From contig NZ_KE386495.1 in NCBI RefSeq assembly GCF_000427425.1, forward strand, positions 62,001 through 126,000: a DNA stretch of 64,000 nt, read 5' to 3'. The translations under genes were made by a program, and so were the position numbers. Under the pieces are notes generated by a model. It made no database searches and had not been told where the DNA came from. It saw nothing but the letters and a program-made list of their open reading frames with translations. The DNA comes from Caldanaerobius polysaccharolyticus DSM 13641. Its GTDB lineage: Bacteria > Bacillota > Thermoanaerobacteria > Thermoanaerobacterales > Caldanaerobiaceae. Of this stretch, positions 1 through 64,000 are shown in pieces; position 1 is the stretch's first letter; the number at the start of each line of letters is the position of its first letter.

Positions 1-187
1 GCGCATCATCGTCCTCTAGAAGGGGATAGTCTACAGGAAGTCTCACGTGGTCCATTCCCCACGAAGATATCCGCTTTATATCCTGCTCCGTTATAAACGT
101 ATCAAAGTGCTCATAGCTGTACTCCCTATACTGGGACAGCCATCCCCCCAGGTTAACCCCTGCCATGTAACCCTGCATTCTCTTCAC
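1..187 (-). CDS. Glycoside hydrolase family 5 (cellulase-type), N-terminus only
   Basis: Only the first 62 codons lie in the window; the gene runs off the left edge. The reading begins GTG-AAG-AGA-ATG and continues with MQGYMAGVNLGGWLSQY, then an ITEQDI stretch and WGMDHVRLPVDYPLL. The GVNLGGWLSQ motif and the HVRLPVDYP strand are typical of the N-terminal TIM-barrel strands of GH5 endoglucanases and exo-glucanases. There is no signal peptide, so the enzyme is probably cytoplasmic and acts on imported beta-glucan oligosaccharides. The GTG at 187 is chosen because an AAGGAGAAGGG stretch lies just upstream; the ATG at 178 is the alternative. Confidence 0.75.
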   Translation of the reverse strand, partial: MKRMQGYMAGVNLGGWLSQYREYSYEHFDTFITEQDIKRISSWGMDHVRLPVDYPLLEDDDA

Positions 188-286
188 GACAATCCCTTCT
201 CCTTGAAAATTTTATTTCACGTCCATCCTCAAGATCTTCCTTTAACAATTATCATATAATTTTCCTTTCCTGTCAAATCCAATCTC

Positions 287-1147
287 TCAAGGGTCTTCTT
301 TGCGGGACCGCTCCAGCAGCTTCTTTTCCAGCTCCGCTATGTTATACTTCCTCTGATCCTTATAGCAATTAAAATAATTTAGAGGCTTTACAATCGCTTT
401 TTTTGCGGCTTCGTTTAATACTTTCTCCTTCATAGCATAATTTTCTACCACTTTTTCCAGAAACTTTACCGGGTTTTTTATCTCCCTGTCCCGCATCCTG
501 CTAAGGCATATTTCCATATCCCGATCGTCTAGCCCATATTTGGCTTTTAGCCTTTCTTTTATTGAGTCTACGTTTTCACTTTCTTTCGCCCCTTCCCGAT
601 ATATATTATTTGATGGATTGATAGATACTCTATCTATCATATCTATCTTATCATCCCATTGGGTACGAGGTTGACTTTGAATCTGCCTGCCTTCATTTTT
701 TTGCACAGACACCTGCCCCATTATAACATCAAGCCATTTTTCTAATGGCATCCCATCGCCTTTTTCATCTACCGCCATCACTTCTTTGGGAGCTTTCTCG
801 TCTGGCCTTAGCATAAAATACCTCTTTATTCTGCCTCTGTCAGTATTATCGACGTAGCAGATGATAAAGCCCTTCTCCATCAAAGATTTTAAAGCCTCGC
901 TCACAGCCCCACTGGAAAGACCTGTGCCCCTGTCCATGCGTATTCGGCCTTTTTTGTACCTCCCGTTTCTTATTTCGTCTACCGTAAGGCGCACCGGTCC
1001 ATTGTAATTTTCAAAACCCCATGTATGCCTCAGTATGTATAAAAGGATTTTTAACTCGGCGCCGTTTAACTGTGCGAGGCATTGATCCAGTATCTCCACA
1101 GGCACTTTAAAATATCCGCCTTCGCCTTTGTGTAGCCCCTTAAACAT
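287..1147 (-). CDS. Phage/plasmid-type replication protein with N-terminal winged helix (RepO/DnaD-like)
   Basis: A 286-residue soluble protein. Residues about 10-115 read as a winged-helix domain of the phage replication protein O type: YFKVPVEILDQC, then AELKILLYILRHTWG and a TGLSSGAVSEALKSLMEKG recognition-helix region. Residues about 115-190 are low complexity with several Ser, Asn and Asp, and the C-terminal 90 residues are charged and helical (LSRMRDREIKNPVKFLEKV), as in replisome organisers. No other phage gene is next to it, so it looks like an orphan left by an older element. A perfect 11-bp inverted repeat just upstream suggests autoregulation. Replication function is inferred from the domain only. 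Confidence 0.6.
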   Translation of the reverse strand: MFKGLHKGEGGYFKVPVEILDQCLAQLNGAELKILLYILRHTWGFENYNGPVRLTVDEIRNGRYKKGRIRMDRGTGLSSGAVSEALKSLMEKGFIICYVDNTDRGRIKRYFMLRPDEKAPKEVMAVDEKGDGMPLEKWLDVIMGQVSVQKNEGRQIQSQPRTQWDDKIDMIDRVSINPSNNIYREGAKESENVDSIKERLKAKYGLDDRDMEICLSRMRDREIKNPVKFLEKVVENYAMKEKVLNEAAKKAIVKPLNYFNCYKDQRKYNIAELEKKLLERSRKEDP

Positions 1148-1163
1148 AAAAATCTCCTCCCCG

Positions 1164-1197
1164 TTTATTTAGTGGCTTACCTCTTTCACTAAATAAA
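1164..1197. promoter_or_regulatory. Inverted repeat upstream of the replication-protein gene (candidate operator)
   Basis: TTTATTTAGTG at 1164-1174 is repeated as CACTAAATAAA at 1187-1197, giving perfect 11-bp arms around a 12-base gap. It lies 17-50 bases upstream of the start codon at 1147, where a repressor would block transcription. No U-run follows, so it is not a terminator. That the winged-helix protein itself binds here is inference. Confidence 0.5.
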
Positions 1198-1224
1198 TCA
1201 CAGGGAAGAGATAAATTTTATACT

Positions 1225-1845
1225 TCAAAAATGAACTGTGCTGCTTATATTTTCGTAAACATTTTCATAAACACTTCCATAAACACTCTCTGACACAGTG
1301 TTATTCTCTTCATCGACATTTTCCTCTATATCTATATCGCCAGTCTCTCCGTTATAATTTACTTTTGCGCCAAAAATCTCACTTATCAATCTTAAAGGCA
1401 CAAAAGTGCGGTTGCTAATTAATTGTATAGCAACATTATTATCAAGCTTCTTGCCGTTTACATACATTTCATTATTGATAAGGTCTAATTTAACCACTAT
1501 ATCACCTTTTGTAATGGTTACCGTAGAAGTTTGGGCATCATACTCTACACTGGCTTTAAATCCATTTGCTATAGCTCGGACGGGAACTAACGTCCTTCCC
1601 TCTTTTATAACAGGAGGTACATCAAACTTAATTAAGACACCATTTACTCTTACAACGCCTTTGCTTTTCTTTTCATACTTTTTCTCTTTCTCATAAGACC
1701 TTTCGTTCTTTTGCTCCACCACTTTTTTAACGGCGCTTAACTTTACGGATTTATCCCCCTTATTCTTATTCTGATGACCGTACACCGGCAATATTATGCT
1801 CAGTAAAAAAAATACTATCAAGGCTAACGTAACCTTTTTTCGCAT
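1225..1845 (-). CDS. Exported copper-amine-oxidase-like (stalk) domain protein
   Basis: 206 residues. The N-terminus is a signal peptide (MRKKVTLALIVFFLLSIILP followed by VYGHQ). Residues about 70-175 form one copper-amine-oxidase N-terminal-like domain: VNGVLIKFDVPPVIKEGRTLVPVRAIANG, then a YDAQTSTVTI strand and RTFVPLRLISEIFGAKV. In clostridia this domain is a non-catalytic cell-surface stalk, and no oxidase domain is present. Residues 30-65 are Lys/Glu rich. The last 30 residues contain a repetitive VYGSVYENVYENIS stretch. It is likely envelope-attached, with no partner evident from neighbours. Confidence 0.75.
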   Translation of the reverse strand: MRKKVTLALIVFFLLSIILPVYGHQNKNKGDKSVKLSAVKKVVEQKNERSYEKEKKYEKKSKGVVRVNGVLIKFDVPPVIKEGRTLVPVRAIANGFKASVEYDAQTSTVTITKGDIVVKLDLINNEMYVNGKKLDNNVAIQLISNRTFVPLRLISEIFGAKVNYNGETGDIDIEENVDEENNTVSESVYGSVYENVYENISSTVHF

Positions 1846-2051
1846 ATTCCATTCCTCCTCATTTTATACAACTTTTTTTATTAAAAAATAACATTTAATT
1901 CTTGTGCTGTCAATTTAAATACTGTCGTAGAAACAAAGTGTATCAATAAGTCCGTATCATCTGATTGAATCTGTAATAAGCAACCAGTATAGCAATTAAT
2001 ATCTAATTGTGATAGAATATCTATAGCACAAAATAGAGAGGGGTAATCATC

Positions 2052-2399
2052 ATGATTAAAAGAGCTCAAGACATGGAAATAGAACTGAGAGAAAAGATGC
2101 GGGGAGGTAATGGAACCGTCAAAATACTACATATCTTTGACAAAGGCGAACTTCCAAGCAAAAGCCGCCTCCTGGCACACATGACTTTGGAAAAGGGCTG
2201 CTCAATAGGATTTCATGAGCACGTAAACGAGACAGAGATATTCTATTTTCTACGAGGCCAAGGGGTAGTCAACGATAACGGGCAATCCCACAAGGTATCT
2301 GCCGGCGACGCCCTTAAAACAGGCAATGGAACAGGCCATTCTGTTGAAAACACCGGAAATGAGCCTCTGGAATTCATCGCTGTCATCATAATGGACTAA
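2052..2399 (+). CDS. Small cupin-fold protein
   Basis: 115 residues, a single cupin_2 domain. The metal-binding motif 1 is visible as GFHEHVNETEIFYFLRG (two His and a Glu), and motif 2 as GDALKTGNGTGHSVENTGN with its His. This family includes sugar isomerases, small dioxygenases and sensor cupins, and nothing here separates these. The ATG is preceded by AGAGGGG at a suitable distance. The gene stands alone, converging on the MFS transporter gene with only 14 bases between stop codons. Confidence 0.85.
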   Translation: MIKRAQDMEIELREKMRGGNGTVKILHIFDKGELPSKSRLLAHMTLEKGCSIGFHEHVNETEIFYFLRGQGVVNDNGQSHKVSAGDALKTGNGTGHSVENTGNEPLEFIAVIIMD

Positions 2400-2413
2400 T
2401 GGACTCATCCAAA

Positions 2414-3658
2414 TCACAGCACAGCCTTCTTTGAACCTTTTTTTAGGAAATACATATACATCACCGCCAGGGCGGACAAAACCCCTATCAAACCGCTCAC
2501 GGCAAATCCCGTAGAAGCTCCCCACTCTTCGGTGAGCTTTCCTGCGTAAAGGCTGCCCACGGGGGTCACTCCGCCAAACACCAGTGCGTAAACGCTCATA
2601 ATGCGACCTCTAATGTGATCATCAGAGTTAAGCTGCAGGGTGGTATTGACAGAAGCCGTAAAGACAATAGAGCAAAAGCCCACAACCAGCAGCGTAAAAG
2701 CCGCCAGCCAGTAATTTTTCTCAAAGCTCAACACTATCTGAAAAGCCGACATGCCCAGTGCTCCTCCCATGAGCACCTTTATCCTAGGACCCATACGGCT
2801 TCTGGCCGCTAAAGTCAACGCTCCAATTAGGGAGCCTATGCCCATTGATGTCATCAAAAAACCGTACCCCATGGCGTTTTTATGCAGGTCGTGTTTTGCA
2901 AAAACAGGGATTATCACATTGAAGTTCATGACAAAAGTGCTTATAAAGGCCAGCAGTATCAAGGGAAGATATATGATGGGCCTGGCCGATATGTATATAA
3001 GTCCTTCCATCAAGTCTTTTAACACGCTGTACTCTTTTTTCTCATACACCCTGTCGGGAACATCTATCAGCCATAAACCGGTCAAAACAGCGATAAAGCT
3101 TAAAGCATTGAGATAAAAACACACGGCGATCCCTAAAACGCCTATGAGCACACCTGCAACAGCAGGTCCCAATATCCTGGCGAGGTTGAATATAGACGAA
3201 TTTAAGGCAATGGCGTTCATCAAATCTTTCCTCCCCACCAGCTCAATTATAAAAGATTGCCTGGTGGGGTTATCCAGGGTGTTGACAAAGCCCAAAAGCA
3301 AAGCCAATACCAACACGTGCCAGTACCTTATCACGTCAAAATACGTAAGGGTCGCCAGCACCGCTGCAAGGATCATCAAGCTGGATTGGGTAAAAAGGAG
3401 GACTTTTCGCTTGGGAAATCTATCCACAAGTGTTCCAACAAACAGAGATAAAAACATCATAGGTAAAAACTGTAAGGCACTTACCAGCCCCAGTTTAAAC
3501 GCAGAGTTGGTCAGCTTGAGTACCAGCCACGCCTGCCCGATGTTCTGCATCCACGTACCTATCAGCGATATGCACTGGCCTATCCAGAAAAGCCTGAAGT
3601 TTCTATGGGTAAGAGCCGGAAACGCGTTTTGTAGCTTACCACTTAGACTTATCGCCAT
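2414..3658 (-). CDS. MFS transporter, MFS_3 (EntS-like) family
   Basis: 414 residues, twelve predicted membrane helices. The N-terminal ALTHRNFRLFWIGQCISLIG is the signature opening of the MFS_3 group, which includes enterobactin exporter EntS and many uncharacterised drug or metabolite exporters. The cytoplasmic loop 2-3 motif reads GTLVDRFPKRKVLL, a normal MFS motif A variant. Family knowledge suggests proton-driven export; the substrate cannot be read from sequence. It is monocistronic with its own ATG about 30 bases after an A/T-rich leader. Confidence 0.85.
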   Translation of the reverse strand: MAISLSGKLQNAFPALTHRNFRLFWIGQCISLIGTWMQNIGQAWLVLKLTNSAFKLGLVSALQFLPMMFLSLFVGTLVDRFPKRKVLLFTQSSLMILAAVLATLTYFDVIRYWHVLVLALLLGFVNTLDNPTRQSFIIELVGRKDLMNAIALNSSIFNLARILGPAVAGVLIGVLGIAVCFYLNALSFIAVLTGLWLIDVPDRVYEKKEYSVLKDLMEGLIYISARPIIYLPLILLAFISTFVMNFNVIIPVFAKHDLHKNAMGYGFLMTSMGIGSLIGALTLAARSRMGPRIKVLMGGALGMSAFQIVLSFEKNYWLAAFTLLVVGFCSIVFTASVNTTLQLNSDDHIRGRIMSVYALVFGGVTPVGSLYAGKLTEEWGASTGFAVSGLIGVLSALAVMYMYFLKKGSKKAVL

Positions 3659-3771
3659 ATTTATTCCCCTTTTTTTCGCAGTCTAACATATATTATATAT
3701 TTCTACATTCAAAATATCAATATTTCCAGCGCAGCTGATCTCAAGCTATTTTTATTTTTTAGTAAAATAAC

Positions 3772-5442
3772 CTAAAATAATCTATAAACCCTTGTTTCGT
3801 AAGGCCTCAAAATCGCCTTTTTTAAATCTCCTTCCACTGGATAATTGGACAGCAGCAGCTTATAATCTTTGAACTCCACCTCATCGGGGAGCACAAACTC
3901 AACCTCATTTTCAAAGAAATTGAGAACCACCAGCAGCCTTTCGTCTCCCAGGACCCTGGTATAAGCAAATATATTCTCATCATCTTCAAGGATCATATTA
4001 ATCTCCCCGTACACTATCGATGGATGGGTTTTGCGCAGCTCAATGAGCTTTTTGTAGTAATAAAATATCGAATCGGGGTCTTTAAGGGCGTCTTCCACGT
4101 TGATCTCTTTGTAGTTGGGGTTTACCTTTATCCATGGGGTACCTGTGGTAAATCCCGCATTGGGGCCAGAATTCCACTGCATGGGCGTCCTGGCGTTATC
4201 CCTGCTCCTGGCGTGTATGACTTTCATCAGCCTTTCAGGGTTATCTCCCTGTTTTATCATCTCGTTGTACCAGTTTAAAGTCTCTACGTCCCTATAGTCC
4301 TGAATGCTGTCAAAAGCCACATTGGTCATGCCTATTTCCTCGCCCTGGTAAATAAAGGGCGTTCCTTGCCATGTGTGCAGAAGTGTCGCCAGCATCTTCG
4401 CCGATTGCACCCTGTACTGGCCGTCGTCGCCAAAACGGGATACCATCCTGGGCTGGTCGTGATTGTTAAGGTAAAGGGCCACCCAGCCTCGGTCTTTCAA
4501 TGTAATATACCAGTTGTACATTATCCTTTTGAAATCAGTGAGTTTCCAGGGAACTATATCCCATTTCCCTCCAGGTCCGCAGTCCACATCCATAAGCTCA
4601 AAGTGTATGATCATATTCAGCTCTTTTCTGCCCTCATCCACGTAAAGCCTGCCAATCTCCGGTGTTACACCTGAAATTTCTCCCACCGTCATTATATCGT
4701 ATTTACTAAAGGTTTCCCTGTACATCTCCTGCAGATAATCGTGAACCTTGGGCCCATTCAAATAATACTTAGAACCGGCCCATCTCTGGCCATGGGGATC
4801 GGGATCGTCGGGAAGCCCTTCCGCTTTGGAGATCAAATTGATGGCATCCAGTCTAAAACCGTCAATGCCTTTTTGAAGCCACCAGTTAATCATCTCGTAG
4901 ATCTCTTTTCTCATCCTGGGATTTTCCCAGTTAAGGTCAGGCTGCTTGACGGCAAACAGATGCAGATAATACTCTCCCGTTTTTTCATCGTATTGCCAGG
5001 CGGGTCCGCTGAATATGGAGACCCAGTTGTTGGGCTCTCGACCATCCTTGCCGGGCCTCCATATATAATAGTCCCTGTAAGGGCTGTGCTTTGAAGATCG
5101 GGACTCTATAAACCACCTGTGTTCGTCAGAGGTATGGTTTACCACCAGATCCATTATGAGCTTCATGCCCCTTTTGTGCACTTCCTCTAGCAGCTCATCG
5201 AAATCCGCAATGGTGCCAAACTCGTCCATTATGTCGTAGTAGTCGCTAATGTCATAACCGTTATCGGCATTGGGCGATTTATACACCGGATTAAGCCAGA
5301 TTACATCTACGCCCAGATCTTTGAGATAATCCAGCTTTTGAATAATTCCTCTCAAATCGCCTATACCATCGCCGTTGGTATCGTAAAAGCTCCTGGGGTA
5401 TACCTGGTAAACTACGGCTTCTTTCCACCATTTCTTGTTCAT
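3772..5442 (-). CDS. GH13 alpha-glucosidase / oligo-1,6-glucosidase type
   Basis: 556 residues, full length for GH13 subfamily 31. Conserved region I is DLVVNHTSDEH (98-108), region II GFRLDAIN with nucleophile Asp199, general acid Glu255 in TVGEISG, and region IV NNHDQPR with Asp329. The residue after the nucleophile is Ala200. In this family Val there is associated with alpha-1,6 specificity (oligo-1,6-glucosidase) and Ala/Thr with alpha-1,4 linkages, so maltose-type substrates are favoured; that is inference from known homologues. There is no signal peptide, so it acts in the cytoplasm on sugars imported by the ABC transporter encoded just upstream in the same direction. Confidence 0.9.
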   Translation of the reverse strand: MNKKWWKEAVVYQVYPRSFYDTNGDGIGDLRGIIQKLDYLKDLGVDVIWLNPVYKSPNADNGYDISDYYDIMDEFGTIADFDELLEEVHKRGMKLIMDLVVNHTSDEHRWFIESRSSKHSPYRDYYIWRPGKDGREPNNWVSIFSGPAWQYDEKTGEYYLHLFAVKQPDLNWENPRMRKEIYEMINWWLQKGIDGFRLDAINLISKAEGLPDDPDPHGQRWAGSKYYLNGPKVHDYLQEMYRETFSKYDIMTVGEISGVTPEIGRLYVDEGRKELNMIIHFELMDVDCGPGGKWDIVPWKLTDFKRIMYNWYITLKDRGWVALYLNNHDQPRMVSRFGDDGQYRVQSAKMLATLLHTWQGTPFIYQGEEIGMTNVAFDSIQDYRDVETLNWYNEMIKQGDNPERLMKVIHARSRDNARTPMQWNSGPNAGFTTGTPWIKVNPNYKEINVEDALKDPDSIFYYYKKLIELRKTHPSIVYGEINMILEDDENIFAYTRVLGDERLLVVLNFFENEVEFVLPDEVEFKDYKLLLSNYPVEGDLKKAILRPYETRVYRLF

Positions 5443-5480
5443 TAGTTATTTCTCCTCCTTAAGAATGATTTTAAAGACAA

Positions 5481-6314
5481 TTAACCTTTTACTGCTCCAG
5501 CGGTAAGGCCAGATATGATGCGTCGCTGGAATATCAGAACCAGTATTATAAGCGGTACTGTTACGATTACCGAAGCGGCAGCCATATCACCCCACGGGAT
5601 GTCGTGTTCCCCTGGGAACATGGCTATTCCCACAGGCACAGTCCTCATAGCATCCTGGGTATTAAACACCAGCGCAAATATAAACTCATTCCACGCGGCG
5701 ATAAACGTGAGAATCGCAGTCGTAAACATTCCCGGCGTCGCCAGGGGGAATATTATCTTGAGGAATGCCTGCATGGGCGTTGCGCCATCTACCTTTGCGG
5801 ACTCTTCCAGGTCAAAAGGTATTTCCTTAAAGAAAGTAGTCAGAATCCACAAAGACAATGGAACCGTAAATGTCGTATATGGCAGTATCAATCCCATATA
5901 GGTATTAAGCAAGCCCACGTTTTTCAAAAACAGAAATAAAGGCGTTATTATAGCTATGCCAGGAAACATAGAAACGGCCAGCACCAGCGACAGAATTATA
6001 GCTTTGCCCTTAAACTTCAGCCTAGCTAAAGCGTATGCGGCAAACGACGACACAAAAAGGCTGAATAAAGTCGTAGCCGATGCCACTATAACGCTGTTTT
6101 TAAGGTACGTGCCGAAAGGCCTTTTTACGAACACCGATACATAATATCCTGTGTAAAACTTGCTGGGTATCCATTTAGGCGGTATACTCCAAAGCTCCGA
6201 AGGTGGCTTTATAGATGTTAGGGTTTGCCAGAAAAACGGAAATATTATAAATGCCAGAAACAAGATTACAAATGCGGCGAAAACCACCTGACCTAACAAT
6301 TTTGATGTTTTCAT
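5481..6314 (-). CDS. Sugar ABC transporter permease, MalG type
   Basis: About 277 residues with six membrane helices and the binding-protein-dependent transport signature EESAKVDGATPMQAFLKIIFP (EAA loop, residues about 175-195 of the longer reading), which docks to the ATPase. I place the start at the ATG at 6314, because AGGAGG lies 8 bases before it, whereas the GTG at 6323 overlaps that Shine-Dalgarno sequence. It is the second permease of a carbohydrate uptake system, 12 bases downstream of the MalF-like gene. No ATPase gene is in the operon, so a shared MsmX-type ATPase encoded elsewhere is expected. Confidence 0.9.
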   Translation of the reverse strand: MKTSKLLGQVVFAAFVILFLAFIIFPFFWQTLTSIKPPSELWSIPPKWIPSKFYTGYYVSVFVKRPFGTYLKNSVIVASATTLFSLFVSSFAAYALARLKFKGKAIILSLVLAVSMFPGIAIITPLFLFLKNVGLLNTYMGLILPYTTFTVPLSLWILTTFFKEIPFDLEESAKVDGATPMQAFLKIIFPLATPGMFTTAILTFIAAWNEFIFALVFNTQDAMRTVPVGIAMFPGEHDIPWGDMAAASVIVTVPLIILVLIFQRRIISGLTAGAVKG

Positions 6315-6326
6315 AGTCTGCACCTC

Positions 6327-7229
6327 CTAACTCAGTGTGTCTCTGTCCAACAATTTGATGTAGAACAGCGCAAAGAGAAATACAAATATAAAGATTATCA
6401 CTGCCATAGCGGAGCCCATGCCGAAGTCCAGGTTTCTAAACATGGTCTTGTACGCATATATGGATAGGGTTTCTGTGGAATTTCCCGGGCCACCGCCTGT
6501 CATAACGTATATCAAGTCAAAGACCCTGAAGGCATCCAATGTCCTGAATATAAGCGCCACCATAATGGTAGGCCTTAAAAGGGGCAACGTTATGCTGAAA
6601 AATTGCCTTATGGGGCTAGCGCCGTCTACTTTTCCTGCCTCATAAAGCTCTCTAGGTATAACCTGTAAACCCGCCAGCAGCAGCAGCGCCATAAAAGGAG
6701 CGGTCTTCCAGACGTCAGCAAATATGGCCGCGCCCATGGCCGATGAAGGCGTACCTAACCACGCCTTATAACCGTGTATTAAGCCAAGCTTCATGAGGAT
6801 GTCGTTTAACACTCCTAACTGGTCGTTGTATATAAACTTCCACATCAGTGCTGAGACAATAGTGGGTATTGCCCACGGGATAAGGACCGCAGCTCTTATT
6901 AAACCCCTGCCTTTAAATTCCTTGTTCATGAGCATGGCCATAATGAGGCCCAGTACCAACTCAAATAATACCGATACGACGGTAAAGACAAAGGTGTTTT
7001 TTGTAGCCGACCAAAACCTCATATCTTTTAGCAAAGCGGCGTAATTGGATAACCCGATGAACCTGCTCATATTGGCAAATTGAAGTTTCATGGAGTGCAA
7101 ACTCAACCAAAATGTCTGCAATACAGGATATAAAGCAATTATTATGATGCACAACAGCGCAGGCGTCACCAGCAAATATCCCAGCATCGCCTCATTTATT
7201 TCAAACCTATGGGGCTTTTTTGTCTTCAT
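6327..7229 (-). CDS. Sugar ABC transporter permease, MalF type
   Basis: 300 residues, six membrane helices; the long N-terminal hydrophobic helix is MLGYLLVTPALLCIIIIAL. The EAA loop reads YEAGKVDGASPIRQFFSITLP near residue 200. It pairs with the following MalG-type gene (12-base gap) and with the binding protein upstream. Length and helices are normal for carbohydrate CUT1-class permeases. The adjacent GH13 alpha-glucosidase suggests malto- or isomalto-oligosaccharides as substrate. Confidence 0.9.
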   Translation of the reverse strand: MKTKKPHRFEINEAMLGYLLVTPALLCIIIIALYPVLQTFWLSLHSMKLQFANMSRFIGLSNYAALLKDMRFWSATKNTFVFTVVSVLFELVLGLIMAMLMNKEFKGRGLIRAAVLIPWAIPTIVSALMWKFIYNDQLGVLNDILMKLGLIHGYKAWLGTPSSAMGAAIFADVWKTAPFMALLLLAGLQVIPRELYEAGKVDGASPIRQFFSITLPLLRPTIMVALIFRTLDAFRVFDLIYVMTGGGPGNSTETLSIYAYKTMFRNLDFGMGSAMAVIIFIFVFLFALFYIKLLDRDTLS

Positions 7230-7262
7230 CTATATCCCTTCTTTCTGTATTAATTTAAAATT

Positions 7263-7298
7263 AGACGAAGTCGGGATAGATCATCCCGACTTTTGTCT
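7263..7298 (-). other. Stem-loop between sugar-binding-protein and permease genes
   Basis: AAGTCGGGAT (7268-7277) pairs perfectly with ATCCCGACTT (7283-7292), extended by AGAC/GTCT on the outside. It sits in the 74-base gap between the binding protein and the first permease. In such operons hairpins here protect the 3' end of the binding-protein mRNA or partly terminate transcription, so the binding protein is made in excess. The role is inferred from position. Confidence 0.6.
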
Positions 7299-7303
7299 TT
7301 TTG

Positions 7304-8593
7304 TCAATTACCTCCATTGTTTTTTATAATGCTGCTTATGCCCTGCTCCACTTTTTCGATGGCCTGCTGAGCGCTCATCTCTCCTGTGAGAGCTTTGTGG
7401 AAGTTGATCTGCATGAAATCAGACATCTTGGGGTAGAACGGCGACACAGGCCTTGGCTTTGCTGTTATAAACACATTGTAAAAGTCTGCCCAGTACGGAT
7501 TTTTCGCCAACACATCTTTATCCTGATACAGCGATTTCAAAGTAGGCAAATTGCCGCCTTGTAACGCTGTTATCTTCTGGCCTTCCTCACTGGTTACGAA
7601 TTGAATGAACTTCCAGGCTTCATCCGGATGCTTTGAGTACTTATTTATACCCAGATTCCAACCGCCGAGTACAGACATACCGACTTTTCCATCTTTACCA
7701 TAGGGTATTGGCGCGATACCTACTTTCCCTTTGACAGGAGAATCATCGGCGTTGAGCAAGGCCCACGCATACGGCCAGTTTCTCATAAATATAGCTTCTC
7801 CCTGCTGGAATATATTTCTCGCGTCTTCTTCCATATACGTGGTTACACCCGGTGGTGCCATCTTATTTTTTACTATGTCAATCATATACTGTAGTCCGGC
7901 AATGGACTGGGGAGAATTTATCGTGACCTTATCTCCGTCTAAGACGCTTCCGCCATTGCTATAGATAAATTCTAGAGCGTCACACACAAGGCCTTCATAT
8001 TGATTGCCCTGAAATACTATACCGTATTTTGTGCCATTTTTACCCACATTGGCTTTTACCATCTGCATCAACTCGTCCCATGTCTTTGGCGGAGTGCTTA
8101 TGATGTCTTTCCTGTAATAAAGCACACCAGCGTCGGTAAACCTCGGCATTCCGTATATATGGCCGTTGTACTTAACCGCTTCCATGGGTCCTGGTAAGAA
8201 TTTGGATTCCATGTCTTTCGTTACGTACTTATCCAGAGGTAGTGTCCAACCTGCAGCGCCAAATTCCGGAGTCCATATGATGTCCATGGCAATTACGTCT
8301 ATACTGGAATCGCCGGCTGATAATGCCGTCACATACGCGTTATGCTGGTCATCGGTTGACTGAGGCATTTCCTGAAATTTTACCTTTATATTTGGGTATT
8401 TTTTCTCAAAGGCATCTATTAAAGCTTTAGTTGCAGGTGTCGAATCTTTGCCTGCTGCGTAAGTTATCGTAACTGGTTGATTTTTTGCTGAAGATGCGCT
8501 TTTGTTCGTCTTATTTCCACATCCTGCTAGTATAAGTCCTATCATGGTTACAGCCAGCATCAGCGCAATAACCTTTTTATACTTTGCTAGCAT
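7304..8593 (-). CDS. Sugar-binding lipoprotein (ABC transporter, family 1 SBP)
   Basis: 429 residues. Signal peptide with lipobox LILAGC (Cys25), then a Ser/Lys-rich linker and a type II periplasmic-binding fold: PVTITYAAGKDSTPATKALIDAFEKKYP near the start and an internal GGWNLGINKYSKHPDEAWKFIQF motif typical of maltose/oligosaccharide-binding proteins. It is membrane-anchored outside the cell and delivers sugar to the two permeases downstream. The two-component regulator and sensor kinase lie directly upstream, as in YesMN-controlled sugar loci. Confidence 0.9.
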   Translation of the reverse strand: MLAKYKKVIALMLAVTMIGLILAGCGNKTNKSASSAKNQPVTITYAAGKDSTPATKALIDAFEKKYPNIKVKFQEMPQSTDDQHNAYVTALSAGDSSIDVIAMDIIWTPEFGAAGWTLPLDKYVTKDMESKFLPGPMEAVKYNGHIYGMPRFTDAGVLYYRKDIISTPPKTWDELMQMVKANVGKNGTKYGIVFQGNQYEGLVCDALEFIYSNGGSVLDGDKVTINSPQSIAGLQYMIDIVKNKMAPPGVTTYMEEDARNIFQQGEAIFMRNWPYAWALLNADDSPVKGKVGIAPIPYGKDGKVGMSVLGGWNLGINKYSKHPDEAWKFIQFVTSEEGQKITALQGGNLPTLKSLYQDKDVLAKNPYWADFYNVFITAKPRPVSPFYPKMSDFMQINFHKALTGEMSAQQAIEKVEQGISSIIKNNGGN

Positions 8594-8613
8594 AAAAATG
8601 AACCTCCTTTTGA

Positions 8614-8656
8614 AATTGTTTTCTGCTTATATTTTAGAAAAAATGAGAAAACAATT
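8614..8656. promoter_or_regulatory. Long-spaced inverted repeat upstream of sugar-binding protein gene
   Basis: AATTGTTTTCT at 8614-8624 is repeated as AGAAAACAATT at 8646-8656: perfect 11-base arms with 21 bases between. The left arm lies about 20 bases before the start codon of the binding-protein gene at 8593. Arms spaced two helical turns apart fit a dimeric activator such as the AraC-type response regulator encoded upstream. A role as a structured leader is also possible. Confidence 0.45.
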
Positions 8657-8705
8657 AAATTAGGAGGTTCTACAATTTTGTGTACTTTTCTAAGGATTTT
8701 GCAAT

Positions 8706-10301
8706 TTACATCCTCTCTCTGTATTCGGTGGGGGTTATCCCTTCTACCCGTTTAAATACTTTGCTGAAATGGTGGGCATCCGCGTAGCCAACGGCATCGG
8801 CTATTTCATATATCTTCATGTCCAGTTTTTTCAAAAGCTCTTTAGCCTTATCAATACGTACCTTAGTTAGGTATTCCATAAAATTTTCACCTGTTTCGCT
8901 TTTAAACAGATAACTCAGGTAATTTGGGGTGATATACAGCTTCTCAGCGATATCGTTTAACGTCAAGTCCTTGTTTGAATATTCATTCTCTATGATCTTT
9001 AAAACTTCTTCTACTACTTTTTTATTTTTTGATTTGCGCTTTAATGCGATGTACTCTATTACCACGTCAATCACATTTTTAACCCAGCCTTTAGCATCAT
9101 CAATTGTCTCGAGTTTTTTTATCACAGACCAGGGATCGGTGTTTTTAAAAAATATATCGGGGTTTTCACCCAATTCTATCAGACTGCGGGTTATCAGTGC
9201 CACCAGTTCTATGCACCATCTTTTAATTCCATCGACGGGCAAATTTTTTTTGCTAAAGTCACTCCAGATTTCATCTAGTATCTTTAACGCTAGGTCCGGG
9301 TCTGCTTTTTTTATGGATAAGACCAGCTGTTCCTCCAGTTTTATGGGATAGTAAATCCCACCAGCTTCAAAAGGCTTTACTTCATCGTAAAATATTATCT
9401 GGTTTTTGCCCAGATAAAATTTATATTCCATGGCCAGCACAGCGTCTTTGTACGAATAATGAATATCGTTGAGGTCGTTTACGATTCTGCCAACGCTCTG
9501 GGTGACGTTTAATGATGTATATCTATTTAGATTGCTTCTTATTCTGTGGCACTGTGATAATATAGTACCTTTAATATCGTCCGTATTTTCTAGAGAGGTT
9601 ATAACGGCAAAAACCCCTTCGCCTAATGTTAGAATGAAATGTTTAACGGATTCAAGGGTTTCATCCACGATGTTTTTGATCATAAAATCAGTAAGCTGCA
9701 TATCTTCTTCGCTGTAGTTTTCGGCAATTTTGCTGAAATCATCGATCTTGAGTATTATTACCGTATAAAAGTTGGCCCAAATATCTATTCCCATATACTG
9801 AATTTTATCCTTCAAATTATTTACAGGGCCGTTTATCAACTGCATAAACAATTTTTCTCTCAGTAACGGCATGCTTTCTTTTAGCTGTTTTTTAATCACT
9901 TCTTCTCTTTTTGCCCGTTCGTATTCTTGCCTTTTAACTTCTACCGCTTTCTTAACTGCATCAATCAGTTTTTGTATCTCTATAGGCTTTAATATATAAT
10001 CAAAGGCGCCAATCTTCAGCGACTCCTGAGCGTAGCTGAAATCATCATATGCGCTGAGTACAATTATCACGATAGAAGGATCTCTCTTTTTGAGCTCTTC
10101 CATTAGTTTTAGGCCGTCCATATGAGGCATCCGTATATCTGTTAAAACTATATCCGCACCTTTTTTTTCGTATATGTCCAGTGCTTCCAGCCCGTTGGCA
10201 GCAGCCCCCGAAATTAAAACACCTACTTTATTCCAATCTATCAAGTTCAGAAGACCATCCCTCACGATTTCTTCATCATCTACAATAAGGAGTTTAAACA
10301 T
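8706..10301 (-). CDS. Response regulator, YesN type (receiver + AraC DNA-binding)
   Basis: About 531 residues. The receiver domain begins MFKLLIVDDEE, with the phosphoacceptor Asp in DIVLTDIRMPHMDG (Asp58 counted from the upstream ATG at 10310) and the Lys in DYILKPIE. A central region of about 250 residues is the usual YesN linker. The last 100 residues are two AraC helix-turn-helices (LTLNDIAEKLYITPNYLSYL and KIYEIADAVGYADAHHFSKV). I start at ATG 10301, since AGGGGAG precedes it at about 10 bases; the ATG at 10310 overlaps the kinase stop and is too close to that site. It probably activates the binding protein-permease operon. Confidence 0.9.
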   Translation of the reverse strand: MFKLLIVDDEEIVRDGLLNLIDWNKVGVLISGAAANGLEALDIYEKKGADIVLTDIRMPHMDGLKLMEELKKRDPSIVIIVLSAYDDFSYAQESLKIGAFDYILKPIEIQKLIDAVKKAVEVKRQEYERAKREEVIKKQLKESMPLLREKLFMQLINGPVNNLKDKIQYMGIDIWANFYTVIILKIDDFSKIAENYSEEDMQLTDFMIKNIVDETLESVKHFILTLGEGVFAVITSLENTDDIKGTILSQCHRIRSNLNRYTSLNVTQSVGRIVNDLNDIHYSYKDAVLAMEYKFYLGKNQIIFYDEVKPFEAGGIYYPIKLEEQLVLSIKKADPDLALKILDEIWSDFSKKNLPVDGIKRWCIELVALITRSLIELGENPDIFFKNTDPWSVIKKLETIDDAKGWVKNVIDVVIEYIALKRKSKNKKVVEEVLKIIENEYSNKDLTLNDIAEKLYITPNYLSYLFKSETGENFMEYLTKVRIDKAKELLKKLDMKIYEIADAVGYADAHHFSKVFKRVEGITPTEYRERM

Positions 10302-10306
10302 AAATA

Positions 10307-12010
10307 TCATTCTCCCCTGATGTAAGGTATAGTTAATTTGGCAACGGTCTTTCCATCGGAATAATTATAACTCAATCCGTAAGTTTCCCCAAATGTAAAT
10401 TTTATCCGGTCATTGACATTTTTTATCCCATAATGCTCGCTATTCAAATTGGTGGACAGCAATTTGTTTACTTCTTCCAGGTCTATAGGGTTTCCAGTGT
10501 TGTGCACCTCTAAAACAATACTTTCACCGTCTTTGTATCCTCGTATTTCAATATATCCTTTACCCGAAAAGGTCTCTATTCCATGAATTATAGCGTTTTC
10601 AATCAAAGGCTGTAATATCAGCTTAATCACTATACAATCCATGATGTCTTCGTCTATATTGTACGTTACGTCAAATTTATCCTTGTACCTTATCTGTTGT
10701 ATCGTTATATAACTTTTTACCTGGCTTAGCTCGTCTTTCAACTTTATTTTGTCCTCGCCTTTGTTGATGCTATACCTCAACAGAGTAGCGAGGGAAGTAA
10801 CCATCCTGCTGATATCATAAGCCTTGTATTTTACAGCAAGCCAGTTGATGGAATCAAGGGTATTGTAAAGGAAATGGGGATTTATCTGAGCTTGCAGTGC
10901 TTTGAGCTCTGCATCCTTTTTTTCCATGTTGGCTATATACACTTCGTTTATAAGCTGGTTTATCCTGTTTATCATCGAGTTATAGCTTTCGTAAAGGGTA
11001 CCTATCTCCCCCCTGGGTTTATTTGTGAGGTTTACGTTTAAATCGCCTTCTTTGACTTTATCCATTGTTTTTGCCAACCTCATTATAGGTGATGATATGG
11101 TATGAGACATATACAGTGATAAAAGGACAGCTATTACAATAAATATAATGCCGATAGTAAATATTATTTTGTTGATCAACTTGGCTTTGGCTGTAAGCTC
11201 AGCCTCAGGAACTATGCCGATTATTTTCCAGCCGGTTTGCTTAATGGTGCTGTAAAACACTACATTCTTCTGGTTTCTATTTGTAATCGATGTTATTCCG
11301 CTGGCTGATTTCAGCTTGCTGATATAAGGGAATTTCACATTATATGGCGCAATAGAAACACCTGTATTATCGATAATATAAATCTTACCTGTCTCACCCA
11401 AACGTATATTATTTATTACATTTTGCAATGTAGATATATTTATATCTACAGACACTATAGCTATAGGATTCTTAAAATCCTTTACGTCCATTACCAGGCG
11501 TTTTACGGATACTTGCGGTATATGAAAGTCTGTAGAAATATGCCAGTAAAGTCTGCCTTTGAGGTTAATCACGGGCCTGTACCACGGTCTATCTGCTGCC
11601 GTTTTATAGGACATAACGTCATTTTGCGCAAAGATATTAGGGTATTCGGCTTTGCTTAGCGCATATACCTCTACGGACGAATAATCGTTGTTAAATATAC
11701 CGGGATATAATAGTGCGTCGCGGATAGCCGTAACCTCTCTGTTTATCTCAAAAGGGGTGTTATCTGACGGTTTTGTTAGGTTGTACTGTAATGTTCGGTT
11801 CATTGAGACGTAAAGCAGCGTGCCGACAGCGTTATCCAATATGTTTGAAATATTTCGATTAACCTGTTCTAGCGTTTGCCTTGTGGATTTGTAAACCTCT
11901 TCGTTTATAACTTTTGTGGAAATGTAACTTGAAAAAAAAGACACGACTAAAAGCGGCAGCAGCGTTATTGTGATATACGATAGCAAAAGCCTTTTAAACA
12001 ACAAATTCAT
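10307..12010 (-). CDS. Sensor histidine kinase, YesM family
   Basis: About 567 residues. A first membrane helix (residues about 10-30), an extracellular sensory region of about 250 residues, a second helix (about 275-300), then a HAMP domain (SHTISSPIMRLAKTMDKVKEGDL). The phosphotransfer motif is QINPHFLYNTLDSINWL with the conserved His, followed by an HATPase domain with LILQPLIENAIIHGI (N box) and the G box around EHYGIKNVNDRIKF. The stop overlaps the start region of its response regulator. Family knowledge: it senses extracellular sugars with the neighbouring transporter. ATG 12010 is preferred over GTG 12013. Confidence 0.9.
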   Translation of the reverse strand: MNLLFKRLLLSYITITLLPLLVVSFFSSYISTKVINEEVYKSTRQTLEQVNRNISNILDNAVGTLLYVSMNRTLQYNLTKPSDNTPFEINREVTAIRDALLYPGIFNNDYSSVEVYALSKAEYPNIFAQNDVMSYKTAADRPWYRPVINLKGRLYWHISTDFHIPQVSVKRLVMDVKDFKNPIAIVSVDINISTLQNVINNIRLGETGKIYIIDNTGVSIAPYNVKFPYISKLKSASGITSITNRNQKNVVFYSTIKQTGWKIIGIVPEAELTAKAKLINKIIFTIGIIFIVIAVLLSLYMSHTISSPIMRLAKTMDKVKEGDLNVNLTNKPRGEIGTLYESYNSMINRINQLINEVYIANMEKKDAELKALQAQINPHFLYNTLDSINWLAVKYKAYDISRMVTSLATLLRYSINKGEDKIKLKDELSQVKSYITIQQIRYKDKFDVTYNIDEDIMDCIVIKLILQPLIENAIIHGIETFSGKGYIEIRGYKDGESIVLEVHNTGNPIDLEEVNKLLSTNLNSEHYGIKNVNDRIKFTFGETYGLSYNYSDGKTVAKLTIPYIRGE

Positions 12011-12168
12011 CACCTTACTCTTTAGAAACAGGAAGTTATCTTGACGTGAATAGTATAACTCAAAATGATTCTGAAAATCAAATAGAAAATTTGGTAACCG
12101 CCTTTTTCTGTATTATAATAATATCAATTAAAATAATATTTTACAAATAAAGCCAAGGGGGAGATACA

Positions 12169-13290
12169 GTGGAAATAAAACCTATAAGAGAAAAATGGAA
12201 AGGCACCATGACCGACCGTGAGAGATTTAACAACCAGATGCATTACAGGCCCATTGATCGCTGTTTTAACATGGAATTTGGATACTGGAACGAAAATTTT
12301 AAAGAATGGCCTCTTTTCTACCAAAACGGCATAACCAACAACCAAGAAGCTGACATCTTTTTTAACTTTGATAAAATCGTTGTCATAAGCGGCAACGTGT
12401 GGATGTCGCCGCCTTTTGAGTCTAAGGTGGTAGGCCAAACCGACACCACCAAAATCATCATGAACGCCGATGGGTTGCTGGCAGAAGTACCCAAAGACGA
12501 CCACGACACCATTCCCCATTTCATAAAGCCCACCATCGTAACCCCTGACGACTGGAAAAAATGCAAGGAGCAGCGGTTTCGCAGAGATGATCCATCAAGG
12601 AAAGTAGACGTAGAGGCACTTAAAAAAGCTCATCCCCCTGACAGGGATTATCCCCTGGGCGTCCACTGCGGTTCCATGATAGGCAAGATAAGGGATATGC
12701 TCACCTTCGAGGGGCTCATCTACGCCTGTTACGACTACCCTGAAATGGTAGAAGACATGGTGGAAACCGCGTGTGTACTGGTAGAGGATTTTCTGGACCA
12801 GGTATTGCCCCACATAGATTTTGATTTTGCCTCCGGCTGGGAGGATATATGCTTTAAAAATGGCCCTATCGTCCCCGTAGACTTTTTCAAAAACGTGGTG
12901 GTCCCTCGTTACAAGCGCATAAGTGAAAAACTGCATCAGTACGGCATTGACATATGGTACACCGACTGCGATGGAGACGTAAGGCCGCTTCTCCCCTACT
13001 TTCTAGAAGGAGGCATAAACTGCCTGTTCCCCTTCGAGGTAAATTCCTGCGCCCATCCTGCGGAGCTTTTAAACGAATACGGCAAGGACCTCAGGATAAT
13101 GGGCGGCGTGGACAAAATGGTGCTGGCAAGGGGGAGAGAAGCCATAAAGTCATATCTGGAGTCATTGGTCCCACTGGTGGAAAGGGGCGGCTATATACCC
13201 TTCTGCGATCACCGTTGCCCGCCTAACGTCAAACCCGAAGATTACCTCTATTACCTGGATTTAAAAGAAGAGATGTTCGGTATGAAATAA
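12169..13290 (+). CDS. Uroporphyrinogen-decarboxylase-like protein (MtaA/CmuA-type fold)
   Basis: 373 residues of the UroD superfamily, with GTG as start preceded by AAGGGGGAG. The family pattern is seen in YPLGVHCGSMIGKIRDMLTFEGL, the FDFASGWEDICFKNGPIVPVDFF segment and the C-terminal GGIN...FPFEVNSC and RIMGGVDKMVLARG. It lacks the N-terminal arginine-rich motif expected in true haem-pathway HemE. In anaerobes such paralogues are corrinoid-linked methyltransferases or unknown carbon metabolism proteins. His and Cys residues near the C-terminus (FCDHRCPP) could bind zinc. No corrinoid protein gene is adjacent, so the substrate is open. Confidence 0.7.
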   Translation: MEIKPIREKWKGTMTDRERFNNQMHYRPIDRCFNMEFGYWNENFKEWPLFYQNGITNNQEADIFFNFDKIVVISGNVWMSPPFESKVVGQTDTTKIIMNADGLLAEVPKDDHDTIPHFIKPTIVTPDDWKKCKEQRFRRDDPSRKVDVEALKKAHPPDRDYPLGVHCGSMIGKIRDMLTFEGLIYACYDYPEMVEDMVETACVLVEDFLDQVLPHIDFDFASGWEDICFKNGPIVPVDFFKNVVVPRYKRISEKLHQYGIDIWYTDCDGDVRPLLPYFLEGGINCLFPFEVNSCAHPAELLNEYGKDLRIMGGVDKMVLARGREAIKSYLESLVPLVERGGYIPFCDHRCPPNVKPEDYLYYLDLKEEMFGMK

Positions 13291-13306
13291 AGGGATTATA
13301 TCGCCC

Positions 13307-13540
13307 TCATGGGTACAATTTATATATCACGTTCAGCGTTTCAGGTCCCACTATTCCATCAACCCTTATGCCGTAGTCCCGCTGTAATCGCATCACGGCA
13401 TTTTTAGTCCTGGGACCGAAAATGCCATCAATAGGGCCGGGATCGTAGCCCAAACTCTGCAGTATCAATTGAAGCTGCATCACGTCGTGACCTACCATGC
13501 CCTCCATCAACAGCCTTGAGCCCAATTCCTGCCTGTCCAT
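13307..13540 (-). CDS. Peptidoglycan-binding (PG_binding_1) domain protein
   Basis: 77 residues, essentially one peptidoglycan-binding domain: MVGHDVMQLQLILQSLGY, then GPIDGIFGPRTKNAVMRLQRDYG and VDGIVGPETLN. There is no signal peptide and no catalytic domain. Such short proteins occur in spore formers as spore cortex/coat-associated factors or as remnants of cell-wall hydrolases. The start ATG at 13540 has AGGGGGTGTTAGTTT upstream. Confidence 0.85.
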   Translation of the reverse strand: MDRQELGSRLLMEGMVGHDVMQLQLILQSLGYDPGPIDGIFGPRTKNAVMRLQRDYGIRVDGIVGPETLNVIYKLYP

Positions 13541-13601
13541 AAACTAACACCCCCTTCGTGCGCGCTTAATATATTATATTTATATGTCGCAAAAGGGGTG
13601 T

Positions 13602-13640
13602 AAAAAAGCACCTATCCCATAAGGGATAAGTGCTTTTTTC
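13602..13640 (-). terminator. Rho-independent terminator of the opp operon (symmetrical)
   Basis: GCACCTATCCC (13608-13618) pairs with GGGATAAGTGC (13623-13633), with one G-U pair, a four-base loop and runs of A before and T after. On the minus strand the hairpin is followed by TTTTTTA and lies just past the stop of oppF at 13653. Confidence 0.8.
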
Positions 13641-13652
13641 GTCACTTTTCTG

Positions 13653-14615
13653 TTATTTATTGTAAAGATGGCATGCGACAAAATGGCCTGAAGCCACTTC
13701 TTTAAGCTCTGGCTCTACCTCCCTGCATATCTTTATGCAGTGGCTGCACCGATTTTGAAACTTGCAACCTGGCGGCGTGTTTATGGGGCTGGGCACATCC
13801 CCCTGGAGTATAATCCTTTCCCTCCTGCGCTCGATCTCAGGATCGGGAATGGGTATGGCTGAAAGCAGCGCCTGGGTATAGGGATGCAATGGGTTTTCAT
13901 AGAGCTCATCGCTCTTGGCCGTCTCCACCAGGCTTCCCAGGTACATGACGCCCACCCTATCGCTTATGTGCTTTACCATGCTCAGGTCGTGGGCTATAAA
14001 CAGGTACGTAAGGCCCATCCTGTCCTGAAGGTCTTCCAGCAGGTTGACGACCTGAGCCTGTATTGACACGTCCAGCGCAGATATAGGCTCGTCGCAGATT
14101 ATAAACTCGGGCTCGATAGCCAAAGCGCGGGCTATACCTACCCTCTGCCTCTGACCTCCGCTGAACTCGTGGGGAAATCTGTTGGCGTGCTCCCTATTCA
14201 ACCCCACCAGCTCCAGCAGCTGATATATCCTCTCCATGCGTTCCTTTCCTCTATAGAGGTGGTGGATGTCGATTCCCTCGCCTATTATATCCCCCACGGT
14301 CATCCTGGGATTTAGGGAAGCATAAGGATCCTGGAATATCATCTGAACCTTTTTCGTGTACTCCTTGTTTTCGGCTTTATTGAACTTGCTTATGTCTTTT
14401 CCCCTATAGAGTACCTTGCCATCGGTTATATCGTAAAGCTTTATGATCGTCCTCCCTGTAGTGGACTTGCCGCAGCCGCTCTCGCCTACCAGCCCGAAGG
14501 TTTCTCCTCTGTATATATCAAAGGTCACGTTGTCGACAGCCTTTAACACAGCGCCCTTACCCACATTGAAGTACTTTTTGAGGTTCTGCACCGTTAACAG
14601 TTTTTCCCCACTCAT
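13653..14615 (-). CDS. oppF: Oligopeptide ABC transporter ATP-binding protein OppF
   Basis: 320 residues. Walker A is GESGCGKSTTGR, the Q-loop QMIFQDPYASLNPRMTV, the ABC signature EFSGGQRQRVGIARAL and Walker B FIICDEPISALD. The C-terminal oligopeptide-transporter extension has a Cys cluster (CKFQNRCSHCIKIC), which in OppD/OppF family members binds an Fe-S cluster. The reading frame is open for 40 codons further upstream, but that part overlaps oppD and is not coding-like; the ATG at 14615 overlaps the oppD stop as ATGA, the usual coupled arrangement. It is the last gene of the opp operon. Confidence 0.93.
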   Translation of the reverse strand: MSGEKLLTVQNLKKYFNVGKGAVLKAVDNVTFDIYRGETFGLVGESGCGKSTTGRTIIKLYDITDGKVLYRGKDISKFNKAENKEYTKKVQMIFQDPYASLNPRMTVGDIIGEGIDIHHLYRGKERMERIYQLLELVGLNREHANRFPHEFSGGQRQRVGIARALAIEPEFIICDEPISALDVSIQAQVVNLLEDLQDRMGLTYLFIAHDLSMVKHISDRVGVMYLGSLVETAKSDELYENPLHPYTQALLSAIPIPDPEIERRRERIILQGDVPSPINTPPGCKFQNRCSHCIKICREVEPELKEVASGHFVACHLYNK

Positions 14616-15634
14616 GACGCTATACCTCCATTCAACTGAGGCGGCTGGACTTTTGGAGCCTGGGGATGCAGGAGATGACATGCGCATCCGTGCCCGCTGC
14701 CCAGGTCGTACACCGGCGGCTGTTCCTCCTTGCATATCCTCATGGCGTACTTACACCTGTCCGCAAAGGCACAACCCTTAGGGGGCGCCAGTAAATCCGG
14801 CGGCGTACCATCTATGGGGATAAGCCTCCTATTCTCTTTTACATCAAGCCTTGGCACTGACTGAAGAAGCCCCCATGTATAAGGATGCCTTGCCCTGTAG
14901 AATATATCGTCAAGGTTGCCGTACTCGACCACCTGGCCTGCGTACATGACGATCACCCTCTGAGCTATATCGGCCACTATGCCCAGGTCATGGGTTATCA
15001 GTATTATGGATGTTCCCATCTTTTGCTGCAATTCCTTCATCAAATCGATGATCTGCGCCTGTATGGTAACATCAAGGGCTGTAGTAGGCTCATCGGCTAT
15101 TAAAAGCTTGGGATTACAGGCCAGTGCAATAGCGATCATCGCCCTCTGCCTCATGCCACCGCTGAACTCATGGGGATACTGGTGAATGCGCCTGTGGGGA
15201 TTAGGTATCTGGACCAGCTTTAACATCTCCACAGCCCGCTCCAGCGCCTGACTCCTGCTCATGTTCTGGTGCTTTACAAGCGTCTCGGCTATCTGCTGCC
15301 CTATGGTCATGGTAGGGTTTAAGGAGGTCATGGGGTCCTGAAAGATCATTCCTATTTCCGAACCCCTTATAGCCTGCATCTGCTTTTCAGAACAACCTAC
15401 CAGTTCCCGGCCGTTAAATACGATGGAACCTTTTTTTATCTTACCAGGCGGCGATGGTATAAGCCTCATAATGGAATGGACGGTTACGCTTTTGCCGCAG
15501 CCGGACTCGCCTACGATAGCTATAGCTTCCCCTTGATCCAGCGAGAAGCTAACGCCTCTTACCGCTTTTACCTCTCCGGCATATGTGAAAAACGAAACCT
15601 CCAGATCTTTTACCTCCAGCAATTTGTTCCCCAT
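14612..15634 (-). CDS. oppD: Oligopeptide ABC transporter ATP-binding protein OppD
   Basis: 340 residues. Walker A GESGCGKSVTVHS, Q-loop MIFQDPMTSLNPTMTIGQQ, signature EFSGGMRQRAMIAIAL, Walker B LLIADEPTTALD, H-loop LITHDLG. The C-terminal OppD/F extension carries the Cys motif CAFADRCKYAMRIC. It forms the heterodimeric ATPase with OppF, whose gene overlaps by four bases downstream. Confidence 0.93.
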   Translation of the reverse strand: MGNKLLEVKDLEVSFFTYAGEVKAVRGVSFSLDQGEAIAIVGESGCGKSVTVHSIMRLIPSPPGKIKKGSIVFNGRELVGCSEKQMQAIRGSEIGMIFQDPMTSLNPTMTIGQQIAETLVKHQNMSRSQALERAVEMLKLVQIPNPHRRIHQYPHEFSGGMRQRAMIAIALACNPKLLIADEPTTALDVTIQAQIIDLMKELQQKMGTSIILITHDLGIVADIAQRVIVMYAGQVVEYGNLDDIFYRARHPYTWGLLQSVPRLDVKENRRLIPIDGTPPDLLAPPKGCAFADRCKYAMRICKEEQPPVYDLGSGHGCACHLLHPQAPKVQPPQLNGGIAS

Positions 15635-15642
15635 TTTATCAC

Positions 15643-16557
15643 CTACTTCCTCATCCGCGGATCAAGGGCATCCCTTATGCCGTCGCCCAATATGTTAAAT
15701 GCCAGCATGGTAAGGCTTATCAAAACCGCCGGGAATACCAGAAGCCACGGCGCGTTTTGCAAATAAGTGGTCCCGTCTGTGGCAAGGGAACCCCAACTGG
15801 CCTGAGGCAACCTTATGCCCAGTCCTATATAGCTCAAAAAAGCCTCTGTAAATATAGCCGATGGGATGTTAAGGGTTAGCCTCACGATGATAGGTCCTAA
15901 CGCGTTGGGTATGAGGTGCTTTGTTATGATCCTCCACGGACCAGCCCCTAGCGTCTTGGCTGCCAGCACGTACTCCTGTTCTTTTAGCTGAAGCACCTGG
16001 CCCCTTACAAGCCTCGCCATGTCCACCCAGCCGGTCAAAGCCATGGCCAATATAATGGTAAATTCCCCAGGCTGCATTATGATCATGAGGAGGATCACTA
16101 TAATGAGGGTGGGTATAGAATAAAGCACGTCCACTATCCTCATCATGATCTCATCGGTTATGCCTCCGAAATAACCTGAAATACCGCCGTATATAACTCC
16201 TACCACCATGTTTAACACCGCTGCTATAAACCCTATCCGCAGCGAAACCCTTGCACCCAGCCACGACCTGACAAAAAGATCTCTTCCCAGGTTATCCGTG
16301 CCAAACCAGTGGACGGCGTTGGGTGGCTTGAATATCGCCGTGTAATCCTGCTCATCGTAAGTAAAGGGCCTCAAATAAGGGCCGATTGCAGCCATGATTA
16401 TGATAATTAGCAGTATATAAAAGCTTATTACAGCCATCTTATTCTGCTTTAACCTTCTGTACGCATCCTTCCAGAAGGACACGCTGGGCCTTACGATCTT
16501 CTCGCTGGACTTCAAGTCGTATCCTATGGGCTCAAATTTACTGCGTTCCAGTTGCAT
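15643..16557 (-). CDS. oppC: Oligopeptide ABC transporter permease OppC
   Basis: About 304 residues. An N-terminal OppC_N segment (WKDAYRRLKQNKMAVISFYIL) and six helices with the EAA-type loop YVLAAKTLGAGPWRIITKHL. It ends in GDGIRDALDPRMRK, the family's C-terminal signature. I begin at ATG 16557 (MQLERSKF), which follows AGGGG at 7 bases; the reading frame opens 8 codons earlier within the oppB stop region. It pairs with OppB. Confidence 0.92.
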   Translation of the reverse strand: MQLERSKFEPIGYDLKSSEKIVRPSVSFWKDAYRRLKQNKMAVISFYILLIIIIMAAIGPYLRPFTYDEQDYTAIFKPPNAVHWFGTDNLGRDLFVRSWLGARVSLRIGFIAAVLNMVVGVIYGGISGYFGGITDEIMMRIVDVLYSIPTLIIVILLMIIMQPGEFTIILAMALTGWVDMARLVRGQVLQLKEQEYVLAAKTLGAGPWRIITKHLIPNALGPIIVRLTLNIPSAIFTEAFLSYIGLGIRLPQASWGSLATDGTTYLQNAPWLLVFPAVLISLTMLAFNILGDGIRDALDPRMRK

Positions 16558-16561
16558 ACCA

Positions 16562-17500
16562 TCACCCCTTCCCCTTGGCAATTCTTATCCTGGGATCTAT
16601 TACGCCGTACAATATGTCCACCAGCAGATTTACCCCTATCAGTATCACCGCAAAGAATATGGTGAGGCCCATTATAAGGGTGTAATCGTTGCTGTTGATG
16701 CTGGTCACATAGTGTTTACCTAAACCGGGAACGCCGAAGATATTCTCCACTACGAAGGTACCCGTAACCACCATGGCAAATATGGGACCAAATGTGGTCA
16801 CCACAGGGAGTATGGCGTTCCTCACGGCGTGCTTCCATACGACAGCGGCATTGGACAAGCCCTTTGACCTGGCCGTCTTTATATAGTCCTGATTTAACAC
16901 GTCCAGCATACTGGCCCTCATCATCCTGGAGACTGTCGCCAGCATGCTAAGCCCCAGCGAGAAAGAAGGAAGGATGGTGTATTTAAAGCTCTCCCATCCG
17001 GCAACGGGAAATAGCCTTATCTTCACCCCTAAAAAGTACTGAAGAAGTGCGCCTATTATAAAGTTGGGTACGGATACGCCTATGACGGCAATGACGGTGG
17101 AAAAATAGTCCCATCCGCTGTTATGCCTAACAGAGGCTATTATCCCCAGCAGTATTCCCAACACGGCTGCAAAAAACATAGCCTCAATCCCCAATGAGGC
17201 AGACACGGGAAAGCCTTGCGCGATAATGCCCTTCACGCTCTGGTTCTGGAAAAGCATTGACATACCAAAATCCCCTCGCAGGATGTTGGCGACATATTTA
17301 TAATATTGCACGATAAGAGGCTTGTCCAGACCGTATTTGGCGTCCAGGTTTCGCTGTATCTCAACGGGCACCTGCTTCATCCCTATATAGGGCTTGCCCG
17401 GAAGCAAATGCATGAGAATAAATGTAAACGTAAGTATCACCCAAAGAGTTATAAGTGCATAGCCTATACGCTTTAAGATATATATAAAAATATCCATCAC
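16562..17500 (-). CDS. oppB: Oligopeptide ABC transporter permease OppB
   Basis: 312 residues, starting MMDIFIYILKRIGYALITLW, the classic OppB/DppB first helix, followed by the PG-rich extracellular loop LLPGKPYIGMKQVPVE and NLDAKYGLDKPLIVQYYKYV. Six helices; EAA loop near YIKTARSKGLSNAAVVWKHA. It is separated from oppA by 56 bases containing a strong hairpin, and overlaps no other gene. Confidence 0.93.
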   Translation of the reverse strand: MMDIFIYILKRIGYALITLWVILTFTFILMHLLPGKPYIGMKQVPVEIQRNLDAKYGLDKPLIVQYYKYVANILRGDFGMSMLFQNQSVKGIIAQGFPVSASLGIEAMFFAAVLGILLGIIASVRHNSGWDYFSTVIAVIGVSVPNFIIGALLQYFLGVKIRLFPVAGWESFKYTILPSFSLGLSMLATVSRMMRASMLDVLNQDYIKTARSKGLSNAAVVWKHAVRNAILPVVTTFGPIFAMVVTGTFVVENIFGVPGLGKHYVTSINSNDYTLIMGLTIFFAVILIGVNLLVDILYGVIDPRIRIAKGKG

Positions 17501-17511
17501 CCCTTTTACAG

Positions 17512-17547
17512 TTTACAGGGTATATGCATCAGCATATACCCTGTAAA
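17512..17547 (-). other. 16-bp perfect stem-loop between oppA and oppB
   Basis: TTTACAGGGTATATGC at 17512-17527 pairs perfectly with GCATATACCCTGTAAA at 17532-17547 around a 4-base loop. There is no U-run, so it is more likely a 3'-end-stabilising structure or partial terminator that raises oppA expression over the membrane genes. Confidence 0.7.
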
Positions 17548-17556
17548 GCATCTACT

Positions 17557-19218
17557 TTATTTATCAAGCCCTAATTCCTTGATGCCTTTTATCAGCAGTT
17601 CCCTCGCCTGTTTTACATCGCTGCTGGGTAGTAAGTCTCCCGCTTCTTTCCTGAAAGTGTCTTTGTTTCCCCACATTATGTCAGGCACATATCCTGTAGC
17701 TGGCTTTGAATCATTTTTCAATATGTCTTTGACGAAGGTATTTCTGTCAACAGCCAGCGTCAATGCCTTCCTTATATTGGCATTCTTCAGCACAGGATCT
17801 TTTGTGTTAAACTGGAAATACCACGAGGAACCGTCTGAGAAGCTCTTTATCTCGTATCCGGCTTTTTTAACCCGGTCAAACTGTTCGCTAGCCACCTGAG
17901 CCACGTCCAGCTGACCTGTGAGGAACATATTGAGTTCGGTATTTCTATCATTTACCATAGAGAACTCAATCTTGTTGAGTTTAATCGCGTCTTTATTCCA
18001 GTAGTTAGGATTCTTCTCCAGAACCATTTTCTGCTGGTGATTCCAGGATTTTATGACCCATGGCCCATCGTATAACATCTTGTCAGGCTCTGAACCGTAT
18101 TTGTCCTTTACGGTCTCGTAGAACTTCTGGTTTAAAGGCATGTACGTAGCAAAAGCTGTCAAATCCGGGAAGTATGGCAAAGGCCTCTCGAGGGTGACCT
18201 GCAGCGTCTTGGCGTCCAGGGCCTTTACCCCTACCTGGTTGGGATCTGTTATCTTCTTGGTGTTATACGCCTCTGCGTTCTTTATAGGATACATAATGTA
18301 AGCGTATATAGCGCCCAATTTAGGATCCAAAGCCCTTTTCCAAGCGTACTCAAAGTCCTGGGCCGTCACCGGATCGCCATTGCTCCATTTGGCGTCCCTG
18401 AGCTTAAAGGTGTAGGTAAGGCCGTCCTTTGACACCGTGTAGCTCTCGGCAATACCGGGCATGACCTTGCCGTTCTGATCATACCTCATAAGCCCTTCCA
18501 TAACAGCGTTTATGACGTTCATAGAAACGGCATCCTGGGTCTGCTGGGGATCCATCTGAGGGGGTTCCTCACCCAGATTGTACCTTAAAGTGCCGCTCTT
18601 GGTGCTGGTCCAGTAGAAGTCCACATCTCCGCCCACAAACCTCCTCACAAGGCCTTGAACGTCAGGTTTTACCGAATAGGATATATACCTGTAATACACA
18701 GGGCCTATGGGCATTTCGTCCAAAAGCAGCTTTTCGGCCTTCTTAAAATCCTCCATGCGCTTGGCGTTGTCGTTGGTGTTCTGAGCATCTTTTATGAGAT
18801 TGTCGTATTCGGAATTGGTCCAACCCGAGTTGTTGTTAGCAGACCAGCTGGTCCAGAGGTCCATAAACGTCATTGGGTCATTGTAGTCGGGTGCCCAACC
18901 GGCCATAACGATCTGATAATCGTATTTGTTCATCCTTTCAAGCCTGGTCTTAAACGGCACGGTTTCAATCTCCACGTTAACGCCCAGGTTCTTTTTCCAC
19001 ATCTGCTGAAAGACCTGTGCATTTATCTTGGCCTGGGTTTGATCGTCAGTAAGGTACTTGAGCGTCGGCAGCTTTTTGACCAGCTCATCATAAGATTTGC
19101 CTTCAGAACTGCTACTCGTGGTGCTGCTCTGTTTTTTACCAGAAGAGCAACCTGTAAGCAATATTCCCAACATCATGACCACAGCCACGAATAGAGCCAG
19201 GTATTTTTTCCTACTCAT
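17557..19218 (-). CDS. oppA: Oligopeptide-binding lipoprotein OppA with circularly permuted domain order
   Basis: 553 residues, family 5 solute-binding protein. Signal peptide and lipobox LLTGC (Cys24), then a Ser/Thr linker. Residues about 50-203 (LPTLKYLTDDQTQAKINAQV through GWAPDYNDPMTFMDLWTS to PIGPVYYRYISYSVKPDVQG) match what is normally the C-terminal third of OppA. Residues from about 208 (GTLRYNLGEEPPQMDP, then EGLMRYDQNGKVMPGIAESY, WSNGDPVTAQDFEYAWKRAL, RKALTLAVDR) are the normal mature N-terminus and middle. The protein stops at KELGLDK, where a standard OppA would continue into LPTLKYL-like sequence. Each part occurs once, so this is a circular permutation and not a duplication. 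Both new ends fall in a loop, so the fold can be kept. It heads a complete opp operon. Confidence 0.9.
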   Translation of the reverse strand: MSRKKYLALFVAVVMMLGILLTGCSSGKKQSSTTSSSSEGKSYDELVKKLPTLKYLTDDQTQAKINAQVFQQMWKKNLGVNVEIETVPFKTRLERMNKYDYQIVMAGWAPDYNDPMTFMDLWTSWSANNNSGWTNSEYDNLIKDAQNTNDNAKRMEDFKKAEKLLLDEMPIGPVYYRYISYSVKPDVQGLVRRFVGGDVDFYWTSTKSGTLRYNLGEEPPQMDPQQTQDAVSMNVINAVMEGLMRYDQNGKVMPGIAESYTVSKDGLTYTFKLRDAKWSNGDPVTAQDFEYAWKRALDPKLGAIYAYIMYPIKNAEAYNTKKITDPNQVGVKALDAKTLQVTLERPLPYFPDLTAFATYMPLNQKFYETVKDKYGSEPDKMLYDGPWVIKSWNHQQKMVLEKNPNYWNKDAIKLNKIEFSMVNDRNTELNMFLTGQLDVAQVASEQFDRVKKAGYEIKSFSDGSSWYFQFNTKDPVLKNANIRKALTLAVDRNTFVKDILKNDSKPATGYVPDIMWGNKDTFRKEAGDLLPSSDVKQARELLIKGIKELGLDK

Positions 19219-19250
19219 AGAATTGCCCCCTTATTTTAAGAATTTTTTTT

Positions 19251-19296
19251 ATTTTGAAATGCAACCGAGGCGCATTTCAAAATTTCGTTGAAATGC
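19251..19296 (-). promoter_or_regulatory. oppA leader with two mutually exclusive hairpins
   Basis: Three copies of the same 8-base arm lie in the oppA 5' leader, alternating in sense: TGAAATGC at 19255-19262, GCATTTCA at 19272-19279, TGAAATGC at 19289-19296 (plus-strand reading). The middle copy can pair with either neighbour; pairing with the first extends to a 12-bp perfect stem (19251-19262 with 19272-19283). Such alternating pairing resembles attenuator or riboswitch-like leaders, but neither form has a U-run, and the oppA ribosome binding site (GGGGGC) lies about 20 bases beyond. Confidence 0.45.
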
Positions 19297-19472
19297 TCAA
19301 AAAAATATAGCAACTACTGCCCGTATGTTTGGGTAAAATGAATTATGTTGTAAATATAAATTCAACACTATTATATACTCACTGTAAACAAATTTCAATA
19401 AAATTTTCATATGCTAATTTTTTTGAACCCATAAAATTTATGCATAAAAATACATTTTAATTTATAAATTTA
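19297..19472. other. AT-rich intergenic region between the opp and gat operons
   Basis: No gene is seen. The sequence is strongly AT-rich and probably holds the minus-strand oppA promoter; several TATAAT-like hexamers are present but none has a clear matching -35, so I do not place one. Confidence 0.4.
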
Positions 19473-19506
19473 AAGGCCTGACGCGATATATCCTGTGTCA
19501 GGCCTT
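19473..19506 (-). terminator. Terminator of the gatCAB operon
   Basis: AAGGCCTGAC (19473-19482) pairs perfectly with GTCAGGCCTT (19497-19506). On the minus strand the stem is followed by a T-rich stretch (TTTAAATTTATAA), 27 bases past the gatB stop. Confidence 0.75.
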
Positions 19507-19532
19507 GACACAATGCATAAATATCCTAAAGT

Positions 19533-20963
19533 TTACTCAATTTTATCCAGTTCTTCTTTTAATATCTTATTGGCAACCTGGGGATTGGCCTTGCCTTTAG
19601 TGGCCCTCATTATCTGACCTACCAGGAATCCAAAGGCCTTTTCCTTTCCGCTCTTATAGTCCTTCACTGACTTCTGGTTTTGCTCCAGGACCTGCTTTAC
19701 TATCTCCCTTATCTGCCCTTCATCGCTTACCTGCACCAGCCCTTTTTCTTTGACTATGACCTCAGGGTCTTTTCCCGTCTCGATCACATCTTCAAAGACC
19801 TTTTTGCCTATGCTTCCGCTTATGGTGCCATTTTCTATGAGGTTTAAAAGCTGCGCCAGCTGTTCAGGCTTTAAATTCAGCTCCTGTATTTCTATGCCTT
19901 TGTCGTTTAATATCCTCAGGACTTCGCTCATAATCCAGTTGCTCACGGCCTTGGGGTTGTTGTGAAGCCTTACGGTATCCTCAAAGAACTTCGCAAGAGC
20001 CTTACTCCCGGTGAGGACCTCGGCATCGTACTCAGGTATGCCGTACTCCCTCACAAATCGCTCTCTTTTTTGGTCCGGAAGCTCCGGCAGCTCGGCTTTT
20101 ATCCTGTCGATCCACTCCCTATCCACCACAATGGGAACCAGGTCAGGTTCCGGGAAATACCTGTAGTCATGGGCCTCTTCTTTTGTCCTCATGGACGTAG
20201 TGATGCCCCTTGTCTCATCCCAGCGGCGGGTCTCCTGCACCACTTTGTCCCCTGACTCCAGTATATCCCTTTGCCTCTTTATCTCGTACTCCAGCGCCCT
20301 TTGTACCGCTTTGAAGGAGTTGAGGTTTTTAAGCTCGATCTTGGTGCCAAATTCACTGGCTCCTACAGGCATCAACGACACATTGGTATCGCACCTTAAA
20401 GAGCCTTCTTCCATCTTACAGTCAGATACCTCTATGTACTGGAGTATGCTTTTAAGCTTGGTGAGGTACGCATAGGCTTCTTCAGGAGAATTTATATCGG
20501 GCTCTGACACGATCTCTATCAGCGGAACCCCGGCCCTGTTGTAATCCACCAACGATCCGTCCCTGGTATGCATCAGCTTCCCCGCATCCTCTTCTATGTG
20601 TATCCTCCTTATGCCGATCTTCTTCTTTTTGCCGCCTACCTCTATTTCCACGTAACCGTTGTGGCACAAAGGCAGGTCGTACTGGGATATCTGATAGGCT
20701 TTGGGGAGGTCAGGGTAAAAGTAGTTTTTCCTGTCCATCTTGCTGTACTCTGATATCTGGCAGTTGGTAGCCAGCCCTGCCTTTATTGCGAATTCCACAA
20801 CTTTTTTATTGAGGACAGGCAACACGCCGGGAAGCCCAAGGCATACAGGACAGGTGTGGGTATTGGGCTCTCCTCCAAATTCAGTGGTACAGCCGCAAAA
20901 GATCTTGGTTTTTGTGAGAAGTTCCGCGTGAACCTCCAGCCCTATAATGGTCTTGTACTCCAT
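19533..20963 (-). CDS. gatB: Aspartyl/glutamyl-tRNA amidotransferase subunit B
   Basis: 476 residues, standard length. The N-terminus [20 protein letters not shown] and [21 protein letters not shown] (Zn-binding cysteines) are diagnostic, as is [14 protein letters not shown]. The C-terminal YqeY-like helical domain ends [20 protein letters not shown]. It activates Glu-tRNA(Gln) or Asp-tRNA(Asn) with ATP for transamidation by GatA. It begins immediately after the gatA stop. Confidence 0.97.
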
Positions 20964-22430
20964 TTATTTCACCTCCAGCGCCGGCTTTTTTTTCTCAATG
21001 CCCGAGTTTTTCTCATAGGCGTATGCGACTCTCAAAACAGTTGCTTCGTCAAAGGGCTTACCCATGATCTGAAGCCCCACAGGCAACCCGCCTTCAAATC
21101 CCGCAGGTACGGAAATAGCCGGGATCCCCGCTATGTTCACAGGTACCGTGCATATATCGGACATGTACATCTGAAGGGGATCGTTCATCCTCTCGCCGAT
21201 TTTGAAGGCTGGTACCGGCGAAGTAGGGGATATAAGGACATCGTACGCTTCAAAGGCTCTGTCAAAATCCTGCTTTATAAGGGTTCTGACCTTTTGAGCC
21301 CGCTTGTAATAGGCGTCGTAATAACCCGAGCTCAACGCGTAGGTGCCCAGCATTATCCTCCTCTTTACCTCTTTGCCAAATCCCTCGCTCCTGGTCCTCA
21401 TAAAGAGGTCAACCATGTCTTCGTAATCCTCAGCCCTGTAGCCGTACCTTATGCCGTCGTACCTGGCTAAGTTGGAGCTGGCCTCCGCTGAGGCTATTAT
21501 GTAGTAAACCGCCAGGGCATACCCCGAATAAGGCAGGGACGTCTCCTCTACCACAGCTCCCAGATTTTCCAGCACTCTTGCCGCCTCGTATATCCTCTCT
21601 TTTACTCCATCGCTTACTCCTTGCGCAAAAAACTCTTTCGGTATACCTACTTTTATGCCCTTTATTCCTTTCTTTAACTCAGAGAGGTAATCCTGCTTTT
21701 TGCCGTCAATGGACGTGGAATCAGCCTTATCGTAACCCGCTATGACATCCAGCACCATAGCGCAGTCCTCTACATCCTTGGTGAGCGGCCCTATCTGATC
21801 CAGTGACGAGGCAAAAGCCACCAGTCCGTATCTGGATACCAGTCCATAGGTGGGCTTCAACCCCACCACACCGCACAGCGATGCAGGCTGGCGTATGGAA
21901 CCACCTGTATCAGAGCCCAAAGTAAAATAAGCCTCATCGGCAGCCACCGCAGCCGCCGAACCTCCACTGGAGCCCCCAGGCACCCTCTCTAAGTCCCAGG
22001 GATTGCGGGTCTTTTTAAAGTAAGAGGTCTCGGTAGACGAGCCCATGGCAAACTCGTCCATGTTCAGCTTTCCCAGCATCACGGCATCTTCTTTTAAAAG
22101 CCTGTCCACTGCTGTGGCGGTGTAAGGAGGCCTGAAGTTCTCTAGCATCCTGGAGCCACAGGTGGTGTATATGCCCTCGGTGCACATGTTATCTTTTATA
22201 CCCATGGGAATGCCAGCCAGCTTACCCACCGGATCTCCGCTCTTTATCTTCCGGTCAACCGCTCTGGCCTGCTCCAAAGCCTGCTCTTCGCACACCGTAA
22301 TATACGCTTGAACCTTATCATCAACGGCCTTTATCCTCTGGAGCATAAGGGCTGTGATCTCCTCTGAACTGACCTCTCTTTTCAGGATCATATCCCGTAT
22401 CTCGTGGGCAGTCAACTCATGTAGTTCCAT
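20964..22430 (-). CDS. gatA: Aspartyl/glutamyl-tRNA amidotransferase subunit A
   Basis: 488 residues from the chosen start. Amidase-signature enzyme: the catalytic Lys is in [10 protein letters not shown], the two catalytic Ser in [14 protein letters not shown] and [13 protein letters not shown]. It releases ammonia from glutamine for the GatB site. I start at ATG 22430 (MELHEL), which has AAAGGGTG six bases upstream; the ATG at 22448 overlaps the gatC stop and adds six residues not typical of the family. Confidence 0.97.
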
Positions 22431-22444
22431 GTTTTCACACCCTT

Positions 22445-22738
22445 TCATTCGATTATGTTAGGAACCTTAAAACAGCCATCCTCCTGGTATTGCGTGTTCA
22501 TGAGCACCTTATCTTTATCCAGTGACTTGCACACCACGTCCTCCCTGAACACATTTTTTACAGGAAGGATGTGAGCTGTGGGCTCTACCCCCTCTATGTC
22601 CAGCTCGCTTAATTTGTTTATGTAATCGAGAATGTTGCCCAGCTCTACCGACATCCTCTCGATCTCCTCTTCACTAAGCTTGAGCCTGGCCAACCTGGCC
22701 ACGTGCAAAACCGTCTCCCTGTCGATCACACCTTTCAC
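22445..22738 (-). CDS. gatC: Aspartyl/glutamyl-tRNA amidotransferase subunit C
   Basis: 97 residues. Begins with the typical [20 protein letters not shown] and continues with [24 protein letters not shown], the belt that wraps the GatA-GatB interface. First gene of gatCAB, 39 bases after ligA. Confidence 0.96.
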
Positions 22739-22777
22739 CCCTTTTCACTATTCTTCGCCAATTATGTTCATATTTTA

Positions 22778-24850
<2,073 letters not shown>

Positions 24851-24865
24851 ATATTTAGAACGAAT

Positions 24866-24880
24866 TGAGAATGAATCTCA
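24866..24880. promoter_or_regulatory. Fur-like operator downstream of the feoA promoter
   Basis: TGAGAATGAATCTCA is a 7-1-7 near-palindrome resembling the Fur consensus TGATAATNATTATCA. An overlapping perfect palindrome ATGAATCT-C-AGATTCAT occupies 24871-24887. The site is about 15-30 bases past the -10, over the expected transcription start region, a typical repressor position for iron-controlled feo genes. The regulator identity (Fur or a DtxR-type protein) is inferred. Confidence 0.55.
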
Positions 24881-24960
24881 GATTCATCTGCCTCATCTCT
24901 GTTCTACGATCCATTTCAATCATCTATTTACCAGCAGAAATTTAAAAGGAGGTATGCCCA

Positions 24961-25188
24961 ATGACACTGGACCTAGCCAAAATAGGAAATAAACTCATCA
25001 TAGACAAAATCGACGACGAAAGAGTAAAAATACAGATATTGCGATTCGGTATATCAGAGGGTTCCTTGGTAAAGTGCGTGGAAAAGTTGCCAAAAGGCCC
25101 TGTTATTATACAGAACCGCATGCAGGAAATAGCCATAGGCAGGAAACTGGCCGAAAAAATCAAGATCAAAGAAGTCAAGGAGGGTTAA
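24961..25188 (+). CDS. feoA: Ferrous iron transport protein A
   Basis: 75 residues, an SH3-like FeoA domain: IQILRFGISEGSLVKCVEKL and GPVIIQNRMQEIAIGRKLAEKI. It modulates the FeoB channel. A strong AAAGGAGG lies before the ATG, and the gene is followed directly by feoB with only one base between. Confidence 0.92.
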   Translation: MTLDLAKIGNKLIIDKIDDERVKIQILRFGISEGSLVKCVEKLPKGPVIIQNRMQEIAIGRKLAEKIKIKEVKEG

Positions 25189-25189
25189 A

Positions 25190-27037
25190 ATGAGCAGTTG
25201 CTGCGCGCCCATTAAAATCGATATACCTGAAAACGCGAAAAAAATCGTTCTGGTAGGAAACCCTAATGTGGGCAAATCGGTTTTTTTTAACGCCCTCACC
25301 GGGATGTACGTGGACGTATCCAATTATCCAGGAACTACTGTGGACATAAGCCATGGGATGTACGGCAAAGACGTAATAATAGACACGCCCGGTGTCTACG
25401 GCGTATCCTCCTTCAACGACGAAGAGAGGGTAGCGCGAGATGTGATTTTAAGCGCTGACATAATCCTGAACGTGGTAGACGCCCTGCACCTGGAGAGGGA
25501 TCTCTTCCTCACCCAACAGTTGATCGACATGGGAAAGCCCGTTATAGTGGCTTTAAACCAGATGGACGAAGCCGAGAAAAACGGGATTTCCATAGATGTT
25601 GAAAAATTGTCTCAGGAGCTTGACGTCCCCGTGATTCCCTGTATAGCCACAAAGAACGTAGGCATAAGCGAAGTGAAAAAAAACCTGTACAACGCGCGAA
25701 AGGGAAAGCCTATTAAAATAGTAGAAGAAAACTACAGGGCTTATGAGGGCAAAGGTATAGACCACAGCGAAATCCTGCTGATATTGGAAGATGACGAAAA
25801 CGTGTGCGCGAGAAATGGCATAGCAAACCCTCCTGGCCTCAGAGAAGAAATCTACACCGAAAGGCGCAAAAGGGTAGACCAGATTGTAAGCTCCGTCGTA
25901 AGCGAGCAATACGCTCACGCCTCTTTTTCTACAAAACTGGCCAAGCTCATGCTCAAGCCCGTTACAGGCATTCCTTTATTGATAATAACTCTCGTTATCA
26001 TGTACCAGGTCATCGGGGTATTTATCGCCCAGACCGTGGTAGGCTTTACTGAAGACACCGTGATGAACGGCCTCTACAAGCCATTTATAGAGAAAGTGGT
26101 TGGAAGCGTAATACCTCAAAAGTCGTTTCTAGGCAATATCTTGATCGGGGAATTCGGGCTTCTCACCATGACCGTCATCTACATCGTAGGCCTGCTTCTT
26201 CCTCTGGTCATAGGCTTTTACTTTTTCCTGTCGCTGTTGGAGGACTCTGGATACCTTCCCAGAATAGCCGTACTGGTGGACAGAGTGCTTACAAAGTTGG
26301 GATTAAACGGCAAAGCTATAATCCCTATCATACTGGGCCTGGGCTGTATCACCATGGCCACCATTACCACAAGGATACTGGGATCAAGGCGAGAGCGATT
26401 TATAGCCACCATGCTTTTGGGATTGGCGATACCCTGCTCAGCGCAATTGGCCGTCATAACCAGCATGATAGCGCCTCTAGGCCCTAAGTATATAATCTCT
26501 TATGTGATAATACTGGTAGCTATATTCGTAGCCATAGGCACCACCCTCAACAAGGTACTGCCCGGTGAATCCACAGACCTTTTGATAGACCTGCCTACCT
26601 TAAAAGTACCCCGCATAGACAACGTCGTAAAAAAGACCATTACAAAGACAAAGATGTTTCTCGAGGACGCCGCTCCTTTGTTTGCGTTAGGATCTCTTGG
26701 CATCGCTATACTGCAGTATACAGGTGTTTTAGATTTTATACAAAGATTAGCAGCTCCTCTGACCACAGGGTGGTTAAAACTGCCCAAAGAAGCGGCAAAC
26801 GCGTTTATAATGGGATTTGTAAGGCGCGACTTTGGAGCCGCCGGACTCTATGCGCTCAAGCTGAGCCCCAATCAGACCCTGGTGGCACTGGTAACCATAA
26901 CGCTATTCGTACCGTGTATAGCCGCTACCATGATTATATTTAAAGAGAGAAGCAAAGCTGAATCCCTGACCATTTGGTTGGGCTCGGTGTTTTTGGCATT
27001 CTTAATCGGCGGTACCCTAGCGCAGATCATATTGTGA
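25190..27037 (+). CDS. feoB: Ferrous iron transporter FeoB
   Basis: 615 residues. N-terminal G protein with G1 GNPNVGKS (23-30), G2 Thr in YPGTT, G3 DTPG (65-68) and G4 NQMD, followed by a short helical GDI region and a membrane domain with two Gate motifs (LEDSGYLPRIAVLVDRVL and the Cys-containing LGLGCITMATITTRILGSRRERF). It imports Fe(II) under anaerobic conditions. The start Met is followed by SSCC, a pair of Cys near the N-terminus. Slightly shorter than E. coli FeoB, as usual in Firmicutes. Confidence 0.95.
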   Translation: MSSCCAPIKIDIPENAKKIVLVGNPNVGKSVFFNALTGMYVDVSNYPGTTVDISHGMYGKDVIIDTPGVYGVSSFNDEERVARDVILSADIILNVVDALHLERDLFLTQQLIDMGKPVIVALNQMDEAEKNGISIDVEKLSQELDVPVIPCIATKNVGISEVKKNLYNARKGKPIKIVEENYRAYEGKGIDHSEILLILEDDENVCARNGIANPPGLREEIYTERRKRVDQIVSSVVSEQYAHASFSTKLAKLMLKPVTGIPLLIITLVIMYQVIGVFIAQTVVGFTEDTVMNGLYKPFIEKVVGSVIPQKSFLGNILIGEFGLLTMTVIYIVGLLLPLVIGFYFFLSLLEDSGYLPRIAVLVDRVLTKLGLNGKAIIPIILGLGCITMATITTRILGSRRERFIATMLLGLAIPCSAQLAVITSMIAPLGPKYIISYVIILVAIFVAIGTTLNKVLPGESTDLLIDLPTLKVPRIDNVVKKTITKTKMFLEDAAPLFALGSLGIAILQYTGVLDFIQRLAAPLTTGWLKLPKEAANAFIMGFVRRDFGAAGLYALKLSPNQTLVALVTITLFVPCIAATMIIFKERSKAESLTIWLGSVFLAFLIGGTLAQIIL

Positions 27038-27047
27038 GGTGATATTT

Positions 27048-27212
27048 ATGAAGACATGTCCCCAATGTGGATACAATGTAGATGAGACTGCAAAGAGGTG
27101 CCCCCGGTGCAACAAAGTCCTCATCCCGCTAACCCCATGCACCGGGAATTGCTTACGCTGCAGCCAAAAGTGCACGGCAGTAACATACAAATCCTTTCTC
27201 TCTAAATTTTAA
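27048..27212 (+). CDS. Small Cys-rich zinc-ribbon protein downstream of feoB
   Basis: 54 residues, starting 10 bases after the feoB stop with GAGGTG upstream. It begins MKTCPQCGYNVDETAKRCPRC, a CxxC...CxxC zinc ribbon, and continues with CTGNCLRCSQKC, four more cysteines in 12 residues. The second cluster could bind a metal or Fe-S centre. Position suggests a feoAB-cotranscribed accessory, possibly a metal-handling FeoC-like role; that is inference. The stop overlaps the stop of the convergent bofA-like gene. Confidence 0.75.
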   Translation: MKTCPQCGYNVDETAKRCPRCNKVLIPLTPCTGNCLRCSQKCTAVTYKSFLSKF

Positions 27213-27496
27213 ATGAAGTGGAAAAAGTATTTGGCCAGCAACAGGACGATTATACCAGGTATGCCCAATACCCCTGCAACAAATGCCGTTATGACATTTA
27301 CGGGAAGGTATAGCCCTACTATCCCGCCAAAGAAGTTGAAGATGATAAGGAATATAAAACCCACTATGGAATTTAGAATAAACCTAAAAAGAAACCTTAT
27401 GGATTTGCTGAAAAGCCATAGCACAAAAGCCAGCAGTATAATCCCTATCATAAAGGAAAAGGCGCTTGAAAACAATATCACTTTATCACCCCTCAT
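27209..27496 (-). CDS. BofA-like membrane protein (sporulation SigK processing inhibitor family)
   Basis: 95 residues, three predicted membrane helices. The C-terminal segment LPVNVITAFVAGVLGIPGIIVLLLAKY matches the conserved BofA motif. In Bacillus BofA restrains SpoIVFB protease until forespore signalling. Its stop overlaps that of the upstream pcrA start region only by position: the gene begins where pcrA ends (27493-27496 overlap, ATGA). Confidence 0.85.
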   Translation of the reverse strand: MRGDKVILFSSAFSFMIGIILLAFVLWLFSKSIRFLFRFILNSIVGFIFLIIFNFFGGIVGLYLPVNVITAFVAGVLGIPGIIVLLLAKYFFHFI

Positions 27497-29637
27497 GGAC
27501 CTACAATCTTTAACGGCGCAAAATCCACGGCAAGCCTCTTGGTTCCCACGCTATCAAAGGCGACCACAACCTCTGATTCATTAGCTTCTATAACCGTGCC
27601 TATCCCCCATTTAGCGTGCTGTACCTTCTGACCTATTATATATGCTTGACTGTCCCGCGAAGATTTTCTTGTAGCAGCGATATACTTCCTCTCACTTCGA
27701 GGTATGGAGCCTCCTCCATATCCTTCGTGCTCCACAAGGTATTCAGGTATCTCCTCTACAAACCGCGAAACAGGGTTATAGCTCACGCTTCCATAGGTGC
27801 TCCTCTGCAGGGCGTGGGTGATGTAAAGTTTTTTTCTAGCGCGGGTTATGCCCACATAGCACAACCTGCGCTCCTCTTCCAGTTGGGCCTCATCCAGCAT
27901 AGCCCTGGAGATGGGAAAAATCCCTTCTTCCATTCCCACAATAAACACATTGTCAAACTCCAGGCCCTTAGCTCCATGCAGTGTCATCAATACCACAGCG
28001 TCCTGGCTTTCATCCAGCTCGTCTACATCAGTAACCAGCGATATATTCTCAAGAAACGCCTGGAGGGACTTATCCTCGCTCTGCGCCTCAAACTCCTGGG
28101 CTACCGTGAGAAACTCCCGCAGGTTCTGTATCCTGGACTGGGCCTCTTCGCTTTCATCTTTTTCCAGCTCCTTGACATAGCCCGTCTTTTCCAGCACCTC
28201 TTCTATCAGCTGGGTTACGTCCACTACCTCTTTGACGGCCATGAGCTCGGTCATCATCTCCACAAAATTCTCTACGGCCTTGGCCGCTCTTGCCGACAAC
28301 ACTTCCCCGCACTCTAACATGGCGTCGTAAAGGCTAATGCCCTTATGGACAGTATACTCTTCCAATTTGCTCAATGTGCCTTCTCCTATACCCCTTTTGG
28401 GCACATTTACGATTCTCCTCAAGCTCACATCGTCCAGGGGATTCTGCAAAACCCTGAGGTACGCGATTATGTCCTTTATCTCTTTCCTGTCGTAAAACCT
28501 CAAGCCCCCTACCATCCTGTAAGGGATACCCTCTCGGTTGAGCACATCTTCAAAGACGCGGGACTGGGCATTGGTCCTGTACAGTATGGCGTAGCTCCCA
28601 AACGAGTTTCCTCGGGCCACACCCTCAAGGATACGCGTCACAGCGTATTCAGCCTCGTCGTGCTCATCCACCGCCGTATAAACCGTAATGGGCATGCCGT
28701 CGCCGTTGACCGTCCAGAGTCTTTTGGGCTTGCGGCCTTTATTGTTGGATACTACTTCATTGGCTGCTTCCAGTATCTGTTTTGTGGAACGGTAATTTTG
28801 CTCCAGCTTAACCACCGTGGTGTTTTCAAAATCCTTTTCAAAGTCCAGTATGTTTCTTATATCAGCGCCTCTCCAGCCGTAAATGCTCTGGTCGTCGTCG
28901 CCTACCACGCATAAATTCCTGTGATACGAAGACAGTAGTTTTATAAACTGGTACTGAGCCGCGTTGGTATCCTGGTACTCGTCTACCATGATGTACTTAA
29001 AGCGCCTCTGGTAGTAGTCCAGCACCTCTGGATCGCTTTTAAACAGCTGGATAGTCTTTAATATAATGTCATCAAAATCCAGCGCATTGTTTTTCTTTAG
29101 CTTTTCCTGATAAAGGCTGTAAATGTCCTTTATCTTCCTGTTCCTAAAGTCGTCGCCATAGGCATCCAAATAGTCTTCAGGAGCTATCATCTTATCTTTG
29201 GCCCTGGAAATAGCAGACATAATAACCGCAGGTTCGTACATTTTCTCATTTAAGTTCAGCTCTTTAATGCAATTTTTTAAAAGGGCCATCTGATCCGACG
29301 TATCGTATATCACAAAATTTCTGGAATAGCCTATGCGCTCTATGTCCCTCCTCAATATCCTCACACAGGCTGCGTGAAAGGTCATAATCCATATGTCTCT
29401 GGCTTCTCCACCCAGAAGCTTTTCCACCCGCTCTCGCATCTCCCTGGCCGCTTTGTTGGTAAATGTGATCGCGAGGATATTATACGGGCTTATGCCTTTT
29501 TCTTTAATCAGGTATGCGATACGGTAGGTTATCACCCTGGTCTTGCCGCTGCCGGCACCTGCCAGTATCAATAAAGGCCCTTCCGTGGTAAGCACTGCGC
29601 TTCTCTGGGCCTCGTTTAATGACTCTATTAAATTCAA
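27493..29637 (-). CDS. pcrA: ATP-dependent DNA helicase PcrA/UvrD
   Basis: 714 residues, SF1A helicase. Q motif LNEAQRSAV; Walker A LAGAGSGKTRVITYRIAYLI; motif Ia ITFTNKAAREM; motif II VDEYQDTNAAQY; motif III VVGDDDQSIYGWRGAD; motif V LMTLHGAKGLEFDNVFI; motif VI EEERRLCYVGITRA. The C-terminal tail ends in a Tudor-like fold (GQKVQHAKWGIGTVIEANES) that binds RNA polymerase in B. subtilis PcrA. Role: repair and removal of stalled complexes. Confidence 0.96.
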   Translation of the reverse strand: MNLIESLNEAQRSAVLTTEGPLLILAGAGSGKTRVITYRIAYLIKEKGISPYNILAITFTNKAAREMRERVEKLLGGEARDIWIMTFHAACVRILRRDIERIGYSRNFVIYDTSDQMALLKNCIKELNLNEKMYEPAVIMSAISRAKDKMIAPEDYLDAYGDDFRNRKIKDIYSLYQEKLKKNNALDFDDIILKTIQLFKSDPEVLDYYQRRFKYIMVDEYQDTNAAQYQFIKLLSSYHRNLCVVGDDDQSIYGWRGADIRNILDFEKDFENTTVVKLEQNYRSTKQILEAANEVVSNNKGRKPKRLWTVNGDGMPITVYTAVDEHDEAEYAVTRILEGVARGNSFGSYAILYRTNAQSRVFEDVLNREGIPYRMVGGLRFYDRKEIKDIIAYLRVLQNPLDDVSLRRIVNVPKRGIGEGTLSKLEEYTVHKGISLYDAMLECGEVLSARAAKAVENFVEMMTELMAVKEVVDVTQLIEEVLEKTGYVKELEKDESEEAQSRIQNLREFLTVAQEFEAQSEDKSLQAFLENISLVTDVDELDESQDAVVLMTLHGAKGLEFDNVFIVGMEEGIFPISRAMLDEAQLEEERRLCYVGITRARKKLYITHALQRSTYGSVSYNPVSRFVEEIPEYLVEHEGYGGGSIPRSERKYIAATRKSSRDSQAYIIGQKVQHAKWGIGTVIEANESEVVVAFDSVGTKRLAVDFAPLKIVGP

Positions 29638-29698
29638 AAAAATTCCTCCCGCCCATCAATTTATAGAGATATTATATCACATTTCAGCAACAATGGCA

Positions 29699-30010
29699 TT
29701 AATCCTTTTCCGGGCCGCCCTTTGACTTTATGCGCTCCAGTACCATGCGGTATCCTCCTGAACCGTAATTCAAAAACCGGTTTACCCTGCTTATAGTAGC
29801 GGTACTGGCCCCTGTTACCTCTGCTATCTCGTTATACGTCTTTTTATCTTTAAGCATCTTGGCCACTTTAAAGCGCTGGGCCAGCTCCTTAATCTCGTTT
29901 ATAGTGCACACGTCCTCAAAAAACATGTAGCACTCATCTATATCCTTCAAACACAATATGGCTTCAAACAGCTCATCTATCATTTTGTCCTTTATCCTGG
30001 ACTGGTACAT
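29699..30010 (-). CDS. YerC/YecD family TrpR-like regulator
   Basis: 103 residues, all helical; residues about 35-80 contain a TrpR-type helix-turn-helix, FKVAKMLKDKKTYNEIAEVTGASTATISRVNRFLNYG. This family is found upstream of pcrA in many Firmicutes, as here. Its ligand is not known. The start ATG has AGGTGAA-type ribosome binding sequence. Confidence 0.88.
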   Translation of the reverse strand: MYQSRIKDKMIDELFEAILCLKDIDECYMFFEDVCTINEIKELAQRFKVAKMLKDKKTYNEIAEVTGASTATISRVNRFLNYGSGGYRMVLERIKSKGGPEKD

Positions 30011-30081
30011 TCACCTTCCACCACCTGCTTTAATACTCTGAAACTATTATACCATAACGGTAGCTTTATTTCATTAAAGTG

Positions 30082-30106
30082 AAAAAAAGCGCTTTTCAGC
30101 GCTTTT
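30082..30106 (-). terminator. Terminator of the two-P-loop ATPase gene
   Basis: On the minus strand AAAAGCGC-TGAAAA-GCGCTTTTTTT: an 8-bp stem, loop and U-run, beginning directly at the stop codon of the gene ending at 30108. Confidence 0.8.
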
Positions 30107-30107
30107 G

Positions 30108-31187
30108 TCAACATCTCAATATCTTTTTCAAAACATCCTCTCTCAGCTGATCCACCGCGTGAAAGTCCATGCAGCTTACGTAATACTTTTCCAGCTCGTC
30201 GTGAGCTTTTTTGGCTTTATTTATACATTTCACAGCCTCTTGGACCATAATGCCTGCATACTCAAGATCTGCCTCCAGCTCTTCTTTATAATGCCGAAGT
30301 TTTTGTTCATCCACACATCCACCCAAATCAACCACTAAGCCGCTGTCCTCAAATTTCTCCCATGTCGTAATGGCCACATCCAGCCCTGGTATTAATAGGT
30401 GTTCTATGACCTCAGGGTCCAGCGCGCAATGGTACGCCTCTACGTCACAGCCTCTTATCCTAGCCTGCTCCAAAAGGGTCTTTAATATCAGAGTGCCTCC
30501 TGTGCCATCCCTTCCTTTTATCACATATCGTTTTGAATAAGGCCTTACAATAGTCTCAACGTAATCTTTAACGCCGCCAGGGGTTATCGCGCTAGCGAAC
30601 AAATGCCTCTCTTTCCCTAATCGATCCGAAATGCTCATGCCTGCAAACATGCTGTTTATTAAACCGTAGGCCACTTTATTAACGCGGGCCCAGTCCACAC
30701 ACCTCTCCATGACACTTACGGCATCGTCCTTTAACCCTTTTGCTGCGCTTAGGTATTTATACGCCCTGCTGAACAACCTTTTTATCTCCTCGCTCAGTGC
30801 CACAATAGCCTCTCTGTGTTTTTGCATTTCTTGTTCATTTAAAAACTGCCCCAGGTTTATAATCACCTCAAGGGAGCCAGGGTAAACCGGATCCACCACA
30901 TGAGGCGCTGTGCCGTCAATTAACGCAATCCCTTTTTGGGGGATTACAACTCCATCCAGCGAATTATTATCAGAGGAACAACGGTGAAATTCTACATCAA
31001 ACCCTTTATCCACCATGACATAGGCTATTTTCTTCATAAAACTGGACTTCCCTGTACCCGGCCCCCCTTTTAATATGAAAATCCTTTTGGCATCGTCGCC
31101 AATTATGTATTTATAAAATGAATAAAAACCATAGGCGGTATTTCCGCCAGGAAACACCTCTTTGATATAACCTTTACCCATAGACAT
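30108..31187 (-). CDS. Tandem P-loop ATPase of unknown role (PRK06851 type)
   Basis: 359 residues. The first nucleotide-binding half has Walker A LKGGPGTGKSSFMKK near residue 40 and a DGTAPHVVDP segment. The second half repeats the fold, but its loop reads KGRDGTGGTLILKTLL, lacking the GKS/T of a working Walker A. Family proteins of this length occur across sporulating Firmicutes; no function is established to my knowledge. One active and one degenerate site suggests a regulatory half. Monocistronic with its own terminator. Confidence 0.75.
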   Translation of the reverse strand: MSMGKGYIKEVFPGGNTAYGFYSFYKYIIGDDAKRIFILKGGPGTGKSSFMKKIAYVMVDKGFDVEFHRCSSDNNSLDGVVIPQKGIALIDGTAPHVVDPVYPGSLEVIINLGQFLNEQEMQKHREAIVALSEEIKRLFSRAYKYLSAAKGLKDDAVSVMERCVDWARVNKVAYGLINSMFAGMSISDRLGKERHLFASAITPGGVKDYVETIVRPYSKRYVIKGRDGTGGTLILKTLLEQARIRGCDVEAYHCALDPEVIEHLLIPGLDVAITTWEKFEDSGLVVDLGGCVDEQKLRHYKEELEADLEYAGIMVQEAVKCINKAKKAHDELEKYYVSCMDFHAVDQLREDVLKKILRC

Positions 31188-31324
31188 CCTCCTCCACTTC
31201 TGTGGTTATTACAGACCATTATATGCAAAGACATCGATATGAATTACCATTAAAACACCATGGAACAACGGATAAGTTTAATATATAATTCTATATATCT
31301 TAATGTATATAGGAGGGGAGAAAC

Positions 31325-32557
31325 ATGAAGGGTAATAAGATATACAAAGCTGTAATCTCTTTTGCTTTGATAATAGCTGTCATTGCCATTATGCTACCAG
31401 CTTCAGCTAACTATCCTGATATATCTATATCTATAAACGGGAATTTGATACAGATAACTCCAAAGCCCATGGTCGTAGGCGGATATATAACAGTTCCCTT
31501 CAGAGGTATTTCTGAAGCACTGGGCGCAGATGTGTATTGGGACTCATCGTCGCAGACGATGACAGCGGTAAAAGGCGATCAAAGCGCTACGGTGCAAAAT
31601 GGGCAAAAATGGGCAGTGGTCAACAATAAGGTAATAACAATGCCTGTCCTTTCATTTATGAGCAACAACAGGTTGTATGTGCCCCTTACGCTATTTAAAG
31701 AAGCCTTTGGCGCCAATATACAATGGGATAAAGTAAACCATATAGTTTACATCAAGACATCGGACAGCCATTATGAGTGGGGCACAGGAGTAAACAATAT
31801 AGTTTATCCCGATTACAATGCCCTCAAGGCAAAACTGCAAAGTTATATAAGCACACGCCCGGGACAGATAAGTGTATACGTTCACGACTTGACCACAGGC
31901 CAGACTCTAAGCATCGGCGGAGACAATGTGTACGCAGCAGCCAGCACAATAAAACTGCCATTGGTGCTATATCTTTATGAGCAGGCCGCTGCAGGGAAAA
32001 TAGATCTCAACACAAAGCTCACTTATACGCCGAAGTATTACATGCAGGGAACAGGTATCCTCCAAGGACAGCCCTTTGGTGGCCAGTATACTATAAGAGA
32101 ACTTTCGCGACTGGCTATTGAGTACAGCGACAACGTGGCCTGGCAGATGTTGTTGGACTACGCAGGCCAAGATAACTTAACGGCTTTTGAAAAGTCACTG
32201 GGTGCCAACGCAACAGGCCTTGTCAACGGCCTAAGCGTAACCACACCTAAAGATATGGATATATACTTGAGTGAGTTATTGGCATTTAGAGATGAAAACT
32301 ACGATCTGGGAAATGAAGTACTGTATTATATGGAACACTCCATCTTCAGCGAGGGGATACCTCAGGAATTGCCTTCAGGAGTAGTCGTAGCTCATAAGAT
32401 GGGAGCCCTTGATGACAAATTCCACGACGTAGGCATCGTATTTGGAAATCGACCTTACATCATAACCATATTCACAGAAAACGGCTGGGAAGACGCATCG
32501 CTTCAAACCCTTGCCGATATTTCTCGAATAGTATATGATTATCAGTCAGGACTTTAA
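31325..32557 (+). CDS. Exported stalk-domain/beta-lactamase-fold serine hydrolase
   Basis: 410 residues. Signal peptide (MKGNKIYKAVISFALIIAVI to ASA), a copper-amine-oxidase-like domain at about 35-145 (GGYITVPFRGISEALGADVYWDSSSQTM), then a class A beta-lactamase/DD-peptidase fold. The catalytic SxxK is STIK (Ser207, Lys210), the second motif SDN at 268-270 and the KTG position KMG at 358-360. I see no Glu166-type omega-loop residue, so acyl-enzyme hydrolysis as in true beta-lactamases is doubtful; a cell-wall peptidase or esterase is more likely. Monocistronic, with AGGAGGGG before the ATG and a terminator after. Confidence 0.8.
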   Translation: MKGNKIYKAVISFALIIAVIAIMLPASANYPDISISINGNLIQITPKPMVVGGYITVPFRGISEALGADVYWDSSSQTMTAVKGDQSATVQNGQKWAVVNNKVITMPVLSFMSNNRLYVPLTLFKEAFGANIQWDKVNHIVYIKTSDSHYEWGTGVNNIVYPDYNALKAKLQSYISTRPGQISVYVHDLTTGQTLSIGGDNVYAAASTIKLPLVLYLYEQAAAGKIDLNTKLTYTPKYYMQGTGILQGQPFGGQYTIRELSRLAIEYSDNVAWQMLLDYAGQDNLTAFEKSLGANATGLVNGLSVTTPKDMDIYLSELLAFRDENYDLGNEVLYYMEHSIFSEGIPQELPSGVVVAHKMGALDDKFHDVGIVFGNRPYIITIFTENGWEDASLQTLADISRIVYDYQSGL

Positions 32558-32568
32558 TGTTTTGGTTA

Positions 32569-32609
32569 AAAAAGATGAGGTAGACCATTAGCATTTACCT
32601 CATCTTTTT
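32569..32609 (+). terminator. Terminator after the stalk/serine hydrolase gene
   Basis: AAAAGATGAGGTA pairs with TACCTCATCTTTT around a 13-base loop, followed by TTTTTA. It separates this gene from the amidohydrolase and argues that the latter starts after it. Confidence 0.85.
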
Positions 32610-32676
32610 ATTATTGTATTATTCTCACAATGATGCTATACTTTATGCAAAGCTACTAGAGAGGAAGTATGCAAGG

Positions 32677-33480
32677 TTGAAGAATGTTATAGATTTTCAC
32701 GCCCACGCTTTTCCTGATAAAGTGGCATCAAAAGCTGTGGCGAATTTAAGCAAGCATTATTCGTTGAAAATAGAGCGAAAGGGAACATTAAAAGACCTGA
32801 TTAATAGCGCAAAAGAAGGAGGCATATGCCGCATAGTAGTACACTCCACAGCAACCAACCCACAACAGGTAGAGAGCGTAAACAACTGGATAGCTTCTAT
32901 TACTGGCAATGGAATTATAGGCTTTGGCACGATACACCCTGATTATCCTTTTATAGAAAAAGAACTCTGTCGCATTTTGAAATTGGGACTTAAAGGCTTA
33001 AAATTGCATCCAGATTTTCAAGGCTTCTACATAGACGACCCTAAGATGATGCCTATTTACGAGTTGATTGGTTCCAGAATGCCTGTATTGTTTCATCTAG
33101 GAGATGAACGCCTTGATTACTCAAGCCCCAGGCGCCTGGCCCGCGTGATAAAGAATTTCCCCCACATGATTATAATCGGCGCTCATCTAGGGGGTTATGC
33201 CAGATGGGATGAAGCAATGGAATATCTAATTGGCAAAAATATTTATATAGATACATCCAGTTCACTCTGGAGGTTGGATGCAAAAAAAGCTGTAACACTC
33301 ATAAAAAAACATGGTGTGGAGAAGGTACTTTTTGGCACAGATTATCCTATTACTTCTCACAAAAGCGAATTAGAGCGCTTCATGAAATTAAAATTGAGCA
33401 CAGAGGAAAAAGAGAAAATACTATGGGAAAATAGTCGCAAGCTGTTAAAATTACAAAGTACATTTGAACAAGCCATATGA
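32677..33480 (+). CDS. Amidohydrolase, metal-dependent TIM barrel (PF04909 type)
   Basis: 267 residues from the chosen start. Metal ligands: HxH in VIDFHAHAFPD near the N-terminus, His in MPVLFHLGDERLDY and IIGAHLGG, and Asp in VLFGTDYPITSH at the end. The family hydrolyses or decarboxylates small ring compounds; the substrate is unknown. The frame is open to a TTG at 32614, but that lies against the preceding terminator without a ribosome binding site. The TTG at 32677 follows AGAGGAAG at 9 bases and begins KNVIDFHAHAF, the expected start. Confidence 0.8.
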   Translation: MKNVIDFHAHAFPDKVASKAVANLSKHYSLKIERKGTLKDLINSAKEGGICRIVVHSTATNPQQVESVNNWIASITGNGIIGFGTIHPDYPFIEKELCRILKLGLKGLKLHPDFQGFYIDDPKMMPIYELIGSRMPVLFHLGDERLDYSSPRRLARVIKNFPHMIIIGAHLGGYARWDEAMEYLIGKNIYIDTSSSLWRLDAKKAVTLIKKHGVEKVLFGTDYPITSHKSELERFMKLKLSTEEKEKILWENSRKLLKLQSTFEQAI

Positions 33481-33510
33481 TTTACATTTTTAAGCACAGA
33501 GGAATGAGCT

Positions 33511-33774
33511 ATGTTTATAATACTTGTTTACGATGTAGGAGAAAAGCGGGTAGCAAAGGTTCTTAAAACATGCCGCAAATATCTAAACTGGGTACAAAAT
33601 TCTGTTCTGGAGGGGGAAATTTCTGAAGCCAATTATAAAAAACTAAAAATAGAGTTGTCAAAGGTCATCGATAAAGAAGAAGATTCTGTAATATTTTACA
33701 TACTCAGGACCACAAAGTACTCAGAAAGAGAAACGCTGGGAATAAAAAAAGGCGGAGATGACATAATCATATAA
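33511..33774 (+). CDS. cas2: CRISPR-associated endonuclease Cas2 (isolated, intact)
   Basis: 87 residues, complete. Ferredoxin-like: MFIILVYDVGEKRVAKVLKT with the conserved Asp8, CRKYLNWVQNSVLEGEI, and a C-terminal strand ending RETLGIKKGGDDIII. Family role: forms the Cas1-Cas2 integrase that adds spacers. No cas1 is adjacent; the remains of a type I-B cas operon including a broken cas1 are 26 kb to the right on the other strand. The ATG has AGAGGAATGAGCT upstream. Sequence style fits type I-B Cas2 of thermophilic clostridia. Confidence 0.9.
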   Translation: MFIILVYDVGEKRVAKVLKTCRKYLNWVQNSVLEGEISEANYKKLKIELSKVIDKEEDSVIFYILRTTKYSERETLGIKKGGDDIII

Positions 33775-33801
33775 ATTTAAGCTTTTAATGCTCGATTTAA
33801 T

Positions 33802-33845
33802 GTCGTCGACCCATGATAATGCAAAAATACCAGGGGTTAGACGAC
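33802..33845. repeat. 44-bp element with inverted GTCGTC/GACGAC ends, downstream of cas2
   Basis: The stretch opens GTCGTCGACCC and closes GGGGTTAGACGAC; the outer six bases are perfectly inverted (GTCGTC with GACGAC), the next ones mostly so. It lies 28 bases after cas2 and 40 bases before the serine recombinase stop. It could be a divergent, last CRISPR repeat (usual place next to cas2) or the attachment site of the serine recombinase, whose sites are also 40-50 bp imperfect inverted repeats. I cannot separate these from the sequence. Confidence 0.4.
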
Positions 33846-33884
33846 ATACTTATTTATAAAAAAAACCTTGATTTAGAGGGAAGA

Positions 33885-35597
33885 TTATAATATCATTAAA
33901 TTGTATACGTGAACGGTAATATGGAGCTTATCAAATAGCTGACGTGTTGCAATCTTGCCACCTCCGTGTATTGCAAAAGTCAATAATTCTTCCTGTTCTT
34001 GAACTTGTTTACCAGCTTCGCTAAAATCAATAGTAACTTTCTTTTCCTGTCTGGGAGTGGTAACAACTACCTCCCCTGTTTTATTGTCAATGGTTAGAGC
34101 AGTATCCCACATCATTTTTAATTCGCTTTGTAGTGCTTCGTACTCTACTTTCCAGTAACCGTTCTCAAGAGCCTGCTTGATGAAGTCTAAGTCCTTTTCG
34201 AGCTTCTGCAGGTGGCGAAGTTCATTCGTCTGGTGTTTATGCTGTTCACGAAGTTCAGCTATCTTCTTATCCAGCGTAGAAGCTTCCTTCTCGTATTCTG
34301 ATACCGATATTCTTCCTTTGCGGAAGAGGTAGTTCAACCTTTCCTGCTCATCCTGCAATTCCTTCATCTGTTTTACTGAAGGCCCAACTATAAGCTCCAG
34401 TTCCCGTTTTCTTCGCTCCCAGCTTTCTAAGTGAGCCATAATCGCTTCTTTCATCTGCTCTGGTTTCTGCAAAGCTTCAAATACCTTCAGCACAACCTGT
34501 TGGTCAAGCCAGTCGGCAGGAATTCTTGGCGAATCGCATGTAGGACTCCCATCTCTGTGGTAGCGTTTAAGCCTGCCGTAACAGGAGTAAACTGCTGTTT
34601 TCCCGTGGTCATAGGTTCCTCTAAATTGCAACCCGCATATTCCACAGTGAATAATCCCAGTAAGCAAAGGCGTTTCGTGCTTTCTCTGCCAGAACTTTGC
34701 TCTGTTTCTTCTTTCTTGTGCTAACTGATAGGTGTACTCGTCTACGATGGGTGGGAATGGAATAACAATCCAGTCATCTTCAACCTTGTCTGGTTCGGCA
34801 TTCTTACCATTCCTACCAAAGTAGTTTTTACCTATGTATGCCTGATGAGTAAGTATCTGTCTGACAGTAGCGTTTGACCAGTGTTTGACGTATTCACCTT
34901 TTTGACCTCTCTTACCTCTTACTCCTACCCGAACTCCACGGACAGCGGAAGGAGGAAGAACACCCATCTTCGTTAACTTATCAGCGATAGCTTCCATTCC
35001 CAGTGGCTTACCTGTCTCATCACCGTACACGTACCAGTGATAGATGAGCCTGACAATTCTCGCTTCTTCCTCGTTAATCTCGAACTCTCCGGTTAGTGGG
35101 TTTTTCCGGTAACCGTATAAGATGTGACCACCTGGGAACTGACCCATTCGTGCCTTCTGGTATTTTCCCATCTTCATCCTTTCGGTAATCATTTCTCTCT
35201 CGTGCTGTGCGAAAGCAGCGAGAATTGTGGTAAACATCTTTGATGTTGGGTCTTTAGTATTAACGAACGGTTCCTGTACACTGACAAAAGTGATACTGTT
35301 TTTCTCGAAGACATCTTCTAATAAGTATAAGGTATCTTTCGGACTTCGACTTAACCTATCAAGCTTCCACGATACAACAGTGTCAAAAGAGCGCAGGGGA
35401 ATATCCGCAATCAATTGTTGAAGTGCAGGTCTGTCTAGTGAACTTGCACTGTAGCCATCATCTCGATAAATTTTGATTAATTCCCATCTCATTGCCTTAC
35501 AGTAATTACTGATAGATTCTGCTTGAGCCTCAAGAGAATAACCGTGTTGCGCTTGTTCTTCCGTACTTACTCTAATGTAACCTACAGCTTTAGTCAC
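33885..35597 (-). CDS. Large serine recombinase (site-specific integrase)
   Basis: 570 residues. Resolvase catalytic domain at the N-terminus with AVGYIRVSTEEQAQHG (nucleophile Ser11) and SWKLDRLSRSPKDTLYLLED. The recombinase domain contains RQILTHQAYIGKNYFGR. The zinc ribbon starts GIIHCGICGLQFRGTYDHG, followed by a long coiled coil (about 400-490), typical of phage and transposon integrases. It sits at the left edge of the element, reading outward to the cas2 side. Directly upstream is a small helix-turn-helix protein overlapping by four bases. Confidence 0.93.
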   Translation of the reverse strand: MTKAVGYIRVSTEEQAQHGYSLEAQAESISNYCKAMRWELIKIYRDDGYSASSLDRPALQQLIADIPLRSFDTVVSWKLDRLSRSPKDTLYLLEDVFEKNSITFVSVQEPFVNTKDPTSKMFTTILAAFAQHEREMITERMKMGKYQKARMGQFPGGHILYGYRKNPLTGEFEINEEEARIVRLIYHWYVYGDETGKPLGMEAIADKLTKMGVLPPSAVRGVRVGVRGKRGQKGEYVKHWSNATVRQILTHQAYIGKNYFGRNGKNAEPDKVEDDWIVIPFPPIVDEYTYQLAQERRNRAKFWQRKHETPLLTGIIHCGICGLQFRGTYDHGKTAVYSCYGRLKRYHRDGSPTCDSPRIPADWLDQQVVLKVFEALQKPEQMKEAIMAHLESWERRKRELELIVGPSVKQMKELQDEQERLNYLFRKGRISVSEYEKEASTLDKKIAELREQHKHQTNELRHLQKLEKDLDFIKQALENGYWKVEYEALQSELKMMWDTALTIDNKTGEVVVTTPRQEKKVTIDFSEAGKQVQEQEELLTFAIHGGGKIATRQLFDKLHITVHVYNLMIL

Positions 35598-35839
35598 AAT
35601 GGGACACCTTCTTCCACAGCTTGCCCTCTAATTCTGGCTTTGTGCTGGAGCATATTGAAAATAGCCAACCCAGCGCAGTAGAGGGCAACGTCTTCCCGTC
35701 TGATGAACCAGCGGTCAATCCCGTCATCACCTCGTTTCTTGATACCCGGCAGTTTCTTATCCCGAAGGAGATTGGCGACCGCAATGGGCGATATTCCGAG
35801 GATTTCAGCCGTTTCATTGGTAGTAAGTAGCTCGTTCAC
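35594..35839 (-). CDS. Excisionase-like helix-turn-helix protein
   Basis: 81 residues: LLTTNETAEILGISPIAVANLLRDKKLPGIKKRG is a MerR/excisionase-type winged helix (helix_turn_helix_17), followed by DRWFIRREDV. The stop overlaps the recombinase start as ATGA, so the two are translationally coupled, as expected for a recombination directionality factor or control protein. Confidence 0.75.
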   Translation of the reverse strand: MNELLTTNETAEILGISPIAVANLLRDKKLPGIKKRGDDGIDRWFIRREDVALYCAGLAIFNMLQHKARIRGQAVEEGVPL

Positions 35840-35964
35840 CAGATTTCACCTCCTATGTTATTATTATAGGATGTATGCTAGCAACTTAAAAGATGGCTTC
35901 CAAAAAATCTCACAAGTTTCGACACGCCCAGCTTAGGCAATAGCTACTCTTACCGGCTGAACAT

Positions 35965-36108
35965 TTAATGAATTACTCGTTTGCGGAACCCTCCCCCAAG
36001 TACCTCGTGAACATTTTCTATGGCTACGAAAGCGCTATCGTCAATTTCTCGGATAATAGATTTTAGTTTAGCCAATTCTAGGCGAGAAACAATGCAATAA
36101 AGAATCTC
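35965..36108 (-). pseudogene. C-terminal fragment of a DUF2179/YitT family protein
   Basis: The frame reads EILYCIVSRLELAKLKSIIR, then EIDDSAFVAIENVHEVLGGGF and stops. That is the end of a DUF2179 domain (membrane YitT-type proteins) with no start codon or membrane part. It follows the antiporter stop by ten bases, so the breakpoint is right there; probably a carried-over neighbour of the cargo gene. Confidence 0.65.
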
Positions 36109-36118
36109 TTATCTTAGG

Positions 36119-37546
36119 CTACTCCAGCAGAGCTATCAGGTGCTCTTTATCTTCCTGGTAGGTCAGGATAAATAAGATATCTCCCTCCTGGATCTCCGTG
36201 TCACCCCTGGGAGGTACTATATCGTCATGTCTTACAATGGCAGTAACCAGCGTGGTCTTTGGTAGAGGGATATGCTCCAAACGCTTACCGATCAAAGAAG
36301 ACCCTTTTTCCACTTCAAACTCCAACAACTCGCATTTGGTATTTTCCGTGGAGATTAACTCCAGGGAATGGGGAGAAGTCTTTTTGGTTCCAGCAAATAA
36401 CTTGAGCTTGTGGGCTAAAATGTCGAGGGATGCCCCCTGGATTAAGGCTGTTAGTAAAACGATGAAGAACACGACGTTAAAAAAATAGTTGCTGTGGTCG
36501 ACTCCTGCAACGTAGGGGTAAGTGGCCAGTACAATGGGGACTGCGCCCCTTATACCTCCCCAACAGAGGAATAATTTTTCCTTGAGGTTGTAATCCCAGA
36601 ACAGTGTCGTTAAAAAGACCGCTGTCGGCCGTGCCACTAGCATTAGCAGCAGAGCAATAAACACCCCCTCCTTGATAAAGGCGGGAAGTTGCGAAGGAAA
36701 GACCAGCAGCCCCAGCATTAGAAAGAGAATGATGTTGCAGAAAGTGGAGGTGCCTTCTAGGAAGCGGGCTATTCCCTGCTTGTAGACGAACTTGCTGTTC
36801 CCCAGCAAATAACCAGCTATGAATACAGCAAGGAAGCCGTTGGCTTTGATTATCTCCGCTACTCCGAAGCTCAAATAGCAGAAACCGAGACTCAAAACAT
36901 AGTAATAACCACCCGATTCAAGGCGGGCCCGGTTAAAGAGATAGGGTCCAAGCTTACCGAACAAGTACCCCACACCAATTCCGGCCACAATCTGCCACAT
37001 TAAGTGAGCGATAAAGGGAAAAAGGTTGAAATTTGTATTCTTCATATAGTCGAGCAGATCTATGGTCAGGATAATGGCCATTGGATCGTTGGAGGCAGAT
37101 TCGGCTTTCAGGGTGGTGGCCAGTTTGGGCTGAATGCTCTTATTGCGAAAAATAGAAAAAACTGCTGCAGCATCGGTGGAAGAAACGATGGCCCCTACCA
37201 GTAGGGAGGCCTCGAGGCTGAGCCCAACGATGTAGTGGGTGGCCAGTCCTAGAGTTACGGCGGTAATAAAGACACCTACCGTCGCCAAGGTAAAAGCTGG
37301 TTTGAAGGACGACTGTAATTCCTCTCTTTTGGTATTAAAGCCACCTTCAAAAAGGATAATAATGAGGGCTACATTGGCTATCCGCTGGGCTAGTAAAGGG
37401 TCATCAAAATATATTAGGTTAAGGCCATCGCTCCCGAAAAGCATTCCCAAGCCCAAAAAAATCACTAAACCGGGAACGCCGAATCGAGAGATCAGTTTGG
37501 TCGAAAAAGTGGCCAGAAGTAACAAAATAGATAATAACAGGATCAA
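36119..37546 (-). CDS. K+/H+ antiporter, NhaP2/CvrA type with RCK_C domain
   Basis: 475 residues. About 12 membrane helices of the CPA1 family; the ion-binding stretch is ASLLVGAIVSSTDAAAVFSI and ESASNDPMAIILT. The last 75 residues are a TrkA_C/RCK_C domain (LEFEVEKGSSLIGKRLEHIP to GDTEIQEGDILFILTY), which gates NhaP2-type K+/H+ antiporters. It lies inside the mobile element between the recombination genes and the small-gene cluster, and is best read as cargo; its base composition is richer in G and C than its neighbours by eye. Confidence 0.88.
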   Translation of the reverse strand: MILLLSILLLLATFSTKLISRFGVPGLVIFLGLGMLFGSDGLNLIYFDDPLLAQRIANVALIIILFEGGFNTKREELQSSFKPAFTLATVGVFITAVTLGLATHYIVGLSLEASLLVGAIVSSTDAAAVFSIFRNKSIQPKLATTLKAESASNDPMAIILTIDLLDYMKNTNFNLFPFIAHLMWQIVAGIGVGYLFGKLGPYLFNRARLESGGYYYVLSLGFCYLSFGVAEIIKANGFLAVFIAGYLLGNSKFVYKQGIARFLEGTSTFCNIILFLMLGLLVFPSQLPAFIKEGVFIALLLMLVARPTAVFLTTLFWDYNLKEKLFLCWGGIRGAVPIVLATYPYVAGVDHSNYFFNVVFFIVLLTALIQGASLDILAHKLKLFAGTKKTSPHSLELISTENTKCELLEFEVEKGSSLIGKRLEHIPLPKTTLVTAIVRHDDIVPPRGDTEIQEGDILFILTYQEDKEHLIALLE

Positions 37547-37665
37547 CTATCTTTCCTCCCTTTCCATAAAAACCAAACTAAAACACCTAGTGTTCCAAAA
37601 TACGTCTCCACACCCTTCTAATAGGGAAGAGCAGCTACACCTTTGTCAAAACGATAAACCAGCAA

Positions 37666-38175
37666 CTACTTAGCTTCTTTATCGATATAAATTGGTATTT
37701 TCAATGTGTCTAGCGCCTTGATAAAGTGAGGGTCGGTAATGTTGTTAAGTTTCAAAACCTGTTTGGCATACCATTCATAATTCATTCTGAAATGCTCATT
37801 CATAAAGTACGGGTTGATAATGTCAACCAACGTATCTCCTGATTGAATGGTTATCTCCCGTACCTCTTTTAGCTCCCATACATCATTAGGTCGCTCTGAG
37901 ATGTTGATACCTTCAGGTATGACTACTTCTTTAGGGAAATATTCTTCGGGTGGTATTACCTTATATCCGTCCTTAACGATATACCAAACACCGGTAGTTT
38001 TGTTAGTATACCGTCCAGTTTGTTCATCATAAATGTATCCTTCAACTACTTCCTGAACCTGATTATTTTTTGCTGGCTGTTTTGTTATCTCAGGCTTGGA
38101 AAAAATCAAGTATCCACTGGCAACAACGGCAACTATCACTACCGGGATAACAAATTTATACCAACTTTTCATCAT
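37666..38175 (-). CDS. Membrane-anchored LysM-like protein of the mobile element
   Basis: 169 residues. One N-terminal membrane helix (SWYKFVIPVVIVAVVASGYLIF), a polar stretch, then a C-terminal LysM-type segment ITIQSGDTLVDIINPYFMN ending LDTLKIPIYID. LysM motifs bind peptidoglycan, so the protein probably reaches into the wall. No enzymatic domain. The start overlaps the end of the next gene upstream (ribbon-helix-helix) by 20 bases. Confidence 0.65.
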   Translation of the reverse strand: MMKSWYKFVIPVVIVAVVASGYLIFSKPEITKQPAKNNQVQEVVEGYIYDEQTGRYTNKTTGVWYIVKDGYKVIPPEEYFPKEVVIPEGINISERPNDVWELKEVREITIQSGDTLVDIINPYFMNEHFRMNYEWYAKQVLKLNNITDPHFIKALDTLKIPIYIDKEAK

Positions 38176-38389
38176 CTACTTTCTCCTTCCCGAATTCTTC
38201 TCCGCTTGGAAGCAGGTCCACCTCTCTAAGGTACTTTATCGCAGCCCACCGGACAAGGGCAGCCAGACTACGGTCGGTCATCAACGCTGCCTTCTTAACG
38301 GCTTCGTATTCGTCTTCGGTAAAGGTAACGCTTACTAATTTAGTACGTGGTTCCGCTTTCTTAGGAGCCATATAACCCACCTCAATCAA
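38156..38389 (-). CDS. Ribbon-helix-helix DNA-binding protein
   Basis: 77 residues. KLVSVTFTEDEYEAVKKAAL followed by DRSLAALVRWAAIKYLRE fits an Arc/MetJ/CopG-type ribbon-helix-helix domain. The ATG at residue 7 (38371) is an alternative start. Likely a small repressor or partition protein of the element; no target site is proven. Confidence 0.7.
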   Translation of the reverse strand: MIEVGYMAPKKAEPRTKLVSVTFTEDEYEAVKKAALMTDRSLAALVRWAAIKYLREVDLLPSGEEFGKEKVDDEKLV

Positions 38390-38471
38390 CTTGATGTATT
38401 CTGATAGAAATTATATCAAAGTCTATCACGAAAGCCAACTACGGAAAGTAAATCGAGGTGGGTTGGGCTAC

Positions 38472-38663
38472 TTATAGATAAAGCTGATACTTTAATGCAC
38501 CAGAATTCTTCCAACGGTTGTAGTGACAGACGTAATTGCCACCGTAAGTAGCTGCTGTCTTTTCTGTAGCCTGTTTGGTAGAGGGGTTAACGAAACCCAC
38601 CCGGCAGCGGGAAAGCTCTCTACTGTAGAGAGGGCAGGTCTTGCAGGTACGTATTTTCGTCAT
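38472..38663 (-). CDS. Cys-rich small protein of the mobile element
   Basis: 63 residues from the ATG at 38663, preceded by GGAGGTGATACC. It starts MTKIRTCKTCPLYSRELSRC, three Cys, with a fourth in YVCHYN, so a CxxC-type metal site is likely. The frame extends 46 codons upstream, but that part overlaps the conserved leader repeat and lacks a ribosome binding site. Function unknown. Confidence 0.6.
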   Translation of the reverse strand: MTKIRTCKTCPLYSRELSRCRVGFVNPSTKQATEKTAATYGGNYVCHYNRWKNSGALKYQLYL

Positions 38664-38702
38664 GGTATCACCTCCCAAGAAAGTTGCTAATAACCGTAGG
38701 AG

Positions 38703-38750
38703 TATAAAAATATTGATGAAAAAAGTTCCGTAGGGCATAGAGTCGTATAA
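38703..38750 (-). repeat. Repeated leader element, copy A
   Basis: On the minus strand this carries GGAACTTTTTTCATCAA then TATTTTTATA, the same sequence found at 43677-43728 and 53495-53548. It lies 40-87 bases upstream of the Cys-rich gene start (38663). Position before a gene in each case suggests a promoter or leader RNA of the element. Confidence 0.6.
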
Positions 38751-38793
38751 TTGGTTTGCAAGAGAGAAAAACCAGAAGGCGCCACGCTTTTCT

Positions 38794-39147
38794 TTACGCA
38801 ACGCCTTCCTTTTTGGCTTTTTCTTGTTCAGGTTCCGGTTCTTTCTTTTCCGCTTTACGCTTGAGATAGTATCGCTGGATTTCCTGTTCTACTTCGGCAA
38901 TCTTTTTTGAGTACCAGTCAACCCGTAGCCTTTGTTCCAGCATCTTCAGTTCTGCCAGTTCGTCGCCAGCTTCAAACTTCTTGCGGTAAACTTCCTCCTG
39001 CCTGATAGCGTACTGGAGGTTAGCACGGAAAGCATCTCTTTTTGACCGTAATGCTTGCAATTCCGGTGGGGTATTACCTGCTGGGATTACTAAAGACTGC
39101 TTGGGTTCAACCGGCTCGCTCTTGGTTCTTGGTGCCACGGTAATCAC
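38794..39147 (-). CDS. Coiled-coil protein of the mobile element
   Basis: 117 residues. The N-terminal 30 residues are Pro-rich, the remainder one long charged helix (ALRSKRDAFRANLQYAIRQE to KKIAEVEQEIQRYYLKRKAE) with a Glu/Lys tail. No known domain recognised. The start overlaps the stop of the next upstream gene by four bases (ATGA). The first 15 residues recur in decayed form at 46150-46200 next to a second copy of that upstream gene. Confidence 0.6.
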   Translation of the reverse strand: MITVAPRTKSEPVEPKQSLVIPAGNTPPELQALRSKRDAFRANLQYAIRQEEVYRKKFEAGDELAELKMLEQRLRVDWYSKKIAEVEQEIQRYYLKRKAEKKEPEPEQEKAKKEGVA

Positions 39148-39389
39148 CTCCCCTCGTTATGTAGGAGTCGTTTCAGTCGGTTCAGGACAGTGCCTACGTC
39201 CTCTCCGGAGTGGATAAGCTGGCTGTGAATGCAGGAAAGCTCATAAACGAGAGAAGCTGGAGCCTCTTTCACGAGCATCTCCAGCTTCTTTGCAGCTACC
39301 ACAGAACAGGTATCTGTAGGTAGGGTTTGTTGGTGTTCCAGACATCGGATGATGTCACGTACTCTTTTGAGTGTTTCTCGTTTGGTCAT
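39144..39389 (-). CDS. Small helical protein, duplicated in the element (copy 1)
   Basis: 81 residues: MTKRETLKRVRDIIRCLEHQ, then VKEAPASLVYELSCIHSQLI and a GTVLNRLKRLLHNE end. A near-identical 75-residue relative lies at 46205-46432. Unrecognised family; helical, without membrane segments. AAAGGAGATG precedes the ATG. Confidence 0.65.
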   Translation of the reverse strand: MTKRETLKRVRDIIRCLEHQQTLPTDTCSVVAAKKLEMLVKEAPASLVYELSCIHSQLIHSGEDVGTVLNRLKRLLHNEGR

Positions 39390-39511
39390 AGAATCATCTC
39401 CTTTCCTTGTTGGAAAATTTTAACATTTTATGATTATATTATAGTATAGGTCAGTCATGAATAAAAGAGGGGAACCAGATTTTTTGTCGGATAATGTCGA
39501 AAACTTTACAA

Positions 39512-39537
39512 GAAAAAAGAGCCTGTTTTTAAGGCTC
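39512..39537 (-). terminator. Terminator downstream of the 39636-40055 gene
   Basis: Minus strand: GAGCC-TTAAAAACA-GGCTC followed by TTTTTTC, a short stem with a U-run, about 100 bases past the stop at 39636. Confidence 0.65.
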
Positions 39538-39635
39538 ACCGTCAGAAAACAATACCGGATAAGGAAGAGGAGGTTACTTACGAGGACGGAATTCCATCAA
39601 TTTAGCTTCGATACGCTGCTGAGCTTTACGGTTTT

Positions 39636-40055
39636 TCAGCCAACGGATACTTGAATGGTAGCATAAACCGGAGCGGTAAGAATAGTAAAAATGGAAGAAC
39701 GAGGTATGTTTTTATCCACCCACTTCAAAATGTCTTCCAGAAGGAAGCTATAGTCTTCCTGTTCTGATGGGTCACTCCAGTTACTGTATAAGAATCTTGC
39801 CTTCGTAGGTGTAATGTCAACACAGGCAAGCCATCCGTGACGCTTGCTAATTCTTTCCAGAGCCTTCATCTCGGATGGGAGAAATTTTAGTCCGGTGGAT
39901 GAGAGGTCAAGGGTAACTTCGCAGTAGTTGTGTTCCGTCTGGAAATCTACAATAATCATTGGAAGACTGTTTTTGTAACATACTTGCTTGTATGTTTCAA
40001 ACCTTTGATAAGAGGTAGAGTCGCAGTCGCTTATTTTAAGAACAGGGTAGGGCAT
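39636..40055 (-). CDS. Unknown protein of the mobile element
   Basis: 139 residues from ATG 40055 (MPYPVLKISDCDSTSYQRF), which has GGAGGTG six bases upstream; an upstream GTG at 40070 overlaps that site. Mixed alpha/beta composition, with CEVTLDLSSTGLKFLPSEMK and LLEDILKWVDKNIP. No family recognised. Six bases separate it from the next upstream gene. Confidence 0.6.
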   Translation of the reverse strand: MPYPVLKISDCDSTSYQRFETYKQVCYKNSLPMIIVDFQTEHNYCEVTLDLSSTGLKFLPSEMKALERISKRHGWLACVDITPTKARFLYSNWSDPSEQEDYSFLLEDILKWVDKNIPRSSIFTILTAPVYATIQVSVG

Positions 40056-40075
40056 AGTAATCACCTCCACAAATT

Positions 40076-40429
40076 CTATGTTGTACGCTCAGGCGGTTTC
40101 TTTGAGTAGTTACACTCATAGGCGTCTCTCATATCTTCGGCTGTTTCATAAAACACCCACCGCTTTGATGGACTGTGCAGAGGCTCGGCCATCTCACTGA
40201 TGTGCACTACTGAAATATTAGAGGGAGCTCCCATTAGAAAATCGTAGTACTGAATGACGTAATATCCGTCACCAAGATAACTAAGAACATGCCCTTGGCG
40301 GTCAACTGTATAACAATCTTCGTCAAGGATATGGAACCACTTTCCTTCAAGACTCTTCCACTTCTCCATCCAGCGTTTGAGTGCTTCTTCAGCTTTCTTG
40401 CGTTGAACATCATTACTCGTCAAGCTCAT
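40076..40429 (-). CDS. Unknown protein of the mobile element
   Basis: 117 residues: a charged N-terminal helix (DVQRKKAEEALKRWMEKWKS), then beta-rich sequence GKWFHILDEDCYTVDRQGHV, GDGYYVIQYYDFLMG, possibly a small barrel. No family recognised. A repeated leader element (40484-40520) lies upstream. Confidence 0.6.
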   Translation of the reverse strand: MSLTSNDVQRKKAEEALKRWMEKWKSLEGKWFHILDEDCYTVDRQGHVLSYLGDGYYVIQYYDFLMGAPSNISVVHISEMAEPLHSPSKRWVFYETAEDMRDAYECNYSKKPPERTT

Positions 40430-40483
40430 TTAATCAATCACCTACCATTTACTGTTAATGATTAAATTATAAATGGCTTGACA

Positions 40484-40520
40484 GGAACTTTATAGGGAGG
40501 AACTTTTTTACTTCGGAAGA
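40484..40520 (-). repeat. Repeated leader element of second type, copy D
   Basis: Plus-strand GGAACTTTATAGGGAGGAAC followed by TTTTTTACTTCGGAAGA. The same sequence with few changes is at 44356-44393. Both lie 50-95 bases upstream of a minus-strand gene, as expected for a shared promoter or operator. Confidence 0.55.
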
Positions 40521-40562
40521 GGTGGAAGTAGCAGCATTTCAGAAGAGCTTATTGTTAGCTTT

Positions 40563-40826
40563 GCTAGCTTAGGGCTAGCACCCGCTAGCTCGAAGCTAAC
40601 AACGGCAAATATACTATTTGCAAGTATTTTACGATTCGCGCCTAGCTATATTAGGTTTTTGGGTATATCTCTATATATAGTTTTTATAAACACCTCTCTT
40701 AAAAAATTCCATATAAAGAGATATGCTAAAAAAGCTAAAAAAGCTAGCAAAAACGCTGCAAACTATTGATTTTATTGGATTTTCGATTGCTAGCTTCGTG
40801 CTAGCTTAGCTAGCTTCGATGCTAGC
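40563..40826. other. GCTAGC palindrome cluster, candidate replication origin of the element
   Basis: Eight exact GCTAGC hexamers at 40563, 40574, 40584, 40743, 40789, 40800, 40809 and 40821, with further near-copies (TTAGCT, CCTAGC, GCTAGG), form two clusters on either side of a highly AT-rich centre (40600-40735). The pitch within clusters is 9-12 bases, about one helical turn. Only 77 bases separate it from the end of the primase-helicase gene. No gene reads through. This resembles an iteron-bearing origin with an AT-rich unwinding region; function is inferred. Confidence 0.6.
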
Positions 40827-40852
40827 AAAGCTAGGTGTGAGAACCAACAGAA

Positions 40853-40886
40853 AAGCCCAGCCAAGCATTATCGCTTAGCTGAGCTT
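40853..40886 (-). terminator. Terminator of the primase-helicase gene
   Basis: Minus strand: AAGCTCAGCTAAGC (40886-40873) pairs with GCTTGGCTGGGCTT (40866-40853), followed by TTC; three mismatches or G-U pairs in a 14-bp stem. It begins 17 bases after the stop at 40903. Confidence 0.6.
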
Positions 40887-40902
40887 AAACGAGAGAACGT
40901 TT

Positions 40903-43353
40903 TTAGCAGGTATAATAGGTAGTGTTCTGGTCTCTTCGGTGAACTCGAATTCCAGTAACTTCTGCTACCAGCTCCTCCTGCTCCCGAATGTAACCAGCGA
41001 GTTCCTGCGGATTATGGAAGGGATAAGGTATGGTGCTTGGGCCATTGGAGTTAGCGAGTACCCAATCAGTAATTTCTCTAAGCTGGAAGATAGGTTTCTT
41101 TTGTCCTGCTTCTACTTCCTGCCTTCTTCGTACTGCAAATTCTCTCAGCACCATCAATGCGTTATCGGCTTGGTATTGTGTTTCCCGTATCACCTGTGGC
41201 AGCTTATCAACCACTGATTCCATTGTGGAAAGTAGCTGCCTGCTTTCATCAAGAGCTTCTGCCATAAGCAGCAACGCTCTCTCAAAGCCTTCAAGACGTA
41301 TACTCTTACGTCGGTAGGCTTCAAATTTCGTGTCCACAAGCTGGAAGAAACGTTGAGCGGCAACGAGCATATCGGAGAGCAAGGCTTCTCTTCCCGGCGT
41401 ATCATAAAGAACCTTCCACTCCCAGTCATCTACTTTTTGTCCTTCCGGTATCTTTTTGAATCGAAAAACCAACGACCTCTCCATCAAATCTGAAGCGTGG
41501 ATAGGTAAACGGGTAGCAGTAATAGCGAAAGTGCAGTCTGTCTTAATTGTCACATCCGTGTTAGAGTAGAGCGGACGATATTGGATTTTCTTAAGCGTAA
41601 CCGCCCTTGCGATTTCCTCTTCAAACTGTTCCCGGTAATTTCTCAGGCTACCTGGTCTGACGTTATCAAAAACGTAAATCCCACGAGCACTGGCAAGGAA
41701 AGTTCGCAACTCTTGAATATCCCTTGGAGTGACTCCGACGCCTATCTCTCCAACAAGAACTCCTGTCCGAACATAGTAAAAACGAGATTTACCTGAACCA
41801 GCTTCACCAATAGCCATTTCAACTGGCAACTCCAATCCTCTCCAGTCCCGGAAAAGAGGGGAGAGGTAACAAAGGACTTCAAGCAGTGCTCTTTGTTCTT
41901 CGTCCGTAAAAATAGAATGATTGTCAAGATTGAGAGTGTTCACTACCTGACGCCATAACCGTTTTGGTCGTGATGGCAGGTTTTGGAAGTCTATCTTAAC
42001 CGGCTTAACAATTCCTTTCTTAAACAGCACTCCGTCAACGCCATTATCCTCCAAAGTGATAGCATCTTTAGTTACCTTTGCAACTGCCGAATCGCTAAGC
42101 TGAACGTATAAGGTATCCGTTGATACTTTTGGTGGTTCGCTTACGTATGAGACCCTGCGAGTCCTCACACGAGGGCAGCCCTGTATGAAAGCTGTTGACA
42201 GACGATTTATGACTTCTCTATCAGCGGTTCCAATACCGTATTTAGCTGTGATTAACTCCGCAAACTCTCCAACCCGGAAAGCATTCGCATTTTCAGTCCA
42301 GTCTACTTCGTAAAGAAGTTTATCTTTCCCGTCAAAATAGTAGAATTTTCTGTTATCCGCTTCATCACGATAACGTCGTCCTTCATAATCAAGGTCGGCT
42401 ACTATTGCCGTAGCTGCCATTTCGTAATCGTCCCGGTTTAGACCTCGTTTTCTTAGGTGCCTTTGCAACCAGCTTCGCAGTTGCGGTTGTATCGGAAAAC
42501 GAGCCTGTTTAGCCAATTCCCAAAAATCATCAGCGGTGTGAGTCAGCAAGAAGTCATCCAGTCCAATCTTTTCTCCTTCCTTTTCCGGATGAGGTAGAAT
42601 TACCTGTTTTACATCAGCACCACGTTTGAACAACCAGAAGGCGAAATCAAAGGCTGCTTGCTGAACTTGCTCTTTGACTGGAAAGCCACTTGCTGAATCG
42701 CTGTCAAAGACGATGTATACTGTCCGCTGTCTCCAGTCAAACTCAAGAAGTTCTGGAGCCACATTTTCTTCCAGCAACTGGATAGCATCAGCATCCTTTA
42801 TCGTAAAAGTGATAAAGCCTCTTTTGCTTTCTTCAATTTCGTTAGGCTTAATTCTGTACTTACCGTGCTTGACATTATTAACACCGCCAAGAGCAATAGC
42901 GGGAATGCCTTCCTGTACTGCTTTAGCAGCCTTTTTTTCGCCCTCCACTATAACAAGCGGTTTAGATGTATCTTTGGCTATCTTCCATATTTCCGGTAGT
43001 ACATAAACGTGAACTCCAGTATCCTTTGGTTGAGCGTATTTAATCTGTTTTCCTTCTGAATTGACCGTCGGTTGATGGTAGCGAATACGGAAGAAGGGTA
43101 TTTCTTCTTTCTCACCAGTAACAAGCCGGTCATAAATGGCACTTCCATCTTTGTTGAGGTAAGGAATAACGTAACCTGTGCTTTGCGGGAATGGAGTCAA
43201 GTTCCTTTCAACGTCTGTGGCATCCCTAACGTTCATCTTCTTAATGGTTTCTTCATTTAGTCCGCTTCGTTTCAGGTCTTCCATTGATAGTGGTGAAAGT
43301 AGCTGCAGCAAGTTATCCTGAACGTTACATTCCAACGCCCTCGCTGTGTTCAT
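40903..43353 (-). CDS. Primase-helicase with DUF3854 (TOPRIM-like) and D5-type ATPase parts
   Basis: 816 residues. Residues about 110-270 are a DUF3854/TOPRIM-like domain: PLVIVEGEKKAAKAVQEG with the conserved Glu and VYIVFDSDSASGFPV with the Asp pair; GLDDFLLTH follows. From about 480 a helicase ATPase: Walker A AIGEAGSGKSRFYYV, Walker B RGIYVFDNVR, sensor FAITATRLP and arginine finger DLMERSLVFRF. Such primase-ATPase proteins start replication of integrated plasmids and phage satellites. It lies next to the GCTAGC cluster. The start overlaps the DUF5659 gene end by 29 bases. Confidence 0.85.
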   Translation of the reverse strand: MNTARALECNVQDNLLQLLSPLSMEDLKRSGLNEETIKKMNVRDATDVERNLTPFPQSTGYVIPYLNKDGSAIYDRLVTGEKEEIPFFRIRYHQPTVNSEGKQIKYAQPKDTGVHVYVLPEIWKIAKDTSKPLVIVEGEKKAAKAVQEGIPAIALGGVNNVKHGKYRIKPNEIEESKRGFITFTIKDADAIQLLEENVAPELLEFDWRQRTVYIVFDSDSASGFPVKEQVQQAAFDFAFWLFKRGADVKQVILPHPEKEGEKIGLDDFLLTHTADDFWELAKQARFPIQPQLRSWLQRHLRKRGLNRDDYEMAATAIVADLDYEGRRYRDEADNRKFYYFDGKDKLLYEVDWTENANAFRVGEFAELITAKYGIGTADREVINRLSTAFIQGCPRVRTRRVSYVSEPPKVSTDTLYVQLSDSAVAKVTKDAITLEDNGVDGVLFKKGIVKPVKIDFQNLPSRPKRLWRQVVNTLNLDNHSIFTDEEQRALLEVLCYLSPLFRDWRGLELPVEMAIGEAGSGKSRFYYVRTGVLVGEIGVGVTPRDIQELRTFLASARGIYVFDNVRPGSLRNYREQFEEEIARAVTLKKIQYRPLYSNTDVTIKTDCTFAITATRLPIHASDLMERSLVFRFKKIPEGQKVDDWEWKVLYDTPGREALLSDMLVAAQRFFQLVDTKFEAYRRKSIRLEGFERALLLMAEALDESRQLLSTMESVVDKLPQVIRETQYQADNALMVLREFAVRRRQEVEAGQKKPIFQLREITDWVLANSNGPSTIPYPFHNPQELAGYIREQEELVAEVTGIRVHRRDQNTTYYTC

Positions 43354-43633
43354 TTTGACCAGCCTCCTTCTTCAATGTCTCTCGTTTAATGTAGTTAATG
43401 CGGTCTCCTAACTCTCGCATCGCTCTCACGTATTCAAATAGGTTGACGGTCAGGTTTTTATCACCCTCAAACTTCGTCCGCAAGTCCCGAAGGGTGGAGA
43501 AGTCAGCATCTGGGTAAAGGAATATCGCCCTTCTTGCCTTAAAGTATGGAATTTTGATTTCTGGTTCATAACCGTTTAACATTAAGTAAGCAGCGAAGTG
43601 CAAGTCCTTTGTATAGAAGGGCTCTCGTTGCAT
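43325..43633 (-). CDS. DUF5659-type protein
   Basis: 102 residues. YTKDLHFAAYLMLNGYEPEI, ARRAIFLYPDADFSTLRDLR and LFEYVRAMRELGDRI fit DUF5659, small proteins of phages and conjugative elements in Firmicutes. The function is not known. A decayed relative of its C-terminal half is at 53290-53475. Confidence 0.65.
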   Translation of the reverse strand: MQREPFYTKDLHFAAYLMLNGYEPEIKIPYFKARRAIFLYPDADFSTLRDLRTKFEGDKNLTVNLFEYVRAMRELGDRINYIKRETLKKEAGQNEHSEGVGM

Positions 43634-43676
43634 AGTTATCGAACCTCCTTAAATTAAGTTGGTTTTTCTTTTCACG

Positions 43677-43728
43677 TATAAAAATAGTTGATGAAAAAAG
43701 TTCCTAGGTGCATAGAGGCTTATAAACG
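43677..43728 (-). repeat. Repeated leader element, copy B
   Basis: Same element as copy A; here 44-95 bases upstream of the DUF5659 gene start. Nearly identical to copy C at 53495-53548 over more than 50 bases. Confidence 0.65.
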
Positions 43729-43752
43729 TTAATCCAACGATATTTTCATGTG

Positions 43753-43839
43753 CTAAAATACGATTTTGTTTCTTTTCAAATAAAGATAGCCGATTCCGAT
43801 TACAGATAGAGTTATCAGTGACCATATCAGCCAGAACAT
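43753..43839 (-). CDS. 28-residue single-helix membrane peptide (copy 1)
   Basis: ATG at 43839 gives MFWLIWSLITLSVIGIGYLY then LKRNKIVF and TAG: one membrane helix followed by a basic tail. A second copy of exactly the same length is at 53571-53657; the two differ mostly by conservative Ile/Val/Leu changes, which argues that both descend from a coding sequence. The start overlaps the end of the NUMOD3-like gene. The role is unknown; size and shape fit small toxins or membrane regulators. Confidence 0.6.
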   Translation of the reverse strand: MFWLIWSLITLSVIGIGYLYLKRNKIVF

Positions 43840-44303
43840 TCTTTATCACCATCCCTAGGTGGTCTGCCAATACGTTTTGAGCTTTTTCGCATTCCTTCAG
43901 AAATGCGTTTCCTGCGTTCTTGGTTAGCTTCTGGGTCACGGAGGTAGTTCAGATACTTTTCTCTAATCTCCGGATTTTCCCAAGCTCGCTTTACGCCCTC
44001 GATTTGTCGTGATTTTATATCCGGGTCGTTCAACGCTGCTTTTACCCCGCGACTTACTTTTTTCCGGAATTCTTCCGACTGACAAGCGCGACGAATTTTT
44101 GAGTTAGGGTCTTGCCATTGCGCTTTCAAAAAATGGCGTTTTTTCTCTCTATATTCATCGGACTGCAATTTTTGACGTAATTTTGAGTTAGGGTCTTGCC
44201 AGAGGCTCCTTACTACTTGACTTGTCTTTTTTCGCCACTCTTCATAGGCTGGAGAATTACGCCATACTTCATATTCAGGTGTTCCTCTTTTAGGTAGAGG
44301 CAT
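43827..44303 (-). CDS. NUMOD3-like repeat protein (homing-endonuclease DNA-binding part without nuclease)
   Basis: 158 residues made of five or so related units of the form VVRSLWQDPNSKLRQ, FLKAQWQDPNSKIRR, GVKAALNDPDIKSRQ, GVKRAWENPEIREKY. This pattern matches NUMOD3 modules, the DNA-contacting helices of GIY-YIG and HNH homing nucleases. No nuclease motif is present. Comparison with the second block at 53.5-53.8 kb, which lacks this gene, indicates that it was inserted here. Confidence 0.65.
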   Translation of the reverse strand: MPLPKRGTPEYEVWRNSPAYEEWRKKTSQVVRSLWQDPNSKLRQKLQSDEYREKKRHFLKAQWQDPNSKIRRACQSEEFRKKVSRGVKAALNDPDIKSRQIEGVKRAWENPEIREKYLNYLRDPEANQERRKRISEGMRKSSKRIGRPPRDGDKECSG

Positions 44304-44355
44304 TATCTCACCTCCTTAGCTTCTTTTAATGGATAAAATTTTAGGTTATACCAAC

Positions 44356-44393
44356 GGAACTTTATAGAGAGCAACTTTTTTTCTTCGGAGGAG
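44356..44393 (-). repeat. Repeated leader element of second type, copy E
   Basis: GGAACTTTATAGAGAGCAAC then a T-run and CTTCGGAGG, matching copy D at 40484-40520; 50-90 bases upstream of the NUMOD3-like gene. Confidence 0.55.
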
Positions 44394-44399
44394 AAAGTC

Positions 44400-44642
44400 T
44401 TATCCAGCATATTCCAGTTGCTTTTTTATATGTTGAGGTACTAACTCGTAATGGTAAGTTGCTTCGCAGCATTGCATTCCCAATGGACAGTGACGTAAAG
44501 CTTGCCATTCGTTATCTCCAAAGGCGCAGAGAAAGTCATACCCGAAATTTCCAAAACAGGTTTGAGACAACTTCTCAGCCAGTTCATCTTTCATAAGGTC
44601 ATTCCACTTAATCCAGTAGAAAATGGGTAGCATCATATTCAT
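44400..44642 (-). CDS. Unknown Cys-containing small protein (copy 1)
   Basis: 80 residues, with four Cys: QTCFGNFGYDFLCAFGDNEW and LRHCPLGMQCCEATYHYELV. No family recognised. The last 45 residues recur in a decayed copy at 53671-53808. GGAGATGA precedes the ATG. Confidence 0.6.
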   Translation of the reverse strand: MNMMLPIFYWIKWNDLMKDELAEKLSQTCFGNFGYDFLCAFGDNEWQALRHCPLGMQCCEATYHYELVPQHIKKQLEYAG

Positions 44643-44652
44643 CTCCTTTCGG

Positions 44653-45978
44653 TTACTCGTTAAAGATTTTTTGGTTAATCAGCCTGTTGAGTTCGTGAGA
44701 AGGTGGTAATGCTCTAAAAACACCGCTCCAGAAACCGCTATCGTCACGCTTTTCAATATCCGGTTGAAGGTTGTTAGGATACTGCCAGCGTGCCACGTTG
44801 GACAAAATTTTCAAGTCTCCGGAGAGGTAACTTCTTTCGGACTTCTCCTTTTCTACGGAAGCCTGAACTCTCTTAACGAAGGTGTACCAATTGCTGGCAA
44901 GCTCTTGGCCTCTCTTGAAGAACTCTTCCATCTCCATCTGCGTGTATGTGGCACTGTCACGTTTTCGGGTGGGCGTAGAAACCTTATCGACTGTGGCATC
45001 ATCCAAAGTATCTACGGTCATCAGCATGGAGAGAATATCGGTTAGCTGTTTAGCAATCCTTTCCTTTGCGGTGGAGGTGAGTTGGTCACGATAGCTGAGA
45101 GCGTTTGGTAATTCCTTCAACCATTGGCTTAACCGTCCTTGCAAATCTTTTGCTTGCAGCGTTACTGCGCGATACATACTTGACGGGTAGGGTTCGTAAT
45201 GTTCCTTATTGTCCTTAGACAGTCTTGCAAAATCATCAGGAGTAAACGGTGGACGTTTTATCCCGTAGGTATCTTCGAGGAAACGGCCGATGCGCTCCAA
45301 ATCGTAGCTTCCTTCTTCAACCTCTCGCTGCAAAGCGGTAGCTCGCCTGAAATTTTTCTGGACAACATCCTTCTTAACAGAATCTAAGAGTCCCTGAAGG
45401 ATTTCATCGTCTGAAAGGGCAAAGGATGTCCCTTTAACAACAGATTTCGCTACTTCGTAGTTACGGAGAACTACTTCCACGTAGCTTTCCAGAGAGTTTT
45501 TGCTGCCTCTCAATGCCTGCCATTGTTTTGCAACCTTGTCAACTTTCTTGCGGAATATCTCATCGGTTTCGTAACGCTTTCTTATCTCATTTCGCATATT
45601 TGACCCCTCCTTTTGAGATTTTGAAACAGTAACCGTGCTTGCGGTTTTAGTGATAAAATGTTGAGAGAGAAGGCGCATCAAATTGTCAATGCGTTCCACT
45701 GTTTGAGCTTCTTCTAAACTGCTTTTAACGTATTGAACGAAGGCATCTTCCTGCGGGAATTGGTTCAGTTGTTCCCGTGCTAGTTTTCGAGCGATTTCTA
45801 CCTCATTGGTGGTATTTTTCTTGATTGTGCGTTTCGCAAGCGGGTCAATAAACGACTTGCCAATCTGCTCTCCGTGTGGAGCGAAAAAGGCAGTCTCGCC
45901 TGTTACTGGATTAAATCGCTTAATTGCTGGGCCGAATTCGGTATTGACTTTTTCTTCGACCCAATCAACGAACGACAT
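44653..45978 (-). CDS. Large unknown protein of the mobile element
   Basis: 441 residues, mostly helical and charged, no membrane segment. N-terminal FVDWVEEKVNTEFGPAIKRF and GEQIGKSFIDPLAKRT; the middle has RYETDEIFRKKVDKVAKQWQ and the C-terminus ALPPSHELNRLINQKIF. No recognised domain. An internal ATG (about residue 127, MRNEIRKRYE) follows AGGAGGGG, so a shorter product of about 315 residues could also be made. Possible structural or DNA-handling role. Confidence 0.65.
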   Translation of the reverse strand: MSFVDWVEEKVNTEFGPAIKRFNPVTGETAFFAPHGEQIGKSFIDPLAKRTIKKNTTNEVEIARKLAREQLNQFPQEDAFVQYVKSSLEEAQTVERIDNLMRLLSQHFITKTASTVTVSKSQKEGSNMRNEIRKRYETDEIFRKKVDKVAKQWQALRGSKNSLESYVEVVLRNYEVAKSVVKGTSFALSDDEILQGLLDSVKKDVVQKNFRRATALQREVEEGSYDLERIGRFLEDTYGIKRPPFTPDDFARLSKDNKEHYEPYPSSMYRAVTLQAKDLQGRLSQWLKELPNALSYRDQLTSTAKERIAKQLTDILSMLMTVDTLDDATVDKVSTPTRKRDSATYTQMEMEEFFKRGQELASNWYTFVKRVQASVEKEKSERSYLSGDLKILSNVARWQYPNNLQPDIEKRDDSGFWSGVFRALPPSHELNRLINQKIFNE

Positions 45979-46059
45979 CTTGAAAACACCTCCCTTGCAA
46001 TGAATGATTAGGCTGCTTTAATGGTAATCAGGAAACCGATACTTGAGGGAAATTCAAGA

Positions 46060-46146
46060 TTAGTTCGTTGAAACCTGCTGGGCAGTTGCTGCCGGTTCCG
46101 TTGAAACTGTCGTTTTGAGTATACCTATGAGGGATTGAAACTCCAT
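46060..46146 (-). CDS. 28-codon ORF overlapping the CRISPR repeat
   Basis: ATG at 46146 follows AGGAGGTG at a good distance and reads MEFQSLIGILKTTVSTEPAA then TAQQVSTN and TAA. The first 11 codons are the reverse complement of the CRISPR repeat. The excellent ribosome binding site belongs to the element's normal leader style, so translation is plausible. Whether the peptide matters, or the repeat simply landed behind a ribosome binding site, cannot be told. Confidence 0.4.
   Translation of the reverse strand: MEFQSLIGILKTTVSTEPAATAQQVSTN
46112..46141 (+). CRISPR. Solitary type I-B CRISPR repeat
   Basis: A 30-base unit starting GTTTTGAGTATACC and ending TATGAGGGATTGAAAC. The end includes the ATTGAAAC that becomes the 5' handle of I-B crRNAs. 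From memory it differs from the widespread Thermoanaerobacter/C. thermocellum repeat at about three positions near the front. There is no second full repeat; two partial echoes of the 3' end (CGTTGAAAC at 46066-46074 and 46099-46107) lie upstream at 33-34-base spacing. It sits between two minus-strand genes of the mobile element. Confidence 0.75.
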
Positions 46147-46204
46147 ATTACACCTCCTATTCCCATGCCGATTGGTTCGCTCTTGACGCTTGCTGTTACA
46201 GTAA

Positions 46205-46432
46205 TTACCTCTCTTTGTTATGTATGAGTTGCTTCAGTCGGTTCAGGAGAATGCCTACGTCGTCCCTGGAGTGGAGAAGCTGGCTGTGAATGCAGGAAAG
46301 GTCATAAACAAAAGAAGCTGGAGCTTCTTTCACAGCCACCACAGAGCAGGTTGTCTTTGTAGGTAGCGTTTGTTGATGCTCCAGATATAGGATGATGTCT
46401 CGTACTCTTTTGAATACTTCTCGTTTGGTCAT
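46205..46432 (-). CDS. Small helical protein, duplicated in the element (copy 2)
   Basis: 75 residues, clearly homologous to the 81-residue protein at 39144-39389 (MTKREVFKRVRDIILYLEHQ, SFVYDLSCIHSQLL, LLNRLKQLIHN), with a six-residue internal deletion. Homology continues past the stop into a broken start of the neighbouring coiled-coil gene, so a segment of two genes was duplicated. Confidence 0.6.
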   Translation of the reverse strand: MTKREVFKRVRDIILYLEHQQTLPTKTTCSVVAVKEAPASFVYDLSCIHSQLLHSRDDVGILLNRLKQLIHNKER

Positions 46433-46492
46433 AGAACCATCTCCTTCCTTTATAGGAAAATCTAACGTCTTATGTGTCGTAAATTATTGATA

Positions 46493-46523
46493 CAAAAATA
46501 AGAGGCTCCGATGAGCCTTTTTT
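46493..46523 (-). terminator. Short terminator hairpin
   Basis: AGGCTC (46503-46508) pairs with GAGCCT (46513-46518) around CGAT, flanked by A-run and T-run on either side, so it can work in both directions; it follows the stop of the gene at 46562 on the minus strand. Confidence 0.65.
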
Positions 46524-46561
46524 AACTGACAGGACTTTTTCGCATGAAAAGTTTTGCTGGC

Positions 46562-46810
46562 CTAGTCAGCGATAATCGTACTTACTCGTTCCAACGCAGC
46601 GTTGACAACGGCTCTCCACAAACTAAGCCGACTAGCTACATCATTGTAAAGTTCCAAGTTTGGTGGTTCTCCCAGCGTCCCCAATCCAGCGTTTATGAGT
46701 TCCAACTGAGCCTTTAGATAATGAAGATAACGGTAAGTGTCACCCAAGCGTTCTTCGCTGTCATTGCCCTTTTGGGTGGCAAACGCCAGCGTTATGGCTT
46801 CCTCATCCAA
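46562..46810 (-). CDS. Unknown small protein at the right part of the element
   Basis: 82 residues, acidic and helical: MDEEAITLAFATQKGNDSEE, then YRYLHYLKAQLELINAGLGT and LWRAVVNAALERVSTI. No family recognised and no second copy found. The start lacks a clear ribosome binding site, so the reading is less certain than its neighbours. Confidence 0.45.
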   Translation of the reverse strand: MDEEAITLAFATQKGNDSEERLGDTYRYLHYLKAQLELINAGLGTLGEPPNLELYNDVASRLSLWRAVVNAALERVSTIIAD

Positions 46811-47526
46811 TTGAAACTCAAACTCATCAATCTCATTTAAGGAGGACGGAAAACATCATGGCTTCCTCTATTGGCCGTTCCGCCTCTCATGTTTTTTCGG
46901 TGGCCATAATCTCACCTCCATTTAAGTTACTAAATGTCGTCAGTTGCCACTCCCGTCAAACCAGCCACCCTGCAACTCTCCTGTAAAGCGCAGCGTGCAC
47001 AGGTGCTGAATTTGCTGCTGTATTTCGAGCTGAGTTACAACGGGTATTTTTTCTGAACCGGCTCCAACAATTTTCCTTTGAAACCTTTCCAATAATAGAG
47101 TAACGAGCTGGTTTCAAAAGCTGACCTCTTCAGCGGTATCACCCCGGGTAGCTTTGTCACCCATGCCGAAATTTAAAGTTCTTCAGGTCGGTAAGGATAA
47201 TGCGGAAAACACCTTCATTGTGGAAGGATACAACTGAATCAATTGTATCGATTTCGTGCTGGAAGGTTGCCGCTCTACTCTGTCCTTGTAAGTCCAGTCT
47301 TCGGGATGGATAGGGTTTTCTAGCACCCTGTTCACTATGCTGCGCTATCTTTCCAAAGAGGTTTCTGTAATCTCAGTGGCCATCTGGCATCACCTCATTT
47401 CCAATTCCAATGGTACCAAGCGAGCGTGGAAAAGTAGTTTTGGGGAATTCTCACCATTGGCGGCAGAAAAAAGCAAGCTAGAAGTAGGCCCCAGGATAGC
47501 TGCTAAGATTTATACTACAAAAGGTA
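46811..47526. other. Gene-poor degenerate region at the element/stress-island border
   Basis: No convincing intact gene. The minus strand holds two starts with good ribosome binding sites (MATEKT at about 46900 and MATEITETSLER at about 47385), each closed quickly by a stop; the second continues in frame past the stop as RSIVNRVLENPIHPEDWTYK, so a broken gene is likely. AATGTCGTC at 46932 also occurs in the 44-bp element next to cas2, a possible hint of the right attachment site, but nine bases are weak evidence. Confidence 0.4.
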
Positions 47527-47557
47527 TTGACTTGGAGTTAACTCCAGCAAGTATACT
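47527..47557 (+). promoter_or_regulatory. MerR-type promoter 1 (19-bp spacer) with operator
   Basis: -35 TTGACT at 47527-47532 and -10 TATACT at 47552-47557, 19 bases apart. The spacer contains TGGAGTTAACTCCA (47533-47546), a perfect palindrome. The overlong spacer plus central palindrome is the hallmark of MerR-family activation. It reads into the broken aldo-keto reductase at 47591. Confidence 0.85.
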
Positions 47558-47590
47558 CTAATTGTAGGTAAAAACATAGGGGGGTTATCT

Positions 47591-48385
<795 letters not shown>

Positions 48386-48415
48386 TGCTAATGTGGATAA
48401 TGGGGGGAAAAGATA

Positions 48416-49558
48416 ATGCAATACAGCGATTTTGGGAAAACGGGTGTAAAAACTTCTATTCTGGGATTTGGTGCTATGAGGCTTCCTATCGTTGGGGAAG
48501 ATGTATCTCAGATCGATGAAGAAAAGGCAATAGAGATGATTAGATATGCCATCGAACATGGTGTAAATTATGTTGACACTGCATATCCATACCATCGGGG
48601 AAACAGTGAAAAATTAGTTGGGGAAGCGCTAAAGGATGGATACAGGAAAAAAGTTTTCCTTGCCACTAAATCTCCCGTATGGCAGGTAGAAAAGCACGAA
48701 GATTTTGACAGATTTCTGGATGAACAGCTGGAAAAACTCCAAACTGACCATGTGGACATGTACCTTATGCACGCTCTCAACAAAGAAAGATGGGAAAAAA
48801 TAAAAACTTTGAGGTTCTTCGAATTCTTTGAGAGAGCAAAAGCACGAGGAAAAATAAGATTTGCAGGATTTTCCTTCCATGACAAATACCCCACATTTAA
48901 AGAGATAGTGGATGGCTACGATGGATGGGATTTCTGTCAAATCCAACTAAATTACATGGATGTCAACTACCAGGCAGGAGTGAGAGGGTTAAAGTACGCT
49001 GCTTCCAAGGGACTTGGAGTAGTAATAATGGAACCATTGAAGGGTGGAAAACTAGCAAAACTTCCACAAAAAGTGCAAGATATTCTCAAAAGAAGTGGGA
49101 AAGACTGGTCTGCGGTGGAGTGGAGTTTCGGATGGCTTGGAAACTTTCCGGAGGTTTCTGTTATACTAAGTGGAATGAGCACTTTGGAACATGTGAAAGA
49201 GAATGTTGAAATCATGAAAAATGTAATCCCAAATAACTTGACTGAAGAGGACTTGAAACTGATCGAGGAGGCGAGAAAAACACTGGGATCTTTTGCAGTG
49301 ATAAACTGCACAGGATGTGGCTACTGCATGCCGTGTCCAAGCGGTGTGGATATTCCTGAAAATTTCAAACTGTATAATGAAACCGTCGTGTTTGGAAATT
49401 GGGAAGGTGGAAGAGGAATATACAAATGGTTTGAGGGGCAGAAGACATCTGCGTCTTTCTGCAAGGAGTGCGGTGAGTGCCTTAATAAATGTCCGCAAAG
49501 ATTGGAAATTCCTTCTCTTCTTAAAAAAGTTAACATGGAACTCACTGATGCAAAATGA
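48416..49558 (+). CDS. Aldo-keto reductase with C-terminal [4Fe-4S] domain
   Basis: 380 residues. AKR barrel with catalytic Asp and Tyr in NYVDTAYPYHRGNSE, Lys in KVFLATKSPVW and His in DMYLMHALNKERW. The C-terminal 90 residues hold two Cys groups, CTGCGYCMPCPSGVDIP and CKECGECLNKCPQ, for up to two iron-sulfur clusters. Such enzymes reduce carbonyls using ferredoxin-type electron flow or NADPH; substrate unknown. It begins 31 bases after the broken AKR with GGGGGGAAAAGATA before the ATG, so it is probably driven by the MerR-type promoter upstream. Confidence 0.9.
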   Translation: MQYSDFGKTGVKTSILGFGAMRLPIVGEDVSQIDEEKAIEMIRYAIEHGVNYVDTAYPYHRGNSEKLVGEALKDGYRKKVFLATKSPVWQVEKHEDFDRFLDEQLEKLQTDHVDMYLMHALNKERWEKIKTLRFFEFFERAKARGKIRFAGFSFHDKYPTFKEIVDGYDGWDFCQIQLNYMDVNYQAGVRGLKYAASKGLGVVIMEPLKGGKLAKLPQKVQDILKRSGKDWSAVEWSFGWLGNFPEVSVILSGMSTLEHVKENVEIMKNVIPNNLTEEDLKLIEEARKTLGSFAVINCTGCGYCMPCPSGVDIPENFKLYNETVVFGNWEGGRGIYKWFEGQKTSASFCKECGECLNKCPQRLEIPSLLKKVNMELTDAK

Positions 49559-49683
49559 GAAAAATCTTTTTGTTTATATCAGCTTAAGTGCGTTTTATTT
49601 GCTCGAGAGAAAAATTTTTAATTATAGTATTCGTTAATATGAATAAATGCCACAAAAAACTTGTGTTGGAGGTGTTACCCATA

Positions 49684-51773
<2,090 letters not shown>

Positions 51774-51814
51774 TGGGTAAATGAAAAACAGTGATTTTGA
51801 AAGGAGTGTAGGAA

Positions 51815-52345
51815 TTGCCGTATTCAAAGATTCTTATCGCTTATTTTTCTCGCAGAGGAAATATTTATGTAGGCGGCAGTATTTTAAATCTGCCGATTGG
51901 AAATACAGAGGTAATAGCGAAGAAGATACACGAACTTATTGGTGGTGATATGTTCGAAATTAAAACGGTAAAGCCATATCCGGAAGATTATACAGAAACA
52001 ATAGAAGTAGCAAAGGAAGAAAAAAGGCAGAATGCCAGGCCAGAACTTGCAAATAAGCTAGACGACATAAATTCTTACGATGTGATTTTCCTCGGCTACC
52101 CCAATTGGTGGGGAACGATGCCGATGGCTGTGTTTACATTTTTAGAGTCTTATGATTTCGCGGGGAAGGCCATTGTTCCATTTTGCACACATGAAGGCAG
52201 CGGAATGGGAAGCAGTGAGCGCGATATCAAGAAACTTTGCCCGAACGCAAAGGTACTGCCCGGTGTAGCCATTCGAGGAAGCAATGTTAACAGAGCAGAT
52301 AAAGATATTGCAGACTGGCTTAAGAGACTCGGTTTGATATCATAG
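51815..52345 (+). CDS. Flavodoxin
   Basis: 176 residues, TTG start with GAAAGGAGTG upstream. The FMN phosphate loop is extended: LIAYFSRRGNIYVGGSILNL then GNTEVIAKKIHELIGGDMFE; further FMN contact FLGYPNWWGTMPMAV and the HEGSGMGSSERDI segment. Such flavodoxins follow AKR genes in clostridia and reduce electrophiles or quinones. Last gene before the terminator at 52416. Confidence 0.9.
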   Translation: MPYSKILIAYFSRRGNIYVGGSILNLPIGNTEVIAKKIHELIGGDMFEIKTVKPYPEDYTETIEVAKEEKRQNARPELANKLDDINSYDVIFLGYPNWWGTMPMAVFTFLESYDFAGKAIVPFCTHEGSGMGSSERDIKKLCPNAKVLPGVAIRGSNVNRADKDIADWLKRLGLIS

Positions 52346-52415
52346 TATTTGCAACTTAAAATAGAAGAAGAGGCATAATATATAGGGCAAACTTGATTTA
52401 GAAGTTTCGTTTTTA

Positions 52416-52446
52416 AAAATAGTAGCACGGATAGTGCTACTATTTT
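52416..52446. terminator. Terminator closing the stress operon
   Basis: AAAATAGTAGCAC (52416-52428) pairs perfectly with GTGCTACTATTTT (52434-52446) around GGATA: a 13-bp stem with A and T ends, workable in both directions. Confidence 0.8.
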
Positions 52447-52453
52447 AAAACCC

Positions 52454-52484
52454 TTAACTTGGAGCTAACTCAAAGTATTAGATA
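52454..52484 (+). promoter_or_regulatory. MerR-type promoter 2 before the regulator gene
   Basis: -35 TTAACT (52454-52459), -10 TAGATA (52479-52484), 19-base spacer with TGGAGCTAACTCAA (52460-52473), a slightly imperfect copy of the operator. It lies before the merR-like gene, so autoregulation is likely. Confidence 0.7.
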
Positions 52485-52510
52485 ATATTGGACATTGGTG
52501 GTGAAACTAC

Positions 52511-52903
52511 ATGACGATTGCAGAAGTAAGCAAAAAATTTGGCCTTTCACCGGATACTCTCCGCTACTATGAGCGTATTGGCCTGATCCCCAGGGTAAAT
52601 CGCAACGAAAGCGGTATCCGGGATTATACGGAGGAATACTGTAAGTGGATTGAATTCATTAAATGTATGCGCAGCGCAGGTGTTCACGTTGCAACGCTGG
52701 TCGAGTATGTTACACTGCTCCAGCAAGGCGACAAAACTATAGAGGCCAGAAAACAAATTCTTATCGAGCAACGGGAGAAACTTCTTTCCCGCATTGAAGA
52801 AATGGAGAGAGCGCTGGAAAGGTTAAATTTTAAAATTGAAGAATATGAGACTAAACTTATTCCGGCAGAAAACAACTTAAAAAGATTGGTACACAACAGC
52901 TAG
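52511..52903 (+). CDS. MerR-family regulator, AdhR/NmlR-like
   Basis: 130 residues. N-terminal winged helix MTIAEVSKKFGLSPDTLRYY, ERIGLIPR; dimer coiled coil at residues 80-120. Cys44 and Cys52 are the only cysteines; Cys52 corresponds to the conserved Cys of the AdhR/NmlR group, which senses aldehydes and other thiol-reactive electrophiles. There is no metal-binding C-terminal motif. The three operators CTTGGAGYTAACTC in this window match the location and type of its target. Confidence 0.92.
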   Translation: MTIAEVSKKFGLSPDTLRYYERIGLIPRVNRNESGIRDYTEEYCKWIEFIKCMRSAGVHVATLVEYVTLLQQGDKTIEARKQILIEQREKLLSRIEEMERALERLNFKIEEYETKLIPAENNLKRLVHNS

Positions 52904-53082
52904 TCTATAAAAAGACGGGCTGTTGTGTGATGAGCTCAAACAGGGAGTACGAGTAGGCCCAAGGGTAGCGCCAAGGTTTGGGCCAACATTAGGCCAACTC
53001 TACTTGGGTTTGGGGCTTACGGGGTTTCGGTTACAATTGCATCTTTCTCCCGCTTCCCAACCCAGCGGTAGATTTTGGGTTT

Positions 53083-53289
53083 CTACCCCTTACCGCCTTC
53101 CTCCGTTATAGGCATGTTCCTGTCCTGAATCTCCCGGATGTAGTGCCGCACGGTTTCCTCACTCACTCCCAGTTCCTGGACTATGTCTTTGAAGACTATC
53201 CCGTCCTCGCCGCTCTGCTTAATGAGTTCCAGCACCTTGCCACGGGTAGAGGTATCCTCGACCCTCACCACAAATCCGGTGGTCGTCAT
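53083..53289 (-). CDS. Helix-turn-helix protein, probably the C-terminal part of a broken gene
   Basis: 68 residues in the open frame: VRVEDTSTRGKVLELIKQSG, then VFKDIVQELGVSEETVRHYI (helix-turn-helix). The same frame continues upstream of the ATG for about 45 codons (REPIRELGDRILYLRL-like, VTDRAIEVYVNPETFKMTTT) to a stop, so the ATG at 53289 is probably internal and the gene has lost its start. Belongs to the decayed mobile-element block. Confidence 0.5.
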   Translation of the reverse strand: MTTTGFVVRVEDTSTRGKVLELIKQSGEDGIVFKDIVQELGVSEETVRHYIREIQDRNMPITEEGGKG

Positions 53290-53475
53290 CTTGAAGGTTT
53301 CCGGGTTGACGTAAACCTCGATGGCTCTGTCTGTGACCCTCCCACGAGAATCGGTCAGCGGCGGGATGTCTCTACCGTCAAGCCGTAGGTAAAGAATGCG
53401 GTCGCCAAGCTCCCGAATCGGCTCTAACGTAGTTGAACAGGTTCACGGTCAGGTTCTTGTCACCCTTGATTTTAA
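53290..53475 (-). pseudogene. Decayed DUF5659-like remnant joined to the HTH gene
   Basis: The minus strand reads KGDKNLTVNLFNYVRA, matching GDKNLTVNLFEYVRA of the DUF5659 protein at 43325-43633, then a frameshift leads to IRELGDRILYLRLDGRDIPP, again similar to MRELGDRINYIKR. Beyond this the sequence differs from the first copy and runs into the HTH reading frame. One frameshift and no start: a broken gene. Confidence 0.6.
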
Positions 53476-53494
53476 ATTGGTTTTTCCTTCCGCG

Positions 53495-53548
53495 TATAAA
53501 AATAGTTGATGAAAAAAGTTTCTAGGTGCATAGAGACTTATAAACGTT
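53495..53548 (-). repeat. Repeated leader element, copy C
   Basis: Same 50-base element as copies A and B, here upstream of the DUF5659-like remnant in the same relative position as copy B. Confidence 0.65.
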
Positions 53549-53570
53549 AATACAACGATATTTTCACGTG

Positions 53571-53657
53571 CTAACTTGTGGTTTTGTTTTCTTTCAAGTA
53601 AATATAGCAGTTCATTACCACCGATAAAGTTACCAGCGACCAGACAACCCAGAATAT
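53571..53657 (-). pseudogene. 28-residue membrane peptide (copy 2), start codon changed to ATA
   Basis: Reads IFWVVWSLVTLSVVMNCYIY then LKENKTTS and TAG, colinear with the peptide at 43753-43839 and of identical length. An AAGGAGG lies 8 bases before the first codon, which is ATA instead of ATG. Either the gene is dead or a weak ATA or the GTG three codons earlier is used. Confidence 0.55.
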
Positions 53658-53670
53658 TCCTGGCACCTCC

Positions 53671-53808
53671 TTATCCGACATTCTCTAATTGTTTCTTGAT
53701 ACGGCGTGGTACTAGCTCGTAGTGGTAGGTTGCTTCAACGCACTGCATTCCCAACGGGCAGTGGCAGAGAGCTTGCCATTCGTTGTCACCAAAAGTGCAG
53801 AAAAAGTC
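53671..53808 (-). pseudogene. Fragment of the Cys-containing small protein (copy 2)
   Basis: DFFCTFGDNEWQALCHCPLG, then MQCVEATYHYELVPRRIKKQ and LENVG-stop match the last 45 residues of the protein at 44400-44642. The N-terminal 35 residues are missing at a sharp break near 53808. Same gene order as the first block. Confidence 0.7.
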
Positions 53809-53901
53809 TAGAAAGATCTTCTTTATAAAATGGCAAAGCAAAATACAACTATGTAATGCAAGCTATTATGTAAACCTATAGTCTATAGCCTTAAAGGGGT
53901 A

Positions 53902-53932
53902 TTGACTTGGAGCTAACTCCAGCATGTATACT
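53902..53932 (+). promoter_or_regulatory. MerR-type promoter 3 (19-bp spacer) with operator
   Basis: -35 TTGACT (53902-53907), -10 TATACT (53927-53932), 19-base spacer with TGGAGCTAACTCCA (53908-53921). Identical design to promoter 1; drives the aldo-keto reductase at 53982. Confidence 0.88.
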
Positions 53933-53981
53933 TTAATTGTGGAGTTAAAATAAACTATATTATTGGCAGGAGGGTCAAAGA

Positions 53982-54962
53982 ATGGAATATGTAAGATTAG
54001 GTAACACAGGGCTTGAGATATCTCGGATTTGCCTAGGGTGTATGAGTTTTGGAGACCCTAATGTATGGCATCATAAATGGGTACTTAATGAGGAAGAGAG
54101 TCGATCTATTATTAAAAGAGCTCTTGAGCTTGGAATTAACTTCTTTGATACGGCTAACGTATACTCGCTTGGGATAAGCGAAGAGATTCTAGGACGTGCA
54201 ATAAAGGACTTTGCAAACCGCGATGAGGTTGTTATTGCCACAAAGGTATGGGGCAAAATGTTTGATGGGCCTAATGGTGGAGGCCTTTCCAGGAAGGCAA
54301 TTATGAGGGAGATCGACAATAGCTTGAGACGCTTGGGAATGGATTATGTTGATCTGTATATTATTCATCGCTGGGATTACAATACTCCAATTGAAGAAAC
54401 GATGGAAGCATTGCATGATATTGTAAAGGCAGGAAAAGTCAGATATATAGGTGCCTCTGCGATGTATGCGTGGCAATTCCAAAAGGCGCTTTACACGGCA
54501 GAAAAGAACGGCTGGACTCGTTTTGTAAGCATGCAAAATCACTATAATCTCATTTACCGTGAAGAGGAAAGAGAAATGTTGCCGTTGTGCAAAGCTGAAA
54601 AGATAGCCGTCACACCGTATAGTCCACTGGCAGCAGGAAGGTTGTGCCGAGATTGGTCAGCGGAAACTAAACGTTATGAAACCGACCAAATTGCGAAATC
54701 CAAATATGACTCGACGTATGAAGTGGATAAGATTATAGTGGATCGGGTAAAGGAAGTGGCACAAAGACACGGAGTATCTCAGGCGCAGATTGCATTGGCT
54801 TGGTTATTGCAGAAAGAACCGGTGGTTGCTCCTATTATAGGTGCAACAAAGATTTCCCATGTAGAAGAAGCGGTGGCATCTTTAACGGTTTCTCTGAGCC
54901 CAGAGGAAGTTGCCTATTTGGAAGAGCCATATGTACCTCATCGAATTGTTGGGCCTATTTGA
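53982..54962 (+). CDS. Aldo-keto reductase, AKR11/YdhF-like
   Basis: 326 residues, intact. MEYVRLGNTGLEISRICLGC; Asp and Tyr in NFFDTANVYSLGISEEILGR; Lys in VVIATKVWGKMFDG; His in VDLYIIHRWDYNTP; AVTPYSPLAAGRLCRDW; coenzyme loop PIIGATKISHVEEA. NADPH-dependent aldehyde reductase by family. Directly under MerR-type promoter 3. Confidence 0.92.
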   Translation: MEYVRLGNTGLEISRICLGCMSFGDPNVWHHKWVLNEEESRSIIKRALELGINFFDTANVYSLGISEEILGRAIKDFANRDEVVIATKVWGKMFDGPNGGGLSRKAIMREIDNSLRRLGMDYVDLYIIHRWDYNTPIEETMEALHDIVKAGKVRYIGASAMYAWQFQKALYTAEKNGWTRFVSMQNHYNLIYREEEREMLPLCKAEKIAVTPYSPLAAGRLCRDWSAETKRYETDQIAKSKYDSTYEVDKIIVDRVKEVAQRHGVSQAQIALAWLLQKEPVVAPIIGATKISHVEEAVASLTVSLSPEEVAYLEEPYVPHRIVGPI

Positions 54963-55067
54963 TAAATCAGCAGCCATAGGCGCAGCAGATATTGAGCTGG
55001 CTCCAGAGGGACTAAGTGCTTTAAACGACGCATCCTCCTAGATAAATATTTTGAAAGGAGAGTAAAT

Positions 55068-55373
55068 ATGGCTAAACAAATCCTTGTCGCATATTTTACC
55101 TGGTCCGGAAACACGCGTAAAATTGCAAATCTAATTCACAAAGAGATTGGTAGAACTATTTGTGAGATACAACCTGCAGTGCCTTATCCCAATTCATACC
55201 GTGCGGTTGTGGAGCAAGCAAAGAAAGAAATACAGGCGGGTTATAAGCCTCCATTAAAATCAAAAATCGATTATATTGAATCATACGACACGATTTTTGT
55301 TGGTTCACCAAATTGGTAGTGATATCGCTAAGCTATGCCCTCAATCAATTTTAAAAATCTACACACGGCAACT
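55068..55373 (+). pseudogene. Flavodoxin, internally deleted
   Basis: Starts MAKQILVAYFTWSGNTRKIA, a normal flavodoxin with intact phosphate loop (TWSGNTRK), and runs to TIFVGSPNW then stops. In the next frame SDIAKLCPQSILKIYTRQLH resembles the flavodoxin C-terminal region, so about 60 residues between are missing. It lost the second FMN-binding loop and is presumably inactive. Located behind AKR gene 53982, mirroring the AKR-flavodoxin order at 50.9-52.3 kb. Confidence 0.75.
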
Positions 55374-56975
55374 TCACTTTAATTCTAATCGCTCAAATAT
55401 AAAATTTGCAAAAAGCAGAAACACCCCTGATTCCAAAAACATCATTATAGAGGATGATAAAACCCCTATTCCCATGCTTTTTGTTACCATACCAAGAGGA
55501 ATGGCTACTGCCCCTACAGGTATAAGTACAAATAACACCCCAAATAGCTTAAAAAATGGCATTGCTACTTTAAGGTCTTCTTTTGAGGGTAAAAAAACCT
55601 GCAAAAAAACAGAAGAAAAACTCTGTAAAGTTGAAAAACCAATTATAAAGAGTATAGCAGCTATAATATTTAATAAGCCGGGTTTCATAAAAATCGAAGC
55701 AGGTACTATAAGGAGAATTGCCGTTATAAATGTTTTTAAAAGGGGTACTGAATTTACTGCAATTAACTTTTGTATTCCTTTTCCGGGTATTATGTAAATG
55801 TACATTTTGTTTAATTCCACATATATCGTAGAAACCATGCTTAAAAGCCATGCCATATAGGCATACACGAAAGCCAAAGCAAATATTATAGTGTGGTCAT
55901 CTTTTGGAAGGAAATATCCAAAAGCAATTGAAATTGCCAGCAAAAGAAGGTTGTAAAAATTAAAATAGATAGAACCCATCTGTCTCTTGTTTTCCACCAT
56001 TTTAAGCCATACATAAGCCCATGGACCTTTTGGTACAAAATTTACTTCCACTCTTCGTCTCTTCTTTCCTTTCTTTGCCTTTCCTTCAACTCCGCCATAA
56101 TAATCGCCTTTTTTGGCCCTTTCCTTTATCCTCCTCAAGGTTTCATTGTAAGTAGTAACTTCTTCATAATAATCTCTCGCAAAATATACACCGATTAAGA
56201 CCAAAAAGGCTATCGTAGCTATTTGCAAAATTATAAATTCAATATTGTGAGTGGCGTCTCCTGTGAAATATGACAATATCATTTGTTTTGAAGGTCCTAT
56301 AATAGGAACATAATCCCATATCTTTAAAGTGAAGTAATCAACCAAACCGTATAGGCTTTGTTCTTTATACGCAAAATACACTGCAAAGCCAACAATTAAA
56401 ACCAATACACCATTTAAAAAGTACTTAATGACGTTTTTCGCATTAAATTTCATTGAAATGGAATAAATCAAAAAGCTTAAAGGAGCCAAGGCCAAAAAGA
56501 AAGTAAATATTCCTAAATATCCAAAAATCAAATTCTGAAAATGTTTGCTGACTTCCATAGTCACACTCAAAAAAGGTAAATAAAAAACATATAGAACAGC
56601 TAAAATTAAACCTTTGAAAATTGCTCTTATCATATACCATAAAAAGACTATTCTTTCTTTTATAGGAGAAGATAAGAGAAAGCCAATATCTCCCTCTCTT
56701 AAAACAATGCCTGGCTGCTTTAATGAACTGTACAAAGAAGCAACAACTCCTAAAAACATTAAACCCGTCATACCAGCATTGAGATATGTAAGTTTTATCC
56801 CATTTATTTCGCTAAATGTTTTTCCTCTTTTTACTATAACGGGTATAAGTATAAACATATACCACATAAATTGGAATAAATATATAAATATTTTTTTGGG
56901 GTTTTTGATTATATATTTCAAAAAATTCTTAAATTTTAACATATCCAGAATAAACAAAGCTTTCATCTCTCTCAT
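55374..56975 (-). CDS. ABC exporter permease, putative ABC_export family
   Basis: 533 residues, about 12-13 membrane helices; a basic cytoplasmic segment at about 265-320 (YNETLRRIKERAKKGDYYGG and KAKKGKKRRRVEVNF). LKQPGIVLREGDIGFLLSSPI near residue 90 is characteristic of the putative ABC exporter family (PF16962). The start ATG overlaps the ATPase stop by four bases. The 3' end abuts the broken flavodoxin. The region is visibly more AT-rich than its neighbours, suggesting a different origin. Confidence 0.85.
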   Translation of the reverse strand: MREMKALFILDMLKFKNFLKYIIKNPKKIFIYLFQFMWYMFILIPVIVKRGKTFSEINGIKLTYLNAGMTGLMFLGVVASLYSSLKQPGIVLREGDIGFLLSSPIKERIVFLWYMIRAIFKGLILAVLYVFYLPFLSVTMEVSKHFQNLIFGYLGIFTFFLALAPLSFLIYSISMKFNAKNVIKYFLNGVLVLIVGFAVYFAYKEQSLYGLVDYFTLKIWDYVPIIGPSKQMILSYFTGDATHNIEFIILQIATIAFLVLIGVYFARDYYEEVTTYNETLRRIKERAKKGDYYGGVEGKAKKGKKRRRVEVNFVPKGPWAYVWLKMVENKRQMGSIYFNFYNLLLLAISIAFGYFLPKDDHTIIFALAFVYAYMAWLLSMVSTIYVELNKMYIYIIPGKGIQKLIAVNSVPLLKTFITAILLIVPASIFMKPGLLNIIAAILFIIGFSTLQSFSSVFLQVFLPSKEDLKVAMPFFKLFGVLFVLIPVGAVAIPLGMVTKSMGIGVLSSSIMMFLESGVFLLFANFIFERLELK

Positions 56976-57685
56976 TTTGTTACCTCCAAGAATAAGTCTT
57001 CTAATGTACTTCCAGGACCGGCTTTTACCATAACCTCTTCAAGAGTCCCTTCATAGACCAGCTTCCCTGTTTTTAAAATAAGTACTCTATCCCCAAGGTT
57101 TTGTACAGAATCCAGCATATGTGTGCTTAAAAGTACAGACTTTCCTTCTTCTTTGAGTTGCCGAATTGTAACTTTAAGCTCTCTAATTGCTTTAGGGTCA
57201 AGTCCTACAAAAGGTTCGTCAAAGAGCATTACCTCCGGTTTGTGTAAAAGTCCGCAAATCACCATAACTTTTTGCCTCATGCCTTTTGATAAATTAGCCC
57301 CCAATTCATCTTTTTTATCCATAAGGTCGTAAGCTTCAAGATATCTCAAAGCTTCTTGTTCCCAATTGTCAAGATTATAGGCAAGAGCAATAAACTTCAT
57401 ATGCTCCCAGACTGTAAGCATTGGGTATATATCGGGAGTTTCAGGTATGTATGCAAGTTTCAGTCGCGCTTCCTTGTCTTTATAGTCGTAACCGCCTACC
57501 TTTATTTCTCCTTCTGTCTTTCTCAAAAGCCCCATTATAGTTTTTAAAGTAGTGCTTTTGCCGGCACCGTTTGGGCCTATAAGCCCTACAACCTCACCGG
57601 GATAAAGTTCAAATGAAATGTCATCAACTGCTTTTACTCTACCGTAATATTTTTTTAAATTTTTAACAGATAATATGCTGTTCAT
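56972..57685 (-). CDS. ABC transporter ATP-binding protein
   Basis: 237 residues. Walker A GPNGAGKSTTLKTI, Q-loop YIPETPDIYPML, signature LSKGMRQKVMVICGL, Walker B VMLFDEPFVGLD, H-loop LSTHMLD. Forms an exporter with the overlapping permease. Substrate unknown; no regulator is attached. Confidence 0.92.
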   Translation of the reverse strand: MNSILSVKNLKKYYGRVKAVDDISFELYPGEVVGLIGPNGAGKSTTLKTIMGLLRKTEGEIKVGGYDYKDKEARLKLAYIPETPDIYPMLTVWEHMKFIALAYNLDNWEQEALRYLEAYDLMDKKDELGANLSKGMRQKVMVICGLLHKPEVMLFDEPFVGLDPKAIRELKVTIRQLKEEGKSVLLSTHMLDSVQNLGDRVLILKTGKLVYEGTLEEVMVKAGPGSTLEDLFLEVTK

Positions 57686-57710
57686 CTTATCCCTCCATTA
57701 ATTTATGTGG

Positions 57711-58347
57711 TTAATCTATCAAAAGATGGTCTGAAACACCAATAATATCATCCCGGTAAGTGGGTTTTATGGTTCTCCCTGGAGGTACCACCAGGAATCT
57801 TTCCTCATCCCAATGACCTTCCAGCATATCGCCCAGTAAGCTGTCAGATCCTTCTACCACTTCCCACTTCCATTTTAAGAATTCTGCGCATTGACGGGTA
57901 TAATCAATATATTGTGACGTATCAAATTGGCTCCAATTAATATATATGGCATTTTCATACGCCTTCATCCAATTCTGCTCCATATCCATGAGATACTGGG
58001 CGTTGTCTTCTCCGTATTTTTCAACATAGTTCTTATACACCATATCATAGCGTTCTTTTCCCGGTTGAATGGAATGTTCAATCCAGCCTGGTGAATACCA
58101 GTAAATCCCACCATTATAGGAATAAAAAATTTCTTGCTATTTTTCCTTATCCCAGGCAAATAGCGTCGTAACGTTCATCTTCAGCTTCAATCTCCTGAAT
58201 GGCCCTTTGTAAAGTCTTCTTAAGTTTTTCAGGTTCGTTATGAAGGGCTTGTTTAAGCCAATAAATATCTACAATGTTGCTGGATTTGTACGCCAGGTAA
58301 TAAAGCTCTCTCAGGAGAACCTTACAGGCAATCACTTTTAATCTCAT
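57711..58347 (-). pseudogene. DUF1638-like protein, internally deleted
   Basis: The 5' part starts MRLKVIACKVLLRELYYLAY at ATG 58347 (AGGAGGTCAGAT upstream) and runs to EAEDERYDAICLG, then stops. The 3' part resumes in another frame as GGIYWYSPGWIEHSIQPGKE and continues through KYGEDNAQYLMDMEQNWMKA to FLVVPPGRTIKPTYRDD. The middle of the protein, with the usual Asn-Gly and His-Asp-Cys region, is gone. DUF1638 genes are linked to corrinoid metabolism in anaerobes; no such neighbour is here. Confidence 0.75.
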
Positions 58348-58527
58348 ATCTGACCTCCTTTTTGTTTTTGTCAGTTGCATACCTGCATTACCTTGCCGGC
58401 AGTTGAAACAAAATAACTCCTAATCAATTATATCATGTGGTAAAGATATACACAAAAAAACAGGGGTAAACCCTGCTCTACTCTATACCCATTTATGTAT
58501 TTTCTCTGCATTTTCATGGAAAGTATA

Positions 58528-59502
58528 TTAATAAGGGGTTGTTACTATACCTAAAACCGCACCTGTTATTATTGGATTAGAAGATAATTTTTTTAAGGTT
58601 TCAGGAGATCCAACTACCACAACACCATAATATTTTACACCATTTTCTTTTAAAAAACTCACTGTTCTTTTCAGGTTGTCAGAATGATAGCTCGGAATTT
58701 GGCTGAGCCGTTCAAGTTCATTGATTAATTCTTTTTCGCCATCAATGCTATTAATATAAGGGTTTCCGAGCAACTTTTCTGCAAGATAATTGCTTTTCTT
58801 ATAATCTTGATCTTTAAAAACAGATACAGCGCCCCACATAAGCTTTAAATCTCCTGGCATCAAAGTTTTCATTTCATCAAGCGTTAAGGTTTTTTTGAAA
58901 GATAACGCCATTTCAACAATATAATCTCCTGGTATATTTTCCAGCATATTGAATTCTCTAATGAATTTTTCGTAATTTACCGCTGGATGATAGAAGGTTA
59001 ACTTCGGAACTGCATATGGAACCAGATATTCTTTGGTCACTTCCGGTATGGCTGTGGATATTTTTGAATATGCATTCAAAGATTTATCAACATCTAGGTT
59101 TAAAATACAAAAAGAATGGTCCCCCTTGGTTTGCTCTCCTCCCCAGACGTCAAAATCAACAGTTATTGTTCCAGCAGGATAAGGCTTATTGCCGATTAAC
59201 CTTACCAAGTAATATTCCTTTTGTCGACCGAACAACCTGACGCTGTAATTTTCCCCTGAAAGGGCATAGGTGTTGGGTTCGGTAAATTTTACAAGATCAG
59301 GATAAAAACTATTTATGCGGTTTTCTTGATTCTGCAGAATCAACTCCGGAGCTACAAAAGCCAGTATAAAAACACCAACAGCTACCCCTAAAGAAATCAA
59401 TATTATGCGCAGAATACTTTTTAGGCGGGCTTTGCGCAAAAAGGATTTTTCATCGAAATTTATATCGTCGCTGCCATTTCCTGTATTTATATTTTGTAAC
59501 AT
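58528..59502 (-). CDS. Anti-sigma factor (Sigma_reg_N/Sigma_reg_C type)
   Basis: 324 residues. A cytoplasmic N-terminus of about 30 residues (INFDEKSFLRKARLKSILR), one membrane helix (ILISLGVAVGVFILAFVAP), and a large extracellular domain with the C-terminal VVVVGSPETLKKLSSNP. Matches the sigma factor regulator family that holds ECF sigma factors at the membrane. It begins at the stop of the ECF sigma gene, so the two are cotranscribed. Confidence 0.85.
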   Translation of the reverse strand: MLQNINTGNGSDDINFDEKSFLRKARLKSILRIILISLGVAVGVFILAFVAPELILQNQENRINSFYPDLVKFTEPNTYALSGENYSVRLFGRQKEYYLVRLIGNKPYPAGTITVDFDVWGGEQTKGDHSFCILNLDVDKSLNAYSKISTAIPEVTKEYLVPYAVPKLTFYHPAVNYEKFIREFNMLENIPGDYIVEMALSFKKTLTLDEMKTLMPGDLKLMWGAVSVFKDQDYKKSNYLAEKLLGNPYINSIDGEKELINELERLSQIPSYHSDNLKRTVSFLKENGVKYYGVVVVGSPETLKKLSSNPIITGAVLGIVTTPY

Positions 59503-59970
59503 CTAACTGCCTCCCTCCTCTTTCAGATATTCCTTTAACTTTTTTCTTAACTTCCAGGACATTGCCTTAACTGTATCAGTACTGGTTTTAAGCACAAATG
59601 AAATTTCGTGGTTTGTCATCCCTAGGCTGTATTTCATATAAAAAAGCTTTTGTTCGGTAATACTAAGTTTATTAATTGCATTTTCTATTATCTCTTTATT
59701 TTCTATTTGATGAATTTCTGGGAAGTTGCTTATACAAAAACTACCAATAGATGACACGGTGAATTCCTTTTTATTCTTCCTTAAAAAGTCGATGTACTTA
59801 TTTCTTGCTGTTGCCAAAACATACGGTTTCAACTTTCCATCCTGGATGCTGTCTAAATGCAGGTATGTAGATAATAGGGCTTCTTGCGCTATATCTTCCG
59901 CATCGGCACGCGACACGCCTAGTTTAAGTAAATAGTGAAATACAATTCGGTATAAATCCTGCCACATCAA
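59503..59970 (-). CDS. ECF sigma-70 family RNA polymerase sigma factor
   Basis: 155 residues. Region 2: VSRADAEDIAQEALLSTYLH and YVLATARNKYIDFLRKNKK; region 4: LSITEQKLFYMKYSLGMTNH then EISFVLKTSTDTVKAMSWKL. Its cognate anti-sigma is the next gene. Target promoters cannot be named. It does not obviously control the neighbouring cas remains. Confidence 0.92.
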   Translation of the reverse strand: MMWQDLYRIVFHYLLKLGVSRADAEDIAQEALLSTYLHLDSIQDGKLKPYVLATARNKYIDFLRKNKKEFTVSSIGSFCISNFPEIHQIENKEIIENAINKLSITEQKLFYMKYSLGMTNHEISFVLKTSTDTVKAMSWKLRKKLKEYLKEEGGS

Positions 59971-60040
59971 CCCCTCCTCCTTTTAAATTTTCTCACTCAC
60001 ATATAATGACGTGCAAAAGAGAAAAAAGTAAATCAAATAG

Positions 60041-60069
60041 GAGGTAAATAATTATTTTATTTACCTCCT
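60041..60069. terminator. Perfect 12-bp hairpin after the cas1 remnant
   Basis: GGAGGTAAATAA pairs with TTATTTACCTCC around a 5-base loop. On the minus strand a weak T-rich stretch follows, so it is a possible terminator for the cas operon; it also marks the point where cas2 would be expected but is missing. Confidence 0.5.
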
Positions 60070-60083
60070 TTAACACCACTATA

Positions 60084-60901
60084 CTACCACCTGGCTACAA
60101 ATGGTGTATATTCACTTTCCCCTATAAGATGTTTTTCCAGTTTATACAGCTCCATCCTTATAAGCATTCTGTATGAAACCTCTCTATTTATAGCGCGATG
60201 CTTTATAGTGGTCTTCATCTTTTCCTCAAATCCGGTCACGAACTTCTTTTTGGCGCTTTCACTCATCAGCAGTCCTTCCATAGTGCTTGAAAAATCATTA
60301 ACGGTTATCATTTTTCTGTCAATAAGTGAAAAGATCAATCTATCCACTATGATAGGTTTAAACACTTCAGCTACATCAAGGTTTAACGTAAACCTCCTGT
60401 AATTGGTGGAATGCAGATATCCTATACGCGGATCCAGGTGAGTCTTGTATATCTCGCTTAACACCACCGTGTACATAAGTGAATTCCCAAAACTTATCAA
60501 AGCGTTTAAAGGATCCCGTGGAGGCCTTTTTGTCCTTTCATCTACTGCATGTTTCTCGCTGCCCCAACTACAAAACTTTTAGCCAGCTTCAACCTTTTTT
60601 CTGTATCCAGATAGTGCTCAGCTTGCTTTAAAATCATATACCCGGAATTGTAATGCTCTCTGGGATAAAATGTACCCACGTAATATCCAAAGTAATTAAA
60701 AAAATGTACTAATATCTCCTTTTGGGCTATAAACTCTATAAACTTTTTATTAAAATCGGTCTCGCTGTATACAAATATATCATTGATATTTTCCACAGGT
60801 AGAAACTTGCTCCCGTTTTCTGATTCAAAATATATCGTGTTGTCTTTTCGCTTAAATTCTCCATCGTTGAATATATAAACGCTTTTTTTCACAACTACCA
60901 C
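60084..60901 (-). pseudogene. cas1: cas1 with central deletion and frameshift
   Basis: The N-terminal part (60542-60901) reads VYIFNDGEFKRKDNTIYFES to LAKSFVVGAARNMQ then stops. The C-terminal part resumes in another frame as KRPPRDPLNALISFGNSLMY and continues DPRIGYLHSTNYRRFTLNLD and VAEVFKPIIVDRLIFSLIDR. About 60-70 residues expected between, including the catalytic Glu of the IEGNAR-type motif, are absent. Cas1 integrase activity must be lost. Four bases after cas4, in the usual cas4-cas1 order of type I-B. Confidence 0.9.
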
Positions 60902-60905
60902 CTCT

Positions 60906-61430
60906 TTATGCCCAACAAAACTCCAGATAGGCGCAATTTTTGCAAAAGGGAATCCTTTGGGCCACAGGCGGCATACTCTGGTTTATTATTCTCACAATAT
61001 CCTCTTCTGCCCTTTTAAGCTCTTTTAAAGACTCTTCATCTGCTAAAACCTCTACGCGCTTTTTCTCCTCAGGAAACAGCAGCTCTCCTTTTACATCAAT
61101 TCCCATTTCTTTTAAAATCCAAAGATAATAGAGAAGCTGCATTTTTGCGCTCAATACGTATTTGCTGCTCTTTTTTACTTCTCCCACCACCCACTGGCCC
61201 TCGTCCCGCTGTAATACGTCCAGCTTAACATTGCCCACATTGATTTCCTTCCTGTCCCTTTTGTAAGAATTCTCGTGAATAAACCTGCCCACATCCAGAA
61301 ATTCATTGTCTTGATCAGCGCTGATATTATGGGCAATAAGCCAAACCTCCCGCTTGCACACGTAGTAATACCAGATAAGCGTTCCGTTTACCCGCCTTTC
61401 TTCCGTTTCCGCCATCGCTGTTGAGCCCAT
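60906..61430 (-). CDS. cas4: CRISPR-associated exonuclease Cas4
   Basis: 174 residues, apparently intact. Four Fe-S cysteines: Cys25 (YYVCKREVWL), Cys163, Cys166 and Cys172 (FCKNCAYLEFC). RecB-nuclease residues: His in NISADQDNEFLDVGRFIHEN, Asp in NVKLDVLQRDEG, and the EVKKS triad. Cas4 trims prespacers for Cas1-Cas2. With cas1 broken it has no local partner. The ATG at 61430 lies close to GGGAG; ATG 61415 is another possibility. Confidence 0.92.
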   Translation of the reverse strand: MGSTAMAETEERRVNGTLIWYYYVCKREVWLIAHNISADQDNEFLDVGRFIHENSYKRDRKEINVGNVKLDVLQRDEGQWVVGEVKKSSKYVLSAKMQLLYYLWILKEMGIDVKGELLFPEEKKRVEVLADEESLKELKRAEEDIVRIINQSMPPVAQRIPFCKNCAYLEFCWA

Positions 61431-61460
61431 CTCCCTTCTCCACGCAGGATAAATCTTGAT

Positions 61461-62555
61461 TCAGAAAATAAGAATTTCGTCATCTATGTCTCGCTTAAAG
61501 CCTGTCTCATCGTCGTAATAGTATTCTTTGTTTTCAAGGGGAACAAGCCATACGGAAGAGTTTTTCGTGGGCCTTATAAGGTCTTTTGCTACCCTGACCG
61601 GGACCGATACCAGATGATCTTTAAAATCCCTGCGTACCTTAAGGTAATTTTCCTGCCGTTTTACAAAGTCCTTTTCTTTCAACACGCCTTTTTCATACTC
61701 ATCCCAGATTTTTGCTGCCTCATCATCTACTTGCACAAAAACATCTACGTAATCGCGGTTTTCTTCTATCAGTTGAAAATCTGATAGCTTGCAACACTCC
61801 ACGTTATCGTCTACATCAAAGCAGAAGCTATTCATGGCCTCTATAAGGTCGTCGGACTTTTGAAAACTCTTTTTGTCTTTTACCCTTTCAAAGTACTCGT
61901 TGATCATTTCGTAAAAACGGTTTTCATCCGTTTCTCCTTTTAACACGTCTATAGATACGATGGTACTCAACGCCCCGTATATCATTGCCGAATAGCTTCT
62001 GCTGTCTTTAAGGTTAAAAACGTAAACACGACCTTTGTCTCGCCAACCACTGCGATTGCACCTACCAGCCACCTGCACTATAGAGTCAATAGGCCCTAAA
62101 TCCCTCACCACGGCATCAAGATCGATGTCTACACCTGCCTCCACCACCTGGGTAGAGACGACTATGATCTTTTTCCCTTTTTGCAAAGCGCTGCGAATTT
62201 CCTGTATCCTCTTTCTCCTTTCTCTAGGTATAATATTTGTGGACAGGTAAAAAAACGCCACCCCTTTATCGCGCAACTTCTCTTTTATAGCCCGGTAAAA
62301 CCTCAACGACGCATTTATGGTGTTTAACACCACTAGATAGGATATACCATCCTCGTACATCATCACAAATTCATCAGCGAATTGGTCAAGGGTCAATGGC
62401 TCCAGTCGAGGTATCAACTTAACCCTGTCCAGGGCCTCAAAATACTTTCTGTTGTCATCCAGCAACTCAATGGCTTCCCCTTCCTCAAAGATCAAGGGTC
62501 TGGTAGCCGTGAGAAGTATTATATAGCACCCCGGCGGATATATTATACCCCTCAA
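61461..62555 (-). pseudogene. cas3: cas3 remnant: C-terminal half of the helicase
   Basis: 364 codons. Recognisable cas3 begins at YIILLTATRPLIFEE (motif III) and continues with VLNTINASLRFYRAIKEKLR, motif V VVSTQVVEAGVDIDLDAVVR and motif VI IVQVAGRCNRSG, to the natural end near DDEILIF. The HD nuclease, Walker A and DEAH motifs are absent. The first ten codons (LRGIIYPPG) come from cas8b DNA read in another frame. It therefore arose by a deletion and cannot be an active Cas3. Confidence 0.9.
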
Positions 62556-63963
62556 ACCTCTTAAGCCTGTATATCTTCGCCAGCTCTACAAACTTATCTA
62601 TGAGAAATGCCTTTGATACAGGCTTTTGCGAGAAAATGCCGTCGTAAACCTGCAATAACTTGGACACTTCTAAAAGCTCGTTGCGCTTTTTTCTCTGGGG
62701 TATAAGGTAATATATCTTATTTAAGTCAATACTCCAAAGTTTAGAATTACCTAGTAGTTTTTTGCCCACCTCCCACGTGGCACCGCTAGCAGCTATCATC
62801 TCCTTTATCCTGGACGGAGGCACGTCCTTTATAAGCTTTAGAATCTTGAATTCCTGTTGATTTTTTCTATAAAAGAGAAGGTTGAGGATGTAGTTGTTGC
62901 CCTCGGACTCATAGTATAGATACTCCCTCAAGCCGTCCACAAACTTGTCCATGCCTTCAAAGCTTACTACAAAATTAAAGTTGTAATTGACGTACTTTGC
63001 CCATTCATCCAGCGTTCGTCGGTCCATATCGACTTTAAACAAAAAGCCTGGTATGATGTAAAGCGGTATACTGCCTATATTGCTGCCCAGATTATTGCGC
63101 ATGTACACCTCGGTCACCAGGATGCTTTTATAGCAGTCTGGGCACAGGCTAAAATTTTTGGAAAAATCCCCGCTGACCCCTGAAGAAAAATTGGGCTTGT
63201 CGGTATTATAGTATTTGTGCTTAAATCTCCTGACATCTGCGGTTACAGGGACATTTCTACCGCAAACAGAACACACCCCTTGCTTTACACCTTTGAATAT
63301 ATCGTTGATTTTCTCGTCATATATGAGGCTTACATAACCTTCATCCTGGCACACCAGGTCTCCGTCGATTTTCAGGGTATAAAGGGATATCATGTCTTTT
63401 TTCTCATCTAAGTTGAACCTGCCCCTCACGTACCCCTCTATACAATCGGCTACGCTTTTTATCAATTTTTCATCTATGTCTCCACCTGGACTTTTTTGAG
63501 AGATTTTCTCTTCTAACCTTATGGCATCAAATCCCTTTTCAATGCCCATTTTGTTAAGATCCCATACATACCTGTATCTTTTGCCCACTTTATCTGAAAA
63601 GGACGTCATGCCTTGCTCCACGATCTTTTTGATTTTTTCCCTTAAACTGCTTTCCTTTAGCCTTTCACAAAGGGCGGGTAGCGCCTGGGAACACAAATAG
63701 CCTATATTGTCAGTGGTAATTCTCCACTGAAGACTGTTAGAAACTGCATTACCTACCCATAGGTACTTTTTTACAGAGTCAGGCTTAAGCTCTTCCACAT
63801 CAAAGCTCGCTTTCATTGTATCCGTATTGATGTCAATTATAACCACATGTTGCTTTGTCTTGTCGCTTTTGGACAATTCTATCTCCACTGTCATTTCACT
63901 TAAAATTTCATCGCCGCCCTGGCTTAAAATAACCTCGCCGATCTCCTTTATAGCCTCTAACAA
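62485..63963 (-). pseudogene. cas8b: cas8b (Csh1/TM1802 family) truncated at its C-terminus
   Basis: 492 codons, TTG start with AAAGGGGGC upstream. Typical Cas8b: a central zinc finger (GVCSVCGRNVP and NFSLCPDCYKSI), GSIPLYIIPGFLFK, LNLLFYRKNQQEFKILKLIKDVPPSRI. Authentic sequence runs to RLKRFEGYNIS (about 62535), then enters cas3 DNA in the wrong frame (AGVLYNTSHGYQ) and stops. I estimate that 100 or more C-terminal residues are missing, along with all of cas7 and cas5. It may still yield a truncated protein. Confidence 0.85.
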
Positions 63964-64000
63964 CGCCTCTGCCCCCTTTCTAAATACAATTTTAGAATAT

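Follow-up and report, generated by a model that had tools for sequence, protein, structure and literature searches.

A circularly permuted oligopeptide-binding lipoprotein in Caldanaerobius polysaccharolyticus and permuted relatives in Bacillota

An oppA gene of Caldanaerobius polysaccharolyticus DSM 13641 raises the question whether an oligopeptide-binding protein can be encoded with its C-terminal segment ahead of its N-terminal segment and still be a complete member of its family, and, if so, how such a gene came about. Natural circular permutation is known in many folds. The gene lies in a stretch of 64,000 nucleotides (contig NZ_KE386495.1, positions 62,001–126,000), which we call the window, and a preliminary description had read it as a circularly permuted OppA in which each part occurs once.

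Segment order, conservation and gene context

The open reading frame is located on the minus strand, a detail missing from the preliminary description, and the plus strand there is non-coding (Table 1). In a phmmer search against the PDB, residues 208–553 match residues 19–364 of Bacillus subtilis OppA (8are, 273 bits), and residues 52–193 match residues 372–512 of the same structure (107 bits). That is, the two matches do not overlap and their order is swapped, and, as far as sequence comparison goes, the scores of both segments leave no room for chance. An alignment that comprises E. coli OppA together with 60 normal relatives also bears out the permutation, with residues 50–205 corresponding to 359–513 of mature E. 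coli OppA and residues 208–553 to 12–358. The break at 358/359 is gap-free and exact to the residue in this alignment, without any residue lost or duplicated, and the natural C and N ends are joined through ~2–3 residues. As had been claimed, the C-part and the N-part are present in a single copy each. Overall, we have a circular permutation, where both segments occur once and are swapped, with break and joint near-exact.

The homology spans the whole mature chain, as PF00496 (SBP_bac_5) scores 301 bits in two stretches (cut-off 32.4). Since the canonical order of N-part then C-part is absent, we class the window OppA as a permuted variant and not as a canonical SBP_bac_5 member. The OppA equivalog of NCBIfam, NF011684 (PRK15104), gives 273.9 bits, which is below its cut-off of 947 because the matches are split. 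An unrelated N-terminal domain, one of two objections raised beforehand, has been ruled out, the first 150 residues being clearly the C-terminal part of OppA in both phmmer and alignment. In the same genome, other matches to the protein are partial and only at 24–35%, and there is no other close OppA.

Table 1 Features of the opp locus, in window positions
Feature	Position	Strand	Basis
oppA, permuted oligopeptide-binding lipoprotein, 553 aa	17557..19218	-	ORF, segment order, Pfam
Signal peptide, residues 1–23, lipobox LLTG before Cys24	19150..19218	-	direct reading, lipobox scan
Cys24 and Ser/Thr-rich flexible tether, residues 24–49	19072..19149	-	model: low pLDDT at tether start
C-part, residues 50–205 (part of domain III, last strands of domain I)	18604..19071	-	phmmer, alignment
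Joint of natural C and N ends, residues 203–209	18592..18612	-	alignment
N-part, residues 208–553 (domains I and II, beginning of domain III)	17560..18597	-	phmmer, structure match, alignment
Asp111 codon	18886..18888	-	alignment to S. enterica Asp419 / E. coli precursor Asp445
oppB permease	16562..17500	-	ORF, operon comparison
oppC permease; the ORF as listed begins upstream, at 16581	15643..16557	-	ORF, operon comparison
oppD ATPase	14612..15634	-	ORF, operon comparison
oppF ATPase; MSGEKLL as likely start, ORF listed from 14735	13653..14615	-	ORF, operon comparison
Inverted repeat in the oppA–oppB gap, 16 nt, perfect, loop of 4 nt	17512..17547	-	repeat search
Promoter-like TTGAAA-17-TATAAT upstream of oppA	19370..19398	-	scan; total not above shuffles

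Related genomes share this order. It is found in the second species of the genus (G001) with 90% identity over residues 2–553, in a Mahella MAG (L034) with 62% over the full permuted length, in G1316, and, together with the same operon, in the one-contig genome G1212 (3,135,972 bases). Order and break are common to at least five Mahella-group genomes. Between the window and G001, the gene shows 204 synonymous and 72 non-synonymous changes, with none of the latter in residues 195–215 around the joint. The dN/dS is 0.046 for the whole oppA, 0.020 for the C-part and 0.041 for the N-part, while oppB gives 0.032. Thus the gene is under strong purifying selection and is constrained like oppB.

The operon has five genes, all on the minus strand, and the window oppA is its only oppA. 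The remaining genes are intact and normal, as described before, with oppB, C, D and F downstream in the usual order. In the surroundings that were read in G001, Mahella, f52, f96 and f117, the permuted oppA also heads oppA-B-C-D-F. The intact operon and the purifying selection support the earlier suggestion that the transporter probably works. The inverted repeat between oppA and oppB may form an mRNA-stabilising or attenuating hairpin that raises OppA over OppBCDF, and a candidate regulatory element in the leader of oppA, right before the start codon (19230–19310, minus strand), is a second hairpin, TTTTGAAATGC / GCATTTCAAAA. Elsewhere in the window, 46112–46141 match the Rfam direct repeat CRISPR-DR2.

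Predicted fold, ligand site and tether

The AlphaFold2 input combined an alignment of permuted relatives with separate fragments of normal OppAs, and the model of the window OppA has a pLDDT of 95.2 and a pTM of 0.88. Its residues 185–530 superpose on DppE 21–364 (342 residues, 1.6 Å, Z 32.7). Foldseek and VIA-align follow the chain order, so only these residues were aligned, and the TM-score is only ~0.6 with such aligners, which cannot place the swapped part simultaneously. The predicted placement of the swapped C-part in the fold hence comes from the sequence match and the model confidence. In the alignment, the ligand-site residues are kept, namely Asp111 (Asp419 in S. enterica numbering), Trp108 (Trp416) and Tyr305 (Tyr109). 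Asp419 of S. enterica OppA (E. coli precursor Asp445) binds the N-terminal amine of the peptide (PMC5736914).

Compared with OppA/DppE of cluster C (8are, 8azb), the window OppA is alike in the sequence of both parts, the operon, the lipoprotein signal, the ligand-site residues and, over the aligned residues 185–530, the predicted fold. On the other hand, the termini and the lipid anchor of OppA/DppE are in domain I, while those of the window OppA are in domain III, with the segment order swapped. The lipoprotein signal with Cys24, which had been pointed out before, reads as the lipobox LLTGC. Secretion and lipidation at this Cys would attach the Ser-rich tether to domain III rather than to domain I. 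From there, the chain would run through the rest of domain III, enter domain I where the natural ends are linked, build domains I and II, and return to domain III to end there. Such a protein would presumably close over peptides and hand them to OppBC as usual.

Permuted relatives, break sites and the number of origins

The profile used for the search (A1, later A2) covers the stretch in which the natural ends are joined, and it detects permutants whatever their break. Besides Mahella, the first contig scan yielded three Fusibacter-type proteins with a different break, which are ordered as signal, VRKALTLAIDR..., C-part, and then the N-part ending ...YIFNVGI. With the joined-ends profile, a permuted OppA is found in 2 of 37 genomes of the window's own class, 11 of 398 across the phylum, 10 of 391 in the class of G061, and 31 of 297 in the Fusibacter order (Clostridiales 38-18, counted from rows), where several genomes have 3–7 paralogues; all these counts are lower bounds, because few candidates per genome were scored. 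None of 399 Bacilli genomes has a genuine permuted match, the single spanning match there being a tandem pair with stops. The window OppA is no singleton: there are many permuted family-5 proteins, with three break sites and several origins.

We have read ~80 permuted proteins from dozens of genomes and mapped their breaks on an HMM built from 112 normal OppAs. The three break sites are at ~311–315 (type F), 384–392 (type M, that of the window) and 477–480 (type X), or, in E. coli mature numbering, at approximately 275–280, 358/359 and 443/444, respectively. In BbOppA4, domain III comprises residues 286–503 (PMC5736914), and the equivalents of the new ends, 372 for type M and 291 for type F, are inside it. 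The type X ends should also be in domain III, which would place all three loops there. A lipoprotein signal is present in nearly all listed Mahella-group, F and X proteins by the lipobox scan; in f52, f117, f96 and f114, the signal peptide of the M-type proteins lacks the lipobox Cys. In domain annotation, Pfam shows two SBP_bac_5 stretches, and for type X even one normal-looking match.

The AlphaFold2 model of a Fusibacter-type protein is of similar confidence (pLDDT 95.0, pTM 0.89). Its residues 266–524 superpose on B. subtilis OppA 18–281 at 1.1 Å, and residues 28–238 match residues 312–526 of the C-terminal OppA fragment 3o6p. Some members of the collection show peculiarities of their own. 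The F-type OppAs L193 (G356) and L242 (G375) have an extra insert in the C-part, where the HMM match is interrupted at 485/476. The M-type gene L241:745-2430 (G694) is interrupted by an in-frame TGA in the C-part, which may reflect a pseudogene, a sequencing error or recoding. The Fusibacter-type OppC (L039:2561-3739, L228:6419-7621, L230:5944-7140) carries an insert of ~270 nt after residue 87. In addition, 12 f52 genomes contain a second permuted SBP_bac_5 protein, which is DppA-like (L274:2144-3730 in G382; L277-L288), is cut at about the M site and has a signal without lipobox. We count this protein as a further permutation, which took place in a different branch of the superfamily.

In the trees of de-permuted proteins, several branches of which are long, the permuted OppAs occupy separate positions among normal OppAs. 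Group M contains Mahella and f52/f96/f114/f117, and a single clade of Mahella with f52/f96/f117 is not rejected (AU p 0.50). G1506/L270 has the M break but is placed elsewhere. Group F1 (Fusibacter) is nested within normal Clostridia OppAs, and in the domain-wise trees both of its parts fall into one and the same normal clade; further groups are F2+F3 and one that mixes X- and F-type breaks. The AU test rejects a single clade for M including G1506 (p 9e-10), for all F-type proteins (p 9.6e-8), for F1+F2+F3 (p 2.6e-4), for M+F2+F3 (p 1.8e-4) and for the X group with F1 (p 0.0096), though these p values are optimistic, since the groups were named after the trees had been seen. G1506 and the X group are neighbours (support 92), so a shared origin with later shifts of the break could apply to them. 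From the separate tree positions and the AU rejections we count at least four independent permutations of OppA as supported, and the number is probably five or six. Two normal-order OppAs, L211 (G061) and L218 (G063), are found inside the permuted F2+F3 clade, which may indicate a reversal or a long-branch effect.

Alternative readings, known systems and significance

Overall, we consider, at a probability of about 0.9, that the gene encodes a complete, circularly permuted cluster-C (family 5) oligopeptide-binding lipoprotein of the OppABCDF importer of the same operon, which most likely originated via tandem duplication and trimming. In this mechanism, one oppA would have been duplicated in tandem, the two copies would have been fused, copy 1 through its C end and copy 2 through its N end, and trimming would then have removed the outer parts of the double gene. 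Similar events occurred repeatedly in Bacillota. The preliminary description had proposed the same origin, which is supported by the relationships of the two parts: in separate trees, both have their nearest normal relatives in one group, L008/L015 (f3 OppA, same order), and the domain-wise trees also place M with f3 OppAs. As this fits the duplication of one gene better than a chimera of two oppA paralogues or species, we hold the latter to be hardly probable, although the best identity matches differ slightly, with 51% to L015 for the C-part and 55% to L006 for the N-part. If two recent tandem copies of the same gene had fused, which is the path we favour, the result would look identical to such a chimera. 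Tandem oppA pairs are common in the genomes of relatives. In G790 (L252:325-3525, Bacilli), two oppA copies of 76% identity share one frame, separated by 21 nt with two stops, and a signal peptide is missing from the second; the pair looks like the state before in-frame fusion into a double gene, a plausible step though not necessarily the one taken in Mahella, or else a decaying copy. Within the window oppA, the repeat search found no duplication remnant.

The same abundance of tandem copies provides a setting for an artefact, in which two normal oppA genes were collapsed or misjoined in assembly or annotation. We regard this, the second objection raised beforehand, as practically negligible, considering that independent assemblies, including the single contig of G1212, have the same order and break, that the 204 synonymous differences separate the window from G001, and that the permuted proteins are so numerous. 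A single ancient permutation, from which the differing breaks and the normal-order relatives were derived by later shifts or reversions, would agree with all break sites being in domain III and with the one clade permitted for the Mahella and f52/f96/f117 types. However, we find it very unlikely in view of the AU rejections, even with their optimistic p values, and the common normal clade of both parts of F1; moreover, many reversions to the exact natural order are less likely than repeated permutation. Substrate-binding proteins can also serve receptors, and the tether of the window OppA now departs from the other lobe, so we have considered a permuted protein that does not feed OppBCDF, such as a peptide sensor or decoy. 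It would surprise us if this were the case, because the gene is the only oppA beside intact oppBCDF and is as constrained as oppB, and because the linkage of oppA with oppBCDF recurs in independent permuted lineages, in F1 with the operon order oppBCDF-A.

Outside cluster C, permuted binding proteins have been described before. One of them is TpMglB-2 (Tp0684), a circularly permuted type I glucose-binding protein found in Treponema pallidum and its relatives, whose authors discuss a link of the permutation to membrane tethering (PMC4990184). Like the window OppA, it is a tethered ABC binding protein that was circularly permuted in nature, and it retains binding. Unlike the window OppA, it belongs to cluster B, its N-lobe strands are moved, the moved part is poorly conserved, and one topology group is described. 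The glycine-betaine-binding proteins OpuAC (2b4l) and ProX (1r9l) form a permutation family as well (CPSARST, PMC2395249), which is likewise a circular permutation between binding proteins of one fold; they are of another class, small and two-domain, with <24% identity, whereas in the OppA case the identity is high and both forms coexist in related species. We found no description of a permuted OppA, family-5 or oligopeptide-binding protein in the open-access literature, in line with the preliminary description, and the PDB matches listed for the window protein and an F2-type protein contain no structure of a permuted family-5 member. To our knowledge, the family-5 case is apparently undescribed, and such proteins escape notice in domain annotation.

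It is tempting to consider repeated permutation with the ends always in domain III as adaptive, in that an anchor shifted from domain I would alter docking on OppBC or the freedom of closing; we put this forward as a tentative idea that is rather doubtful. The change in tethering that the preliminary description expected from the new termini is likewise a conjecture, and some relatives (f52, f117, f96, f114) have no lipobox in their permuted protein. The three loops may have been opened repeatedly simply because they tolerate a cut. That a single, well-studied transporter family underwent at least four independent permutations, with 45–70% identity between the normal and the permuted forms of related species and with intact operons, amounts to a rare natural experiment. 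The permuted OppAs offer a direct test of where a three-domain clamshell can be cut in its loops, whether the attachment lobe of the binding protein of an ABC importer matters, and how permutation runs through tandem duplicates.
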